Of a stretch of DNA of 48,608 bases, positions 1-48,608 are shown piece after piece. The notes under the pieces are model-generated. The model had not been told where the DNA came from and made no database searches. It saw nothing but the letters and a program-made list of their open reading frames with translations. Position numbers and translations under genes: made by a program. Origin of the DNA: Minisyncoccota bacterium (lineage in GTDB: Bacteria > Patescibacteriota > Minisyncoccia > Phycocordibacterales > UBA918); the NCBI GenBank assembly GCA_017992505.1, contig JAGOON010000003.1:1-48608 (forward strand). Reading direction: 5' to 3'. Position 1 is the first letter of the stretch. Each line of letters opens with the position of its first letter.

Positions 1-551
1 TTGATCTTGGTGGTTCACGAAAGTCCGCCTATACCAATGATTTTAAAGGTAACTTTACAATTACCGTCGCCAACTTTGAAGGTGAAGCTCCTGGTGATAT
101 TGCCCTTAATCTTGAACAACCCTTTACTATTTCTTCCGAACAGTACGATGGTGTGCTTTGTATAAATGTACTCGAGCACATCTTTAACTATCAGAACGTG
201 ATTAATGAAACTAGGCGTATCTTAAAGCCTGGCGGGCGGGCAATTTTTGCCGTCCCGTTCCTTATTCAAGTCCATCCTAGTCCCCATGACCATTGGCGCT
301 TTACCGCAGAGACTTTGGAACGCCTATTTACCGAAGCTGGTTTTACCGAAATAAACATCGAATCAATTGGTACCGGAGTGTTCGGGGCACAGGTACAAAT
401 GATGTATAACGTTCTCCACTTTTCGCTTTTGCGGAGACTAGCCAATACTTTTGCAAAGTTTATGGACAAGCTTGTATCTAAAGTTTTTAAAAAGGATACT
501 TTCAGTAAGCAGTTTTATTCACTTGGGTATGTCGTAACTGCGAGAAAATGA
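1..551 (+). CDS. Class I SAM-dependent methyltransferase (5' truncated)
   Basis: The frame is open from base 3 at the window edge, so the N-terminus and the start codon lie outside; 182 residues are visible. The visible part begins DLGG, which would fit the end of the glycine-rich SAM loop, and continues to a YDGVLCINVLEHI segment typical of motif II of class I methyltransferases (Methyltransf_11 type). A later LKPGGRAIFAVPF segment matches the post-II strand. The substrate is unknown; because the next gene is a glycosyltransferase, a sugar or lipid-carrier intermediate is plausible (inference). Its stop overlaps the next start (ATGA at 548-551), so the two are probably translationally coupled. 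Confidence 0.8.
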   Translation, partial: DLGGSRKSAYTNDFKGNFTITVANFEGEAPGDIALNLEQPFTISSEQYDGVLCINVLEHIFNYQNVINETRRILKPGGRAIFAVPFLIQVHPSPHDHWRFTAETLERLFTEAGFTEINIESIGTGVFGAQVQMMYNVLHFSLLRRLANTFAKFMDKLVSKVFKKDTFSKQFYSLGYVVTARK

Positions 552-1678
552 AAACTGAGACACAAAAGATAAAATTAGTTGTCGGAATATCCGATTTCCG
601 AATCGGTGGCGCACAAAAAGTCGTAGCGGATATCATAAAAAACCTCAACCTTTCATTATTTGAGGTGCACCTGATTGTGTTATCAAATCAACCAAATCAA
701 GATACTTTTTACGACCTCGTACCAGCTGAAGTGACTGTTCATAGACTCCACTTCTCTAGTTTTAGAGACGTCTCTTCTTGGAGGCAGCTTTTTATACTCT
801 TAAAGCAAATCAAGCCAGGTGTTGTCTGGTCACACTTATTCTTTAGTAATACTGTTTTTCGAGTACTCAAACCTCTCTTTGGCTACAAGGTCATTACGGT
901 CGAACATAACACCTACGTTAATAAAACGTTTGGTCAAAAAGTAACGGATTGGCTCCTGTCATTTGTTACCTATAAAATAGTCGCTGTTTCAGACTACGTA
1001 GCCGAATTTACCGCCAAACAAGAACATATTTCCAAGAAGAAATTTGTCACTATTTTCAACGGTGTAGATGTTGGGTGGTATAGAAGCGAGGCGAGCTCCA
1101 TGGATGCTACGGCCGTAAAAGCGAGTCTGGGATTTCAAGAGGAGGACAAAGTGGTTGTCTCAGTTGGTCAGCTTATAAAACAAAAAAATCACACGCTTCT
1201 CTTGGATGCATTTGCGCAGTTTATTAAAATCCATCCCGAATACAAATTAATAATTCTCGGCGAAGGTCCCCAAAGAAACGAACTCGAAGCGAACATACAA
1301 ATGCGTGGAATCAATTCATCTGTCAAGTTGCTTGGAGTGCAAAAGAATACGCCAACATTTTATGCTATTAGTGATTTCTTCGTCCTCCCGTCACTTTTTG
1401 AAGGATTCGGTCTTGTTTGTATTGAAGCCATGGCCTGTGGTCTTCCTGTTCTCACTACCAAAGTGGCGGGGCCTGACACCTACATAGACGAAGAAGTTGA
1501 CGGTTTCTTTTTTGCACCGACAGTAGATGATTTGGTCAAGAAGCTTGTACTGATGGCTAGTCTCAGCTCCGAACAAATGACGAAAATGAGACAGTCTGCC
1601 GAGAATAAAGCCAGTGAATATGACCTTCGTGTGGCCACACAAAGCTATGAAAAGTTGTTGCGTGATAGTCTCAGTTGA
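548..1678 (+). CDS. GT4-family glycosyltransferase
   Basis: A 376-residue GT-B retaining glycosyltransferase that would transfer a sugar from a nucleotide donor onto a growing glycan at the cytoplasmic membrane face. Near the N-terminus a GGAQKVV segment corresponds to the acceptor-side glycine-rich loop. The C-terminal half has the donor-binding block: VSVGQLIKQKNH, then LIILGEGP, and the EX7E-type signature FEGFGLVCIEAMACGLPV around residues 280-300. Length is normal for GT4. The start codon overlaps the stop of the upstream methyltransferase. The gene converges on the TagF-like gene, with a weak hairpin between them. Donor and acceptor cannot be told from sequence. Confidence 0.88.
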   Translation: MKTETQKIKLVVGISDFRIGGAQKVVADIIKNLNLSLFEVHLIVLSNQPNQDTFYDLVPAEVTVHRLHFSSFRDVSSWRQLFILLKQIKPGVVWSHLFFSNTVFRVLKPLFGYKVITVEHNTYVNKTFGQKVTDWLLSFVTYKIVAVSDYVAEFTAKQEHISKKKFVTIFNGVDVGWYRSEASSMDATAVKASLGFQEEDKVVVSVGQLIKQKNHTLLLDAFAQFIKIHPEYKLIILGEGPQRNELEANIQMRGINSSVKLLGVQKNTPTFYAISDFFVLPSLFEGFGLVCIEAMACGLPVLTTKVAGPDTYIDEEVDGFFFAPTVDDLVKKLVLMASLSSEQMTKMRQSAENKASEYDLRVATQSYEKLLRDSLS

Positions 1679-1725
1679 GTCTCAAAATTGCAAAAAACTT
1701 CATCGAGTACTATTTTGTTTAGCTG

Positions 1726-1752
1726 AAAGAAGTGAGGAAATTACTTCTTTTT
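1726..1752 (+). terminator. Weak Rho-independent terminator between convergent genes
   Basis: An 8-bp inverted repeat (AAAGAAGT / ACTTCTTT) has a 9-nt loop and ends in a T-rich stretch on the + strand. It overlaps the 3' end of the convergent minus-strand gene. The stem is AT-rich, so strength is doubtful. Confidence 0.4.
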
Positions 1753-2916
1753 AAGAATTTCTTTAACGATACGGTTTGAAGCATTTCCGTCAGAGTAGGT
1801 GAAGAGTATTTTACGCACTCGCGCACGTTCATTCATATAGAAATCATGTTCTTGAATGGCTACGAGCAGTTCTTGGAATGACCGAGGGTGAGGTCCAGGA
1901 GTTAAACTAAGGTAATCATCGTGCAATCCCATTTCCTTGCTATAAGTATCGTAGTCATAGGTATAGAAAATCATTGGCTTATTGAGTAGAAGAAAATCTA
2001 CATACAGTGAGGAGTAATCCGTAACAAGTACGTCTACTTTTTTAAGATAGGGATAAATATCTAAGCCTGGACTTAGATATGAAATATGTTTAAACGTTTT
2101 GCTAATGCCAAGGTCTTTTCGTGCAAATTTTGGGTGTAACAATAACAGTAGGTGATAGTTGAGTTTATCCATCATCGTATTGAGTTGTTGCATATCAAGC
2201 GAGAGAAGAGGGTTACTCCCATCGGGTCGAAAAGTGGGGGCATAAAGAAGTATTTTTCTAATACCCCTTGCCTTCAGTGTTTCAGTACAGTTTTCGAGTT
2301 CCTCGTGGGCGTCAATCCCAGCTCCTTTGACGATGCTAAATAATACGTCATCTCGGGGGAGTCCTGCTTCTATAATTTTTTCTTGTGGGACAGCAAAGGT
2401 CGATTGCATTAGTCTGGCGGTATACGCTGATGCAGCTACGAGTCGGTGGGGTGGGGTAAAAAAACCAGGTTGCAAAAATCTACTTCTTGAGGCTGTGCTA
2501 TAGGAACTGTCGTTGCCAGTTTTTTTGAGGCCTTTTCCATGCCAAAGTTGGACCACCTTGCTCCCTCCAGTATATTTCCAGAAACGATTCTCTAGATAAG
2601 CATCAATGAACGTATACCCTGCTCGTAGCGCATAAAAAGCCCCGGCAAAAGAATGAATGCAGTGAGCATGGTAACCGTGTTCTCGGAGGATTTTTACTAA
2701 AGCATTGTCTCGGGCAAGCCAAACAATCCGAATATCTTTCTGAGTTGCATGAACATGGAGAAAAAAATATTTAGCGTTGTCGGCAAATAGCTCGCGCTCT
2801 TTCCCTGTATGCCATCCGACACATACCCAGAGACTTCCTTTTCTAGGTACTAAAAAAGAGAGGTGATAAATAAGGTGGGCTATGCAGATAGAAATAAAAG
2901 TTGAAAGACGTTTCAT
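1741..2916 (-). CDS. CDP-glycerol glycerophosphotransferase family protein (TagB/TagF-like)
   Basis: 391 residues matching the Glyphos_transf family, which transfers glycerol-, ribitol- or related alcohol-phosphates from CDP-alcohols in teichoic-acid-type polymers. Hallmarks are the [12 protein letters not shown] motif (HGxxxK) near residue 150, the FRPDG segment, and the [20 protein letters not shown] block near residue 305 that is diagnostic of the family. An N-terminal hydrophobic stretch may attach it to the membrane. It follows a LicC-like nucleotidyltransferase with a 4-nt overlap, so the pair probably makes and uses a CDP-activated group. The transferred group (glycerol-P, choline-P or other) is not determined by sequence. 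Confidence 0.85.
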
Positions 2917-3656
2917 GATGAGGTGGTTGTACTGTCAATGGAGGCCACCTTTTGTTCAGCTTTTAGGTAGTCTTCAGGGGTATCAATTTCAATCGCAGGA
3001 AATTCGCTTACATCCAAAGCAAAGAGTTTCTGACCCCTTTGAATGGTAACGTTGAGTGCGTCGGCAGCAAATTTCTTAAGTTCCTTTTGTGTAATAAACT
3101 CCTCCAGTACGGAAATAAGGGTGCTTGCAAAACTAGTGCTTATCTTCGTTACTCCTATGAACTCACCAAAACTTTGTTCTTTTTGGATATGTTTACCGAG
3201 TTCGAGAACGCGATGATTTTTTAAATCTAAAATAATATTAACCTCTTCTTCCTCCCATGAAGTTTTTTGAAGTGCGGTAACTGAATCGTGAGGGTAAGAA
3301 ATGATTCTTCCAATTATTTCTGGATGACAAATAACATCAGCATTTAAATAAAGGGCACCTTCAATAAGAAAGTCTTTTGCCAACCAAAGACTGTACGCAG
3401 GATTGGTGGTTGAGTAATCAGGGTTGGTCAAAAATGTAAATTTGAAATTGGAGTAATTCTCGTTTACATGATCTCTAATTATTTCAGCTTTAAAGCCAAG
3501 TACAAATACAATTTCCGTGATACCAGCTTCTCTTAAGTTTGAAAGCTGATAGTCAATGATACGTTTCTCGCCAACAAAAAGCATGCATTTTGGTATATGT
3601 TCGGTTATGGGCCTCAATCGCTTTGCCTCACCTGCAGCCAAGATAATTGCTTTCAT
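2913..3656 (-). CDS. LicC-like sugar/alcohol-phosphate nucleotidyltransferase
   Basis: A 247-residue NTP_transferase-fold enzyme. The N-terminal [11 protein letters not shown] loop binds the nucleotide, PKCM supplies the conserved Lys, and NADVI near residue 105 holds the metal-binding Asp. The [11 protein letters not shown] segment and the C-terminal [11 protein letters not shown] segment resemble LicC (CTP:phosphocholine cytidylyltransferase) and related GT-A nucleotidyltransferases more than GlmU or RfbA. It lies first in a two-gene minus-strand operon with the TagF-like transferase, which supports CTP activation of an alcohol phosphate (inference). It could instead activate a sugar-1-phosphate. 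Confidence 0.75.
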
Positions 3657-3682
3657 GTATCGTTGTTATATGAGTCATCTGC

Positions 3683-3711
3683 ATAGTACTATACCCGTCT
3701 TGACCATTCAA
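3683..3711 (-). promoter_or_regulatory. Candidate promoter for the LicC-like/TagF-like operon
   Basis: On the minus strand, TTGAAT (3711-3706) is followed after 17 nt by TACTAT (3688-3683), about 26 nt before the start codon. Each hexamer matches consensus at 4 of 6 positions. It lies in the divergent intergenic region shared with pseB. Confidence 0.4.
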
Positions 3712-3762
3712 TTCATCTTTTCATGTAACCGTTTTGTGCCTAAATTAGTTGCGTGTCATAAT

Positions 3763-3791
3763 TTCACTATTAAATATTTTTAGGCTATACT
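3763..3791 (+). promoter_or_regulatory. Candidate promoter for pseB
   Basis: TTCACT (3763-3768), a 17-nt spacer and TATACT (3786-3791) give a good sigma70-type promoter. The -10 hexamer ends 11 nt before the pseB ATG at 3803, which predicts a leader of only about 5 nt. Confidence 0.6.
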
Positions 3792-3802
3792 GGGCTCATT
3801 CT

Positions 3803-4831
3803 ATGAGTACCGATGAAGAAATCCTCAGGGGTAAGCCTGAGTACGCAAATATGTTACAAGGTAAGACTGTACTGATTACTGGCGGTACTGGTTCATTTGG
3901 GAAAAATTTCTCACAGCATATTTTAGATACCTACGACATTAAAAAGCTTATTATTTTTAGTCGTGATGAGCTTAAGCAGTTTGAACTGCAAAAGCAATTC
4001 ACCGACGAGCGCGTTCGGTTTCTTTTGGGTGATGTACGAGACCTGTCTCGTCTACAGAGAGCCTTTCAAGGAGTTGATATTGTGGTTCACGCAGCTGCAC
4101 TTAAACAAGTGCCTGCTATGGAATACAACCCACAAGAGGCTGTCAAAACTAACATCATTGGTTCTCAAAACGTTGTTGATGCCGCGATCGACCAAGGAGT
4201 ACAGAAGCTCCTCCTTATTTCAACTGATAAAGCTGCTCAACCAGTAAACCTCTACGGTGCTAGCAAGCTTTGTGCTGAAAAATTATTTGTTGCAAGTAAT
4301 GCCTATTCTGGCGATACACGTATTGCGGCCGTTCGATACGGTAACGTGATCGGAAGTCGAGGAAGTATCATCGAACATCTACTGCGAAATCGTGACGCAG
4401 AAGAAGTATTTCTGACTCATCCGGACATGAGTCGTTTCTGGATTACTCTTCCTCAGAGTTTTGAGTTGGTACTTTTTGCGCTTAGTACTATGGAAGGAGG
4501 TGAACTTTATGTTCCTCGTGTTCCTAGTATGACGGTCAAGCAGGTCTTTGATGCACTTACTCCGAATGCTGTTCAGACCGTCACGGGGATACGTCCAGGT
4601 GAAAAGTTACATGAAATACTTTTAACTTCACAAGAAGCAAGACGGGGGTATGATCTTGGTGAGTACTTCGTGACACTCCCCGAATTTACATTCCAAGGCC
4701 GGAGTCACGATAAATATAAAAATATGGGTCAGACGCTTGATCACTATTTTGAGTTTACAAGTAATAAGAATGATTCTTGGCTTACTCCCGAAGATCTCAA
4801 TGCCCTGATTAAGGGATACACTATTTTATGA
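3803..4831 (+). CDS. pseB: UDP-N-acetylglucosamine 4,6-dehydratase (inverting), PseB-like
   Basis: 342 residues from ATG 3803, chosen because the upstream in-frame start (3749) precedes the likely promoter. An extended short-chain dehydrogenase that would convert UDP-GlcNAc to the 4-keto-6-deoxy-L-arabino sugar, the first step to pseudaminic acid. The NAD(P) loop GGTGSFG is at 27-33, the STDKA segment at 140-144, and YGASK at 151-155 provides the Tyr and Lys of the active site. The AALKQVPAMEYNP segment is typical of the PseB/FlaA1/WbpM group. It overlaps pseC by 4 nt (ATGA), so the two steps are coupled. Other FlaA1-type dehydratases are possible, but the pseC and pseI neighbours favour PseB. 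Confidence 0.88.
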   Translation: MSTDEEILRGKPEYANMLQGKTVLITGGTGSFGKNFSQHILDTYDIKKLIIFSRDELKQFELQKQFTDERVRFLLGDVRDLSRLQRAFQGVDIVVHAAALKQVPAMEYNPQEAVKTNIIGSQNVVDAAIDQGVQKLLLISTDKAAQPVNLYGASKLCAEKLFVASNAYSGDTRIAAVRYGNVIGSRGSIIEHLLRNRDAEEVFLTHPDMSRFWITLPQSFELVLFALSTMEGGELYVPRVPSMTVKQVFDALTPNAVQTVTGIRPGEKLHEILLTSQEARRGYDLGEYFVTLPEFTFQGRSHDKYKNMGQTLDHYFEFTSNKNDSWLTPEDLNALIKGYTIL

Positions 4832-5931
4832 TTCCATATGGGAAGCAAAAAATTGATGCAGACGATATTAAAGCGGTAGAGGTAGTCTTGCAGTCAGATT
4901 GGCTCACCCAAGGTCCAGCAGTTACTGATTTTGAAACTAATCTCAAGGAAGTAACGGGAGCATCGTACGCAATTGCGGTTAGTTCTGGTACCTCGGCATT
5001 ACACCTAGCTTATTCGGCTATAGGTTTGCTACCAGGAGACGAGGTTATTACTACACCAAACACTTTTGTAGCCACCACCAATATGCTTCTCGTGATGGGT
5101 GTAGTGCCAGTGTTTTGTGATATCTCACTTGATACCCATAATCTAGACGAAACAAAAATTGAGTCGCTTATTACTCCTAAGACAAAGGCAATTGTCGCAG
5201 TCGACTTTTCCGGCCGTCCGTGCGCCTATGATGTACTTCGAGTAATTGCCACGAAGTACAAGCTACATTTAATAGACGATGCTGCTCATGCATTAGGAGC
5301 AATGTACCAAGACAAACCCATTGGTTCCATTGCTGACATTACTACGTTGAGTTTTCATCCTGTAAAGCCAATTACCACAGGGGAGGGAGGGGCTGTACTA
5401 ACCAACAATGAATCATTCTATAGACGGATGTTGTTACTTCGAAGTCATGGTGTGCAAAAAAATGAAGCTGGTATGAATGTAATGACTGAACTTGGATTTA
5501 ACTACCGACTTCCAGATGTGCTCGCTGCACTCGGTTCTTCACAACTCACAAAACTCGATAGCTTTATTGAAAAGCGAAGGGAGGTGGCAAGGTGGTACGA
5601 GGTAGCACTTGCTACCTGTGATGATATTGTACGTCCGCTTCCGAGTAAGGAAAGTGGCTGGCATATATATGTGATTCGAGTAAAAAATCCTGTTGATAGA
5701 AAACCACTTTACGATTACCTAATTGAAAATGGAATTGGAGCAAACTTTCATTACCCAGCAGTGTACGCGCATCCCTACTATAGAAAAAATGGATATGCAG
5801 ACACTACTCTTATGAATATGGAGATATATCAAAACACCTGCATCACGCTTCCTTGCCACGTTCATCTTACGGAAGAACAGATAGTATTTATTTCCGCCAC
5901 AATTAAAGAGTTCTTTTCTGGTCAGGCGTAA
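4828..5931 (+). CDS. pseC: PLP-dependent sugar aminotransferase, PseC-like
   Basis: A 367-residue DegT/DnrJ/EryC1 aminotransferase that would aminate C4 of the PseB product, making UDP-4-amino-4,6-dideoxy-L-AltNAc. SSGTSALHLA around residue 52 binds the cofactor phosphate, IDDAAHALGA near 149 holds the Asp-Ala-His block, and SFHPVKPITTGEGG provides the Schiff-base Lys at about residue 180. The QSDWLTQGP segment near the N-terminus is characteristic of PseC. Start overlaps the pseB stop. In the canonical pathway PseH acetylates the new 4-amino group; no PseH is recognised here, but a formyltransferase lies downstream at 8765. Confidence 0.88.
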   Translation: MIPYGKQKIDADDIKAVEVVLQSDWLTQGPAVTDFETNLKEVTGASYAIAVSSGTSALHLAYSAIGLLPGDEVITTPNTFVATTNMLLVMGVVPVFCDISLDTHNLDETKIESLITPKTKAIVAVDFSGRPCAYDVLRVIATKYKLHLIDDAAHALGAMYQDKPIGSIADITTLSFHPVKPITTGEGGAVLTNNESFYRRMLLLRSHGVQKNEAGMNVMTELGFNYRLPDVLAALGSSQLTKLDSFIEKRREVARWYEVALATCDDIVRPLPSKESGWHIYVIRVKNPVDRKPLYDYLIENGIGANFHYPAVYAHPYYRKNGYADTTLMNMEIYQNTCITLPCHVHLTEEQIVFISATIKEFFSGQA

Positions 5932-5966
5932 TGAAAGTTCCTAAATTTGTGGCATTTTCATAAGTT

Positions 5967-5996
5967 TTGTCAATTTGCTGCAAGAGGCGGTATTAT
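5967..5996 (+). promoter_or_regulatory. Candidate promoter for pseF-pseI
   Basis: TTGTCA (5967-5972), an 18-nt spacer and TATTAT (5991-5996). The -10 ends 7 nt before the ATG at 6004, so a transcript would start at or next to the start codon. Confidence 0.6.
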
Positions 5997-6003
5997 AGTG
6001 ACC

Positions 6004-6702
6004 ATGAATAGAAAGGGAGAAAAAATCGTAGCGATTATTGTTGCACGCGGCGGATCTAAATCGATTCCGCGCAAGAATGTATTGCCGCTTCATGGAAAAC
6101 CACTTATAGGGTGGCCTATAGATTTAGCAAAATCAGTCGAAAAAATTGACCGAGTTATTGTTTCTACTGATGATGATGAAATTGCAGACATCGCCCAGAA
6201 GTATGGTGCGGAAGTTCCTTTTAAGCGCCCAGCAGACCTCGCAATGGACGATACTCCCACGTTACCAGTAATTCGTCACTGTGTTGAATATTTAGAAAAA
6301 GAGGAAAATTACCATCCAAGCATTGTATTAGTTTTTTTCCCAACCGCTCCGTTTTTAAAAAAGGAACGAGTAGAGCAGGCATTGGAAAAATTTGAATCAA
6401 CCACCTGCAATTCAGTTATTAGTGTGGTGGAAGATTGGGGGCGCTTCTGGTTACGAGATGAACAGAAAGCAATATATACAATGTTGCATCCAAAAGAGCG
6501 GGTTAATCGACAGTATTATAGCCCGCTCTACCGTGAAGATGGAGCAATCTATTTTTCCAGACGTGACGTATGGATGGAGCAGAATAGAGCAGTCGATGAT
6601 GAAAATATTGAGTTTGTGATTCATAATGCAGACGAAAATATTGACATCGACAATCCATCGGATTGGGTAAAAGCCATTACTCGTGAACCTGAAGAGAAAT
6701 AA
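6004..6702 (+). CDS. pseF: CMP-nonulosonate cytidylyltransferase (PseF/NeuA family)
   Basis: 232 residues from ATG 6004; the upstream in-frame extension is rejected because it spans the promoter. It would activate a nine-carbon sugar with CTP to give the CMP-linked donor. ARGGSKSIPRKN (about residues 14-25) is the nucleotide-binding signature of CMP-sialate synthetases, and STDDDEIA follows as in the family. The NIDIDNPSDW C-terminal block is also typical. The specificity label PseF comes from the adjacent PseI; NeuA or LegF activity cannot be excluded from sequence. It is 13 nt upstream of pseI. Confidence 0.82.
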   Translation: MNRKGEKIVAIIVARGGSKSIPRKNVLPLHGKPLIGWPIDLAKSVEKIDRVIVSTDDDEIADIAQKYGAEVPFKRPADLAMDDTPTLPVIRHCVEYLEKEENYHPSIVLVFFPTAPFLKKERVEQALEKFESTTCNSVISVVEDWGRFWLRDEQKAIYTMLHPKERVNRQYYSPLYREDGAIYFSRRDVWMEQNRAVDDENIEFVIHNADENIDIDNPSDWVKAITREPEEK

Positions 6703-6715
6703 AATAAATAAATAT

Positions 6716-7852
6716 ATGAGTAATAAAAAAATAATTACTATAGGGAAGGATAAGATCGGATATGGTTGTCCGACATATATTATTGCTGAGGTTTCATGTA
6801 ATCATATGGGGAGTTATGATACAGCAGTAAGTATCATAAGAGCGGCAGCGCTTTCTGGAGCGAATGCAGTGAAACTCCAGACCTACACCGCTGATACTAT
6901 GACAATAGATTCTGATAAACCACCGTTCCGAATTGGCGGTGAAGATAATCCAGAACTGTGGAAAGGAAAGACACTCTACGCGCTCTATAAAGAGGCTTAT
7001 ACTCCATGGGAATGGCAAAAAGACTTACAAACAGTTGCACATTCCCTAGGTATTGAGCTCTTCTCCACGCCCTTTGACCCGTCTGCTGTTGAATTTCTTG
7101 AGCGCGAACTTAATCCACCTTGCTATAAGGTGGCTTCCTATGAGCTTACTGACGACACGTTGCTAATTGCAATTGCTCAGACGAAAAAACCCGTGATTAT
7201 TTCAAATGGCTACGCGACTCTAGAAGAGCTCGAGCACGCGGTGATGCTTTTAAGAGAGTATGGTACAGAAGATATTGTTATATTGTACTGTGTCACTGAG
7301 TACGCCGAGGGGCCGACAACAAACGGTGTGAATCTTTCAACAATCAACGACATCGAAAAACATTTTAATACGATAGTCGGTTTTTCGGATAATAATGGTG
7401 GTGTTGATACACCAACACTCGCGGTCCTGTCGGGAGCCACAGTTATTGAGAAACACATTATTTCGAGCAAAAATGATGCTAGTTATGACCAGCGTTTTTC
7501 AATAGACGGAGATGAGTTTGCGGTGATGGTGGAACGTATTCGGGCCGTTGAATCTCTTGATGAGGATGCCCGCTCTGCTAAACTCAAGGAAATAGATCCC
7601 TCAGGATTATGGGGAGGTGCTCCAACATATGGTCCAACAAGTGATCTTGAGCAGTACAATCGTCGCTGGCGACGATCACTCTTCGTTACGGAAGATATGA
7701 AGAGGGGGGAGGCGTTCACATCTACGAACGTGAGGTCAATTCGCCCAGAAGGTGGTTTGGCACCAAAGCACTACTTTGAAGTGTTGGGTAAGGTCGCTGT
7801 TGTCGATATTGAGCGGGGTACGCCCCTGATGTGGGAGCATATCGCCATGTAA
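6716..7852 (+). CDS. pseI: Pseudaminic acid synthase (NeuB family), PseI-like
   Basis: 378 residues from ATG 6716. It would condense phosphoenolpyruvate with a 2,4-diamino-6-deoxy-hexose to form the C9 nonulosonate. The TIM-barrel part carries AEVSCNHMGSY near residue 24, KLQTYTADTMT near 53 and SDKPPF near 66, which match PseI better than NeuB or LegI. STPFDPSAVEFL, KVASYEL and VIEKHI follow in family order. A C-terminal SAF (antifreeze-like) domain occupies about 310-378, including VRSIRPEGGL. Its sugar substrate normally needs PseG to remove UDP; no PseG is recognisable in this window. Confidence 0.88.
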   Translation: MSNKKIITIGKDKIGYGCPTYIIAEVSCNHMGSYDTAVSIIRAAALSGANAVKLQTYTADTMTIDSDKPPFRIGGEDNPELWKGKTLYALYKEAYTPWEWQKDLQTVAHSLGIELFSTPFDPSAVEFLERELNPPCYKVASYELTDDTLLIAIAQTKKPVIISNGYATLEELEHAVMLLREYGTEDIVILYCVTEYAEGPTTNGVNLSTINDIEKHFNTIVGFSDNNGGVDTPTLAVLSGATVIEKHIISSKNDASYDQRFSIDGDEFAVMVERIRAVESLDEDARSAKLKEIDPSGLWGGAPTYGPTSDLEQYNRRWRRSLFVTEDMKRGEAFTSTNVRSIRPEGGLAPKHYFEVLGKVAVVDIERGTPLMWEHIAM

Positions 7853-7874
7853 TTCATCGCTAAAATAGAAAAAT

Positions 7875-7899
7875 GGCGGTATTCATTCAACCGCCTTTT
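7875..7899 (+). terminator. Short hairpin with T-run after pseI
   Basis: GGCGGT (7875-7880) and ACCGCC (7890-7895) form a 6-bp GC-rich stem with a 9-nt loop, followed by TTTT. It probably ends the pseF-pseI transcript before the methyltransferase operon. Confidence 0.55.
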
Positions 7900-7938
7900 C
7901 TTATGCTAGAATAGCAAGGTTATTGCCTAATATATTCT

Positions 7939-8748
7939 ATGAAGAAAAAAGTGAACACAAGGGAAGAGGATATTACTGAAGTGAAGGAAATGTGGAATGA
8001 AGCTGCTCGTGCGAAGAAAGATAGTCCATTGACAACTACTCATGATCGTATTTTACGCGACATGGAAATTTCGGCCATTTTAAAACGTATTCCAGACAGC
8101 AAAAAGACTCTCAAAGTACTTGATATTGGTTGTGGTAATGGCTTCTCCACGCTTGAATATGCAAAAGCGCGCCCACATGAATTCCATGGCGTCGATTTTT
8201 CTGCCGAGATGATCAAATATGCTGAGTTAGCAAAAAAGAAGGCAACCAAGAAACTGAAAGGGAAAGTGACCTTTAAGGAAGGTGATGCTCTTAGTATTGA
8301 TGCTAAAGATGGTGCATACGATATCATCACTACTGATCGTTGTATTGTAAATTTAGTGACAGTCGAAGATCAGAAAAAAGCCATTAAGGAGATTCATCGT
8401 CTTCTTAAAAAAGGTGGACATGCCATCATTTGTGAGGGTACCAAGCAAGGGTTTGATAACATCAACTCGTTGCGTGTTCTTGCGAAATTGCCTGTTATGA
8501 AAAATCACTGGCACAACATTTATCTCGATGAGACAAAGCTTGAGCCAGTAATGAAAAAACTTTTTGAGGTTATTGAAATCGACCCTTTTGCTAGTACGTA
8601 CTATATTGCTTCACGCGTATTCAACGCACTTGCAGCTACCGATCCAACCAAGCCAGATTATTTCTCATCAATCAATAAAGTCGCCGCTCTCATGCCCTCC
8701 TTTGGAGAATACTCACCCTTGAAGGTTTGGTATTTAAAGAAGAAATAG
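7939..8748 (+). CDS. Class I SAM-dependent methyltransferase
   Basis: A 269-residue methyltransferase of the Methyltransf_11/25 type. VLDIGCGNGFSTLEYA near residue 60 is the SAM-binding loop, FHGVDFSAEMI gives the acidic residue contacting the ribose, and YDIITTDRCIVNL is motif II, followed by LKKGGHAII. It lacks a membrane segment. It heads a plus-strand series of sugar-tailoring genes and lies 16 nt before the formyltransferase, so O- or N-methylation of a sugar intermediate is the likely role (inference). No sequence feature reveals the substrate. A TAGAAT hexamer at 7907-7912 may be its -10 element. Confidence 0.82.
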   Translation: MKKKVNTREEDITEVKEMWNEAARAKKDSPLTTTHDRILRDMEISAILKRIPDSKKTLKVLDIGCGNGFSTLEYAKARPHEFHGVDFSAEMIKYAELAKKKATKKLKGKVTFKEGDALSIDAKDGAYDIITTDRCIVNLVTVEDQKKAIKEIHRLLKKGGHAIICEGTKQGFDNINSLRVLAKLPVMKNHWHNIYLDETKLEPVMKKLFEVIEIDPFASTYYIASRVFNALAATDPTKPDYFSSINKVAALMPSFGEYSPLKVWYLKKK

Positions 8749-8764
8749 ATAATCCAAGGTGACT

Positions 8765-9466
8765 ATGGCTAAAAGCAAAAAAGACTTACAATATGTCATT
8801 GCCACCACTAAATCGTGGAATGTTGCTAATTTTGAGAAGTATTTCAGTACTCAAAAAAATTTTCATTTGATTACAAGAAACGAAGATCTGACATTAGAAT
8901 GGCTGAGAAAAGTTCAACCACGATATATATTTTTTCCACACTGGTCTTGGATTGTTCCTAAGGAAATTTGGAGTGAGTTCGAGTGTGTGACTCTTCATGA
9001 AACGGATTTGCCATATGGGAGAGGAGGTAGTCCAATTCAAAACCTTATTGCGCGAGGACATAAAAAAACTAAAATTTCAGCTATCAAAATTGAGGCGGGT
9101 ATTGATACTGGTGATGTCTATATTAAATACCCAGTATCACTTCATGGTTCTGCCCAAGAAATATTTGAACGTATATCTGATATCGTGTTTAGTACTATTA
9201 TCCCTACCCTCATTTCAAAAGAACTAGTGCCAAAAAGACAGCGAGGTAAAGATACTGTGTTCAAGCGACGGACTCCAGATATGAGTAGAATAAGTGGAAA
9301 AGAGAAACCGGCTGAGCTCTATGATTTGATCAGGATGGTCGATGCTGATTCGTACCCTCACGCATTTCTTGAGTTAGAGAATCAACGTTTTGAATTTTCT
9401 GAAGCGAAACTTGTAAAAGGAACTCTCTATGCTAAGGTTACTATTACTAATTATCCCAAGAAATAA
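8765..9466 (+). CDS. Formyltransferase-fold sugar N-formyltransferase candidate
   Basis: 233 residues from ATG 8765; one of the few genes here with a Shine-Dalgarno-like AAGGTG just upstream. It belongs to the N10-formyl-tetrahydrofolate-dependent formyltransferase fold (Fmt, ArnA-N and sugar formyltransferases). HETDLPYGRGGSPIQN at 78-93 corresponds to the HxSLLPxxRGxxP loop, and IDTGD at 113-117 supplies the catalytic Asp. The catalytic His is H78, but the usual Asn two residues before it is Thr (TLH at 76-78). It is too short for a tRNA formyltransferase, lacking the C-terminal domain. It may formylate the 4-amino group made by PseC, replacing PseH (inference). Confidence 0.78.
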   Translation: MAKSKKDLQYVIATTKSWNVANFEKYFSTQKNFHLITRNEDLTLEWLRKVQPRYIFFPHWSWIVPKEIWSEFECVTLHETDLPYGRGGSPIQNLIARGHKKTKISAIKIEAGIDTGDVYIKYPVSLHGSAQEIFERISDIVFSTIIPTLISKELVPKRQRGKDTVFKRRTPDMSRISGKEKPAELYDLIRMVDADSYPHAFLELENQRFEFSEAKLVKGTLYAKVTITNYPKK

Positions 9467-9469
9467 CTT

Positions 9470-10147
9470 ATGTCAGATACCCCTCGTCGTATTCTTGTTG
9501 TCGTCGCCCACCCAGACGATGAGTTGTTAGGGGTTGGTGGCACACTCTTAAAGCATCGAAGGGCAGGAGATGTACTCACTATTCTTATTTTAGGAGATGG
9601 CGAAGAATCACGAAATACGGGAGTTGATGTGCCCGCGAGACAGCTGATGGCTGAGGTGGTGTCAAAAACTCTTGGTGCGACACTTATATTGGAGCAGTTT
9701 AGGGATAATGAGTTTGATACCCACTCACTCTTATCTATCACTAAGGTGGTCGAAAGGGTAGTTGAGCAATCTAAACCACAGACTATCTACACACATCATC
9801 TCGGGGATTTGAATATCGACCACCGCCTTACTGCTGAAGCAGTATTGACTGCTGTTCGTCCAATGCCAGGTAATCAGATCGAGGAAATTTTATTATTTGA
9901 GACAGTATCCTCAACTGAATGGCAGTTTCCGCGATCTGAGTACGCATTTCTCCCTACGGTGTATGTAAACATCGAGGAAGAGCTAGAGGTAAAGTTAGCG
10001 CTTTTGAAGCACTATGACCGCGAGATGCGACCGTGGCCACACGCCCGTTCTTATGAAGCGATTACTACATTGGCAAAAAAACGAGGTGCCGAAGTTGGAT
10101 ACGAAGCTGCGGAAGCCTTCATGCTTGCTCGGCAACTGCGACCATGA
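9470..10147 (+). CDS. PIG-L/LmbE family deacetylase
   Basis: A 225-residue zinc-dependent N-deacetylase of the PIG-L fold. VVAHPDDELLGVGGTL at about 11-26 carries the His-Pro-Asp-Asp-Glu metal site, and HHLGDLNIDHRLT near residue 109 gives the distal metal-binding and active-site His residues. Members remove acetyl groups from GlcNAc-type sugars (GlcNAc-PI, mycothiol and bacillithiol precursors). Here it sits between a formyltransferase and a DUF218 gene (4-nt ATGA overlap downstream), so it may free an amino group on the glycan precursor for other acylation (inference). Confidence 0.85.
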   Translation: MSDTPRRILVVVAHPDDELLGVGGTLLKHRRAGDVLTILILGDGEESRNTGVDVPARQLMAEVVSKTLGATLILEQFRDNEFDTHSLLSITKVVERVVEQSKPQTIYTHHLGDLNIDHRLTAEAVLTAVRPMPGNQIEEILLFETVSSTEWQFPRSEYAFLPTVYVNIEEELEVKLALLKHYDREMRPWPHARSYEAITTLAKKRGAEVGYEAAEAFMLARQLRP

Positions 10148-10761
10148 AACAAGAACAAGTAGTATTTATTTTGGGCGGAGGTATCTTGGAAGAGGGTGGT
10201 GTGTGGCGAACCACTCACTTTACTGAAAAGGGAGATGCGTTCGGTGCACTTGGTGATAGGTTGCGAGTAGATGCAGCATTTGTCCTCTATCAGGCGCATC
10301 CAGAGACAACGTTGCTTGTACCATCAGGAAGTAAGGGGCAGCTCAAAGACCATCTAACCGCACCGACGGTTGCGTCGGTGATGGGTGTTGAGTTAGAGAC
10401 TCTCGGAGTTCCAGACAAAGCAATTCTTCTTGATGAAGTGTCTGGAAATTCATATCAACAACTTTGCACGCTCGTTCTCTTGGCCGAAGAGTACGACTGG
10501 AAGCATATTGTGGTCCTTACAAATAGTTGGCATCTGCCTCGAGTGCAAACAATGGTTGATGTCACAGATTCGTTACGGACCTTTTTTCTCAAGAGGAAAA
10601 TCTCCTTTGTTGCAGCTGAAGAGATACTTATTGAGGCTGATACTGTACTGTGGCAAAAGGTTATTGAAGATGCCTATTCTGATACAAGTATGCGATTACG
10701 AAAGGAAAAGGAGGCACGGGGCGTGAGAGACTTACTGGCTGGGACATATACTTTGCAGTAG
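10144..10761 (+). CDS. DUF218 (YdcF/SanA/ElyC-like) protein
   Basis: A 205-residue protein with the DUF218 layout: VVFILGGGI near the N-terminus, a central LLVPSGSKG strand-loop, SGNSYQQL near residue 100 and VVLTNSWHLPRVQTM near 123, equivalent to the conserved vt-s-H--R block. DUF218 proteins are linked to envelope maintenance, but their reaction is not settled. Unlike SanA and ElyC it has no transmembrane segment, so it is probably cytosolic. It overlaps the PIG-L gene by 4 nt and precedes hisH by 11 nt, which ties it to sugar modification. Confidence 0.7.
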   Translation: MKQEQVVFILGGGILEEGGVWRTTHFTEKGDAFGALGDRLRVDAAFVLYQAHPETTLLVPSGSKGQLKDHLTAPTVASVMGVELETLGVPDKAILLDEVSGNSYQQLCTLVLLAEEYDWKHIVVLTNSWHLPRVQTMVDVTDSLRTFFLKRKISFVAAEEILIEADTVLWQKVIEDAYSDTSMRLRKEKEARGVRDLLAGTYTLQ

Positions 10762-10772
10762 ATTATTTTCAT

Positions 10773-11387
10773 ATGAAGGTGTGCATTATTGATTATGGGG
10801 TGGGGAATCTTGCATCGGTACAGAATGCTTTTACATTACTTGGTGTTGAGGCCTATATTTCTTCACAGGCTGGGGATATAAGAGAAGCTGAAGCATTGAT
10901 ATTACCAGGAGTAGGAAGTTTTGAAGCAGGAATGAATGGACTCAAGCAGTCAGGGCTTACGGACGTAATTACAGAGGAAGTTCTCACAAAAAAGAAAAAA
11001 ATTCTTGGCATCTGTCTCGGCATGCAGTTATTTGCGACCACAGGGTTTGAAAATGGAGAATATAAAGGACTCGGATTTATTCAAGGGAGTGTAATTAAAA
11101 TCGATGATACAAGAGAGAATCTACGCCTCCCTCATATTGGCTGGAATGACGTGACTATTGTAAATGATCTTTGTATTGGAAGGGGTTTTGAGAATCCGCC
11201 TATTTTTTACTTTGTACACAGTTATCACGTTGTTCCAGACGACCCAAGTATTATTGCTGGGTATTGTCAGTACGGAGGACAACTGACCGTTCTGATCCAA
11301 AAAGAAAATATTTTTGGAGCGCAATTTCATCCAGAAAAAAGTCACTCAGATGGATTACAGATTTTACGTAATTTTATATCATGCTAA
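10773..11387 (+). CDS. hisH: HisH-type glutamine amidotransferase subunit
   Basis: A 204-residue class I glutamine amidotransferase that hydrolyses glutamine and passes ammonia to a HisF partner. Visible features are GVGNLASVQNAF near residue 9, PGVGSFEAGM near 45, the nucleophile Cys81 in GICLGMQLF, and the His186/Glu188 pair in FGAQFHPEKS. The glutaminase triad is therefore complete. No other histidine biosynthesis gene is nearby; the neighbours are HisF and a PP-loop sugar amidotransferase. This matches the HisH2/HisF2/WbpG (PseA) arrangement that makes acetamidino sugars, not the histidine pathway. Confidence 0.85.
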   Translation: MKVCIIDYGVGNLASVQNAFTLLGVEAYISSQAGDIREAEALILPGVGSFEAGMNGLKQSGLTDVITEEVLTKKKKILGICLGMQLFATTGFENGEYKGLGFIQGSVIKIDDTRENLRLPHIGWNDVTIVNDLCIGRGFENPPIFYFVHSYHVVPDDPSIIAGYCQYGGQLTVLIQKENIFGAQFHPEKSHSDGLQILRNFISC

Positions 11388-12205
11388 GACCTCGCTTAAT
11401 TCCAGTACTTTTATATAAGGATGGCATTTTGGTGAGGAGTAAGTCATTTAATTTCCACCAATCTACTGGAGACCCAATTGAACAGGTGATTCGATTTACT
11501 GAGTGGAAGTCAGATGAACTTATTTATCTCGATATTTCCAGAGCTAATCTCTATAACTCAGAATTAAGTATGAGTACCGTTGGTTCCACAAGTTCAAAAA
11601 AGGAACATGAAGCATACCATTTGGAAGACTTCGAAAGTGTGATTAAAGCCATAGCTAAACAGTGCAACATCCCCCTCACTGTTGGTGGGAAAATAAGAAC
11701 CTTAGAAGATGTCCATATTAGGCTAAAAAATGGTGCAGACAAGGTGAGTATCAACACAATGGCGTTTGAACGACCTGAGTTTATTACCGAAGTAGCAGAA
11801 AAATTTGGCAGGCAGTGTGTTGTAGCATCGGTTGATGTTAAATTTGATTCTATTGCAGAAAAGCACGAAGTGTATGTGTCTAATGGGAAAGTGGCAACTG
11901 GACTCGATCCCGTGGCCTGGTGTCGCAAGCTTGAAAAGCTAGGAGCTGGAGAGATATTACTGCAATCCATTGATAGGGATGGTGGAGCAAAAGGCTACGA
12001 TATTTACCTCATAAAAGAAATTACTAAGGCAGTTTCGATACCGGTCATTTGTCTTGGTGGGGTTGGAACCTATCAACATCTTGTGGAGGGATTAGAAAAT
12101 GGTGCAAGTGCGGTGGCAGCGGCCAATATATTCCACTTTACTGAGCAAAGTGTCATAAAAGCCAAGGAATATTTGTTTTCGGTAGGCATAAATGTTAGAT
12201 TATAA
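11381..12205 (+). CDS. hisF: HisF paralogue (HisF2-type ammonia-channel subunit)
   Basis: A 274-residue (beta-alpha)8 barrel related to imidazole glycerol phosphate synthase cyclase. The N-terminus aligns residue for residue with HisF, but the general-acid Asp11 is Leu (PVLLYKDG). The second catalytic Asp is kept (VDVKF, residue 152), and GEILLQSIDRDGG and GASAVAAANIFHF are also kept. Loss of Asp11 argues against imidazole glycerol phosphate synthesis. The likely role is to dock HisH and channel ammonia to the next gene product, as proposed for HisF2 in LPS loci. It overlaps hisH by 7 nt and ends 23 nt before the amidotransferase gene. Confidence 0.85.
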   Translation: MLRPRLIPVLLYKDGILVRSKSFNFHQSTGDPIEQVIRFTEWKSDELIYLDISRANLYNSELSMSTVGSTSSKKEHEAYHLEDFESVIKAIAKQCNIPLTVGGKIRTLEDVHIRLKNGADKVSINTMAFERPEFITEVAEKFGRQCVVASVDVKFDSIAEKHEVYVSNGKVATGLDPVAWCRKLEKLGAGEILLQSIDRDGGAKGYDIYLIKEITKAVSIPVICLGGVGTYQHLVEGLENGASAVAAANIFHFTEQSVIKAKEYLFSVGINVRL

Positions 12206-12228
12206 AGGCTTTTTTAAGACTTTTTGCA

Positions 12229-13410
12229 ATGAAATACTGTTCCAAATGTACCTACCCTATAATTGCAGTAAATCTCACTATGTCAGACGAGGGTGTCTGT
12301 AGTGGGTGTATTGTTAATGAGGAAAAGTCCAAATTAAATTGGGTGGAGCGTGAAAAGGAATTTCAAGAATTACTCCTCTCCTACAAAAACAAGGATGAAA
12401 AAAATTACGACTGCATCATCCCCGTAAGCGGTGGGAAGGATAGTCACTACCAAGTATGGTACGTAAAAGAAAAGATGGGATTGAATCCGCTTTTGGTGAC
12501 TTATTATACTCATAATTATACAAAGACAGGAGAGGAAAACTTAAAAAATATCGGTAAGGTATTTGGTGTCGATCACTACGTATTTACTCCAAGCTACAAG
12601 ACTATTCAAAAAATGAATCGTGCAGGTTTTGTCAAAACTGGTGACATGAGCTGGCATTTTCACAACGGTATGAACACAATCCCGTTTCAAGTTGCAGTTA
12701 AACTCAACATCCCTTTAGTTATTTATGGTGAGCACGGTTTTGTCGATTTGGCTGGACAATTCAATTTTGAAGATCGTCCCGAATTTACTGCTAGACACAG
12801 AAAGGAGCATTCTCTACGAGGTTATGATTGGTACGATTTTGTGGGTGATGAAGGTTTGTCCGAACGTGATTTATTGTGGGCGCAGTACCCTTCTGACGAA
12901 GAGATTGCCAAAGTGGGTGTGCGGGGCGTGTTTATGGGCCTCTATGTATTTTGGGACGGTAATAAAAACGCTGAAGACATGACTGTTAAATATGGTTTTA
13001 AGGCTAACCCAGAACCTTTCGAAAGAACATACCGCTTAACTTCAAATGTTGATGATATACACGAGAACGGAATTAAGGATTATCTCAAGTTTGTAAAGTT
13101 TGGTTATGGGCGTTGTACCGACCATACCTCAAAAGATATTAGGCTGGGAGATATGACCAGAGAAGAGGGGATTGAACTGGTACGAAAATATGATCATGTC
13201 ATTCCCAGAAAATCACTTGAATATTTCTTAAACATGACTGAGATGGGGGAGGATGAATTCTGGAAAATTTCTGATACCTTCAGAGATCCTCGAGTTTGGT
13301 GGATTGAAAATGGAGAGTGGTTTAAAGATAATCTATGGGGAGAGGCATCTAGTTACGGTAAGGTCCATCTACCTGAATCGGCATGGTCTAAGTATGTCCG
13401 CGTAAAATAA
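12229..13410 (+). CDS. pseA: N-acetyl sugar amidotransferase (PseA/WbpG-like)
   Basis: A 393-residue PP-loop ATP pyrophosphatase-type enzyme that would adenylate an N-acetyl carbonyl and replace it with ammonia, giving an acetamidino group. The ATP-binding SGGKDS motif is at 67-72. Four Cys near the N-terminus (C4, C7, C24, C27) form a probable zinc site, as in the WbpG/PseA family. Ammonia would come from the adjacent HisH/HisF pair. In Campylobacter PseA-dependent modification yields acetamidino pseudaminic acid, which fits pseB, pseC, pseF and pseI upstream. Exact sugar and position are inference. Confidence 0.85.
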   Translation: MKYCSKCTYPIIAVNLTMSDEGVCSGCIVNEEKSKLNWVEREKEFQELLLSYKNKDEKNYDCIIPVSGGKDSHYQVWYVKEKMGLNPLLVTYYTHNYTKTGEENLKNIGKVFGVDHYVFTPSYKTIQKMNRAGFVKTGDMSWHFHNGMNTIPFQVAVKLNIPLVIYGEHGFVDLAGQFNFEDRPEFTARHRKEHSLRGYDWYDFVGDEGLSERDLLWAQYPSDEEIAKVGVRGVFMGLYVFWDGNKNAEDMTVKYGFKANPEPFERTYRLTSNVDDIHENGIKDYLKFVKFGYGRCTDHTSKDIRLGDMTREEGIELVRKYDHVIPRKSLEYFLNMTEMGEDEFWKISDTFRDPRVWWIENGEWFKDNLWGEASSYGKVHLPESAWSKYVRVK

Positions 13411-13415
13411 ATTGT

Positions 13416-14429
13416 ATGTCAAATGTAGACAAAGTCAGCGTAAATGATATTAGGCCTCAAGATTTAGTAGCTGGACAAAAGATTGCGGTTCAAAAAGATA
13501 TTGATTTTCTTATTGCCCATAAAGACGAGTTTGTAGACGTTTCTTGTCCTGCATGTGATGCAAAAAGTAGTGCGCCACGGTTTGTTAAAAACGGTTTTAA
13601 TTATGTAACTTGCAATGAATGTAGGACTTTTTACACTAACCCCAGACCGTCAGCAGAATTATTGGAAAAATTTTATGCTAGTTCAGTAAACTACGCATAT
13701 TGGAATGAGGTAATATTTCCAGCTTCAGAAGCTAAGCGTCGAGAAAAAATATTTGTACCTCGTGTCGATCTCGTTATTGATTTATGCAAGACGTATGCTC
13801 CTCAGGCAGAGTCACTGCTAGAGGTTGGGGCAGGATTTGGAACTTTTTGTGAAGAGATGTTAGCTCGTAAGATTTTTTCTAAAGTCGTAGCGATTGAGCC
13901 AGGTGCTGAGTTGGCAAAAACCTGTAGAAGTAGGGGTATAGATGTAATTGAATTACCGATTGAACAGGTTACATTTAAGGCGGAGGATCGTTTCGATGTC
14001 ATTGTCACTTTTGAAGTAATCGAGCACCTTTTTTCACCGAAAGACTTTATTGTTGGATGTAGAAATATCGTGAAAGATGGAGGGCTACTGATTATTACAT
14101 GTCCAAACGGAGAAGGTTTTGATGTGACTACCTTGGGTACGGTTAGTGACACGGTTGACCATGAACACCTGAACTACTTAAACCCCCAGTCACTGGAGGC
14201 TTTGATGAAAAAAACTGGCTTTGAAGTTTTGTCTGCCTTAACTCCGGGTAAGCTTGATGCCGAGTTAGTAAGAAATAAAATAATAGAGGGTGCCTTTCCG
14301 GTCGATCATGATCCTTTCCTTAAAAGGATATTGGTTGATGATTGGGATAAGATTGGGCAATCATTTCAGCAATTTCTTCAAGACAATCTACTTTCCTCCA
14401 ATATGCTACTTATTGCTCGAGCAGTCTAA
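13416..14429 (+). CDS. Zinc-ribbon-bearing SAM-dependent methyltransferase
   Basis: A 337-residue protein with an N-terminal zinc-ribbon-like part (CPACDAK near 44-50 and CNECRTFYTNPRP near 68) followed by a class I methyltransferase domain: LLEVGAGFGTFCEEML near 131, VVAIEPG near 156, FDVIVTFEVIEHL near 192, and VKDGGLLIITCPN. This order is shared with methyltransferase-type-12 proteins of polysaccharide loci and resembles sugar C-methyltransferases in layout. It starts 5 nt after pseA and is probably in the same transcript. The substrate is unknown. Confidence 0.8.
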   Translation: MSNVDKVSVNDIRPQDLVAGQKIAVQKDIDFLIAHKDEFVDVSCPACDAKSSAPRFVKNGFNYVTCNECRTFYTNPRPSAELLEKFYASSVNYAYWNEVIFPASEAKRREKIFVPRVDLVIDLCKTYAPQAESLLEVGAGFGTFCEEMLARKIFSKVVAIEPGAELAKTCRSRGIDVIELPIEQVTFKAEDRFDVIVTFEVIEHLFSPKDFIVGCRNIVKDGGLLIITCPNGEGFDVTTLGTVSDTVDHEHLNYLNPQSLEALMKKTGFEVLSALTPGKLDAELVRNKIIEGAFPVDHDPFLKRILVDDWDKIGQSFQQFLQDNLLSSNMLLIARAV

Positions 14430-14441
14430 GATAGACGAAAT

Positions 14442-15893
14442 ATGCAGCCAGATAAAGCCAAGAAGACAATCTGCTGGGTTCAGCACGCGTCGGAATATCC
14501 CTTATTCAGGGAACTCGCAACTGAACTTTCAGGTAAGGGGTATCACTCCATCTTTGTTTGTAAATCACGGGCCGCTCATGCCGAGTATGAAAAGTCTAAA
14601 CTTGTCTCGCTCTATGCCAGTGAGGAGATATTTTTTGGTACCCCCATTTCGAGAGAAGAACATGAACGCATAGTGGCAACATATAGCATAAGTTTGTTAG
14701 AAAAAGCTGCGATGTCTGACATGCATTTGCTGGAACTGTACCCTAATGATAGTAATGCCAGGGAGACTATTTTAGTTCGTTCCTTCAAATATTGGGAGGA
14801 TTTACTTACTAAAGAACCAATTGACTATTTTATCTTACGTGAATCGGCAATGTTTCTAACTAGATCAGCTTATTATGTTGCTAAGCAACATGGAATACCT
14901 TGCGCTAGGTTAATGTATGGACCGGGAGACAATCTCTGCCTGCTTTCTGATGTGGGTGAGCTAGATATATGGAGTGAGCTAGATGAGGTTGTTGAAAGTG
15001 GGATGTATACATTGTCTGCCTCACAAAAAGAGCAGGTCGATATATTTATTGCGGGTCGTTTGCCTAAGAGTGATAGAAAAATGATTATGAGATATGTCCC
15101 AAAATCAATATATTCATCTTTCAAACAATATTTTGGTTTGTGGTGGCATGACTCCAAAAAGTCATTTAGGTATGATCCTGTCTATGTCGCTGCGTTGCGC
15201 TTTGGAAGGATGCGTAAGGAAAAACAACTATTTTGGAATTACGTAACTCGACATCTATTCAATTACTCTGATGTTGATGAGAATGATCAAATTGTCTATT
15301 TCCCCACGTACTCAGGATTAGAAACGAGCTATTTAGTCCATGTGCCACAGTGGGCTCGGCGAGAGCCAGAGCTAATAATAAAAGTTGCTCGGGCTCTTCC
15401 TTCTGGATATACGCTCTACGTAAAAGAACACCCACACAACCCTGGTGATTTAAATTTTTCAGAATTAAAACTTATTGCTAAAGAGCCGAATATCAAAGTG
15501 GTGAAACCATGGGTGTCCAGCCAGTATCTCATTGAACAAAGTGCGTTGGTGGTCACAATAGAAGGCACAGCAGGCTGGGAGGCGTTTCTTTCGAGGCGAC
15601 CAGTTTTGTGTATTGAAGATGTCGCGTTCTATGGCAGATCTGCCTTGGTGTATAAGGTAATAGATACGCTACAGTTGCCAGCATTGATTGGGGAAGTTCT
15701 CGCTAAGGGTCACTCATTTTACGAAGAGCGTAGCGATGAGTGGTACTGGTTTATTCATGCAGTAATTTCGTCGGCTGGAAAAGGAAATACACTCAACTTC
15801 ACCCCTCCTTATGGGTTTATTACCAGTCACGAGGAAGTGAAAAAAGTGGCTACGTATATGGATCAAAAAATAACCAGACAGTTATTTAGGTGA
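14442..15893 (+). CDS. Putative GT-B-fold glycosyltransferase, capsule-synthesis-like
   Basis: A 483-residue soluble protein. The N-terminal part opens with KKTICWVQHASEYPLFREL, like the first strand of a GT-B fold. The C-terminal third contains YVKEHPHNPGD, a strand ending IKVVKPW, and VVTIEGTAGWEAFLSRRPVL, which resembles the donor-binding domain of KpsC/KpsS-type capsule Kdo transferases and related nonulosonate-linked enzymes. It would be an obvious candidate to transfer the CMP-linked nonulosonate made upstream (inference). Family assignment is tentative because the N-terminal 300 residues are not recognised. Its 3' end is 5 nt from the convergent flippase gene. Confidence 0.55.
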   Translation: MQPDKAKKTICWVQHASEYPLFRELATELSGKGYHSIFVCKSRAAHAEYEKSKLVSLYASEEIFFGTPISREEHERIVATYSISLLEKAAMSDMHLLELYPNDSNARETILVRSFKYWEDLLTKEPIDYFILRESAMFLTRSAYYVAKQHGIPCARLMYGPGDNLCLLSDVGELDIWSELDEVVESGMYTLSASQKEQVDIFIAGRLPKSDRKMIMRYVPKSIYSSFKQYFGLWWHDSKKSFRYDPVYVAALRFGRMRKEKQLFWNYVTRHLFNYSDVDENDQIVYFPTYSGLETSYLVHVPQWARREPELIIKVARALPSGYTLYVKEHPHNPGDLNFSELKLIAKEPNIKVVKPWVSSQYLIEQSALVVTIEGTAGWEAFLSRRPVLCIEDVAFYGRSALVYKVIDTLQLPALIGEVLAKGHSFYEERSDEWYWFIHAVISSAGKGNTLNFTPPYGFITSHEEVKKVATYMDQKITRQLFR

Positions 15894-15898
15894 GTTTT

Positions 15899-17134
15899 TT
15901 ATTTGTAAAAGAAGTATATGGTCAAGAATGTTGTGAGTAGGTTTGTGATTAAAATAGCTGTTATGGCACCAAGCACACCGTAAGTCGGGACGAGAAAGAG
16001 TAGGAGCGCTACTCTGATTACTGCATAGACGGAAGAATGAATATAGAGCTTTTTCTTCGCTTCCATTGCAGCGATAGCAGTAGAAAAAAGATTGAAGGGA
16101 AAGAGTAAAATCTGCAAAAAGATAAGCTGTGACAAAAAGATAGACTGAGGATAGAGAGGGAAAACTAGTCCAAAGAAAAAATGGGCGGTGAGCTCGTATA
16201 CAATCACGATTGGAACGACTATGATATAGAGTCGGAGGAGTTTACCTGGAAGTGTTTTTCTGAGCACTTGAATTGAAGTGTTTGAGAATTTTGGTAAGGC
16301 CAGTGTTGTGAGGCTACCCATGATGTTTTGGGTGAGTTTCATCGGCATGAAAGCTAGAAAAAACGCGGCCAGTGTAGCCGCACCGGTAAAATGAAACACC
16401 AAAATCTTATCGGCTTGAGTTGCGACTCGACTGAAGATACCAATTACCGTCAGGTGTTTCCCGTAGCTAATCATGTTTGGATCGGACTGATCGTTACGAG
16501 CTTCAGTACGAAACACGTGCTGTAAAAAACTGTAGCGAAGGATGGTGGTTGAGCACAAGAAGGTGAATAGTACATAGAGTACGTTATCCGTAAAAAACAC
16601 TAGGAGTGCTAAGAGAAGTGCTACCGATATTCTTGTAATCACTTCGTCTCGAGCGAGGACGTTAAATTTTTTCTTGCCACTTAAAATCGAGATATATGTA
16701 TGGAACGCATCCATCACGGGAACGAACAGAGCGACGATGACAAAAGCGAAGCTAAGGGTGGTGTTGCCCGAAAAATAGTAGTAAAGAGCGACGCCGAGAC
16801 TAGCCACACCCCCAAGTACACCCCACTTCAGTCTGGTTCGTAGTGCCAGATCAAAATCCGCATAATTGCCTTTGGCAATCGAGCGGGTAAGAGAGGCTTC
16901 GATACCATAGAGTGTTGGAATGGCCAGGAGACCCATGATAGAGAGTACATACTGGAAGGTTCCATAGGTTTCAGCTGGCAGGAGGTTGGCAAAAGCGACG
17001 GAGGAGATGAAAAACGCTAGTGTCGAGAGTACTTTCGAGGTGGTCAGCCAAAACCCCCCTTTAGTAAGGTAGACCATGTCAGTTTTGGTGTATTTTTCGC
17101 TCCAGCGTAGCGCGCGGTGCAGTCGTTGCTTCAT
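15899..17134 (-). CDS. Wzx-like polysaccharide flippase (MOP superfamily)
   Basis: A 411-residue integral membrane protein with roughly 12 hydrophobic segments spread along its length, as in the oligosaccharide flippase branch of the MATE/MOP superfamily. N-terminal features GGFWLTTSKVLSTLAFFISS and FANLLPAETYGTFQYVLS match the first two helices of Wzx proteins. It would move the undecaprenyl-linked glycan across the membrane. It is transcribed opposite to the pse genes, has its own TATACT element 6 nt before the start, and lies downstream of the acyltransferase gene on the same strand. Confidence 0.8.
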   Translation of the reverse strand: MKQRLHRALRWSEKYTKTDMVYLTKGGFWLTTSKVLSTLAFFISSVAFANLLPAETYGTFQYVLSIMGLLAIPTLYGIEASLTRSIAKGNYADFDLALRTRLKWGVLGGVASLGVALYYYFSGNTTLSFAFVIVALFVPVMDAFHTYISILSGKKKFNVLARDEVITRISVALLLALLVFFTDNVLYVLFTFLCSTTILRYSFLQHVFRTEARNDQSDPNMISYGKHLTVIGIFSRVATQADKILVFHFTGAATLAAFFLAFMPMKLTQNIMGSLTTLALPKFSNTSIQVLRKTLPGKLLRLYIIVVPIVIVYELTAHFFFGLVFPLYPQSIFLSQLIFLQILLFPFNLFSTAIAAMEAKKKLYIHSSVYAVIRVALLLFLVPTYGVLGAITAILITNLLTTFLTIYFFYK

Positions 17135-17140
17135 GTGTGT

Positions 17141-17146
17141 AGTATA
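17141..17146 (-). promoter_or_regulatory. -10 element of the flippase gene
   Basis: TATACT on the minus strand ends 6 nt before the start codon at 17134, implying an almost leaderless mRNA. No convincing -35 hexamer is seen. Confidence 0.45.
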
Positions 17147-17174
17147 ACCACCAGATCTCGTTTAAGGTTGCTTT

Positions 17175-19148
17175 TTACTCAACAAAAATTTCTAAAAGAG
17201 GTTTTAGCAACAGGGCTCCAGTATTGTTGATGTGACCCCCATCAAAGTAAATAATTGTACCGTTATAAGATATCGGGCACTTTGCTTCGTCGCAAATTAT
17301 GGTTGCTGGGTCGACGCTACTCACATTGTCGCGCTCTGTTGTTAGTCGCAGGATGGCGGCTTTGGACTGCAGAGTATCTTTTTCGTGGTCAGACTTTTTT
17401 ACCGCTATATCAGGTACTGAGCCCGTTCTAACCGCTGTATAAAAAGTGCTTCGGATATTAAATTCTGTCTGTAGAGGAATTCGTTCGATTATCACTACAT
17501 GCGTTGAGTTCGGGATCTTATCAATGGTTTCCGAAAGTGCTTGGTAAATGGTGTGGTTTCCGCCGTCGGTGATGTGCGGATAGTTTTCTTTCCAAGACGA
17601 GACAAGGAATACCGTCTTGATGTTATTTTTTGAAATGTAATCAAGCACTTTTATGTCATTAATGGAGCACTGAGGATCTTTTTTGAGAGGAATGCCAACA
17701 CTCAGTGGCGGACAGCCGCCGATGGCAAAAAATACTCCTCTGGCGCCCCTTTCTTTCGCAATGTTATCAAATGCAGGCATGATGGCATTGCTATGACTGT
17801 CTCCCCAGAGTACAAAGGTCGGCACGGTGTTTGATGATTGATCGCCAATAATGCAAGGCGGCACTTCACCCAAAATTTGCCGGTAGTTGTTTCGGAAACA
17901 TTCGTATTCACGGGGGTTGGTGTCTGCTGAGGCCAAAGCAACTGCTTTTGCTGCTTCTGGAGCTCGTTCGGGTAATCCTTTGTTTTTGGTCATGTAGACT
18001 CCAGCTGAAACAGTCGCAACTACGGTGAAGAAGGCAAATGTAAAAATGTGCCAGCGCTTTTTAAGGAATGTTTTCTTTCTAAAGGGAGTTTCAACAAAAT
18101 GGTATGAGAAAATTGCTAACAAGAACGTAGCAATAAGTATGAGGCCAGTGTGAGTACCAGTAAGAGGCGAGCTTAAGTATTGCTTTGTGAGCACTATAAG
18201 TGGCCAATGCCAGAGATAGAGTGAATATGAGATAAGCCCTACCCATACGAGAACAGGGAAAGAGAGAATCTCTCCGATGAAAGTTTTCCGCTGCGTACCA
18301 GCGGTAATAATGAGGACGGTCCCGAGTACTGGCAATAGGGCAGCGAGTCCTGGGAAAGCTGATTCACTAGTAAGAAATACTATTCCCGACACTATCAGAA
18401 CTAGTCCGGTCACTGCTGAAACCTCGGCCACGACCTTGTTTCTTATTGTGAAGGCTGAGAGAGCAAGAAGTGCTCCAGCGGCTAATTCCCAAGCCCGCGC
18501 AAGAGGGAAGTAGAAGCCTGCGCTTTCGTATGAAGCACTGCCCCAGATATGTGGTAAGAAAGGTATGGTAAATGGTGCGCTTGGACTTACATTAATCAGA
18601 TAGACAGAGAGAACGAAAGAGACAAGTCCAATTAATGCGACCACAGGAATGACAGCCTTTTTAGAGAGTTTGTAGATTATTACTAAAAGAATTGGGAATA
18701 CAATATAAAATTGTTCTTCAACAGCGAGTGACCAGGTGTGCAGTAAGGGAATGGTTTCGGCGGGTGCTGCAAAGTAGTCTCCTGTACGCATGAAGAAGAT
18801 ATTTACAATAAATAGACCTTGAGCTGCGAGTGATTGTCCAAAGCTTATAAAGTCGGTTGGGAATAGAATGACAAAGTAACTGGCGATTGTTGTAACAACG
18901 AGCACAAAGAATAGAGCGGGTAGGATACGCAGAATCCGACGTTCCCAAAACCGAACCATGGAAAAACGCTCCTCTCTAATCTCGCGCATAATAATGGAAG
19001 TAATCAGGTAGCCCGAAATGACAAAGAAAATGTCGACACCAATAAATCCGCCTCCGAACCCCGCTATTTTCAGGTGGAATAAAATGACTGGAATGACGGC
19101 TAGAGCACGCAGACCATCGATGTCGGGTCGGTAATGTGGTTTCTGCAT
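17175..19148 (-). CDS. OafA/YrhL-type membrane acyltransferase with C-terminal SGNH domain
   Basis: 657 residues: an acyltransferase-3 membrane domain (about 1-380, some ten helices) followed by a periplasm-facing SGNH-like domain. The N-terminal YRPDIDGLRALAVIPVILFH holds the conserved Arg-Asp/Gly-Leu-Arg block, and FFVISGYLIT follows. In the C-terminal part FVLWGDSHSNA gives the GDSH nucleophile block, and YFDGGHINNTGA supplies the terminal DxxH-like dyad. Such fusions O-acetylate surface glycans or peptidoglycan using a cytosolic acyl donor. It probably decorates the glycan made by the adjacent locus. Confidence 0.88.
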   Translation of the reverse strand: MQKPHYRPDIDGLRALAVIPVILFHLKIAGFGGGFIGVDIFFVISGYLITSIIMREIREERFSMVRFWERRILRILPALFFVLVVTTIASYFVILFPTDFISFGQSLAAQGLFIVNIFFMRTGDYFAAPAETIPLLHTWSLAVEEQFYIVFPILLVIIYKLSKKAVIPVVALIGLVSFVLSVYLINVSPSAPFTIPFLPHIWGSASYESAGFYFPLARAWELAAGALLALSAFTIRNKVVAEVSAVTGLVLIVSGIVFLTSESAFPGLAALLPVLGTVLIITAGTQRKTFIGEILSFPVLVWVGLISYSLYLWHWPLIVLTKQYLSSPLTGTHTGLILIATFLLAIFSYHFVETPFRKKTFLKKRWHIFTFAFFTVVATVSAGVYMTKNKGLPERAPEAAKAVALASADTNPREYECFRNNYRQILGEVPPCIIGDQSSNTVPTFVLWGDSHSNAIMPAFDNIAKERGARGVFFAIGGCPPLSVGIPLKKDPQCSINDIKVLDYISKNNIKTVFLVSSWKENYPHITDGGNHTIYQALSETIDKIPNSTHVVIIERIPLQTEFNIRSTFYTAVRTGSVPDIAVKKSDHEKDTLQSKAAILRLTTERDNVSSVDPATIICDEAKCPISYNGTIIYFDGGHINNTGALLLKPLLEIFVE

Positions 19149-19235
19149 ATGGTGTATGAAAGTGTCTCATACTTGCTGATGGTGTCAATAAAGTCCTTTA
19201 AAGAAGACATATTGGGAGTATTCAAAATATGCTAC

Positions 19236-19241
19236 TATCAT
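19236..19241 (+). promoter_or_regulatory. -10-like element upstream of the citrate lyase pair
   Basis: TATCAT ends 7 nt before ATG 19249. A TTGGGA hexamer at 19212-19217 lies 18 nt upstream and could be the -35. It lies in the divergent region shared with the acyltransferase gene. Confidence 0.4.
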
Positions 19242-19248
19242 AAAAATT

Positions 19249-20418
19249 ATGTCCAGAGTCGCGATATCAGAATATGCCGCCAAAAAGCTACTGATAGGGG
19301 ATGTGTACCGAGGGATTTCAGCGAAGACAGATTCTGACCTACTCACCGTCGACTTGGTCGAGGGTGTATACGTGGTGAAGGTCGATGACGGCACCAAAAA
19401 ACGCAACAAGAAAGGATTGGTGACCTTTGCTTCTAGTAAAGAGAACGCCATCTTTGAAGCAAAGCGTTTTTTATCTGCGGGATATAGTCGCATCTTGATT
19501 GAACCAAATATTGAACATGACGAAAAGACTGAGCAGTATGTCAGCTGTGATTTGGTTCGAGAAGGGATACTAGTGTTGTCTTCTGGGGCTGGCGGAGTGG
19601 CGGTGGAAGAGGGTCGTGAACAAGTAGCGAGGACACTGATTAGTCGAAGTGATTTTTTTTCTGCAGTAATTCCATCTATCACTGAAGTGTCTATGTTGGC
19701 GCTTGAAAAAATTACTACTGCCATGCACCGGTATAACTTTTCTTTTGTAGAAATAAACCCGTACATCGAGTCTGGTGATAGTGTCATTTTTTTGGATGCC
19801 GCTGTTGAGGTCGATTCGAGCAAATTACACCTATTGCCAGAATGGGCCCAAGAGCACACACAAAACAGACGAGTACAATCAGAGGCAGAGAAGCTAATCT
19901 CAAAACTCAATGATCAATCAACAGCATCTTTTTCCCTGACGGCCTTTGATAAAGATGCTTCCGTTTTTACTCTACTTTCGGGTGGTGGCGCGAGTCTGGT
20001 GGTACTTGATTCATTTGTTGATACTGGTTTGCAGGCAAAGGTTGGTAATTACGGCGAATACAGTGGCGCACCTTCTCAGGAAGAAACTAAAATATACACA
20101 GATGTACTCCTGTCTCTTTTATTTGCTTCAAGCGCACCACGAAAGGTGTTGGTTATTGCGGGAGGAGTCGCCAATTTCACTGACATCACCACTACTTTTC
20201 GAGGAATCATCGATAGTTGTCGTGGGTATGTCGATGAGTTTAAAAAGCAGAAGGTATTGGTTCGTGTTCGACGGGGTGGACCAAGGCAGGTTGAGGGATT
20301 GGCTTTACTCAGAGCATTTTTTGCAGAGAACAATATTGAGGCGATAGTTTCTGATTCTGGTGTACCACTGTCTGAAGTAGCAACTGATGCAAAAACGTTT
20401 CTCGAAAAAACATCATGA
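19249..20418 (+). CDS. aclB: ATP-citrate lyase, SucC-like (ATP-grasp/citrate-binding) subunit
   Basis: A 389-residue protein matching the N-terminal half of eukaryotic ACLY and the small subunit of bacterial two-subunit ATP-citrate lyase. The ATP-grasp part includes FVEINPYIESGD near 165. The citrate-binding part shows LLSGGGASLVV near 243, NYGEYSGAPSQEET near 267, IAGGVANFTDITTTFRGI near 303 and VRRGGPRQVEGL near 342; these align well with ACLY, including the citrate-contacting Asn, Thr and Arg segments. It would help form citryl-CoA from citrate, ATP and CoA. It overlaps the large-subunit gene by 4 nt. No other TCA-cycle gene is in the window. Confidence 0.85.
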   Translation: MSRVAISEYAAKKLLIGDVYRGISAKTDSDLLTVDLVEGVYVVKVDDGTKKRNKKGLVTFASSKENAIFEAKRFLSAGYSRILIEPNIEHDEKTEQYVSCDLVREGILVLSSGAGGVAVEEGREQVARTLISRSDFFSAVIPSITEVSMLALEKITTAMHRYNFSFVEINPYIESGDSVIFLDAAVEVDSSKLHLLPEWAQEHTQNRRVQSEAEKLISKLNDQSTASFSLTAFDKDASVFTLLSGGGASLVVLDSFVDTGLQAKVGNYGEYSGAPSQEETKIYTDVLLSLLFASSAPRKVLVIAGGVANFTDITTTFRGIIDSCRGYVDEFKKQKVLVRVRRGGPRQVEGLALLRAFFAENNIEAIVSDSGVPLSEVATDAKTFLEKTS

Positions 20419-22139
20419 TAGATTTACTTCGTACACGACCACAATCGATTATTGTTGCTGGCGCACATTCAGCGATTATTCAGTCTGTTTTGGATTTTGA
20501 CTACGTACGTGGCGCCGATACTCCTAGTATTACAGCTATCGTGGGTGGGAATAAAAATGCACACAAATGCTGGTTTGGCGACAAGGAGATATTGCTTCCA
20601 GTCTTTAAGGATTTTGGAATCGCAAAGAAATCGGAAATAGGAGCGATGTGGCTTTTGAATATTGCATCAGGTAATAGTGCTCGAAAAATGACTCTGTCAT
20701 TTTTCGAGCACTACCCTGAAGCCCTCGGAGCACACCTTTTTGCTGAAAATGTTTCGGAGCAAGATGCCCTTACTCTTGTTGAACGATATGGTTCAACAAA
20801 GCTCATTGCTGGCGCCTCGGGTGTTGGGTTGCTGGTACCAGGCGCACTTAAGCTTGGTGCAATTGGAGGAATCTATGGCGGGAATATAAATCTACTTGGT
20901 CGTCATTCTGGAAATACAGCTATTGTTTGTAGTTCAGGTGGAATGGTAAATGAGATTGTTGATTCTGTACTACGCGCTGGTGGAGCGCCGAGTTTTGCGG
21001 TCTCATACGGAGGAGATCGATTTCCGATTACGTCGTCACTACAATGGTGTCTTGAGGCAGAGAGGGATCCATCAACAGAACAAATTCTTTTCTTCGGAGA
21101 ACTTGGCGGTCAAGACGAGTATGCAATTGTTGAAGCCGTAAAGCTGGGTAATATTAAAAAACCGATAATTGCATACATCGCAGGGCACTATGTAGGTGGT
21201 GAAGAAAAAGTACAATTTGGTCATGCGAAAGCTCTTGCAAAAACTCCAGACGAAGATGCAAGTTCAAAAATGAAAGCACTCGCAGATGCAGGGGTGATAG
21301 TTGCGCAGACGTACGCTGATTTTGTTACACATATTAAAAACCTAAAACATACACGTATGGAAAATTCTAAAGAAAGAGATTGGCAGGCACCAGAAACCGC
21401 TCGCAACACATCACTCTTTACCGCCGTGGTTGATAAAGGAAAGGGAGTCGATGGTTTCGTTCGGCACGCGCTATGTACGCTCCTTGAGCGTGAATCAGTA
21501 TCAGATGAATTGGTTGAATTTTCTGAACTCACATACTCGCTTCTTATCGACCATGGAGCAGAGGTGTCTGGTGCGGTAAATACAATGATTACCGCGCGTG
21601 CGGGCAAGGATATGGTGTCTTCGCTCGCGTCTGGTTTGCTGACGATTGGTAATCGCTTTGGCGGAGCGATTAATGGTGCGGCGAGTAATTGGTTTTATTC
21701 AGTCAGAAATAATATGGCGATTGAAACAATGCTCGAGGAGCATAAAGTAAAAGGCGAGTACGTGCTCGGTATCGGCCACCTCAAATATTCAGTCTACGAA
21801 CCAGACGCACGTGTTCAAAAACTGATTTCGTTTGCGAAGGAGCGACTCACTCAACCGGCTTATCTTGCCTACGCAGAAGCGACGGCAGTACGAACGACAG
21901 AAAAGAAACCAAACCTAATTTTAAATGTGGACGGTGCCGTCGCCGCTATTTTGATAGATATCTTAATGGAAAAAGAAAAGTTCACGACACAGCAGATCGA
22001 AGAGTTGATAAAGATTGAATTTTTCAACAGCTTTTTTATTATCCCACGCACTGTCGGATTTATCGGTAATTACCTCACGCAAGCTCGCCGTGATGAAGGC
22101 TTGTTTCGTTTGCCCTCAGATCAAATTTTTTACGAGTAG
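20415..22139 (+). CDS. aclA: ATP-citrate-lyase-like large subunit with altered citryl-CoA lyase site
   Basis: 574 residues: a SucD-like CoA-ligase part (about 1-310) and a citrate-synthase-homology part (about 330-574). The phosphohistidine is preserved at His270 in VQFGHA. In the lyase domain the second catalytic His (His455 in GIGH) and the Asp (Asp506 in LNVDG) are present. The His of the VSGAHNT loop (human ACLY His900) is Val388 (VSGAVNT), and the Arg after GIGH (human Arg976) is Leu456. The surrounding loop ARAGKDMVSSLASGLLTIG is otherwise highly conserved, so this is not general decay. Citryl-CoA cleavage may be impaired, or the enzyme may use another acyl-CoA. Equivalences are from memory of the human sequence. 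Confidence 0.82.
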   Translation: MIDLLRTRPQSIIVAGAHSAIIQSVLDFDYVRGADTPSITAIVGGNKNAHKCWFGDKEILLPVFKDFGIAKKSEIGAMWLLNIASGNSARKMTLSFFEHYPEALGAHLFAENVSEQDALTLVERYGSTKLIAGASGVGLLVPGALKLGAIGGIYGGNINLLGRHSGNTAIVCSSGGMVNEIVDSVLRAGGAPSFAVSYGGDRFPITSSLQWCLEAERDPSTEQILFFGELGGQDEYAIVEAVKLGNIKKPIIAYIAGHYVGGEEKVQFGHAKALAKTPDEDASSKMKALADAGVIVAQTYADFVTHIKNLKHTRMENSKERDWQAPETARNTSLFTAVVDKGKGVDGFVRHALCTLLERESVSDELVEFSELTYSLLIDHGAEVSGAVNTMITARAGKDMVSSLASGLLTIGNRFGGAINGAASNWFYSVRNNMAIETMLEEHKVKGEYVLGIGHLKYSVYEPDARVQKLISFAKERLTQPAYLAYAEATAVRTTEKKPNLILNVDGAVAAILIDILMEKEKFTTQQIEELIKIEFFNSFFIIPRTVGFIGNYLTQARRDEGLFRLPSDQIFYE

Positions 22140-22215
22140 CCTCGCTGTCCCTATTTGGGCGACACGTTCTGATAATATTTTTATCTTTTCTTTATCTGCA
22201 CTGTGCTATTAAATA

Positions 22216-22238
22216 ACCACGACAAAAAATGTCGTGGT
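22216..22238. repeat. Inverted repeat downstream of the citrate lyase pair
   Basis: An 8-bp perfect stem (ACCACGAC / GTCGTGGT) encloses an A-rich 7-nt loop. There is no T-run after it, so a standard intrinsic terminator is uncertain. It lies between the stop at 22139 and the next start at 22263. Confidence 0.4.
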
Positions 22239-22262
22239 AATTACAAATTAATTTAACCATCT

Positions 22263-23723
22263 ATGCAGCATAAACAATTTTTACAGAGACCCCTTCTTTT
22301 AAGTGGGCTGGTTTTTGTTTTTGCAATCCTAATATTTCCTTGTTTTAGCATTCACGCTGCTGTGACCGAAACGATTGTGATTCAGCCAGGTCCAGATGAT
22401 GGCAAGGACACTTATTACGGGACAGCATATAAACAATCTGGAGCACCTAATTCAGGCGATATGGAGATTGGTGGTTGGGGAGACTGGTACTGGAGTTTCC
22501 TTCAAATGGACTTAAGTTCGCTACCAACCACAACCTCAAATATACTGAGTGCTAAGTTGAAGCTTTATCAGAATGGACTAGGTACCACTCCTAATAATGG
22601 GAAGTTAGAGAGAATTACCCAAGCTTGGACAGAAGCAGGAGTCACTAATACTTCTAATCCTGCAGTGACAACTCTAGACATGCCATGGCAGGCTCTCCCA
22701 ATGAATGATTGGTGGATCGTGGACATCACTGACTTAACAAAAGGTTGGATAGATGGGACCTATGTAAATCATGGCGTTAGGATTTCGGGACAATATAATT
22801 CTGGTAGCAATTATCCGCAAAAGCGGTTCTATACTTCAGACGAAATCACAAATGCATCATTGAGACCAAAATTAGTCGTGGAAGTTTTGACTCAGGAAAA
22901 CGAAGCGCCGATTCTTAATCCAATTGGGAATAAAATTATTGATGAAAATCAGACGTTGGAGTTCACCGTTACAGCAGATGATCCGGATTCGGGAGATGTC
23001 CTAACATTAAGTGCTACAAACACACCTCCAGGAAGTACGTTTAATCCAAACACAGGTGTGTTCAGTTGGACTCCAGGATTCAACGATGCTGGTAACTACA
23101 CAGATATTGAATTTGCTGTTGTAGATAATGGTACACCGATGGAGTTGGATGTTGAACTGATTACGATTACGGTAGGAGATGTTAATCGTTCTCCTGAGTT
23201 TAGTAATCCTGGTCCGCAAGAAGTGCTTGAAGGTGACCTGCTCACTTTCGACATCACCGCTACTGACCCAGATGGAGATGCTGTGAGTATCTCTGCAACA
23301 AATACTCCTAGTGGTGCAAGTTTCGATGGAACAACATTCTCTTGGGAGCCTTCGCTCGCACAAGCGGGGGTGTACGTCGTTACGTTCATTGCAACTGATA
23401 ACGGTATGCCAAACACAATGGCAACGTATGACGTTGTAATAACGGTAGGTGACGACCCTACTCCAATGGAGCAAGCTGAGGATCTTATTGAGGAAGTAAT
23501 TAACCTTGATATACCTCTGAATGTCGAAAATTCATACCTTGCAAATCTTCATAAAATCGAACAATTCATAGCGGACGGAAAAATACAGCCCGCCATCAAT
23601 CAGTTGAATGCGTTTATGAACAAGTTAGATCAGGATGTCGACCATGATGTCATCACACAGAATGAGTATTATCTTCTTATGGAAGCGGCTCAGAATCTAA
23701 TAGATGCTTTGACCGAAAATTAA
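22263..23723 (+). CDS. Secreted DNRLRE/Ig-like surface protein
   Basis: 486 residues with an N-terminal signal peptide (hydrophobic about 12-33). Residues about 38-210 match the DNRLRE-type carbohydrate-binding-like domain: YYGTAYKQSG, then FLQMDLSSLP, LKLYQNG, and W-rich strands before RPKLVVEV. Two putative-Ig/cadherin-like repeats follow (about 215-305 and 308-400), each with an ATNTP-G-FN/SW-P pattern. The C-terminal 85 residues are alpha-helical and charged, resembling FIVAR-like bundles (AINQLNAFMNKL). There is no C-terminal membrane anchor or sorting motif, so it is likely secreted or held non-covalently. A role in adhesion or glycan binding is inference. Confidence 0.72.
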   Translation: MQHKQFLQRPLLLSGLVFVFAILIFPCFSIHAAVTETIVIQPGPDDGKDTYYGTAYKQSGAPNSGDMEIGGWGDWYWSFLQMDLSSLPTTTSNILSAKLKLYQNGLGTTPNNGKLERITQAWTEAGVTNTSNPAVTTLDMPWQALPMNDWWIVDITDLTKGWIDGTYVNHGVRISGQYNSGSNYPQKRFYTSDEITNASLRPKLVVEVLTQENEAPILNPIGNKIIDENQTLEFTVTADDPDSGDVLTLSATNTPPGSTFNPNTGVFSWTPGFNDAGNYTDIEFAVVDNGTPMELDVELITITVGDVNRSPEFSNPGPQEVLEGDLLTFDITATDPDGDAVSISATNTPSGASFDGTTFSWEPSLAQAGVYVVTFIATDNGMPNTMATYDVVITVGDDPTPMEQAEDLIEEVINLDIPLNVENSYLANLHKIEQFIADGKIQPAINQLNAFMNKLDQDVDHDVITQNEYYLLMEAAQNLIDALTEN

Positions 23724-23770
23724 TCCCGAGTGGAGGTAGGTGTAACTAAGTTGCCCGAACTTCTGAAACA

Positions 23771-23799
23771 AAAAAAGCACGGCGAAGCCGTGCTTTTTT
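23771..23799. terminator. Strong bidirectional Rho-independent terminator
   Basis: A 13-bp perfect stem (AAAAAAGCACGGC / GCCGTGCTTTTTT) with a GAA loop and T-run. The flanking A-run makes it usable in either direction. It ends the transcript of the DNRLRE protein gene. Confidence 0.9.
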
Positions 23800-23854
23800 A
23801 ATTTCACCCTAGATACCCTATGTCGTCTAGGGATTTTGAGGGTTTCTCTCATGG

Positions 23855-23860
23855 TATAGT
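23855..23860 (+). promoter_or_regulatory. -10 element of the O-antigen-ligase-like gene
   Basis: TATAGT ends 9 nt before ATG 23870. No clear -35 is seen. It predicts a leader of only a few nucleotides. Confidence 0.45.
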
Positions 23861-23869
23861 TTTCGGAAT

Positions 23870-26062
23870 ATGAAAGATGTATTGAAAGCGGTGGTGTTTG
23901 GGGGGCTTTTTGCAGTACCATTCCTCACTTTGTATGTCGAAAACGACTACTTTTTTCCATTTATTACTGGTAAGAACTTTTGGTTCCGTATTATTGTTGA
24001 TGTAACTGTCGCGGCGTGGATACTACTCTCGCTTTATGAAGTGAAATATCGACCACGCTTTTCATGGATATTCTCCAGCTTCAGTGTGCTCCTTATTGTG
24101 ATGTTCTTCGCTAACCTTTTTGGGCAACATCCACAATCAAGCTTTTGGAGCAATTTTGAGCGTATGGACGGCTATGTGTCGCTCGTGCACACCTTTTTAT
24201 ACATGATAGTACTTGGGTCGGTACTTAAGACAAAAGAACACTGGCAACAGCTACTCAATACTTCACTCGTGGTGGCTTTCTTGGTGGCAGTGTATGGTCT
24301 CTATCAATATGCGGGATATGGAGAAACTGGCGGTCGTATCGATAGTCGTCTTGGCAACGCTGCGTACATGGCGGTATACATGCTCTTCCATATCTTCATC
24401 GCATTTTGGTTGTTTGTGGAATCAAAGAGCAAGAACATAAAGATCACCTATGGGTTGCTTGCAGTTATGTTTACCTTTGTGCTCGTCGAGACAGGAACTC
24501 GTGGTACAGCGCTCGGCCTTGCTGTCGGTGTGTTCACAATGTCAGGGTACATTGGGCTTTTTGGGAATATGTTTAAGGAGTTCCGTAAATATGCAGTTGG
24601 GGCGTTTGTTATTCTTGTGCTCGCAGTGGGTGGATTTATTGCTGCTCGTGATACGCAGTTTATTCAAGGGAACCCAAATCTTGCTCGTATTGCTAATATT
24701 TCTTCAAAAGACCTCATTGTTCGCGCCACTATTTGGGGCATGGCCTTTGAAGGGGTAAAGGAGCACCCACTTCTTGGTTGGGGTCAGAGTAATTTCAACT
24801 ATGTTTTTAATAAGTACTATGACCCTTCGCTCTATGCACAGGAGCAATGGTTTGATCGTTCACACAACATCATCTTTGACTGGTTGATTGCTGGCGGTAT
24901 TTTAGGCTTCCTTGCCTACTTTAGTATTTTCATCGCTTGTCTGTACTACCTCTTCATTCGCCCAATTCTTGATAAGAATGATAATAGCTTCACAGTGCTT
25001 GAGCGAGGGGTGCTTCTTGGTATTCTTGCTGGTTACCTTACTCACAACTTTGTGGTATTCGACAACATCGTTAGCTACATTTTCTTTGCAATCATTCTGG
25101 GTATCATTCATTCACGAGTGAGTGTACCTATTAAAGAAGTAGAGAAGGTAAAGGTAGACGAAGCAGTAATTATGCAATTTGCAGCACCAGTGGTTGCAGT
25201 GATTACAATATTCATTATCTACTTCGCTCATATGCCTAGTATGGCAGCCGCGGGCGACATTCTTGAAGCGATGCGAGAGCAAAGTCCTGAACGACGGTTG
25301 GAGCAGTTTAAAGAGGCTGTTGGACGTGACTCATTTGCTCAGCAGGAAGTCGTGGAGCAGCTGGCGCAAAACGCGATGTCGTATCTCCGTGATCAGAAAG
25401 TTTCAGAAGAGACAAGGCAAGCGTACGCTGTCTACGCAGAAGAACAGCTCTTAAAGCTTGCCCAAGACAAGCCAGGTGACGCTCGTATCCACGTCTTTAT
25501 TGGGAGTTACTACCGTTCTCTTGAACAACTTGATAAAGCAGCTGAGCAGATGCAGATTGCGCATGAGCTCTCACCTTCGAAGCAGTCAATTACTATTCAG
25601 CAAGGGTTTATTGAGCTGACTCGTGGCGATAACGCCAAGGCACTCGAATACTTCAAGCGGGCGTACGAGCTTGATACTCGTAATCTTGAGGCACGTGAGT
25701 ACTATGCGGGGGCACTTTTCTATGCAAAGCAGAACGATACGGCTGTGGCGCTTATGGATAGTGATGCAGCCAAGACACGTTTTGCGCGTAGCGACTTCCT
25801 GCTCTCAGCTGCCAATGGTGCAGGAGCAACTGAATTTATGATTGAACTTTTCTTGAAGCGAATTGAGGTTACTCCAGCGACAGACAAAAACGCTCCACAA
25901 AACTGGGCAACACTTGCGTACCTCTATCATCAGATTGGAGATTCTGAAAATGCGATAAAAGTATTGGAAGAAGGAAAAGAGGCTATTCCAAGTTTTGCTC
26001 CAACCGCTACTTGTCTCTCTAACAATATCAAGAACGGTAAGTCACCAGAAGAGGGTTGTTAA
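23870..26062 (+). CDS. O-antigen ligase/polymerase-like (Wzy_C) protein with C-terminal TPRs
   Basis: 730 residues: about 12 transmembrane helices in the first 460 residues, then a soluble helical tail. The large extracytoplasmic loop typical of the WaaL/PglL/Wzy_C family is seen near 285-335, with KEHPLLGWGQSNF and FDRSHNIIFDWLIAGGILG; the His in the latter is the residue usually needed for transfer. TRGTALGLAVG around 208-218 is also family-like. After residue about 500, TPR-like repeats occur (for example YYRSLEQLDKAAEQMQIAHE and GDNAKALEYFKRAYELD). It probably ligates or polymerises lipid-linked glycan onto an acceptor outside the cell. It is 9 nt from murB. Confidence 0.82.
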   Translation: MKDVLKAVVFGGLFAVPFLTLYVENDYFFPFITGKNFWFRIIVDVTVAAWILLSLYEVKYRPRFSWIFSSFSVLLIVMFFANLFGQHPQSSFWSNFERMDGYVSLVHTFLYMIVLGSVLKTKEHWQQLLNTSLVVAFLVAVYGLYQYAGYGETGGRIDSRLGNAAYMAVYMLFHIFIAFWLFVESKSKNIKITYGLLAVMFTFVLVETGTRGTALGLAVGVFTMSGYIGLFGNMFKEFRKYAVGAFVILVLAVGGFIAARDTQFIQGNPNLARIANISSKDLIVRATIWGMAFEGVKEHPLLGWGQSNFNYVFNKYYDPSLYAQEQWFDRSHNIIFDWLIAGGILGFLAYFSIFIACLYYLFIRPILDKNDNSFTVLERGVLLGILAGYLTHNFVVFDNIVSYIFFAIILGIIHSRVSVPIKEVEKVKVDEAVIMQFAAPVVAVITIFIIYFAHMPSMAAAGDILEAMREQSPERRLEQFKEAVGRDSFAQQEVVEQLAQNAMSYLRDQKVSEETRQAYAVYAEEQLLKLAQDKPGDARIHVFIGSYYRSLEQLDKAAEQMQIAHELSPSKQSITIQQGFIELTRGDNAKALEYFKRAYELDTRNLEAREYYAGALFYAKQNDTAVALMDSDAAKTRFARSDFLLSAANGAGATEFMIELFLKRIEVTPATDKNAPQNWATLAYLYHQIGDSENAIKVLEEGKEAIPSFAPTATCLSNNIKNGKSPEEGC

Positions 26063-26071
26063 GCTAAGGCT

Positions 26072-27079
26072 ATGATACTGAGAGAAAATGTTGCTCTTGG
26101 TCAGTACACCACCTTAAAAGTAGGTGGTGTTGCTGATTATGTGGTTGAAGTGGGGAATTTGGAGGAGTTGAAGGAAGCGTGCTTATTTGCCAAGCAAACA
26201 AACAGACCTCCACTTATTCTCGGTGGAGGCTCCAATGTTCTTATTGGAGATGAAGGTTACCCTGGTTTGGTTATCATTATGAATATAAAAGGTCGCACCT
26301 ACCGCTATGAAGGTGACCAGTGTCTGCTTGTACTTGGTGCAGGCGAGATCTTCGACGACGTAGTGAGAGAGACGTGTGAAAAGAGTCTGTGGGGGCTTGA
26401 GAATCTTTCCTCAATTCCTGGAAGTGTTGGAGCAACACCTGTCCAAAATGTCGGTGCGTATGGTGTTGAAGTTTCTTCACTCATAAAAAAAGTTGTTGCG
26501 ATTAATTTTGAAACGCTAAAAGAAAAAACTTTTAGTAATGACGAGTGCGGATTTTTGTATCGTGATTCTTTTTTTAAAAGCGACGCAGGGAAGTCGTGGG
26601 TGATTACATCAGTGACATTTGGTCTTTCAAAAATTCTGGTACCTCAGCTTTCCTATGCGGATCTCGCACCGCTTCGCGAACAAAAAAACGTCTCGCCACA
26701 AATGGTCCGAAAATCAATCGAAGACATTCGCTCTCAAAAATTTCCTGACTGGCACACTATCGGTACGGCGGGCTCATTCTTCAAAAATCCAATCATTGAG
26801 ACAATGCACTATGAGCAATTAAAACAACAGTATCCTGAGCTTGTTGGGTACCTATATGACGGTAATGTGAAGGTATCACTAGGGTGGATACTCGACAAAG
26901 TATGTGGACTTAAAGGCCACTGTGAAGGAAATGTTTGTCTCTTTGAGAAGCAGGCATTGGTGCTCGTTACACAACCAAATGCAACTGCAAAAGACATAAA
27001 AAGTTTTACCAAACATATTCAAGAAAAAGTTTTTACTGCAACAAAAATAAAAATCGAAACGGAAGTGTTGTTTGTTTGA
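26072..27079 (+). CDS. murB: UDP-N-acetylenolpyruvoylglucosamine reductase
   Basis: A 335-residue FAD enzyme that reduces UDP-GlcNAc-enolpyruvate to UDP-MurNAc with NADPH in peptidoglycan synthesis. TTLKVGGVADYVVEV and LILGGGSNVLIGDEG form the FAD-binding part. GSVGATPVQNVGAYGVE binds the FAD isoalloxazine region, YRDSFFK carries the conserved Tyr, and GTAGSFFKNP holds the proton-donor Ser. The C-terminal KGHCEGNVCLFEKQALVLV block is as in type I MurB. Its presence shows that the cell makes peptidoglycan. A weak AAGG precedes the ATG. The start is 9 nt after the ligase-like gene, so co-transcription is likely. Confidence 0.93.
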   Translation: MILRENVALGQYTTLKVGGVADYVVEVGNLEELKEACLFAKQTNRPPLILGGGSNVLIGDEGYPGLVIIMNIKGRTYRYEGDQCLLVLGAGEIFDDVVRETCEKSLWGLENLSSIPGSVGATPVQNVGAYGVEVSSLIKKVVAINFETLKEKTFSNDECGFLYRDSFFKSDAGKSWVITSVTFGLSKILVPQLSYADLAPLREQKNVSPQMVRKSIEDIRSQKFPDWHTIGTAGSFFKNPIIETMHYEQLKQQYPELVGYLYDGNVKVSLGWILDKVCGLKGHCEGNVCLFEKQALVLVTQPNATAKDIKSFTKHIQEKVFTATKIKIETEVLFV

Positions 27080-27133
27080 TAAAAATAAATTTTTTTAAAA
27101 AAAAGTTTATCCCCACATAGTTTTCAAAAAAAA

Positions 27134-27161
27134 TTGTTTTAATTTTTTTTCGAGTGATAAT
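27134..27161 (+). promoter_or_regulatory. Candidate promoter for the histone-H1-like gene
   Basis: TTGTTT (27134-27139), a 16-nt spacer and GATAAT (27156-27161) preceded by TG two bases upstream (partial extended -10). If used, the mRNA would have a leader of nearly 90 nt, unlike most genes here. The leader contains a 7-bp inverted repeat (27178-27184 with 27205-27211). Confidence 0.4.
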
Positions 27162-27254
27162 TAATGTAAAGCAAAAATCTTCTCATTGATTTGTTCTTTG
27201 ATTGGAGAAGAGATTGCGGTCGAAATTATTCAAACTATTCTCACCACAAAATCT

Positions 27255-27425
27255 ATGGCAGCAAAAAAGAAGGTTGCAAAGAAGGCAGTCAAGAAGACTG
27301 TTAAGAAGGCACCAGCTAAGAAGGTAGCAAAGAAGGCTGTGAAGAAGGTAGCAAAGAAGGCTGTGAAGAAAGCAGCAAAGAAGGCTCCTGCTAAGAAGAA
27401 GGCCGCTCCAAAGCGAAAAAAGTAA
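27255..27425 (+). CDS. Small Lys/Ala-rich histone-H1-like DNA-binding protein
   Basis: 56 residues from ATG 27255, made almost entirely of KKA, KKV and PAKK units, with no acidic residues and a strongly basic charge. This composition matches the C-terminal tail of histone H1 and bacterial H1-like proteins (HctB/AlgP type), which bind and compact DNA. The upstream in-frame extension is rejected because it lacks the composition and the ATG at 27255 begins it. The repeated codons (aagaaggc/aagaaggt) make the DNA itself repetitive. It is followed by an intrinsic terminator and is probably monocistronic. Nucleoid binding is an inference from composition. Confidence 0.75.
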   Translation: MAAKKKVAKKAVKKTVKKAPAKKVAKKAVKKVAKKAVKKAAKKAPAKKKAAPKRKK

Positions 27426-27470
27426 GCCTGGCGGGGGAGGTCCGCCATCTCCGCATCAAGCTTGTAGCAT

Positions 27471-27499
27471 AATCGCCCCCATTGGGGCGATTTTGCTAT
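27471..27499 (+). terminator. Rho-independent terminator after the histone-like gene
   Basis: AATCGCCCC (27471-27479) pairs with GGGGCGATT (27484-27492) around a 4-nt loop and is followed by a T-rich tract. It separates the histone-like gene from secA. Confidence 0.8.
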
Positions 27500-27578
27500 T
27501 TTGGTCCAAGGACGAGCAGACTTCTTCGTTGGTCTCGAGAATGAAAAGGTTCGGCTTTCTATTTAGTAAAAGAGCGTA

Positions 27579-27584
27579 TATACT
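27579..27584 (+). promoter_or_regulatory. -10 element of secA
   Basis: TATACT ends 7 nt before the secA ATG at 27592, placing the expected +1 at the start codon. A convincing -35 is not seen. Confidence 0.5.
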
Positions 27585-27591
27585 AGCGACT

Positions 27592-30120
27592 ATGTCATTT
27601 CTGGATAGGTTTTTCGGTCCTACATACGAAAAAGAACTTAAAGATATCAGGCCCATAATTACGGCCATTAACAGTAAGGAAGAGGTGCTTTCCGCACTTT
27701 CCACAGAAGCGCTACAGGCGTCGTTTTTGGCGCTTAAGGAGAAGGTGAAGGGAGACCCCGTGCTCCTTGATGATATTTTGCCTGATGCTTTTGCGATGGT
27801 GCGTGAATCTGCCAAGCGTACGATGAATATGCGTCACTATGACGTACAGCTCATTGGTGGCATCATCTTGCACCGCGGAAAAATTACCGAGATGCGAACA
27901 GGAGAAGGAAAGACGCTCGTGGCAACGCTTCCAGCTTCTTTAAATGCACTCACTGGAAAAGGAGTTCATGTAATTACCGTAAACGACTATCTTGCTCGTC
28001 GTGACGCGGTATGGATGGGACAGGTGTATGCGGGGCTCGGTCTCTCGGTTGGCGTCATAAATCATGATGCGTCATATATCTATGATCCTAACCATCTTGA
28101 TAAAGATGAGGAACGTGACGAGCACGGCTCATTCAAAGTCGTTCACGAATTTTTGCGACCATGCACTCGCCCAGAAGCCTACCGTGCAGATATTACCTAC
28201 GGTACCAACAGCGAGTTCGGATTTGATTACTTACGAGACAATATTGAGTACGAAGCAGAACGAATTCGCCAGCCACACCATGCGTACGCGATTGTGGACG
28301 AAATTGACTCTATTCTTATCGACGAAGCGCGTACTCCACTTATTATTTCCGCACCAGCTCCAGAGAGCGAAAATCTTTACCCAATGTTTGCCGACGTTGC
28401 TCGCAAGCTTAATGCCGAAGAGCACTTCACTGTCGACGAAAAACTAAAAAGTGCGACGCTTACCGACGCAGGTATTGAGGCAGTCGAAAAAATGCTCGGC
28501 GTCGAAAATATCTACACCGACAAGGGTATTCGTTTTGTGCACCATATCGAGACAGCAGTGCGAGCCAAAGCGCTTTTTACTCACGACAAAGAATACGTGG
28601 TGCGTGATGGTGAGGTGGTGATTGTCGACGAATTTACTGGACGTCTCCAACCAGGGCGACGTTGGTCAGATGGTCTTCATCAGGCGATTGAAGCTAAAGA
28701 AGGGGTCAAGATTCAACAGGAATCAAAAACCTATGCATCAATTACCTACCAAAACTACTTCCGTATGTACGAGAAGCTCTCAGGCATGACTGGTACCGCA
28801 CTTACCTCACAAGAAGAGTTTTATACTGTATACAAACTTGAAGTTATCCCAGTCCCAACTAATCGGGAGGTAAAGCGTATTGACGAACACGATCTTATCT
28901 ATCAGAACGAGAAAGGAAAGTTCACTGCAATCATTAATAAGGTAAAAGAGGTGCACCAGACTGGTCAACCAATCCTTATTGGTACTGCTTCCATTGAATC
29001 AAATGAACGTCTTTCGGTAGCGCTTGCCCAAGCTGGTGTACCGCACGAAATGCTTAATGCCAAGAATCACGAACGAGAAGGTGAAATTATCGCCGCAGCT
29101 GGTCGCATAGGAGCTGTAACACTCGCTACTAATATGGCTGGTCGTGGTGTCGACATCAAACTCGGTGGTCCAGACGCAACGCCAGAGGAAGCAGAAAAGG
29201 TTAAGGAACTCGGCGGACTATTTGTGCTTGGTACCGAACGCCATGAAGCGCGTCGAATCGACAACCAGCTTCGAGGACGTTCTGGGCGCCAGGGTGACGC
29301 AGGACTCACTCAATTCTTCGTTTCTATGGACGATTCACTTATGCGAGTGTTTGGTGGCGAACGAGTGAAGAGTCTCATGGGTACCTTTGGCATTCCCGAA
29401 GATGAGCCAATCCAAATGAAGATGATTTCACGTACCCTTGAAAGCGCACAGACAAAGATTGAAGGCTTCCACTTTGATTCTCGGAAGCAAATTTTAGCTT
29501 ACGACGACGTACTCAACCAGCAACGACAAACCATCTACGCTCGACGTCGTAAGTTGCTTATGAAAGATGGAGAAGAAGTGAAGACTGTGTTGGAAGAAGT
29601 GAGTGCGCTTGACGGTGAGCTTGCCAAAGTAATTGAAAAGAAGATTGCAGAATTTGGCGAAGAAGTCTTCATGGATCTATTCCGCAGGCTAGCGCTCCAG
29701 ATGATTGATATGCTTTGGGTAGAACATCTCGAGGTGATGTCATATACTCGCTCGAGTGTGGGGCTTAGGGCTTATGGTCAACGTGACCCACTTATCGAAT
29801 ATCGAAAGGAAGGAACTCGTCTCTTTAAAGAGATGCAAGAAATCGTCATTCGTCGTATTGCAGAAGTACTTCCAAACCTCCAGCCTCAAGTGGTAGTAAA
29901 GGAAGAAGCTGAACTCAAGAAGCAGGCAGAGGCTGCACAAGAGGCCGCAGGTGAGACAATGGAGTCAAAAGATAGAAAGGTCGCACCAGTCGTAAAAGAA
30001 GCAGGATTTGAGCGAAATGAGCTTGTGACGGTTACAAATGGTACTGAGACGAGAGAACTTAAGTATAAAAGAGCCGAAGTGCTCTTGAATGAAGGATGGA
30101 CGCTCGTTGAGAAGAAATAA
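27592..30120 (+). CDS. secA: Preprotein translocase ATPase SecA
   Basis: 842 residues from ATG 27592 (MSFLDRFFG, the usual SecA opening). The in-frame extension from 27493 is rejected because it covers the terminator-promoter region. It drives Sec-dependent export by ATP hydrolysis at SecYEG. Features in order: MRTGEGKTLVATLP (Walker A), NDYLARRD, TYGTNSEFGFDYLRDN, VDEIDSILIDEARTPLIIS (Walker B/DEAD), the preprotein-crosslinking domain, GTASIESNE, TNMAGRGVDIKLGG, LRGRSGRQGD (motif VI) and the helical scaffold and wing. The usual C-terminal zinc/SecB-binding Cys motif is absent; the tail is charged instead, ending WTLVEKK. Confidence 0.96.
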   Translation: MSFLDRFFGPTYEKELKDIRPIITAINSKEEVLSALSTEALQASFLALKEKVKGDPVLLDDILPDAFAMVRESAKRTMNMRHYDVQLIGGIILHRGKITEMRTGEGKTLVATLPASLNALTGKGVHVITVNDYLARRDAVWMGQVYAGLGLSVGVINHDASYIYDPNHLDKDEERDEHGSFKVVHEFLRPCTRPEAYRADITYGTNSEFGFDYLRDNIEYEAERIRQPHHAYAIVDEIDSILIDEARTPLIISAPAPESENLYPMFADVARKLNAEEHFTVDEKLKSATLTDAGIEAVEKMLGVENIYTDKGIRFVHHIETAVRAKALFTHDKEYVVRDGEVVIVDEFTGRLQPGRRWSDGLHQAIEAKEGVKIQQESKTYASITYQNYFRMYEKLSGMTGTALTSQEEFYTVYKLEVIPVPTNREVKRIDEHDLIYQNEKGKFTAIINKVKEVHQTGQPILIGTASIESNERLSVALAQAGVPHEMLNAKNHEREGEIIAAAGRIGAVTLATNMAGRGVDIKLGGPDATPEEAEKVKELGGLFVLGTERHEARRIDNQLRGRSGRQGDAGLTQFFVSMDDSLMRVFGGERVKSLMGTFGIPEDEPIQMKMISRTLESAQTKIEGFHFDSRKQILAYDDVLNQQRQTIYARRRKLLMKDGEEVKTVLEEVSALDGELAKVIEKKIAEFGEEVFMDLFRRLALQMIDMLWVEHLEVMSYTRSSVGLRAYGQRDPLIEYRKEGTRLFKEMQEIVIRRIAEVLPNLQPQVVVKEEAELKKQAEAAQEAAGETMESKDRKVAPVVKEAGFERNELVTVTNGTETRELKYKRAEVLLNEGWTLVEKK

Positions 30121-30125
30121 TTTTT

Positions 30126-30166
30126 AAAAAGAGCGCAACTGGCCTTCCGCCAGTTGCGCTCTTTTT
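30126..30166. terminator. Strong terminator after secA
   Basis: A 17-bp perfect stem (30126-30142 with 30150-30166), a 7-nt loop and flanking A- and T-runs; it is usable in both directions. Confidence 0.92.
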
Positions 30167-30181
30167 CTACCCAGTTACAAT
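30155..30181 (+). promoter_or_regulatory. Candidate promoter of the holin-like gene, embedded in the secA terminator
   Basis: TTGCGC (30155-30160), a 16-nt spacer and TACAAT (30176-30181) end 7 nt before ATG 30189. The -35 lies inside the terminator stem. Confidence 0.4.
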
Positions 30182-30188
30182 AAAGCAT

Positions 30189-30530
30189 ATGACAATACTT
30201 TTACGCATCCTATGGAATGCGCTTGGGCTTCTACTCATCGCTAAGTTTATTCCAGGAATCATGGTGAGCGACTTCTACACCGCACTCATTGCAGCGGTCA
30301 TTTTAGGAATCCTTAATGCGGTAGTAAAACCAGTCTTGGTTTTACTTACGCTCCCGATTACATTACTCACCCTTGGACTTTTTACGCTCGTTATTAATGC
30401 CGTGTTGTTTATTTTCGCTGCGTCGTTTATCGAAGGATTCTCGGTTGAAAGCTTTTGGTACGCGCTCCTTGGTTCGGTGCTTATGAGTATTGTGAGTACC
30501 CTCGGTAGTAACTGGATTAACGGGAAGTAA
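30189..30530 (+). CDS. Phage-holin-like 4-TM membrane protein (PF04020 type)
   Basis: A 113-residue protein composed of four hydrophobic segments (about 5-25, 30-52, 58-80 and 88-108) with the NAVVKPVLVLLTLPITLLTLG block that marks the mycobacterial-type phage holin family, common on bacterial chromosomes. Despite the family name there is no phage gene nearby, and the function is unknown. It is flanked by strong terminators on both sides, so it is an isolated single-gene unit. Confidence 0.82.
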   Translation: MTILLRILWNALGLLLIAKFIPGIMVSDFYTALIAAVILGILNAVVKPVLVLLTLPITLLTLGLFTLVINAVLFIFAASFIEGFSVESFWYALLGSVLMSIVSTLGSNWINGK

Positions 30531-30548
30531 TCAATGAGTGAAGCGATG

Positions 30549-30580
30549 AAAATCCGCCACACAGGTGTGGCGGATTTTTT
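30549..30580. terminator. Terminator after the holin-like gene
   Basis: AATCCGCCACAC (30551-30562) pairs with GTGTGGCGGATT (30565-30576), followed by TTTT. The tight loop probably opens to 4 nt. Confidence 0.9.
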
Positions 30581-30588
30581 ATTAAACC

Positions 30589-30617
30589 TTGACACCATTG
30601 ATTTTTAACAGTATTTG
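30589..30617 (+). promoter_or_regulatory. Candidate promoter for obg
   Basis: A perfect -35 TTGACA (30589-30594) lies 17 nt before TATTTG (30612-30617), a poor -10. The ATG at 30634 follows by 16 nt. Confidence 0.45.
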
Positions 30618-30633
30618 GGGTACTGTACGGCCC

Positions 30634-31596
30634 ATGTTTGTTGATGAATTAACTATTTATGCAAAGGCGGGTAATGGCGGAAATGGTGTTGTTCGCTGGC
30701 GCCAAGAGAAGTTTAGGCCAATGGCGGGTCCTTCGGGAGGTAACGGTGGCAACGGTGCCGACGTCTTTGTGCGTGCGGTAAAAGATCTCAACCAACTTGC
30801 CAAATATACGGGCAACAAAAACTTCCTCGCTGAAGATGGTGACGCTGGAGCAAAAGATAGTCTCACTGGAAAGAATGGTGAAACGCTCTACATTGATGTC
30901 CCTGTCGGTTCACGTGTGACTGATATCGATCGCAAGCGTGTTACCGAGCTTACCGAAGCTGGACAGACCGAACGTATCCTGAAGGGTGGCGGCGGTGGTC
31001 TTGGTAACGAATATTTCAAATCATCGACCAACCAATCGCCAACACAGTCTACTAATGGTCATCCAGGTGAGGCGGGAAATTTTCTCATTGAGGTGAGTCT
31101 CATGGTAGACATCGGTTTGGTAGGACTTCCAAATGCTGGCAAGTCGACACTCCTTAATGCGCTCACCAATGCGCAGTCGCGCATTGGTGCGTATCCATTT
31201 ACTACGCTTGAACCACACCTTGGTGATATGTACGGATTTATTATTGCCGACATCCCTGGTCTCATAGAGGGCGCAGCAGAAGGGAAGGGTCTTGGACATA
31301 AGTTCTTGCGACACGTATCACGTACAAAGATGATCCTTCACCTTGTTTCTCTCGAATCAGAAGACCCTATTTCTGACTATTACACCATTCGTAAGGAGCT
31401 ATCTCAGTACGCTACTTCTCTTACAGAAAAGGAAGAGTGGATTATTTTGACCAAAAAAGACCTTGTAAATAAAGAAAAAATTGACACTATCCTCAGTACT
31501 CTTGCCAAAACTGAGAATCGTGTGCTTGTTGTTGGTCAAGATGAACCAGAGTCATACAAAATACTACGTGATTCTCTTGTCTCCCACCTACGGTAA
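30634..31596 (+). CDS. obg: GTPase Obg/CgtA
   Basis: 320 residues from ATG 30634 (MFVDELTIYAKAGNGGNG, the canonical Obg start). An N-terminal glycine-rich Obg domain (about 1-155) precedes the G domain: GLPNAGKSTLLNAL (G1), YPFTTLEPHLG (switch I), DIPGLIEGAAEGKGLG (G3) and LTKKDL (G4). Obg assists late 50S ribosome assembly and growth control. The variable C-terminal OCT domain found in many Obg proteins is missing, as the protein ends soon after the G domain. The upstream in-frame extension overlaps the -35 and is rejected. Confidence 0.95.
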   Translation: MFVDELTIYAKAGNGGNGVVRWRQEKFRPMAGPSGGNGGNGADVFVRAVKDLNQLAKYTGNKNFLAEDGDAGAKDSLTGKNGETLYIDVPVGSRVTDIDRKRVTELTEAGQTERILKGGGGGLGNEYFKSSTNQSPTQSTNGHPGEAGNFLIEVSLMVDIGLVGLPNAGKSTLLNALTNAQSRIGAYPFTTLEPHLGDMYGFIIADIPGLIEGAAEGKGLGHKFLRHVSRTKMILHLVSLESEDPISDYYTIRKELSQYATSLTEKEEWIILTKKDLVNKEKIDTILSTLAKTENRVLVVGQDEPESYKILRDSLVSHLR

Positions 31597-31619
31597 CCGT
31601 ACAATATCTGCACAAATCT

Positions 31620-33020
31620 ATGAGTTACGTACCAACAATTGGTCTTGAAGTTCATGCCGAACTCAAGACAGTGAGTAAGATGTTTTGCGGTTGTAAAAAT
31701 GAACCGCATGAGAGTGAACCAAATGCGCATACGTGCCCAGTTTGTCTCGCACACCCAGGATCACTTCCAGTTCCAAATGAAGCAGCAATAAAAAAAGTAC
31801 TGCTCTTTGGAAAAGCAGTCGATGCCACTCCAGCCACCTATTCAGAATTTGATAGAAAAAATTATTTTTACCCTGACATTCCGAAGGCATATCAGATTAG
31901 TCAGTACGCATACCCATTTCTTACAGGGGGTGAACTGAAAGATGTTGCGCTTACTCGAGTACACTTGGAAGAGGACACTGCTAGAAGTTCCCACGACAAG
32001 GGCGACTACAGTTTGGTTGATTTCAATCGGGCGGGAGTGCCACTTATGGAGTTGGTGACCGAGCCAGTCATTCACGATGCTGAGACTGCCGGAGCATTTG
32101 CTCGGGAACTTCAACTACTTCTTCGAACACTCAATATATCTGATGCCAATATGGAGCGGGGGGAGATGCGAGTTGAGGCTAACATCTCAGTTTCAAAAAC
32201 GGATGAATTCGGAACTAAGGTTGAAGTAAAAAATCTTAACTCATTTAAGTCAGTTGAAGGAGCTATTGCTTTTGAGATCAAACGACAGACCGCGCTCCTT
32301 GAAGAGGGAAAAGAAGTGGTGCAGGAAACCCGTGGTTGGGATGAAGTGAATCTTCGCACCTTCACCCAAAGAGTGAAAGAAACCGCAAAAGATTACCGCT
32401 ATTTTCCAGATCCTGATATACCAAAAATCAAAGTAAGTGAATCTCTTTTATCCGAGATAATGCCTAAATTGCCCAATGAAAAAAGGATTTTGTATAAAAA
32501 TCTCGGATTAACGAGTGATGCGATTGAACTGATAATTTCTGAGAAAAGTACTGATACGTTTTTCAATTCACTTCTTCAGACTCAGATTGGTACCAGTACA
32601 GAAGCGCTGAAGTTAGCGGCAAACTACCTCACTTCGGATCTCGCTTCGCTAATGGATGGCGGTGGCACATTTGTGCTCGCTAATCTTCCAGCCGAACATT
32701 TTGCTGAACTTGTTGAAATGTTGCAAAAAGGCGAAATTAACTCTCGTATTGCAAAGGATTTACTTCCAGAACTCTTTGGAACTGTTAAAGGACCGCGTGC
32801 AATTGCGACTGAACGAAACCTGCTACAAATATCTGACAGTTCGGCACTTGAGAGTATCGTAAAAGAGATTATAGAAGCTAATCCAACTGTTGTTGCGGAA
32901 TACAAGGCTGGCAAGGAAGCTTCAATTCAGTTTTTTGTAGGGCTTGGAATGAAAGCTACGCGAGGCTCAGCAAACCCGGGGGTGTTACTCGAAGCGTTTA
33001 AAAAATCCTTACTTAGCTAG
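31620..33020 (+). CDS. gatB: Asp/Glu-tRNA(Asn/Gln) amidotransferase subunit B
   Basis: A 466-residue GatB that activates Glu-tRNA(Gln) or Asp-tRNA(Asn) for amidation together with GatA and GatC, which are not in this window. Near the start IGLEVHAEL, CPVCLAHPGSLP and RKNYFYPDIPKAYQISQ are family signatures, and the Cys of FCGC and CPVC form the zinc site. The C-terminal YqeY-like tail contains GKEASIQFFVGLGMKATRG, as in full-length GatB. A TACAAT element 14 nt upstream of the ATG may be its -10. A strong hairpin follows. Confidence 0.95.
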   Translation: MSYVPTIGLEVHAELKTVSKMFCGCKNEPHESEPNAHTCPVCLAHPGSLPVPNEAAIKKVLLFGKAVDATPATYSEFDRKNYFYPDIPKAYQISQYAYPFLTGGELKDVALTRVHLEEDTARSSHDKGDYSLVDFNRAGVPLMELVTEPVIHDAETAGAFARELQLLLRTLNISDANMERGEMRVEANISVSKTDEFGTKVEVKNLNSFKSVEGAIAFEIKRQTALLEEGKEVVQETRGWDEVNLRTFTQRVKETAKDYRYFPDPDIPKIKVSESLLSEIMPKLPNEKRILYKNLGLTSDAIELIISEKSTDTFFNSLLQTQIGTSTEALKLAANYLTSDLASLMDGGGTFVLANLPAEHFAELVEMLQKGEINSRIAKDLLPELFGTVKGPRAIATERNLLQISDSSALESIVKEIIEANPTVVAEYKAGKEASIQFFVGLGMKATRGSANPGVLLEAFKKSLLS

Positions 33021-33042
33021 TTATCTCGGATAGTCGAGGAGT

Positions 33043-33079
33043 AATACACTGTACTTATAGATAGTACAGTGTATTTTTC
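33043..33079 (+). terminator. Perfect 13-bp hairpin after gatB, next to the HTH gene promoter
   Basis: AATACACTGTACT (33043-33055) and AGTACAGTGTATT (33063-33075) enclose a 7-nt loop and run into TTTCT. It fits an intrinsic terminator for gatB, but it also covers the expected -35 region of the next gene (-10 at 33083), so it may double as an operator. Confidence 0.75.
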
Positions 33080-33082
33080 TGC

Positions 33083-33088
33083 TAGAAT
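33083..33088 (+). promoter_or_regulatory. -10 element of the first membrane-HTH gene
   Basis: TAGAAT ends 10 nt before ATG 33099. The -35 region falls inside the palindrome at 33043-33075. Confidence 0.45.
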
Positions 33089-33098
33089 GTAGGCACGT

Positions 33099-34187
33099 AT
33101 GGAGGCGGTGATCTTTGATGGCAAGGAGTATGTAAAGGCATCAGTAGTTGCTGAGAAGTTTCGCTATACTCAGGATTATCTCGGGCAACTCTGTCGAGGT
33201 AAGAAAGTAGACGCAAGGCTTGTGGGGAGGGCATGGTACCTAAATCTTGACTCTCTTGAAGAGCATCGGACTGGACGGCACAAAACACCCGCCAAATCTT
33301 CTGCGGCAGTTCCTAAAAAAGTCAGTAGTAACTACTTATCTCGGATAGATGTAGAGCCAGTGCTGAAAAATAAGACGGTAAAGATTTTTAAGGAAAAAAA
33401 CGGAAAAATGATGGAGCTTCCTGTTCGTTATGAACAGGACGAGTACTCGCTCATTCCACGGGTGAATAAATCAGCAATAAGTACATCTATACCAATACTG
33501 CCGGCTGAGGCAGAAAGGCTTAAAATCAAGAAGGAAGCCAATAAGCTTAATGTTACGGACTTCAAAGCCGAAGCTCTCCCGGAGGTTTTTCTATCGGGGG
33601 CAGTTAAAGTTGATGGAATACCAGAAGCGCTTGAGGAAGACGACTCAACTAGGTCAGATATAACAAATAAAATAAAGCCAGGACTGACTAACACGCCCTC
33701 ACCAAAGCGACTTGTCTCGGTGAGACAACCAGTTAAAAGATTACCAATGGGGACTCGTGTAGACATGAGACCAGTCGAAAGTCACAAAAGACTTGAGATA
33801 CCAAATACGGCAGTCGCTTCGCTTTCATCAATAAAAGCTACTGAACGAGCTCCAGAGACATTTAAAAAGCAGATACCCAAGCACCCTTCGTCATTAGGGG
33901 TAAGCGCTAAGACCTCAGCAGACCAGCCAGCTGAAAACGGAAATAAAAAAGCACCAGTCAGGTTTTCACCAGATGTTGTCGTACCTCGAAAAGTCGTATC
34001 TAAAGTACCACCCAGAATTTCTGACTGGGTACTCGTTCTTGTGGTCTTTCTCCTCGCGACAATCGCCTCTCTTTTGGTGTTTGTAACAAATCGTGAGGTG
34101 CTGGTTGAGCGAGGTTCGTATGTTGATAATCTCTCCTTTGATATCTCGAATCTCAATACATTTTTGATGCCACTTTTTACTAACTAG
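33099..34187 (+). CDS. Membrane-anchored protein with N-terminal excisionase/MerR-like HTH (paralogue 1)
   Basis: 362 residues of unknown function. Residues about 6-58 form a winged-HTH-like unit of the excisionase/MerR type (ASVVAEKFRYTQDYLGQL, KKVDARLVGRAWYLNLDSLEEH). A long, Pro/Lys/Ser-rich and probably disordered linker follows (about 60-300). One transmembrane helix lies at about 305-328 (WVLVLVVFLLATIASLLVFV), with a 34-residue tail predicted outside. The HTH would therefore face the cytoplasm. The next gene encodes a paralogue with the same order. This recalls ToxR/CadC-type membrane regulators, but homology to them is not claimed. It lies just upstream of the surface-protein locus, a possible target. 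Confidence 0.7.
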   Translation: MEAVIFDGKEYVKASVVAEKFRYTQDYLGQLCRGKKVDARLVGRAWYLNLDSLEEHRTGRHKTPAKSSAAVPKKVSSNYLSRIDVEPVLKNKTVKIFKEKNGKMMELPVRYEQDEYSLIPRVNKSAISTSIPILPAEAERLKIKKEANKLNVTDFKAEALPEVFLSGAVKVDGIPEALEEDDSTRSDITNKIKPGLTNTPSPKRLVSVRQPVKRLPMGTRVDMRPVESHKRLEIPNTAVASLSSIKATERAPETFKKQIPKHPSSLGVSAKTSADQPAENGNKKAPVRFSPDVVVPRKVVSKVPPRISDWVLVLVVFLLATIASLLVFVTNREVLVERGSYVDNLSFDISNLNTFLMPLFTN

Positions 34188-34218
34188 ATGTACGCACCTT
34201 TTTTGAGATAGTTTGGCG

Positions 34219-34224
34219 TATAAT
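34219..34224 (+). promoter_or_regulatory. -10 element of the second membrane-HTH gene
   Basis: A perfect TATAAT lies 18 nt before ATG 34243. No clear -35 is present. The gene therefore seems to have its own promoter separate from its paralogue. Confidence 0.5.
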
Positions 34225-34242
34225 TGGGATAATTAATAAAGT

Positions 34243-34974
34243 ATGAAGAGTGGTCTTGAAATCAATGGTGCAGAGCTTCAAAACATTCGTGCTGCGGCAG
34301 AGCGTACAGGCTATTCTCGTGACTACATCACTCGGCTTGCTCGTGAAGAAAAAATTATCGCTTCGCAAATTGGGCGGCAGTGGTTTGTCGATATTGATTC
34401 GCTTAAGGAGTATGCAACTGAAGTTGCCAACGAACAGAGTTTCCGCCATCAACAACTGAGTGAAGAGCGCAGACAGGAACGTCTCGCACAGGAGAAAAGA
34501 AATACTCGGGTAAAGAAGAATCACACTCGTACGCGTCGTGGAATGGTACTGCAATCTCATACACTTGCAGTCGGTGTCTTATCTCTCGGACTTGGCTTGG
34601 GTTTTTTGCTTAATCAACTCCCAACATTTTCTTCTGACTACAGCACTCAGGTTGCAAGTGCACCGTCAGTACAGCCTCTTGAGGAGTACACTGTGGAGGA
34701 CAGGCCTGTTGGCGAGAAAGACATCACTTCGGGTGTTGAGTTCTCACATGAGTCGGTCGGACTCGCCACCATGGAAGGTGCTTCAGAAGGCATTTTGCTT
34801 TTACCAGGAGGAACTGGCTCTTCTAGTAACCCCGCCAAACTTTTTTCTGATGACGTTAGGGTGATGGTTGATGAGCATGGCCAGCAATTTATAGCTAGAC
34901 TTAATGATCATGGACAGATGGTTGAGAGAATTCCTTTCGTGGTAGTACCAGTTACTAGCAGTAGCACACCATAA
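34243..34974 (+). CDS. Membrane-anchored protein with N-terminal excisionase/MerR-like HTH (paralogue 2)
   Basis: 243 residues. The N-terminal HTH unit (about 8-58: IRAAAERTGYSRDYITRLA, then KIIASQIGRQWFVDIDSLKEY) aligns along its whole length with that of the preceding gene, sharing the GR-W----DSL-E core. A strongly basic, Arg/Gln-rich linker (about 62-100) precedes one transmembrane helix (about 105-124), and the remaining 120 residues would be extracytoplasmic. The arrangement could sense an envelope signal and control nearby genes (inference). No enzymatic motif is seen. The sequence after the stop (34975-35144, 170 nt) has no gene; it would hold the promoter of the surface locus. Confidence 0.7.
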   Translation: MKSGLEINGAELQNIRAAAERTGYSRDYITRLAREEKIIASQIGRQWFVDIDSLKEYATEVANEQSFRHQQLSEERRQERLAQEKRNTRVKKNHTRTRRGMVLQSHTLAVGVLSLGLGLGFLLNQLPTFSSDYSTQVASAPSVQPLEEYTVEDRPVGEKDITSGVEFSHESVGLATMEGASEGILLLPGGTGSSSNPAKLFSDDVRVMVDEHGQQFIARLNDHGQMVERIPFVVVPVTSSSTP

Positions 34975-35093
34975 AGTCTTGAGACTCGTTCAGTTAAGAG
35001 CATAGGTTTTTACATGAAATACTCGCTTTATAGAGAAATGGTTAGATGTTATACACAGAGTTCGGTGTTCGGAGAGAAATTGTCTGCTTAGAG

Positions 35094-35131
35094 TTGGTAT
35101 CATTGGGTTAATACAGTAGCAATAGGTACCA
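35094..35131. repeat. Imperfect inverted repeat upstream of the surface-protein locus
   Basis: TTGGTATCATTG (35094-35105) and CAATAGGTACCA (35120-35131) are near-inverted copies (TGGTA..ATTG / CAAT..TACCA) around a 14-nt centre. It lies 14-51 nt before ATG 35145, where an operator or promoter would be expected. Its significance is uncertain. Confidence 0.3.
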
Positions 35132-35144
35132 GATATATCATTAT

Positions 35145-35849
35145 ATGAAGACACAACTAACAACAGGCATATTTACTCAAGCTGTCGCGCAAGCTGGCGT
35201 CGCTGCGACACTCATTGTGTCGCTCCTTACAATAGGTTTTTTCGCAATAGAACCACAGATTGGTCACTCTGCGGAAAGTGTCGACTTTCGGGTTCGTCAA
35301 ACAATCACAGATGAAACTTCATTCTCAGTAAATCCTTCAAATGTCACGATGAATGGGGGTATTGCTGGCCTGACTGGAGGTACTGCTACGGGAACTACTG
35401 GTTTTGTTGTTCGTTCTACAAATGCTAGTGGATACTCTGTTACTATCGACTTCTACGATAACGCTGGCTTGTACGCCATGCTTGGTGACGAAGATGGTGG
35501 CGAAGAAATTCGAGACTACGCACTTGGTGCTGGCACTCCAACATTTAACATGACCGCCAGCACAGCAGCACAATTTGCTTATAGTGTGCACTCGAGTAGT
35601 ACCGCAGACTCAGCTGATGTATTCTGGACTAACGGAACTACTTGTAACTCTGGTGCGGGTAGTTCATACGGGAAATGTTGGAAGTCTCCAAGTACTAGCG
35701 CCATAGAGGTAGTGAATCGAAACACGTCAGCCACAGCAGGTGCAACTTCAACGCTTGTATTTAAGGTACACGTGCCATCTGGGGCTACACCAACTCCAAC
35801 AGCGCAAACTTACACTGCTACCGCTACCTTGTCAGTGGTTGCCCAATAA
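35145..35849 (+). CDS. Small secreted beta-rich surface protein, WxL-like layout (paralogue A)
   Basis: 234 residues with an N-terminal hydrophobic export signal (about 14-42). The mature part is Thr/Ser/Gly-rich and probably all-beta. It shares a domain with the protein at 36912: a GLTGGTATGTT block, then GYSVTIDFYDNAGL, a C-x(9)-CW segment (TTCNSGAGSSYGKCW), and a closing YTATATLSVV strand. The closing strand and overall size resemble WxL domains of Gram-positive surface proteins, which end in a YTATLTW-type strand; the WxL tripeptide itself is missing. The gene is followed by a DUF916-like membrane protein, the usual neighbour of WxL proteins. No membrane anchor or sorting motif is present at the C-terminus. 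Confidence 0.62.
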   Translation: MKTQLTTGIFTQAVAQAGVAATLIVSLLTIGFFAIEPQIGHSAESVDFRVRQTITDETSFSVNPSNVTMNGGIAGLTGGTATGTTGFVVRSTNASGYSVTIDFYDNAGLYAMLGDEDGGEEIRDYALGAGTPTFNMTASTAAQFAYSVHSSSTADSADVFWTNGTTCNSGAGSSYGKCWKSPSTSAIEVVNRNTSATAGATSTLVFKVHVPSGATPTPTAQTYTATATLSVVAQ

Positions 35850-35868
35850 GGTACCCTGTAGTCACATT

Positions 35869-36897
35869 ATGACTACTATTCAAACCATTCTTCTTTGTTT
35901 TGCGCTTGTGCTCACACCTCTCTCTGGAGAGGTGTTTGCACAATTTTCTGAGACCGCCTCTACTTCTGAGTCCACCAACTCTGTTACCGCTGAAACAACT
36001 TTGACACAAGAAAAGTGGTATCGCTCAGAGAAGGTTGAAGGAAATATTGATATAGGGGACTTTGTGGTTGGACCTGGTCGGGCTGAGATTACCGTTTCGC
36101 CAGGAGAGACTCTTGTTCAAGAAATTACAGTTACCAACCGTATCTCTGCTGGGCGTACATTTAAGCTTGAGGTAGAAGATATTACTGGTAGTGTCGATGG
36201 TAGCTCAGCAGTATCGCTTACTGGTACTGAGCGGGGTCCGTACAGTATTCGCGATTACATTTCATTTCCAACTGATACATTTGTCCTTGATTTAGGAGAG
36301 CGTGCTCGTATCCCCGTCACAATCAAAATTCCTGAAAATGCAGAACCCGGCGGATTTTATGGTAGCGTGCTCGTTTCAACTGACCGTACTGGTACTTCAG
36401 ACGCTGGTGCTCCGCGGTCACCGATAGTTGCACGCGTTGGATCGCTTTTCTTTGTCACCGTTCGTGGTGATATTGAGATGTCGGGTGAAACAAAGGATAT
36501 TAAAACACTCGATGGGAAGGTGTGGTATGAAGAGGGTCCAATCAACCTTGGTATTACTTATGAAAACACTGGTTCAGTACACGTCAATCCATACGGAGAA
36601 GTTTCAATCTCTAACATGTTTGGAGAAGAGGTCGGTTTTGTGGAGCTTGAGCCGTGGTTTGTGTTACCAAAATCTCTCCGATCCCGCGAAGTAACTTGGG
36701 ATAGAGAGTTTCTTTTTGGTCGGTATAAGGTAACTGCAAGAATCAATCGTGGTTATGAAAACCAGATTGATGAGGTTAATACGGTTTTTTGGGTGTTACC
36801 TTGGAAGATTGTTCTTGGAATCTTCGTGATCGTCTTTACTGTTGTCTTTGTTATTAGGGCCTTCTTCCGCACGTTTGAATTTAAACGTAAATCATAA
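35869..36897 (+). CDS. DUF916/WxL-interacting-protein-like membrane-anchored surface protein
   Basis: 342 residues from ATG 35869, chosen because it begins the signal peptide (hydrophobic about 5-24, ending VFAQ). Two beta-sandwich parts follow. The first (about 55-200) has FVVGPGRAEITVSPGETLVQEITVTN and IPENAEPGGFYGSVLV, like the peptidoglycan-binding DUF916 part of WxL-interacting proteins. The second (about 200-300) has NLGITYENTGSVHVNPYGEVSI, like the following DUF3324-type part. A transmembrane helix near the C-terminus (about 310-332) and a basic tail (FKRKS) anchor it. Its neighbours on both sides are the paralogous small surface proteins. The family link rests on pattern and layout. 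Confidence 0.65.
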   Translation: MTTIQTILLCFALVLTPLSGEVFAQFSETASTSESTNSVTAETTLTQEKWYRSEKVEGNIDIGDFVVGPGRAEITVSPGETLVQEITVTNRISAGRTFKLEVEDITGSVDGSSAVSLTGTERGPYSIRDYISFPTDTFVLDLGERARIPVTIKIPENAEPGGFYGSVLVSTDRTGTSDAGAPRSPIVARVGSLFFVTVRGDIEMSGETKDIKTLDGKVWYEEGPINLGITYENTGSVHVNPYGEVSISNMFGEEVGFVELEPWFVLPKSLRSREVTWDREFLFGRYKVTARINRGYENQIDEVNTVFWVLPWKIVLGIFVIVFTVVFVIRAFFRTFEFKRKS

Positions 36898-36911
36898 GAG
36901 TACTTGTGCAT

Positions 36912-37673
36912 ATGGGAAACCGCTTCGCACCATCGCTCAGAATATCCGTGGTATTTACCGCGTTCATTTTGGTATGGATGCAGTTAGGTTCGGCGCAGGT
37001 AGCCACAAGCACCAACTACCAGCTTCAGAGTGACAGTATTAATTTCGGCGGAGGTCTCTCAACATCTACTAACTATCGACAAGAAAGCACCTTTGGAGAA
37101 ATTGCTACCGGTGAGGCAACAAGCACCAACTACAATCTTTATGCAGGGTATCAACAAATGCAAGAAGTGTTCCTCAGTATGACGGCACCTTCTGATGTTA
37201 TTCTGAGTCCAAATCTAGCGGGCCTTACCGGAGGTACTTCAAATGGCTCTACTACAGTAACCGTTACTACTGACAGTCCTGCTGGGTACTCACTCACACT
37301 CGAGAGTCAGAATAATCCTGCAATGCAAAATGGCGTCTATACGATTGATGACTACGATGAGGGCGCTGATGCAGACTTTTCATTTTTGGTGACAGCGGGA
37401 GTTGCACATCTGGGGTTCTCTCCTTCTGGAGTTGATGTTGCACAAGAATTTAAAGACAATGGTTCACTTTGTGGTGTGAGTTCTCAAGATACTGCGCTCG
37501 CATGTTGGGCAGGCCTTTCAACGCTCGGTACAGTGATTTCGGAAGGAACTGATGCAAATCATCCATCTGGAGCAACTACTACAATTAGTTTTCGCGTAGG
37601 AATCGGTAGTGGGGCGGGTGTTGTTAGTGGTGTCTACACAGCCACCACTACACTGACTGCTCTTCCGTTATAA
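36912..37673 (+). CDS. Secreted beta-rich surface protein, WxL-like layout (paralogue B)
   Basis: 253 residues from ATG 36912 (a GTG at 36906 is possible). The signal segment is about residues 10-30. Residues about 31-80 contain repeated S/T-TNY-LQ/Y units, a short repeat seen in CPR-type surface proteins. The rest is homologous to the protein at 35145: GLTGGTSNGSTTVTV, then GYSLTLESQNNPAMQ, a C-x(9)-CW segment (LCGVSSQDTALACW) and a final YTATTTLTAL strand. The Cys pair could form a disulphide outside the cell. It differs from its paralogue by the added N-terminal repeat part. The next gene has TATAAT overlapping this gene's stop codon. Confidence 0.62.
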   Translation: MGNRFAPSLRISVVFTAFILVWMQLGSAQVATSTNYQLQSDSINFGGGLSTSTNYRQESTFGEIATGEATSTNYNLYAGYQQMQEVFLSMTAPSDVILSPNLAGLTGGTSNGSTTVTVTTDSPAGYSLTLESQNNPAMQNGVYTIDDYDEGADADFSFLVTAGVAHLGFSPSGVDVAQEFKDNGSLCGVSSQDTALACWAGLSTLGTVISEGTDANHPSGATTTISFRVGIGSGAGVVSGVYTATTTLTALPL

Positions 37674-37674
37674 T
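37669..37674 (+). promoter_or_regulatory. -10 element overlapping a stop codon
   Basis: A perfect TATAAT overlaps the TAA stop of the preceding gene and ends 8 nt before ATG 37683. It may drive the FN3 protein gene separately; no -35 is obvious. Confidence 0.4.
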
Positions 37675-37682
37675 AAAGAGAC

Positions 37683-39296
37683 ATGAGATTTTTATTGTGT
37701 GCTGCACTTGCTTTCCTTGTACCTGTTACAAGTGTTTTTGCGCAAGAAAGTTCAAGTTTCAACATCCGGGTTTTTGGTGCCGAAGATATTGTTGCTCCAA
37801 CAACTCCAACACTTTCTGGTTCGGCAATCTCATATGATCAAATAGATTTATCATGGACGGTTTCCACCGATAACTATTTAGTTTCAGGATACGTACTCTA
37901 TCGAGATGGCTTACCGATCAGTACCACTACACTCACCAGTTACTCTGACGTGAGTGTTAGTGCGTCCACGTCGTATGTCTACACAGTCCGAGCGTTTGAC
38001 CCTTCTTTAAACTATTCCTCGTCTTCAAATCCAGTTTCCATAGACACCCCAGCGATGCCTGTAACTCCAGTTAATGTAGAGGGAAATAGAACGGCGACAG
38101 CAGCGAGGATTGTTTTAAATGAACTCACTGTTACTCCAGGATTTTCTACGTCAACTTTTTATATTAAGACTGCCAGGCCAGCTCGCTTCGAATTACGCTG
38201 GGGCAAAACTGACTCGTATGAGCTCGGTTATATTATCAACGATCGTTTTGTTGAATCGTATCGCACCACGCTTGCGGAACTCGAGCCAGGGACAACATAT
38301 TTTTATGAGGTCATCGGTTATTCACCGCTTGGGGTGGCGAATGTTCTTGAAAAAGGAAAATTTAACACACTCGACTTGGTAGACTTCCTACCACCAGCCA
38401 ATGTTCTTCGCTTCGGTGGATATGCAGATGCAGACAATGTTAAGCTCTCGTGGCAGATTCCCTTTTCAAGTAGGGCTTCATCAGTACGAATTGTTCGTAG
38501 CCACCTCGGTTTTCCGAGTCATCCGCAAGATGGAGTGATTGTGTATCAGGGAACAGGGGAATCATTTGTCGATAGGGATATCTTGGCTGAGCATTCTCCG
38601 GTTTACTACACAGCCTTTACGTATGATGTGGCTGGTAATACTTCTTCGGGTGCAATCGTGCGCGTGTATCGAATTGGCGACGGGGGTGATTCTGGAATTG
38701 CCTCACCAGTTATTGATGCGCCACTTGATGGTGATGGAGTTATTACCCAAGAAGAAGGCTTTGCTTCGACTTCACCTAGCCTGCCTGCAGGGATAAAAAT
38801 GCCTGACCTTGAACATATTTTTTTGTTGCAGAATAACAAACAACAATCATTTGCTGAATTAAAAATTGAACTAAGCTCAGTTGAGCAATTTGTTATCAGT
38901 ATTCCAAAGGAAGCGGTAACACTTAATCTGAAATCAATTATTGCAACGTTGACAGACCCGACTGATTCACGAAAAACCTACTCAGTACTGCTTCGTCTCA
39001 ATAAAGAAAAGACTGCATATGAAGCGGTAGTGGCACCACTCATGGTGGCGGGGATGTCACAGATTACCGTCGATATTTATGATTATAAAGTAGCGGTAGT
39101 AGGTACCTATCGTAAGACGGTGACTTTTATTGAAGGTCGAGATGGACTGAGTAGGGTGGGACTGTCGCTTGAAGAATTTATGGTGTGGGTACTTCCAACT
39201 TTGCTCGGTAGTGTATTTGCACTTCTCGCAAGTACCCTTTTCTTCTTGTTCTATAAACGACGACACCACTCTTCTCATGAGGATAACAACTGGTGA
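37683..39296 (+). CDS. Membrane-anchored fibronectin-type-III-like surface protein
   Basis: 537 residues. A signal peptide (about 1-20, ending VFAQ) is followed by an FN3 domain (about 36-122: PTTPTLSGSAISYDQIDLSW, then YVLYRDGLPI and SYVYTVRAFD). A second FN3-like segment (about 140-230) has RFELRWGKTDSYELGY and LEPGTTYFYEVIGYSPLG, and a third lies at about 235-330. The region after 350 is less defined. A transmembrane helix near residues 500-522 and a short basic tail anchor the protein, which would extend outside the cell. It is the last gene of the surface locus and could be an adhesin or scaffold (inference). Confidence 0.7.
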   Translation: MRFLLCAALAFLVPVTSVFAQESSSFNIRVFGAEDIVAPTTPTLSGSAISYDQIDLSWTVSTDNYLVSGYVLYRDGLPISTTTLTSYSDVSVSASTSYVYTVRAFDPSLNYSSSSNPVSIDTPAMPVTPVNVEGNRTATAARIVLNELTVTPGFSTSTFYIKTARPARFELRWGKTDSYELGYIINDRFVESYRTTLAELEPGTTYFYEVIGYSPLGVANVLEKGKFNTLDLVDFLPPANVLRFGGYADADNVKLSWQIPFSSRASSVRIVRSHLGFPSHPQDGVIVYQGTGESFVDRDILAEHSPVYYTAFTYDVAGNTSSGAIVRVYRIGDGGDSGIASPVIDAPLDGDGVITQEEGFASTSPSLPAGIKMPDLEHIFLLQNNKQQSFAELKIELSSVEQFVISIPKEAVTLNLKSIIATLTDPTDSRKTYSVLLRLNKEKTAYEAVVAPLMVAGMSQITVDIYDYKVAVVGTYRKTVTFIEGRDGLSRVGLSLEEFMVWVLPTLLGSVFALLASTLFFLFYKRRHHSSHEDNNW

Positions 39297-39350
39297 AGTC
39301 ATCCAATTACTTGTATAGTTATTGCAGTTATTTAGTTGAATAGTATTTTT

Positions 39351-40376
39351 ATGGCGAAAGTTGCAATCAATGGTTTTGGAAGAATTGGAAGAACGTTTTT
39401 TCGTTCTGCATTTGGTCACCCTGATATTGAAATAGTCGCAGTAAATGATCTTGGTAGCATTGAAAATCTAGCCTACCTTCTGACGTACGACTCAGTCTAT
39501 GGTAGGAGTCCATTTACCGTAAAGGTGGAAGGAAAAGATTTGATTATTGACGGAAAGAAAATCACCTTTTGCCAAGAAAAGGATCCAAGCATGCTTCCGT
39601 GGGGTCAACTTGAAATCGATGTGGTTGTTGAATCGACTGGTTTCTTTACTACTTACGAAGGCTCAAAGAAACACCTTCAGGCTGGTGCCAAAAGGGTGGT
39701 AATTTCCGCACCAGTGAGCGACGACCCAACCGCTGCGGGGGTCCAGGGAGCTACGGTGCTTATGGGAGTAAATGACCACCAACTTGCAACGTGTCAAATT
39801 ACTTCAAATGCATCCTGCACAACTAACGCTACGAGTCCACTTGTGGCTATCCTTAAAGAAACTGTCGGTATAGAAAAAGCACTCCTTAATACAACTCACG
39901 CATACACCGCATCACAGTCACTTGTCGACGGTCCATCAAAGAAAGAGTTTCGTGACGGACGAGCAGCTGCGCTCAATATCATCCCTTCTTCAACAGGCGC
40001 AGCAAAAGCTACCACTAAGGCACACACTGAACTAGCTGGAAAATTTGACGGCATCGCTATCCGCGTACCAGTACCGGTCGGTTCGTTGGTTGATGTAACA
40101 TTTGTTTCGTCTCGTGACACCACTGCTGAGGAAGTAAATAATATCCTCAGGACAGCGGCTACTGACCCGAAGTGGGCCAACATCTTTACTGCTACAGATG
40201 AACCTCTGGTATCCTCTGACATTATTGGTTCTCGGGTCGGCTCAATTGCAGACCTCTCATTTACGCGCGTTGTCGGAGGTAATCTCGTGAAGGTGTTTGC
40301 TTGGTATGATAATGAGACTAGCTACACACAAACCCTTGTCGAACACGTTGCTGCAGCTGCCCGCACTCTTAAATAA
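39351..40376 (+). CDS. gap: Glyceraldehyde-3-phosphate dehydrogenase
   Basis: 341 residues from ATG 39351 (MAKVAINGFGRIGRTFFR). It oxidises glyceraldehyde-3-phosphate to 1,3-bisphosphoglycerate with NAD. The Rossmann loop NGFGRIGR is at 7-14, Asp33 in VNDLG suggests NAD preference, and Cys156 in SNASCTTN is the nucleophile. The residues after it are ATSPL instead of the common CLAPL. YDNETSYTQTLV near the C-terminus is standard. It begins a five-gene sugar-phosphate operon, with rpiB starting 2 nt after its stop. Confidence 0.95.
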   Translation: MAKVAINGFGRIGRTFFRSAFGHPDIEIVAVNDLGSIENLAYLLTYDSVYGRSPFTVKVEGKDLIIDGKKITFCQEKDPSMLPWGQLEIDVVVESTGFFTTYEGSKKHLQAGAKRVVISAPVSDDPTAAGVQGATVLMGVNDHQLATCQITSNASCTTNATSPLVAILKETVGIEKALLNTTHAYTASQSLVDGPSKKEFRDGRAAALNIIPSSTGAAKATTKAHTELAGKFDGIAIRVPVPVGSLVDVTFVSSRDTTAEEVNNILRTAATDPKWANIFTATDEPLVSSDIIGSRVGSIADLSFTRVVGGNLVKVFAWYDNETSYTQTLVEHVAAAARTLK

Positions 40377-40378
40377 CT

Positions 40379-40849
40379 ATGAACACAAAACCCACCATTC
40401 ATCTTGCTACTGACCACGCAGGTTTTGAAAGAAAGAATGAGGTGGCTGAGTGGCTTAAGGAAGAAGGGTATACTGTAGTTGATCATGGCGCTCATACCCA
40501 CGATGCTGAGGATGATTTTCCTGATTACATAAAAAAAGCTGCTGAAGCGGTGAGCAAAGAACCAACAGCTAGGGCGGTCATTTTTGGTGGTTCTGGACAG
40601 GGCGAGGCCATGGTTGCAAATCGTTTCCCGCAAGTGCGAGCGACAGTTTTTTATGGTGGAAATGAAGATATTATCGAGCTTTCTCGCGAACACAATGACG
40701 CGAATGTTCTTTCGATTGGGGCACGGTTTGTAAGTTTTGAAACGACAGTACGTATATTGAAGAAATGGTTTGCTACTGCATTTTCTGATAATCCAAAATA
40801 CGAGCGGCGAAATCAGAAAATTGAACACATCACCAAAGAAATAAATTAG
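40379..40849 (+). CDS. rpiB: Ribose-5-phosphate isomerase B
   Basis: A 156-residue RpiB/LacAB-family enzyme interconverting ribose-5-phosphate and ribulose-5-phosphate. LATDHAGFERKNEVAEWL at 8-25 is the phosphate and substrate block, FPDY follows, and the active-site loop is GGSGQGEAM near 64. That loop lacks the Cys of E. coli RpiB and resembles the actinobacterial form, where a Glu acts as base. Length is normal. It sits 2 nt after gap and 1 nt before the epimerase gene. Confidence 0.9.
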   Translation: MNTKPTIHLATDHAGFERKNEVAEWLKEEGYTVVDHGAHTHDAEDDFPDYIKKAAEAVSKEPTARAVIFGGSGQGEAMVANRFPQVRATVFYGGNEDIIELSREHNDANVLSIGARFVSFETTVRILKKWFATAFSDNPKYERRNQKIEHITKEIN

Positions 40850-40850
40850 T

Positions 40851-41513
40851 ATGGCAATCATTCCAATTGTACCCGCAATCATTCCAAAGAGTGAAGAGGA
40901 GGTTGTGGCGCTTACAAAAACACTCACTTTTTCTAAAGAATTCCACCTCGACGTCGTCGATGGAAAGTTTGTGCAAAATATTTCTTGGCCATATAGGCCA
41001 AGCGGGGAGCCAATAGCGATAAAGCCCCATACCGACAAGTACACACTTGAAGTAGATTTAATGGTAGAGAACCCCATTAAGGCAGCGCGGGAGTGGATTA
41101 AAGCGGGAGCAGATATGCTCGTCTTTCATATTGAAACAGTTGATATCGCTTCGTTTGTTGATTTTGTAGAACATGTGGGCAATCTATCAGTGGGAGTAAG
41201 TTTCCATGGCGACACTCCTGCTGAGGCGCTCTTTCCATATCTCACACATGCAGACTATGTGCAGATAATGGGTATTCATACGATTGGACTACAGGGGCAA
41301 CCATTTGATGAACGTGTATTTGAAAAGATTGAAATAATACACCGTAAATTTCCGAATATTGCGATTAGTGTTGATGGTTCGGTAAATAAAAATACTATTG
41401 CTCGACTCGAGAAGGCAGGTGTCGATAGAGTGATCGTGGGTTCTGCGATTGTTGGGCAGGAAAACCCCTATAGTGCATACGAGACACTTCGTGCATGTGT
41501 GAATGAAGTGTAG
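40851..41513 (+). CDS. rpe: Ribulose-phosphate 3-epimerase-like protein
   Basis: A 220-residue TIM-barrel protein of the Rpe family (ribulose-5-P to xylulose-5-P). FHLDVVDGKFVQN supplies His32 and Asp34, and ISVDGSVNKNT the second catalytic Asp. The third metal ligand, His in the usual VHLM segment, is Asp69 here (EVDLMVENP). The phosphate loop is altered: GIHTIGLQGQPFDERV instead of VNPGFGGQ. It may therefore bind a different metal or act on a related sugar phosphate. Position between rpiB and transketolase supports the pentose-phosphate role. Confidence 0.75.
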   Translation: MAIIPIVPAIIPKSEEEVVALTKTLTFSKEFHLDVVDGKFVQNISWPYRPSGEPIAIKPHTDKYTLEVDLMVENPIKAAREWIKAGADMLVFHIETVDIASFVDFVEHVGNLSVGVSFHGDTPAEALFPYLTHADYVQIMGIHTIGLQGQPFDERVFEKIEIIHRKFPNIAISVDGSVNKNTIARLEKAGVDRVIVGSAIVGQENPYSAYETLRACVNEV

Positions 41514-41536
41514 TGCATATCGTGCGTGCTTGTTGC

Positions 41537-41542
41537 TATACT
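41537..41542 (+). promoter_or_regulatory. -10 element of the transketolase genes
   Basis: TATACT ends 10 nt before ATG 41553. A GGAG at 41546-41549 is one of few Shine-Dalgarno-like motifs in the window. Confidence 0.45.
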
Positions 41543-41552
41543 AACGGAGTAT

Positions 41553-42446
41553 ATGAAGTACCTTACACCGCACGAAGTTCATTCATTGGAACTCACTGCC
41601 AACCACATTAGGCAAAGTATTATTGAAATGCTCACATCTGCTGGGAGCGGTCATACTGCTGGTCCACTTGGTATGGCTGATATTTTCACCCTCCTTTATT
41701 TTGCAGTATTAAAACATGATCCAAAAAATCCTGATTGGGAAGAGCGAGACCGTCTTGTGCTTTCTAATGGCCACATTTGTCCAGTTCTTTATGCGACCCT
41801 TGCTCACGCGGGGTATTTTGAAGTGGAAGAACTAATGACATTGCGTAAGTTTGGAACGCGGCTTCAGGGACATCCACACCGCCAAGCCCTCCCAGGACTC
41901 GAAACCAGCTCTGGTCCACTTGGCTCAGGACTTTCGCAAGCAATCGGCATGGCGCTTGCAGACCGAATGAATAATCCCTACTCATCAAAATTTGTTTACT
42001 GTCTTTGCGGTGATGGTGAACTCAATGAAGGACAGATATGGGAAGCTGCCATGCTGGCAGGAAAAGAAAAACTTAACAATCTAATTGTCATTATTGATCG
42101 TAACGGCATTCAGATTGACGGGTATACAAAAGACGTGATGCCACTCGAACCACTGGCTGAGAAATTTGAATCATTTGGGTTTGATGTTCAAGAAGTCGAT
42201 GGACATAATATGCGTGCGATGAATGACGCAATTGGAAAGGCACAATCCATCTACGGGCAACCATCACTTATTATTGCGCACACAATTGCAGCCAAGGGAG
42301 TCGATGTGTTTGAACGAGACTTCCGTTGGCATGGTAATCCGCCTGGAAAGGGACCTGAAGACAGAGTCCCGCGCGATAAGCAGGCTGAAGTAGCACTTCA
42401 GAAACTCCGTACACTCGCTGGTATGATTGAAGCCCAAGACTCGTAA
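41553..42446 (+). CDS. tkt: Transketolase, N-terminal (thiamine pyrophosphate-binding) subunit
   Basis: 297 residues from ATG 41553. The N-terminal half of a split transketolase: SAGSGHTAGPLGMADIFTLLYF at about 31-52, RDRLVLSNGHICPVLYA, LPGLETSSGPLGSGLSQAIGMAL, and GDGELNEGQIWEAA near 160 with the TPP/Mg-binding GDGE. The C-terminal half is the next gene, 9 nt downstream; together they equal one full transketolase. The upstream in-frame start at 41526 is rejected because the promoter and GGAG lie between. No transaldolase is in the window. Confidence 0.92.
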   Translation: MKYLTPHEVHSLELTANHIRQSIIEMLTSAGSGHTAGPLGMADIFTLLYFAVLKHDPKNPDWEERDRLVLSNGHICPVLYATLAHAGYFEVEELMTLRKFGTRLQGHPHRQALPGLETSSGPLGSGLSQAIGMALADRMNNPYSSKFVYCLCGDGELNEGQIWEAAMLAGKEKLNNLIVIIDRNGIQIDGYTKDVMPLEPLAEKFESFGFDVQEVDGHNMRAMNDAIGKAQSIYGQPSLIIAHTIAAKGVDVFERDFRWHGNPPGKGPEDRVPRDKQAEVALQKLRTLAGMIEAQDS

Positions 42447-42455
42447 AATTCTTCT

Positions 42456-43442
42456 ATGTTTGCATCTCATATACAACAAAATATTAAAGACGGAGGAATA
42501 GTCGACCGAGTTCCGTCACGAAATGGCTACGGCGAAGGATTGCTTGAAGCAGGAAAGCGCGACCCAAATGTCGTGGCACTTTGTTGTGATCTTACTGAGT
42601 CGACCAAGACTGATGCGTTTGCAAAAGCCTTTCCTAAGCGCTTCGTTCAGATTGGTATTGCTGAACAGAACCTCGCGTCTGTTGGTTCGGGAATGGCTGC
42701 TATGGGAAAGGTCCCGTTTATTGCATCGTATGCAGCATTTTCACCAGGACGTAATTGGGAACAGATCCGAACAACAATTGCGTATAATAATAGTAACGTG
42801 AAAGTTGTCGGTGCCCACGCTGGCATTACCGTCGGTCCTGATGGGGCGACACATCAAATGACTGAAGATATTGCAATCATGCGCACAATACCAAACATGA
42901 TTGTCATCGCACCCGCTGATGTGCACGAGGCACGAAAAGCGACGCTTGCGGCAGCAAAGCACGAAGGGCCGGTGTATTTTCGACTTGGTCGAAGCGATAC
43001 CCCTGTGGTGACTACCCCAGAGTCTCCCTTTGAAATTGGTAAAGCAGTTAAGATGTTTTCTCGTGATGAATCACTTGAAAAGAAAGTCGGTATCGTGGTC
43101 ACGGGGCTCCTCCTTTATAATGCGCTCATGGCTGCCAAACAGTTACAAGAAGAAGGGGTTGGCGCCTCAGTACTTCACATGGCTACTATCAAGCCACTTG
43201 ATACTGAAGCGCTTGCACTGTTTGCAAAAGAGCATGATGCACTGGTGACTGTAGAAGAGCATCAGGTGGCTGGAGGCCTGGGAGGTGCCGTAGCTGAGTT
43301 TTTGTCCGAAACAAACCCCAAACGAATTGCAATGATTGGGCTCCGTGACACCTTCGGTCAGTCAGGTGAACCAGAAGAACTACTTAAGCATTACGGAATG
43401 GATATTGAAGCAATTGTGAAGGCAGGGAAGAAAGTCATGTAA
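42456..43442 (+). CDS. tkt: Transketolase, C-terminal subunit
   Basis: A 328-residue C-terminal half of the split transketolase: SRNGYGEGLLEAGKRDPNVV near 20, FVQIGIAEQNLASVGSGMAA near 65 with the catalytic Glu of the pyrimidine-binding fold, HAGITVGPDGATHQ near 110, and YFRLGRSDTPVV. The terminal domain contains VTVEEHQVAGGLGGAVAEFL and FGQSGEPEELL, as in this family. It closes the sugar-phosphate operon before a strong terminator shared with the convergent kinase gene. Confidence 0.92.
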   Translation: MFASHIQQNIKDGGIVDRVPSRNGYGEGLLEAGKRDPNVVALCCDLTESTKTDAFAKAFPKRFVQIGIAEQNLASVGSGMAAMGKVPFIASYAAFSPGRNWEQIRTTIAYNNSNVKVVGAHAGITVGPDGATHQMTEDIAIMRTIPNMIVIAPADVHEARKATLAAAKHEGPVYFRLGRSDTPVVTTPESPFEIGKAVKMFSRDESLEKKVGIVVTGLLLYNALMAAKQLQEEGVGASVLHMATIKPLDTEALALFAKEHDALVTVEEHQVAGGLGGAVAEFLSETNPKRIAMIGLRDTFGQSGEPEELLKHYGMDIEAIVKAGKKVM

Positions 43443-43444
43443 AT

Positions 43445-43480
43445 AAAAAAGCGAGAGACTAAGGGTCTCTCGCCTTTTTA
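43445..43480. terminator. Bidirectional terminator between transketolase and PfkB-family kinase
   Basis: GCGAGAGAC (43451-43459) pairs with GTCTCTCGC (43465-43473) around a 5-nt loop; an A-run lies to the left and a T-run to the right. It serves both converging genes. Confidence 0.9.
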
Positions 43481-43488
43481 TTTACACC

Positions 43489-44496
43489 CTAAGAAATTTT
43501 AGTTGGTATGTATTCTGCGGGACGGTGAGTGAGATATTCTTCAAGTTTTTCTCGAGTAAGTAGTCCTGCTTGTGCACCCACGTACTGCACAACTGACATG
43601 GAGTTAATAGGCCCCCATGAGAGTGCTTCTTCTGGACTGAAACCGAGCGCAATCGCCGATGTGAAGGTCGCAGAGAATGAATCTCCCGCGCCAGTCCGGT
43701 CAACTGGATCGCTAGGGTCTGGGTACATTGGCATATGCCAGGCTTGGTCGTCGGCATCGATAACATACGCGCCGTTTGGTCCATCGGTGATAACTGGCAT
43801 CTTTGGTCCGAGCGCTCTGAGTCCTCGAATGAGTGTCGGTACATGACGCTCTGTTGTTTTTAAGATCTCCTGCGCTTCTTCTAAGTTACAGAAAAATATT
43901 TCAGTAACCTCGTACAAGTCACGCAACTCCTCAACTCCGAGCTTAATCTGGAATGTTCCTGGCTGGAAAACAAGTTTTGTTTCAGCGTTATCCTTTACGT
44001 ACTTTGCGATTTCGTGATGGAAGGCGATCCCGTGTTCACCGACTGAAGAGAAGTAGATGTATCGTGGTGGAACTGGGAAGTCGGGAAGGGAATACGGGTA
44101 TGTTTCGTGTTGGATAAGAATGGTTCGTTCGGCTCCATACCGAAGTACGTAGTGATAATTAGTTTTCTTACCTTCGTGAATTTTTACAAAATCCGTATGA
44201 ATACTTTCTTGACGAAGAGCATCGAGGCATTCCTTCCCAAATTTATCGTTACCAATATTGGTCACGAGCGCAGTTTCGAGGCCGAGTCGATGAGCTGCCA
44301 CAGCAGCGTTGGGTGAGTTACCAACAGCAGGTACAGTGACAACATCGTCATAGGGGATCTTTCCGCCAAAGGGCATATGAAGGGTTTTTCTTCCCGTATC
44401 GAGGTCGATTGATACGTCGGCCATATCCTTATTAAGCTTAATAAATGCGTCGATGAGAATATCTCCGACGGCAACAAAATCGTACTGATGTGACAT
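43489..44496 (-). CDS. PfkB-family carbohydrate/nucleoside kinase
   Basis: A 335-residue ribokinase-fold kinase. VAVGDILIDAFIKL opens the protein, GNSPNAAVAAHRLGLETALVTNIGND near 58-83 is the first PfkB signature region, and DRTGAGDSFSATF near 268 carries the catalytic Asp and anion hole. The substrate (ribose, adenosine, fructose-6-P or other) cannot be read from sequence. An inserted DLDTGRKTLHMPFGGKIPY segment before the first signature may form a substrate lid. It is monocistronic on the minus strand with TATACT 8 nt before its start. Near the pentose-phosphate genes it may feed ribose or nucleoside carbon into them (inference). Confidence 0.85.
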   Translation of the reverse strand: MSHQYDFVAVGDILIDAFIKLNKDMADVSIDLDTGRKTLHMPFGGKIPYDDVVTVPAVGNSPNAAVAAHRLGLETALVTNIGNDKFGKECLDALRQESIHTDFVKIHEGKKTNYHYVLRYGAERTILIQHETYPYSLPDFPVPPRYIYFSSVGEHGIAFHHEIAKYVKDNAETKLVFQPGTFQIKLGVEELRDLYEVTEIFFCNLEEAQEILKTTERHVPTLIRGLRALGPKMPVITDGPNGAYVIDADDQAWHMPMYPDPSDPVDRTGAGDSFSATFTSAIALGFSPEEALSWGPINSMSVVQYVGAQAGLLTREKLEEYLTHRPAEYIPTKIS

Positions 44497-44504
44497 ATAT
44501 AATG

Positions 44505-44510
44505 AGTATA
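44505..44510 (-). promoter_or_regulatory. -10 element of the PfkB-family kinase gene
   Basis: TATACT on the minus strand ends 8 nt before the start codon at 44496. No good -35 was found. Confidence 0.5.
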
Positions 44511-44579
44511 CCGCACCTGAAGTCTGAAATATGTGGAAAGCCCAGTGGTTTTGTGGTTTATGATGAAGGCTTATTTTGC

Positions 44580-44585
44580 TATAAT
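44580..44585 (+). promoter_or_regulatory. -10 element of the coiled-coil/lytic transglycosylase gene
   Basis: A perfect TATAAT ends 7 nt before ATG 44593, so transcription should begin at about the start codon. Confidence 0.5.
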
Positions 44586-44592
44586 AAACGGA

Positions 44593-45954
44593 ATGTTACG
44601 GAATTTTTTTGCTGTTTTTCTTTGTGTGGCTTTATTGACTCCTGTTGTCTCTGTACAAGCGGAAACTGACGCAGAACGTCGTGCGCGTCTTGAGGCGGAA
44701 CTTCAGGTTGTGGAGCGACAAATTCTCACACAGTCGAGACTCGTTGAAGATAAACGTGGCGAACGTCAGTCACTCGAACGTGACCTCACTATTATTGAAA
44801 GTGAAGTAAAACAAATTCAGCTTGGTATTCAGGCGCGTAGTGTAGCGATTGAGCAACTCTCAGATCAGATCGGTGAAAAAGAAGTGGTGCTCTCTATTCT
44901 TGAAGAACGTTCAAAGCGTCAACAAGATTCACTCGCTGATCTTGTACGGAAGTCTGCCGTAATGGACGACTTTTCACTTGTCGAAGTTATGTTGAGCAAG
45001 CAAAACCTCTCAGAGTTTTTTGGAGACTTGGCAACGTACCATAATATCAAGGAATCACTCAGCGACTCGCTCGAGATTTTACATAACATTAAGCGTGACA
45101 CCTCAGACCAAAAAGATCAGCTTGAAGGAAAACAGCTTACTGAAGCTGAAATGAAGCGCATTCAAGAGCTTGAACACGAACGGGCAAAGGCAAAAGAAAA
45201 TCAAAAGGAAGAAATCCTGACGGTAACCAAGGGAGAGGAGCGGCAGTATCAGTCATTGCTAGAATCACAACAACGTACAGCTGCACAGCTTCGTAATGCA
45301 CTCTTCCAACTGCTTGGTGGTGGCGGTGCTATTGCATTTCCTGAAGCTGTTAGGCTTGCGAAGTATGCCGCGAGTGTAACGGGTGTGCCGGCTGAAACAA
45401 TCTTGGCAATTCTTGAACAAGAAACAAATATCGGCCAGAATCTCGGTAGTTGTCTCTTTACAGACCAGAGTAGTGATAAACCAGTGATGCACCCAACTCG
45501 TGATGAACCAGTCTTTAAGGCCTTGGCGGGAGTACTCGGGTTTGATCCGTATACTCGAAAAGTGTCTTGTCCAATTTACCAAAACGGTGAACGAGTTGGA
45601 TGGGGTGGTGCAATGGGGCCTTCACAGTTTATTCCATCGACGTGGGCGATTTACGGTGGACTTGTAAATACTGGCAGTGGTTGGACGTACAGTCAGTCGA
45701 GTGATGCAATCCGACGTATTAATGGTAGTGGGGCTCCAGCCAATCCATTTAACAACCAAGACGCCTTTATTGCGACAGCCCTTCTTATGAGAGACAACGG
45801 TGCCGATGGGAGTAATGCAGGCGACCGCCTCGCTGCTTTGCGATACTACTCTGGTTGGGGAGGTGCCTCAAATCCAGCTAATGCCTTCTACGGTGACCAG
45901 GTGATTAACCGAAAGATACGCTTAGCAGAAGAAATCAAGATCTTGGGTGACTAG
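44593..45954 (+). CDS. Exported coiled-coil protein with lytic-transglycosylase-like C-terminal domain
   Basis: 453 residues from ATG 44593, which begins a clear signal peptide (about 1-24, ending VQA). Residues about 25-240 are long heptad-rich helices (charged, Glu/Gln/Arg-rich), like the regulatory coiled coil of PcsB/EnvC-type cell-separation proteins. Residues about 260-453 form an SLT/MltB-like domain: ILAILEQETNIGQNLG with the catalytic Glu, GAMGPSQFIPSTWAIYGG and ALRYYSGWGG. It would cleave peptidoglycan glycan strands, perhaps at division. PcsB and EnvC carry CHAP or M23 catalytic domains; the pairing here with a transglycosylase is less usual. Confidence 0.8.
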   Translation: MLRNFFAVFLCVALLTPVVSVQAETDAERRARLEAELQVVERQILTQSRLVEDKRGERQSLERDLTIIESEVKQIQLGIQARSVAIEQLSDQIGEKEVVLSILEERSKRQQDSLADLVRKSAVMDDFSLVEVMLSKQNLSEFFGDLATYHNIKESLSDSLEILHNIKRDTSDQKDQLEGKQLTEAEMKRIQELEHERAKAKENQKEEILTVTKGEERQYQSLLESQQRTAAQLRNALFQLLGGGGAIAFPEAVRLAKYAASVTGVPAETILAILEQETNIGQNLGSCLFTDQSSDKPVMHPTRDEPVFKALAGVLGFDPYTRKVSCPIYQNGERVGWGGAMGPSQFIPSTWAIYGGLVNTGSGWTYSQSSDAIRRINGSGAPANPFNNQDAFIATALLMRDNGADGSNAGDRLAALRYYSGWGGASNPANAFYGDQVINRKIRLAEEIKILGD

Positions 45955-45957
45955 AGG

Positions 45958-45985
45958 TTGCCAAAATACCATTATTTGTTATAGT
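45958..45985 (+). promoter_or_regulatory. Promoter of the L31 gene
   Basis: TTGCCA (45958-45963), a 16-nt spacer and TATAGT (45980-45985): 5 of 6 matches in each hexamer. The -10 ends 11 nt before ATG 45997. Confidence 0.65.
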
Positions 45986-45996
45986 ACGCGACACAT

Positions 45997-46251
45997 ATGA
46001 AAGCTGATATTCACCCAAAGAACTACCGCATGGTAATTTTCCATGACAACACAAGCGGAGAGCGTGTGCTTGTTGGTTCTACTATCAATACTAATACTAC
46101 TGATAAGTGGACAGACGGTCAGGAATACCCAATCGCGTACGTCGATGTTACTAGTGCCTCACACCCGTTTTACACTGGAAATGAGAAGACGATGGATACT
46201 GCCGGACGTGTCGAGCGCTTCAAGAGTCGAGCCGCAAAAGCCAAAAAGTAA
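45997..46251 (+). CDS. rpmE: 50S ribosomal protein L31 type B
   Basis: An 84-residue L31: MKADIHPKNYRMVIFHD opens it, STINTN, YPIAYVDVTSASHPFYTGN and GRVERFKSR follow. There are no Cys, so it is the zinc-free (C-minus, type B) form that works without the CxxC zinc site. Two-thirds of the usual motifs are exact, so the call is firm. It is followed by a terminator-like hairpin and is probably monocistronic. Confidence 0.93.
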   Translation: MKADIHPKNYRMVIFHDNTSGERVLVGSTINTNTTDKWTDGQEYPIAYVDVTSASHPFYTGNEKTMDTAGRVERFKSRAAKAKK

Positions 46252-46274
46252 ACCATCTACTTTGTCCGACTACG

Positions 46275-46318
46275 AAAAAAGACCCTCGCTGGACTCTTGT
46301 CCCACTCGGGTCTTTTTT
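46275..46318 (+). terminator. Terminator after the L31 gene
   Basis: AAAAAAGACCC (46275-46285) pairs with GGGTCTTTTTT (46308-46318) over a 22-nt loop, with a T-run in the stem end. Confidence 0.75.
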
Positions 46319-46402
46319 CTTGTCGTTCGCGTACCTGATTCACTTTTTGGCTTTTGCGCATCAGTGATAAAAATTTGAGTTTATTTTATTACTGATTTAG
46401 CG

Positions 46403-46408
46403 TAGTAT
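46403..46408 (+). promoter_or_regulatory. -10 element of prfA
   Basis: TAGTAT ends 7 nt before ATG 46416. No good -35 at the right spacing. Confidence 0.4.
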
Positions 46409-46415
46409 AGCCATC

Positions 46416-47396
46416 ATGGAATTTTCTTCTGACAAACTGCAAGAATTTAAAGAGAACCCAAAGACACAGTTCTTGGCGGGGCAGTTTGAAGTGCTTTTGC
46501 GCAAACGAGCGGAGTCTGAAACGATGGCTGAAAGCGACCCTGAAATGGCAGAAATGGCGCAAGAGGAAATTGAGGAACTGAATACTCAACTCAAGCTATC
46601 ATTTGAAGAAATGGAACGAATTATAGAAGCCAACAAAGAAGAAGAGGTGAAGCCGTACGGAGTAGTGCTTGAAGTACGGGCGGGAGCAGGGGGTGACGAA
46701 GCTGGACTCTTTGCGGAAGAACTTGCACAAGCGTATCTCAAGTACGCAGAGAAGAAGGGCTGGCCATACGCTATCGAATATGAATCACGTTCGGCGAGTG
46801 GGGGATATAAAGAAGCTGCGTTTGAAATCGTGCATCCAGATGTATACGACGCGCTCCGTTTTGAGACAGGTGTACACCGCGTACAGCGTGTACCCGTCAC
46901 TGAGAAGATGGGTCGTATTCACACCTCAACGATGTCTGTTGCTGTACTTCCAATGCGTAAGAAGCCACTCTTTGAAATTAATCTTTCTGATATTGATATG
47001 GAATTCTCTCGTGCTGGTGGAGCGGGGGGGCAGAACGTCAATAAGGTAGAATCTGCTGTTCGTCTCGTGCACCGACCAACGGGTATTGATGTCCGTAGCC
47101 AAACCGCTCGTTCTCAACTCAAAAATCGCGAGAAGGCGATGGAGCTCCTGATGGCCAAGCTTGAGGCTATTCATGATGAGGAGGAGGCAAAGCGGCATGC
47201 TGATGTTCGAAAGGGTCAAATCGGTACTGGTGATCGTTCAGAAAAGATTCGTACCTATAATTTCCCACAAAACCGTATTACCGACCACCGTATTAAAGAG
47301 TCATGGCACAATATCGAGGGTATTATGGCAGGCGATATGCAGAGTATGATTGATAGTCTCAAAGCGGCTGCTTCAGGCGAAACTATTGCGAATTAA
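46416..47396 (+). CDS. prfA: Peptide chain release factor 1
   Basis: 326 residues, somewhat shorter than typical RF1 (about 360), mostly at the N-terminus. It terminates translation at UAA and [20 protein letters not shown] marks domain 2, [20 protein letters not shown] contains the PxT stop-recognition tripeptide (PVT) that separates RF1 from RF2 (SPF), and [19 protein letters not shown] holds the catalytic GGQ. Genes in this window also end in UGA, so an RF2 must be encoded elsewhere. The gene is 56 nt before rpsB. Confidence 0.95.
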
Positions 47397-47452
47397 GGCC
47401 CATTATGGTAATCTTGCGACGCTAAGCGTTTCTGCGCTTTTTGTTTATAATT

Positions 47453-48202
47453 ATGTCAACTACCAACTCAACATTAATCCAACGCCTCTTCAATGCAGGG
47501 GCTCATTTCGGTTTTAAGAAAAGCCGACGCCACCCAACCGTGGTGCCATACCTATTTACTACTAAGGAAGGAGTCGATATTTTCGACCTCGAGAAAACTG
47601 CTGTTTCAGTAGAATCAACTAAGGAGCTCCTTAAGCAAGCTGGCCTTGCGGGGAAGACTGTACTCTTTGTTGGTACTAAGGATGAATCATCAAAAATTAT
47701 TAAAAAAGTTGCAGAACAAATAGACGCTCCCTATGTAGCAAATCGCTGGATTGGCGGAATGCTCACAAACTTCTCAGAAATCAAAAAGCGCATCAACCGA
47801 CTTGAAGCGCTCACAAATGAATCAACTTCTGGCGAACTCGAACGAAAGTACACCAAGAAGGAACGAGTAATGATTGGTCGTGAAATGGCCAAGCTCACCT
47901 TCAATTTTGGTGGTATTGCTAAAATTACCAAGAACCCAGATTACCTCCTCGTGGTAGATCCACGACATGACCATATCGCGGTTACAGAAGCTAAGGTGCG
48001 AAACATTCCTGTTATTGCCATCATGAGCTCTGACTGTGACGCTTCACGAATCAACTACCCAGTGGTGGTGAATGATTCACTCCAGACCAGTGTGGCCCTC
48101 ATCCTCGAAGAACTTGCGGCAGCGTACAAGGAGGGTACAAGTGCCTACGTTCCCCGTCCTGTAGCACCACGCGAGACGACACCTCGCCGCCCACGCGCAT
48201 AA
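47453..48202 (+). CDS. rpsB: 30S ribosomal protein S2
   Basis: 249 residues from ATG 47453. GAHFGFKKSRRHPTVVPYLF near the N-terminus, VLFVGTKDESSKIIKKVAEQ, YVANRWIGGMLTNFSEIKKRI, and VVDPRHDHIAVTEAKVRNIPVIAIMSSDCD are all S2 signatures. The C-terminus is basic and Pro-rich (RPVAPRETTPRRPRA). The upstream in-frame ATG (47441) is possible but lies beyond the conserved start. The rpsB-tsf order is the usual bacterial arrangement. Confidence 0.95.
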   Translation: MSTTNSTLIQRLFNAGAHFGFKKSRRHPTVVPYLFTTKEGVDIFDLEKTAVSVESTKELLKQAGLAGKTVLFVGTKDESSKIIKKVAEQIDAPYVANRWIGGMLTNFSEIKKRINRLEALTNESTSGELERKYTKKERVMIGREMAKLTFNFGGIAKITKNPDYLLVVDPRHDHIAVTEAKVRNIPVIAIMSSDCDASRINYPVVVNDSLQTSVALILEELAAAYKEGTSAYVPRPVAPRETTPRRPRA

Positions 48203-48246
48203 GCGTTTACTCAAATTATTATTGTTCATTCGTTACGTTATTTTGT

Positions 48247-48608
48247 ATGGAAATCAACTCAGCTCAATTAAAGGAACTTCGAGACATGACTGGTATCTCA
48301 GTAATGCAGTGTAAGAAGGCACTTGAAGAGGCCGGTGGTGACATGGAAAAAGCTGTCATTATCCTTAAGAAGAAGCGAAGTGACGCTGCTGACAAAAAGT
48401 CTGATCGTGAAATCGGTGCAGGTGCTGTTGGTTCATACGTACATAATACAAATGAAATAGCAGCGCTCGTGCTTCTTGGTTGCGAGACTGATTTCGTATC
48501 AAAGAATCCAGAATTTGTGTCGCTTGCGAAAGATATCGCAATGCAAGTTGCTGCTTCAAAAGCTTCGTCTGCATCGGCTTTTGGAATGGGAATCGCGTTG
48601 GCATCAAC
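48247..48608 (+). CDS. tsf: Elongation factor Ts (3' truncated by window end)
   Basis: 120 complete codons are visible from ATG 48247 before the window ends. The UBA-like N-terminal domain shows LKELRDMTGISVMQCKKALEEAGGD and EKAVIILKKK, and the core begins with GAGAVGSYVHNTNEIAALVLLGCETDFVSKNPEF, with the TDFV motif that contacts EF-Tu. EF-Ts exchanges GDP on EF-Tu. It lies 44 nt after rpsB and is likely co-transcribed with it. Confidence 0.95.
   Translation, partial: MEINSAQLKELRDMTGISVMQCKKALEEAGGDMEKAVIILKKKRSDAADKKSDREIGAGAVGSYVHNTNEIAALVLLGCETDFVSKNPEFVSLAKDIAMQVAASKASSASAFGMGIALAS

Follow-up and report, generated by a model that had tools for sequence, protein, structure and literature searches.

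The closest described counterparts of the locus analysed here are the Pam pilus systems of the CPR and the WxL gene clusters of Gram-positive bacteria. Pam systems are represented in NCBIfam (June 2026) by models for PamT (NF058579), PamR (NF058578) and Pam_pilin_C (NF058581); a further candidate component, NF058580, was set aside as it proved to be a lipase model, and our literature search found no paper on the CPR Pam pilus. Gram-positive WxL clusters encode a WxL-interacting protein (WxLIP) with a transmembrane (TM) helix, flanked by two secreted β-rich proteins (PMC10599100, PMC9772566). In Enterococcus faecium, a strand of the WxLIP hairpin is predicted to become ordered and to fill a gap in WxL, completing its sandwich (PMC10599100). 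We compared both systems with a gene block in a 48,608-nucleotide contig sequence from a Minisyncoccota bacterium, the whole of which is referred to below as the window.

Organisation and conservation of the locus

All six open reading frames of the block proposed in a first-pass annotation were confirmed, each on the forward strand between positions 33099 and 39296 (Table 1); proteins are named below by the start coordinates of their genes. A pattern scan placed the longest stem of the region 22 bases past the gatB stop codon, and hairpins are visible at the equivalent position in three other loci (L057, L126, L128). This hairpin is probably a terminator separating the locus from gatB; over the region, the scan counted no more hairpin-type sites than expected by chance. 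No RNA families were found in the window. In closer relatives, the block is flanked by gatB and gapA.

Table 1 Features of the locus
Feature	Coordinates	Strand	Length (aa)	Description
Hairpin	33043..33075	+		13-pair stem followed by T-rich DNA, 3' of gatB (pattern scan)
P0001	33099..34187	+	362	N-terminal excisionase/MerR-type HTH (residues about 1-79), long polar linker, single TM helix (about 303-327), short outer tail
P0002	34243..34974	+	243	HTH_17/excisionase-type HTH (16-59), single TM helix (about 105-125), outer part terminating in conserved 'FSDxV' domain (about 187-242)
P0003	35145..35849	+	234	Small secreted pilin-like protein
P0004	35869..36897	+	342	WxLIP-type, two Ig domains (about 62-310), TM helix (312-335)
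P0005	36912..37673	+	253	PamT-like secreted protein
P0006	37683..39296	+	537	FN3-type surface protein, C-terminal TM helix (about 498-522), short cytoplasmic tail

To assess conservation, we compared the 38 loci that carry an orthologue of the 35869 protein, which are spread over one CPR order. The core order of first small gene, WxLIP/DUF916-type gene, second small gene and FN3 gene (35145, 35869, 36912, 37683) is complete in 33 of them, implying that the block is more than a chance arrangement and supporting the cluster as first annotated. Of the five incomplete loci, four are cut by contig ends and one is without the first small gene. Throughout this comparison the WxLIP-type gene keeps its place between both small genes, and in many relatives giant secreted proteins of 1000-2100 aa adjoin the core.

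A WxLIP relative flanked by pilin-like proteins

The 35869 protein, initially described as DUF916-like and anchored, is a true WxLIP (DUF916) relative by sequence and by fold. As a single sequence it matches the first WxLIP domain, WxLIP_PGBD/DUF916, at E 3e-4 (21.1 bits, below the Pfam cut-off of 27.3), while the profile of its family matches the solved E. faecium WxLIP, EfmWxLIP1, at E 3e-10, and an hhalign comparison with four Enterococcus/Lactococcus WxLIPs gives 98% (E 1e-13). The C-terminal membrane helix of WxLIP is also present. Its AlphaFold model (pLDDT 90) has 9i1y as the best fold match (Z 15.7), followed by RbmA and pilus chaperones (Z about 12). The pilus chaperone match spans both Ig domains (6fq0_C, 182 residues, 4.2 Å, Z 12.1), as do the hhalign alignment with one WxLIP and the fold alignment with 9i1y. 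A less ordered hairpin loop (about 173-188) lies between strands 161-172 and 189-198 of the model. The second WxLIP domain, DUF3324/HBD (PF11797), had no match in the organism's own genome and none above the cut-off in 99 genomes. In a phylum-wide sample of 192 CPR genomes, 86 have WxLIP-type genes, and among WxLIP-type paralogues of the same order, a pilin-type gene is adjoining in 26 of 40 loci.

As first suggested, the small proteins 35145 and 36912 are paralogues (hhalign 100%, E 5e-46). The 35145 protein consists of a signal segment with an invariant Glu-Pro, an alternating hydrophobic strand behind it (residues 48-60) and an Ig-like domain (about 58-234) in which a Cys pair is conserved; the strand is consistent with a donor strand and also with an ordinary β-strand. 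In the AlphaFold model of the 36912 protein, N-terminal 'STNYxL..' repeats (28-86) are mostly disordered and precede a pilin-like Ig domain (87-253), most of which has a pLDDT over 90.

Among recognised families, both proteins come closest to the CPR Pam pilins and, in fold, to the pilins of chaperone-usher systems. Against the pilins of Pam loci, hhalign gives 95% (E 7e-8) for the family of 35145 and 87% (E 4e-6) for that of 36912, and the 36912 protein itself matches CPR_pilus_PamT at E 6e-13; neither protein matches Pam_pilin_C. Structurally, the 36912 model is closest to the CsuA/B, FimG and PapG/PapE pilins, with a borderline top Z of 8.1 and a best Foldseek E of 4e-3. The 50 VIA matches listed for this model include 45 chaperone-usher pilins, along with two TLP-1 and two cannula fibres. 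These fibres raise a different reading, in which the small proteins would self-polymerise into a TasA/camelysin-like extracellular fibre and the WxLIP-type protein would be merely an anchor. The fold matches do include TLP-1 at Z 7.2, cannula proteins at Z about 6, and TasA, but these rank under the chaperone-usher pilins, and the WxLIP-type gene is constant between both small genes. We therefore regard such a fibre as improbable. No chaperone-like partner of TasA-like and TLP-1 fibres is known to us. A sortase-built pilus was also considered and rejected, since inspection by eye found no LPxTG-type sorting signal in the six proteins and the sortases of the genome lie on other contigs only.

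The locus resembles the Pam system in that PamT-like and pilin-type proteins stand beside a WxLIP/DUF916-type membrane protein, together with a further Ig/PKD membrane protein, in the same phylum; the WxLIP-type gene adjoins pilin genes here as it does in Pam loci, although this adjacency is not a criterion stated by NCBIfam. It differs in that the PamT match scores 48.7 bits where the cut-off is 240, the PamR model has no match and an FN3 protein stands in that place, the WxLIP gene lies between the two small genes, and an HTH pair lies upstream. PamT scores above the curated cut-off in none of 146 relatives and in 11 of 380 from the phylum. The 37683 protein has weak fn3 matches in Pfam and no match to the NCBIfam PamR model, and an hhalign comparison of its C-terminal domain and TM helix with PamR gives 62% (E 7.5e-5), making it a possible distant PamR counterpart. 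Since models for PamT, PamR and Pam pilins exist in NCBIfam, the system is not wholly undescribed, which qualifies the novelty at first claimed for the combination.

The parallel with Gram-positive WxL loci drawn in the first-pass annotation holds for gene order: the WxL cluster of E. mundtii pQY024 has the same succession of small protein, WxLIP and second WxL-type protein, with an HTH gene nearby. The further parallel, between the small proteins and the wall-binding WxL proteins, fared differently. Neither contains a W-x-L pair, as had already been noticed, PF13731 (WxL domain) matches in 0 of 99 relatives, and both families together with a wider CPR set gave non-significant hhalign values of 0.6-4% against 13 WxL domains taken from Enterococcus and Lactococcus plasmid records and one genome contig. 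We thus rejected an assignment to WxL by sequence; the 50 matches listed for the 36912 model do not include the 9i25 WxL chain, an absence that says nothing either way. In further contrast to Gram-positive WxL clusters, Pfam detects no DUF3324 here, the window holds no large WxL protein beside the WxLIP gene, which two small proteins flank instead, and the HTH proteins are of another type and membrane-tethered.

These comparisons bear on whether the WxLIP-type protein might capture both small proteins at the membrane or wall in a complex that is static and does not polymerise, a platform that would display the FN3 protein and, in relatives, the giant surface proteins. The WxLIP homology, the WxL-like gene order and the giant secreted proteins beside the core would all fit, and a forced global profile alignment sets GYxV on GWxL and the C-terminal YxATxT on YxTTLTWEL. 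Yet the sequence link to WxL domains is not significant and the closest named relatives are pilins, so we consider a static platform rather unlikely. Kinship to Pam pilins together with pilin-like fold matches makes 'pilus-like' a better description than 'WxL wall-binding'.

The HTH pair upstream of the core

The first two genes had been annotated as related, single-helix HTH proteins. Indeed, their HTH units align across the whole domain and each has one TM helix. The 34243 protein matches Pfam HTH_17 (E 2e-5, just below the cut-off), NCBIfam excise (E 1e-4, below the cut-off) and a PHROG excisionase (E 7e-4); 33099 alone has no HTH match in Pfam, and its HTH was assigned through alignment with 34243 and orthologues.

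While the core four genes are conserved, the HTH pair is not universal: it lies upstream of the core in about ten genomes and is absent or replaced in L069, L070 and L074. This variability, the giant gene that can separate the pair from the core, and the fact that a poor alignment revealed no common operator in front of either the first small gene or the pair would suit neighbours that work independently, such as RodZ-like membrane morphogenesis proteins or housekeeping regulators, unlinked to the surface module. Such independence would concern the regulators only and is compatible with any reading of the core. Against it, the pair, where present, adjoins the core on the same strand across families, even 3' of it in L065 and L071, and in its own genome occurs once, at this locus. 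In L059 and L076 it is fused into a single tandem-HTH protein that has the outer domain of 34243; this domain, found in 12 loci, persists at the locus in L070 and L074 despite loss of the HTH. We hold independence to be a real but lesser possibility, and the HTH pair probably regulates the surface module; its role as an envelope sensor, as first proposed, is a guess.

A candidate strand-donating surface module

Together, these observations point to a Pam-like module for surface fibres or display, whose WxLIP, PapD-like and anchored in the membrane, would give a strand to pilin-like subunits; to this reading we assign a probability of about 0.55. The 35145 and 36912 proteins would be exported as pilin-like, probably incomplete Ig domains, and 35869, held in the membrane through its C-terminal helix, would work as an anchored PapD-type chaperone. 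The hairpin in its first Ig domain may donate a strand, stabilising the subunit at the membrane, after which the subunit might be handed on, or chained into a polymer through the N-terminal strand of the following subunit. The FN3 protein 37683 may anchor or decorate the assembly, and 33099 and 34243 would probably serve as dedicated regulators, 34243 perhaps sensing the state of the module outside the cell through its outer domain.

The predicted folds are consistent with this model, since pilus chaperones rank after WxLIP among the matches of 35869, and the combination of a two-Ig chaperone with pilin folds recalls chaperone-usher pairs such as PapD/PapG, FimC/FimG, CsuC/CsuA/B and Caf1M/Caf1. 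On the other hand, Ig-like sandwiches are common and the pilin fold match of the predicted model is borderline, while at the sequence level the curated PamT and Pam pilin cut-offs are not reached. In contrast to chaperone-usher pili, the chaperone-like partner is membrane-anchored and the usher (PF00577) is absent from the organism's own genome, with a positive E. coli control, so that fibre export and growth would need another route.

More broadly, and tentatively, WxLIP/DUF916 proteins of the CPR and Gram-positive bacteria might all be membrane-anchored donor-strand chaperones, which would make Pam and WxL clusters an usher-free counterpart of chaperone-usher systems, governed here by the HTH pair. 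A central question about CPR cells, still open, is how they attach to their hosts; in the literature we found, type IV pili are the sole CPR fibres treated in detail. Given the share of CPR genomes with WxLIP-type genes, these bacteria would have a second widespread surface system if the WxLIP-pilin module is shared among them. The notion that a membrane-held chaperone donates a strand ties WxLIP and Pam pilins to the chaperone-usher fold and can be tested; if true, it would also account for the stabilisation of WxL by WxLIP in gut Gram-positives. The CPR group and these Gram-positive bacteria may thus share a simple, usher-free route for building or displaying surface fibres.

Layout and conservation of the core

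All ORFs named in the first-pass annotation exist, as six genes on the + strand between gatB (end at 33020) and gapA (start at about 39348). Downstream of gatB lies a hairpin with a 13-pair stem, and the equivalent gap of several relatives shows hairpins too; the locus therefore probably forms a separate transcription unit. The source genome spans 0.75 Mb in 59 contigs and is 94% complete, the window being its contig C51. With the 35869 protein as query, matches were obtained in 63 of 146 related genomes; 40 of the matched places were annotated, three with only a distant paralogue were left out, and 38 loci with an orthologue remained, the window counted in. The core order is conserved in related genomes: small protein, WxLIP-type protein, small protein and FN3 protein follow one another completely in 33 of the 38 loci, four being incomplete at contig ends (L060, L062, L066, L076) and one lacking the first small gene (L074). 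In closer relatives, gatB and gapA flank the block as well.

Many same-genus genomes encode one very large secreted protein (about 1000-2100 residues) after the HTH pair and ahead of the core, with varying content (Peptidase_S74, DUF7483, beta-propeller-like); in more distant members the giant gene lies 3' of the FN3 gene instead, and the window holds no giant secreted-protein gene. At L041, L044, L049, L050 and other loci, giant proteins of varying content occupy one fixed site upstream of the first small gene, and may represent exchangeable cargo.

Elsewhere in the window lies a surface polysaccharide region. A pair of adjacent genes was also observed, the first with no NCBIfam match, the second with a domain pairing as in ATP-citrate lyase, odd in a genome this small.

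Features of the window and of related loci
Feature	Coordinates	Description
Hairpin, 13-pair	33043-33075	3' of gatB
P0001	33099-34187	HTH pair, 5' of core
P0002	34243-34974	HTH pair, 5' of core
P0003	35145-35849	First small protein
P0004	35869-36897	WxLIP-type (35869 protein)
P0005	36912-37673	Second small protein
P0006	37683-39296	FN3 protein
Adjacent gene pair	19249-22139	Second gene 573 aa: succinyl-CoA-ligase-like part, citrate synthase-like C-terminal part
Surface polysaccharide region	1741-26062	CDP-glycerol glycerophosphotransferase-like, WbuX-like amidotransferase, acyltransferase-SGNH, O-antigen ligase-like with TPRs, DNRLRE-domain protein
Tandem HTH units, one TM helix and 'FSDxV' outer domain, single protein	L059:8763-9929; L076:715-1812
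Tandem WxLIP-type genes, own genome	L005:3-4065	336 and 577 aa, after protein with pilin-like end

Kinship of the WxLIP-type and small proteins

The DUF916/WxLIP_PGBD match of the 35869 protein falls below the Pfam cut-off. A profile of 49 relatives reached a solved E. faecium WxLIP (E 3e-10), and hhalign against four WxLIPs from Enterococcus and Lactococcus gave 98% (E 1e-13). The best fold matches of its predicted model (pLDDT 90) were WxLIP in 9i1y (Z 15.7) and 9i25 (Z 15.6), followed at Z 11-12 by V. cholerae RbmA and many chaperone-usher chaperones, over both Ig domains. Profile, hhalign and fold thus bear out the earlier DUF916-like call; Pfam detects no DUF3324 domain, though the fold alignment spans that part. 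In a sample spanning the phylum, 86 of 192 genomes carry WxLIP-type genes.

The first-pass annotation had read the cluster as WxL-locus-like, which holds for the WxLIP-type protein. For the paralogous small proteins, P0003 and P0005, direct sequence and profile tests did not show kinship to true WxL domains, and a pilus-like reading fits better; in a forced global alignment, their GY and C-terminal strands land on the two WxL motifs. P0005 matches NCBIfam CPR_pilus_PamT at E 6e-13, far below that model's cut-off. In other CPR genomes where PamT exceeds the cut-off, its neighbours are Pam pilins, PamR, a WxLIP-type gene and, in many cases, a giant gene, and pilins of PamT loci and other WxLIP-type loci match the P0003/P0005 families by profile (95%, E 7e-8; 87%, E 4e-6). 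For the P0005 Ig domain, predicted with high confidence, chaperone-usher pilins prevail in Foldseek and VIA (45 of the 50 VIA matches listed), the best VIA match being CsuA/B at Z 8.1, borderline on the tool's own guide.

The mature N-terminus of P0003 alternates hydrophobic and polar residues (34 sequences): positions 48, 50, 54 and 60 are hydrophobic in 34/34, 58 in two thirds, and 52 is mostly Gln. As a sequence pattern, this is consistent with a donated strand and equally with a plain strand. Residues 36-37, within the signal segment and immediately N-terminal to the presumed cleavage site, are invariant Glu-Pro in 34/34 sequences.

The HTH pair

P0001 and P0002 each combine an excisionase/MerR-type HTH with one TM helix. 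Such proteins occur at the locus in the window and in L042, L044, L048, L050, L052, L055, L057, L059, L061, L065, L068, L071 and L076. They are also found in L126, L127, L128 and L130, where the giant gene separates them from the core. Besides the genome of the window, nine have both members of the pair. A regulatory tie to the surface module is likely, since the pair recurs at the locus, L059 and L076 fuse two HTH units with the same outer 'FSDxV' domain in one membrane protein, L070 and L074 retain this domain despite HTH loss, and the source genome has the pair at this locus only. No common operator was seen.

WxLIP-pilin pairing and possible strand donation

At 26 of 40 loci with WxLIP-type paralogues of the same order, a pilin-type gene lies no more than about 500 bases away in the same orientation. 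The only two pilin-type matches in the whole window both flank 35869, and on contigs C2 and C9 of the same genome further WxLIP-type genes come immediately after proteins whose end resembles a Pam pilin (weak matches). Many relatives show the tandem arrangement of L005 as well, and there the neighbouring protein often escapes the pilin profile.

In a published AlphaFold prediction, the WxLIP hairpin strand becomes ordered and completes the WxL sandwich (PMC10599100; the terms 'chaperone' and 'donor' are absent from that paper). From the chaperone-like WxLIP-type fold, the pilin-like partner fold and the fixed gene order, we infer strand donation. On the features tested for each, the system was assigned neither to the WxL family nor to the PamT equivalog, and its own genome holds no usher. 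The locus is best seen as a Pam/WxLIP-type variant, in which a membrane-held WxLIP-type chaperone-anchor would donate a strand to its pilin-like partner, and the small proteins might, hypothetically, polymerise.
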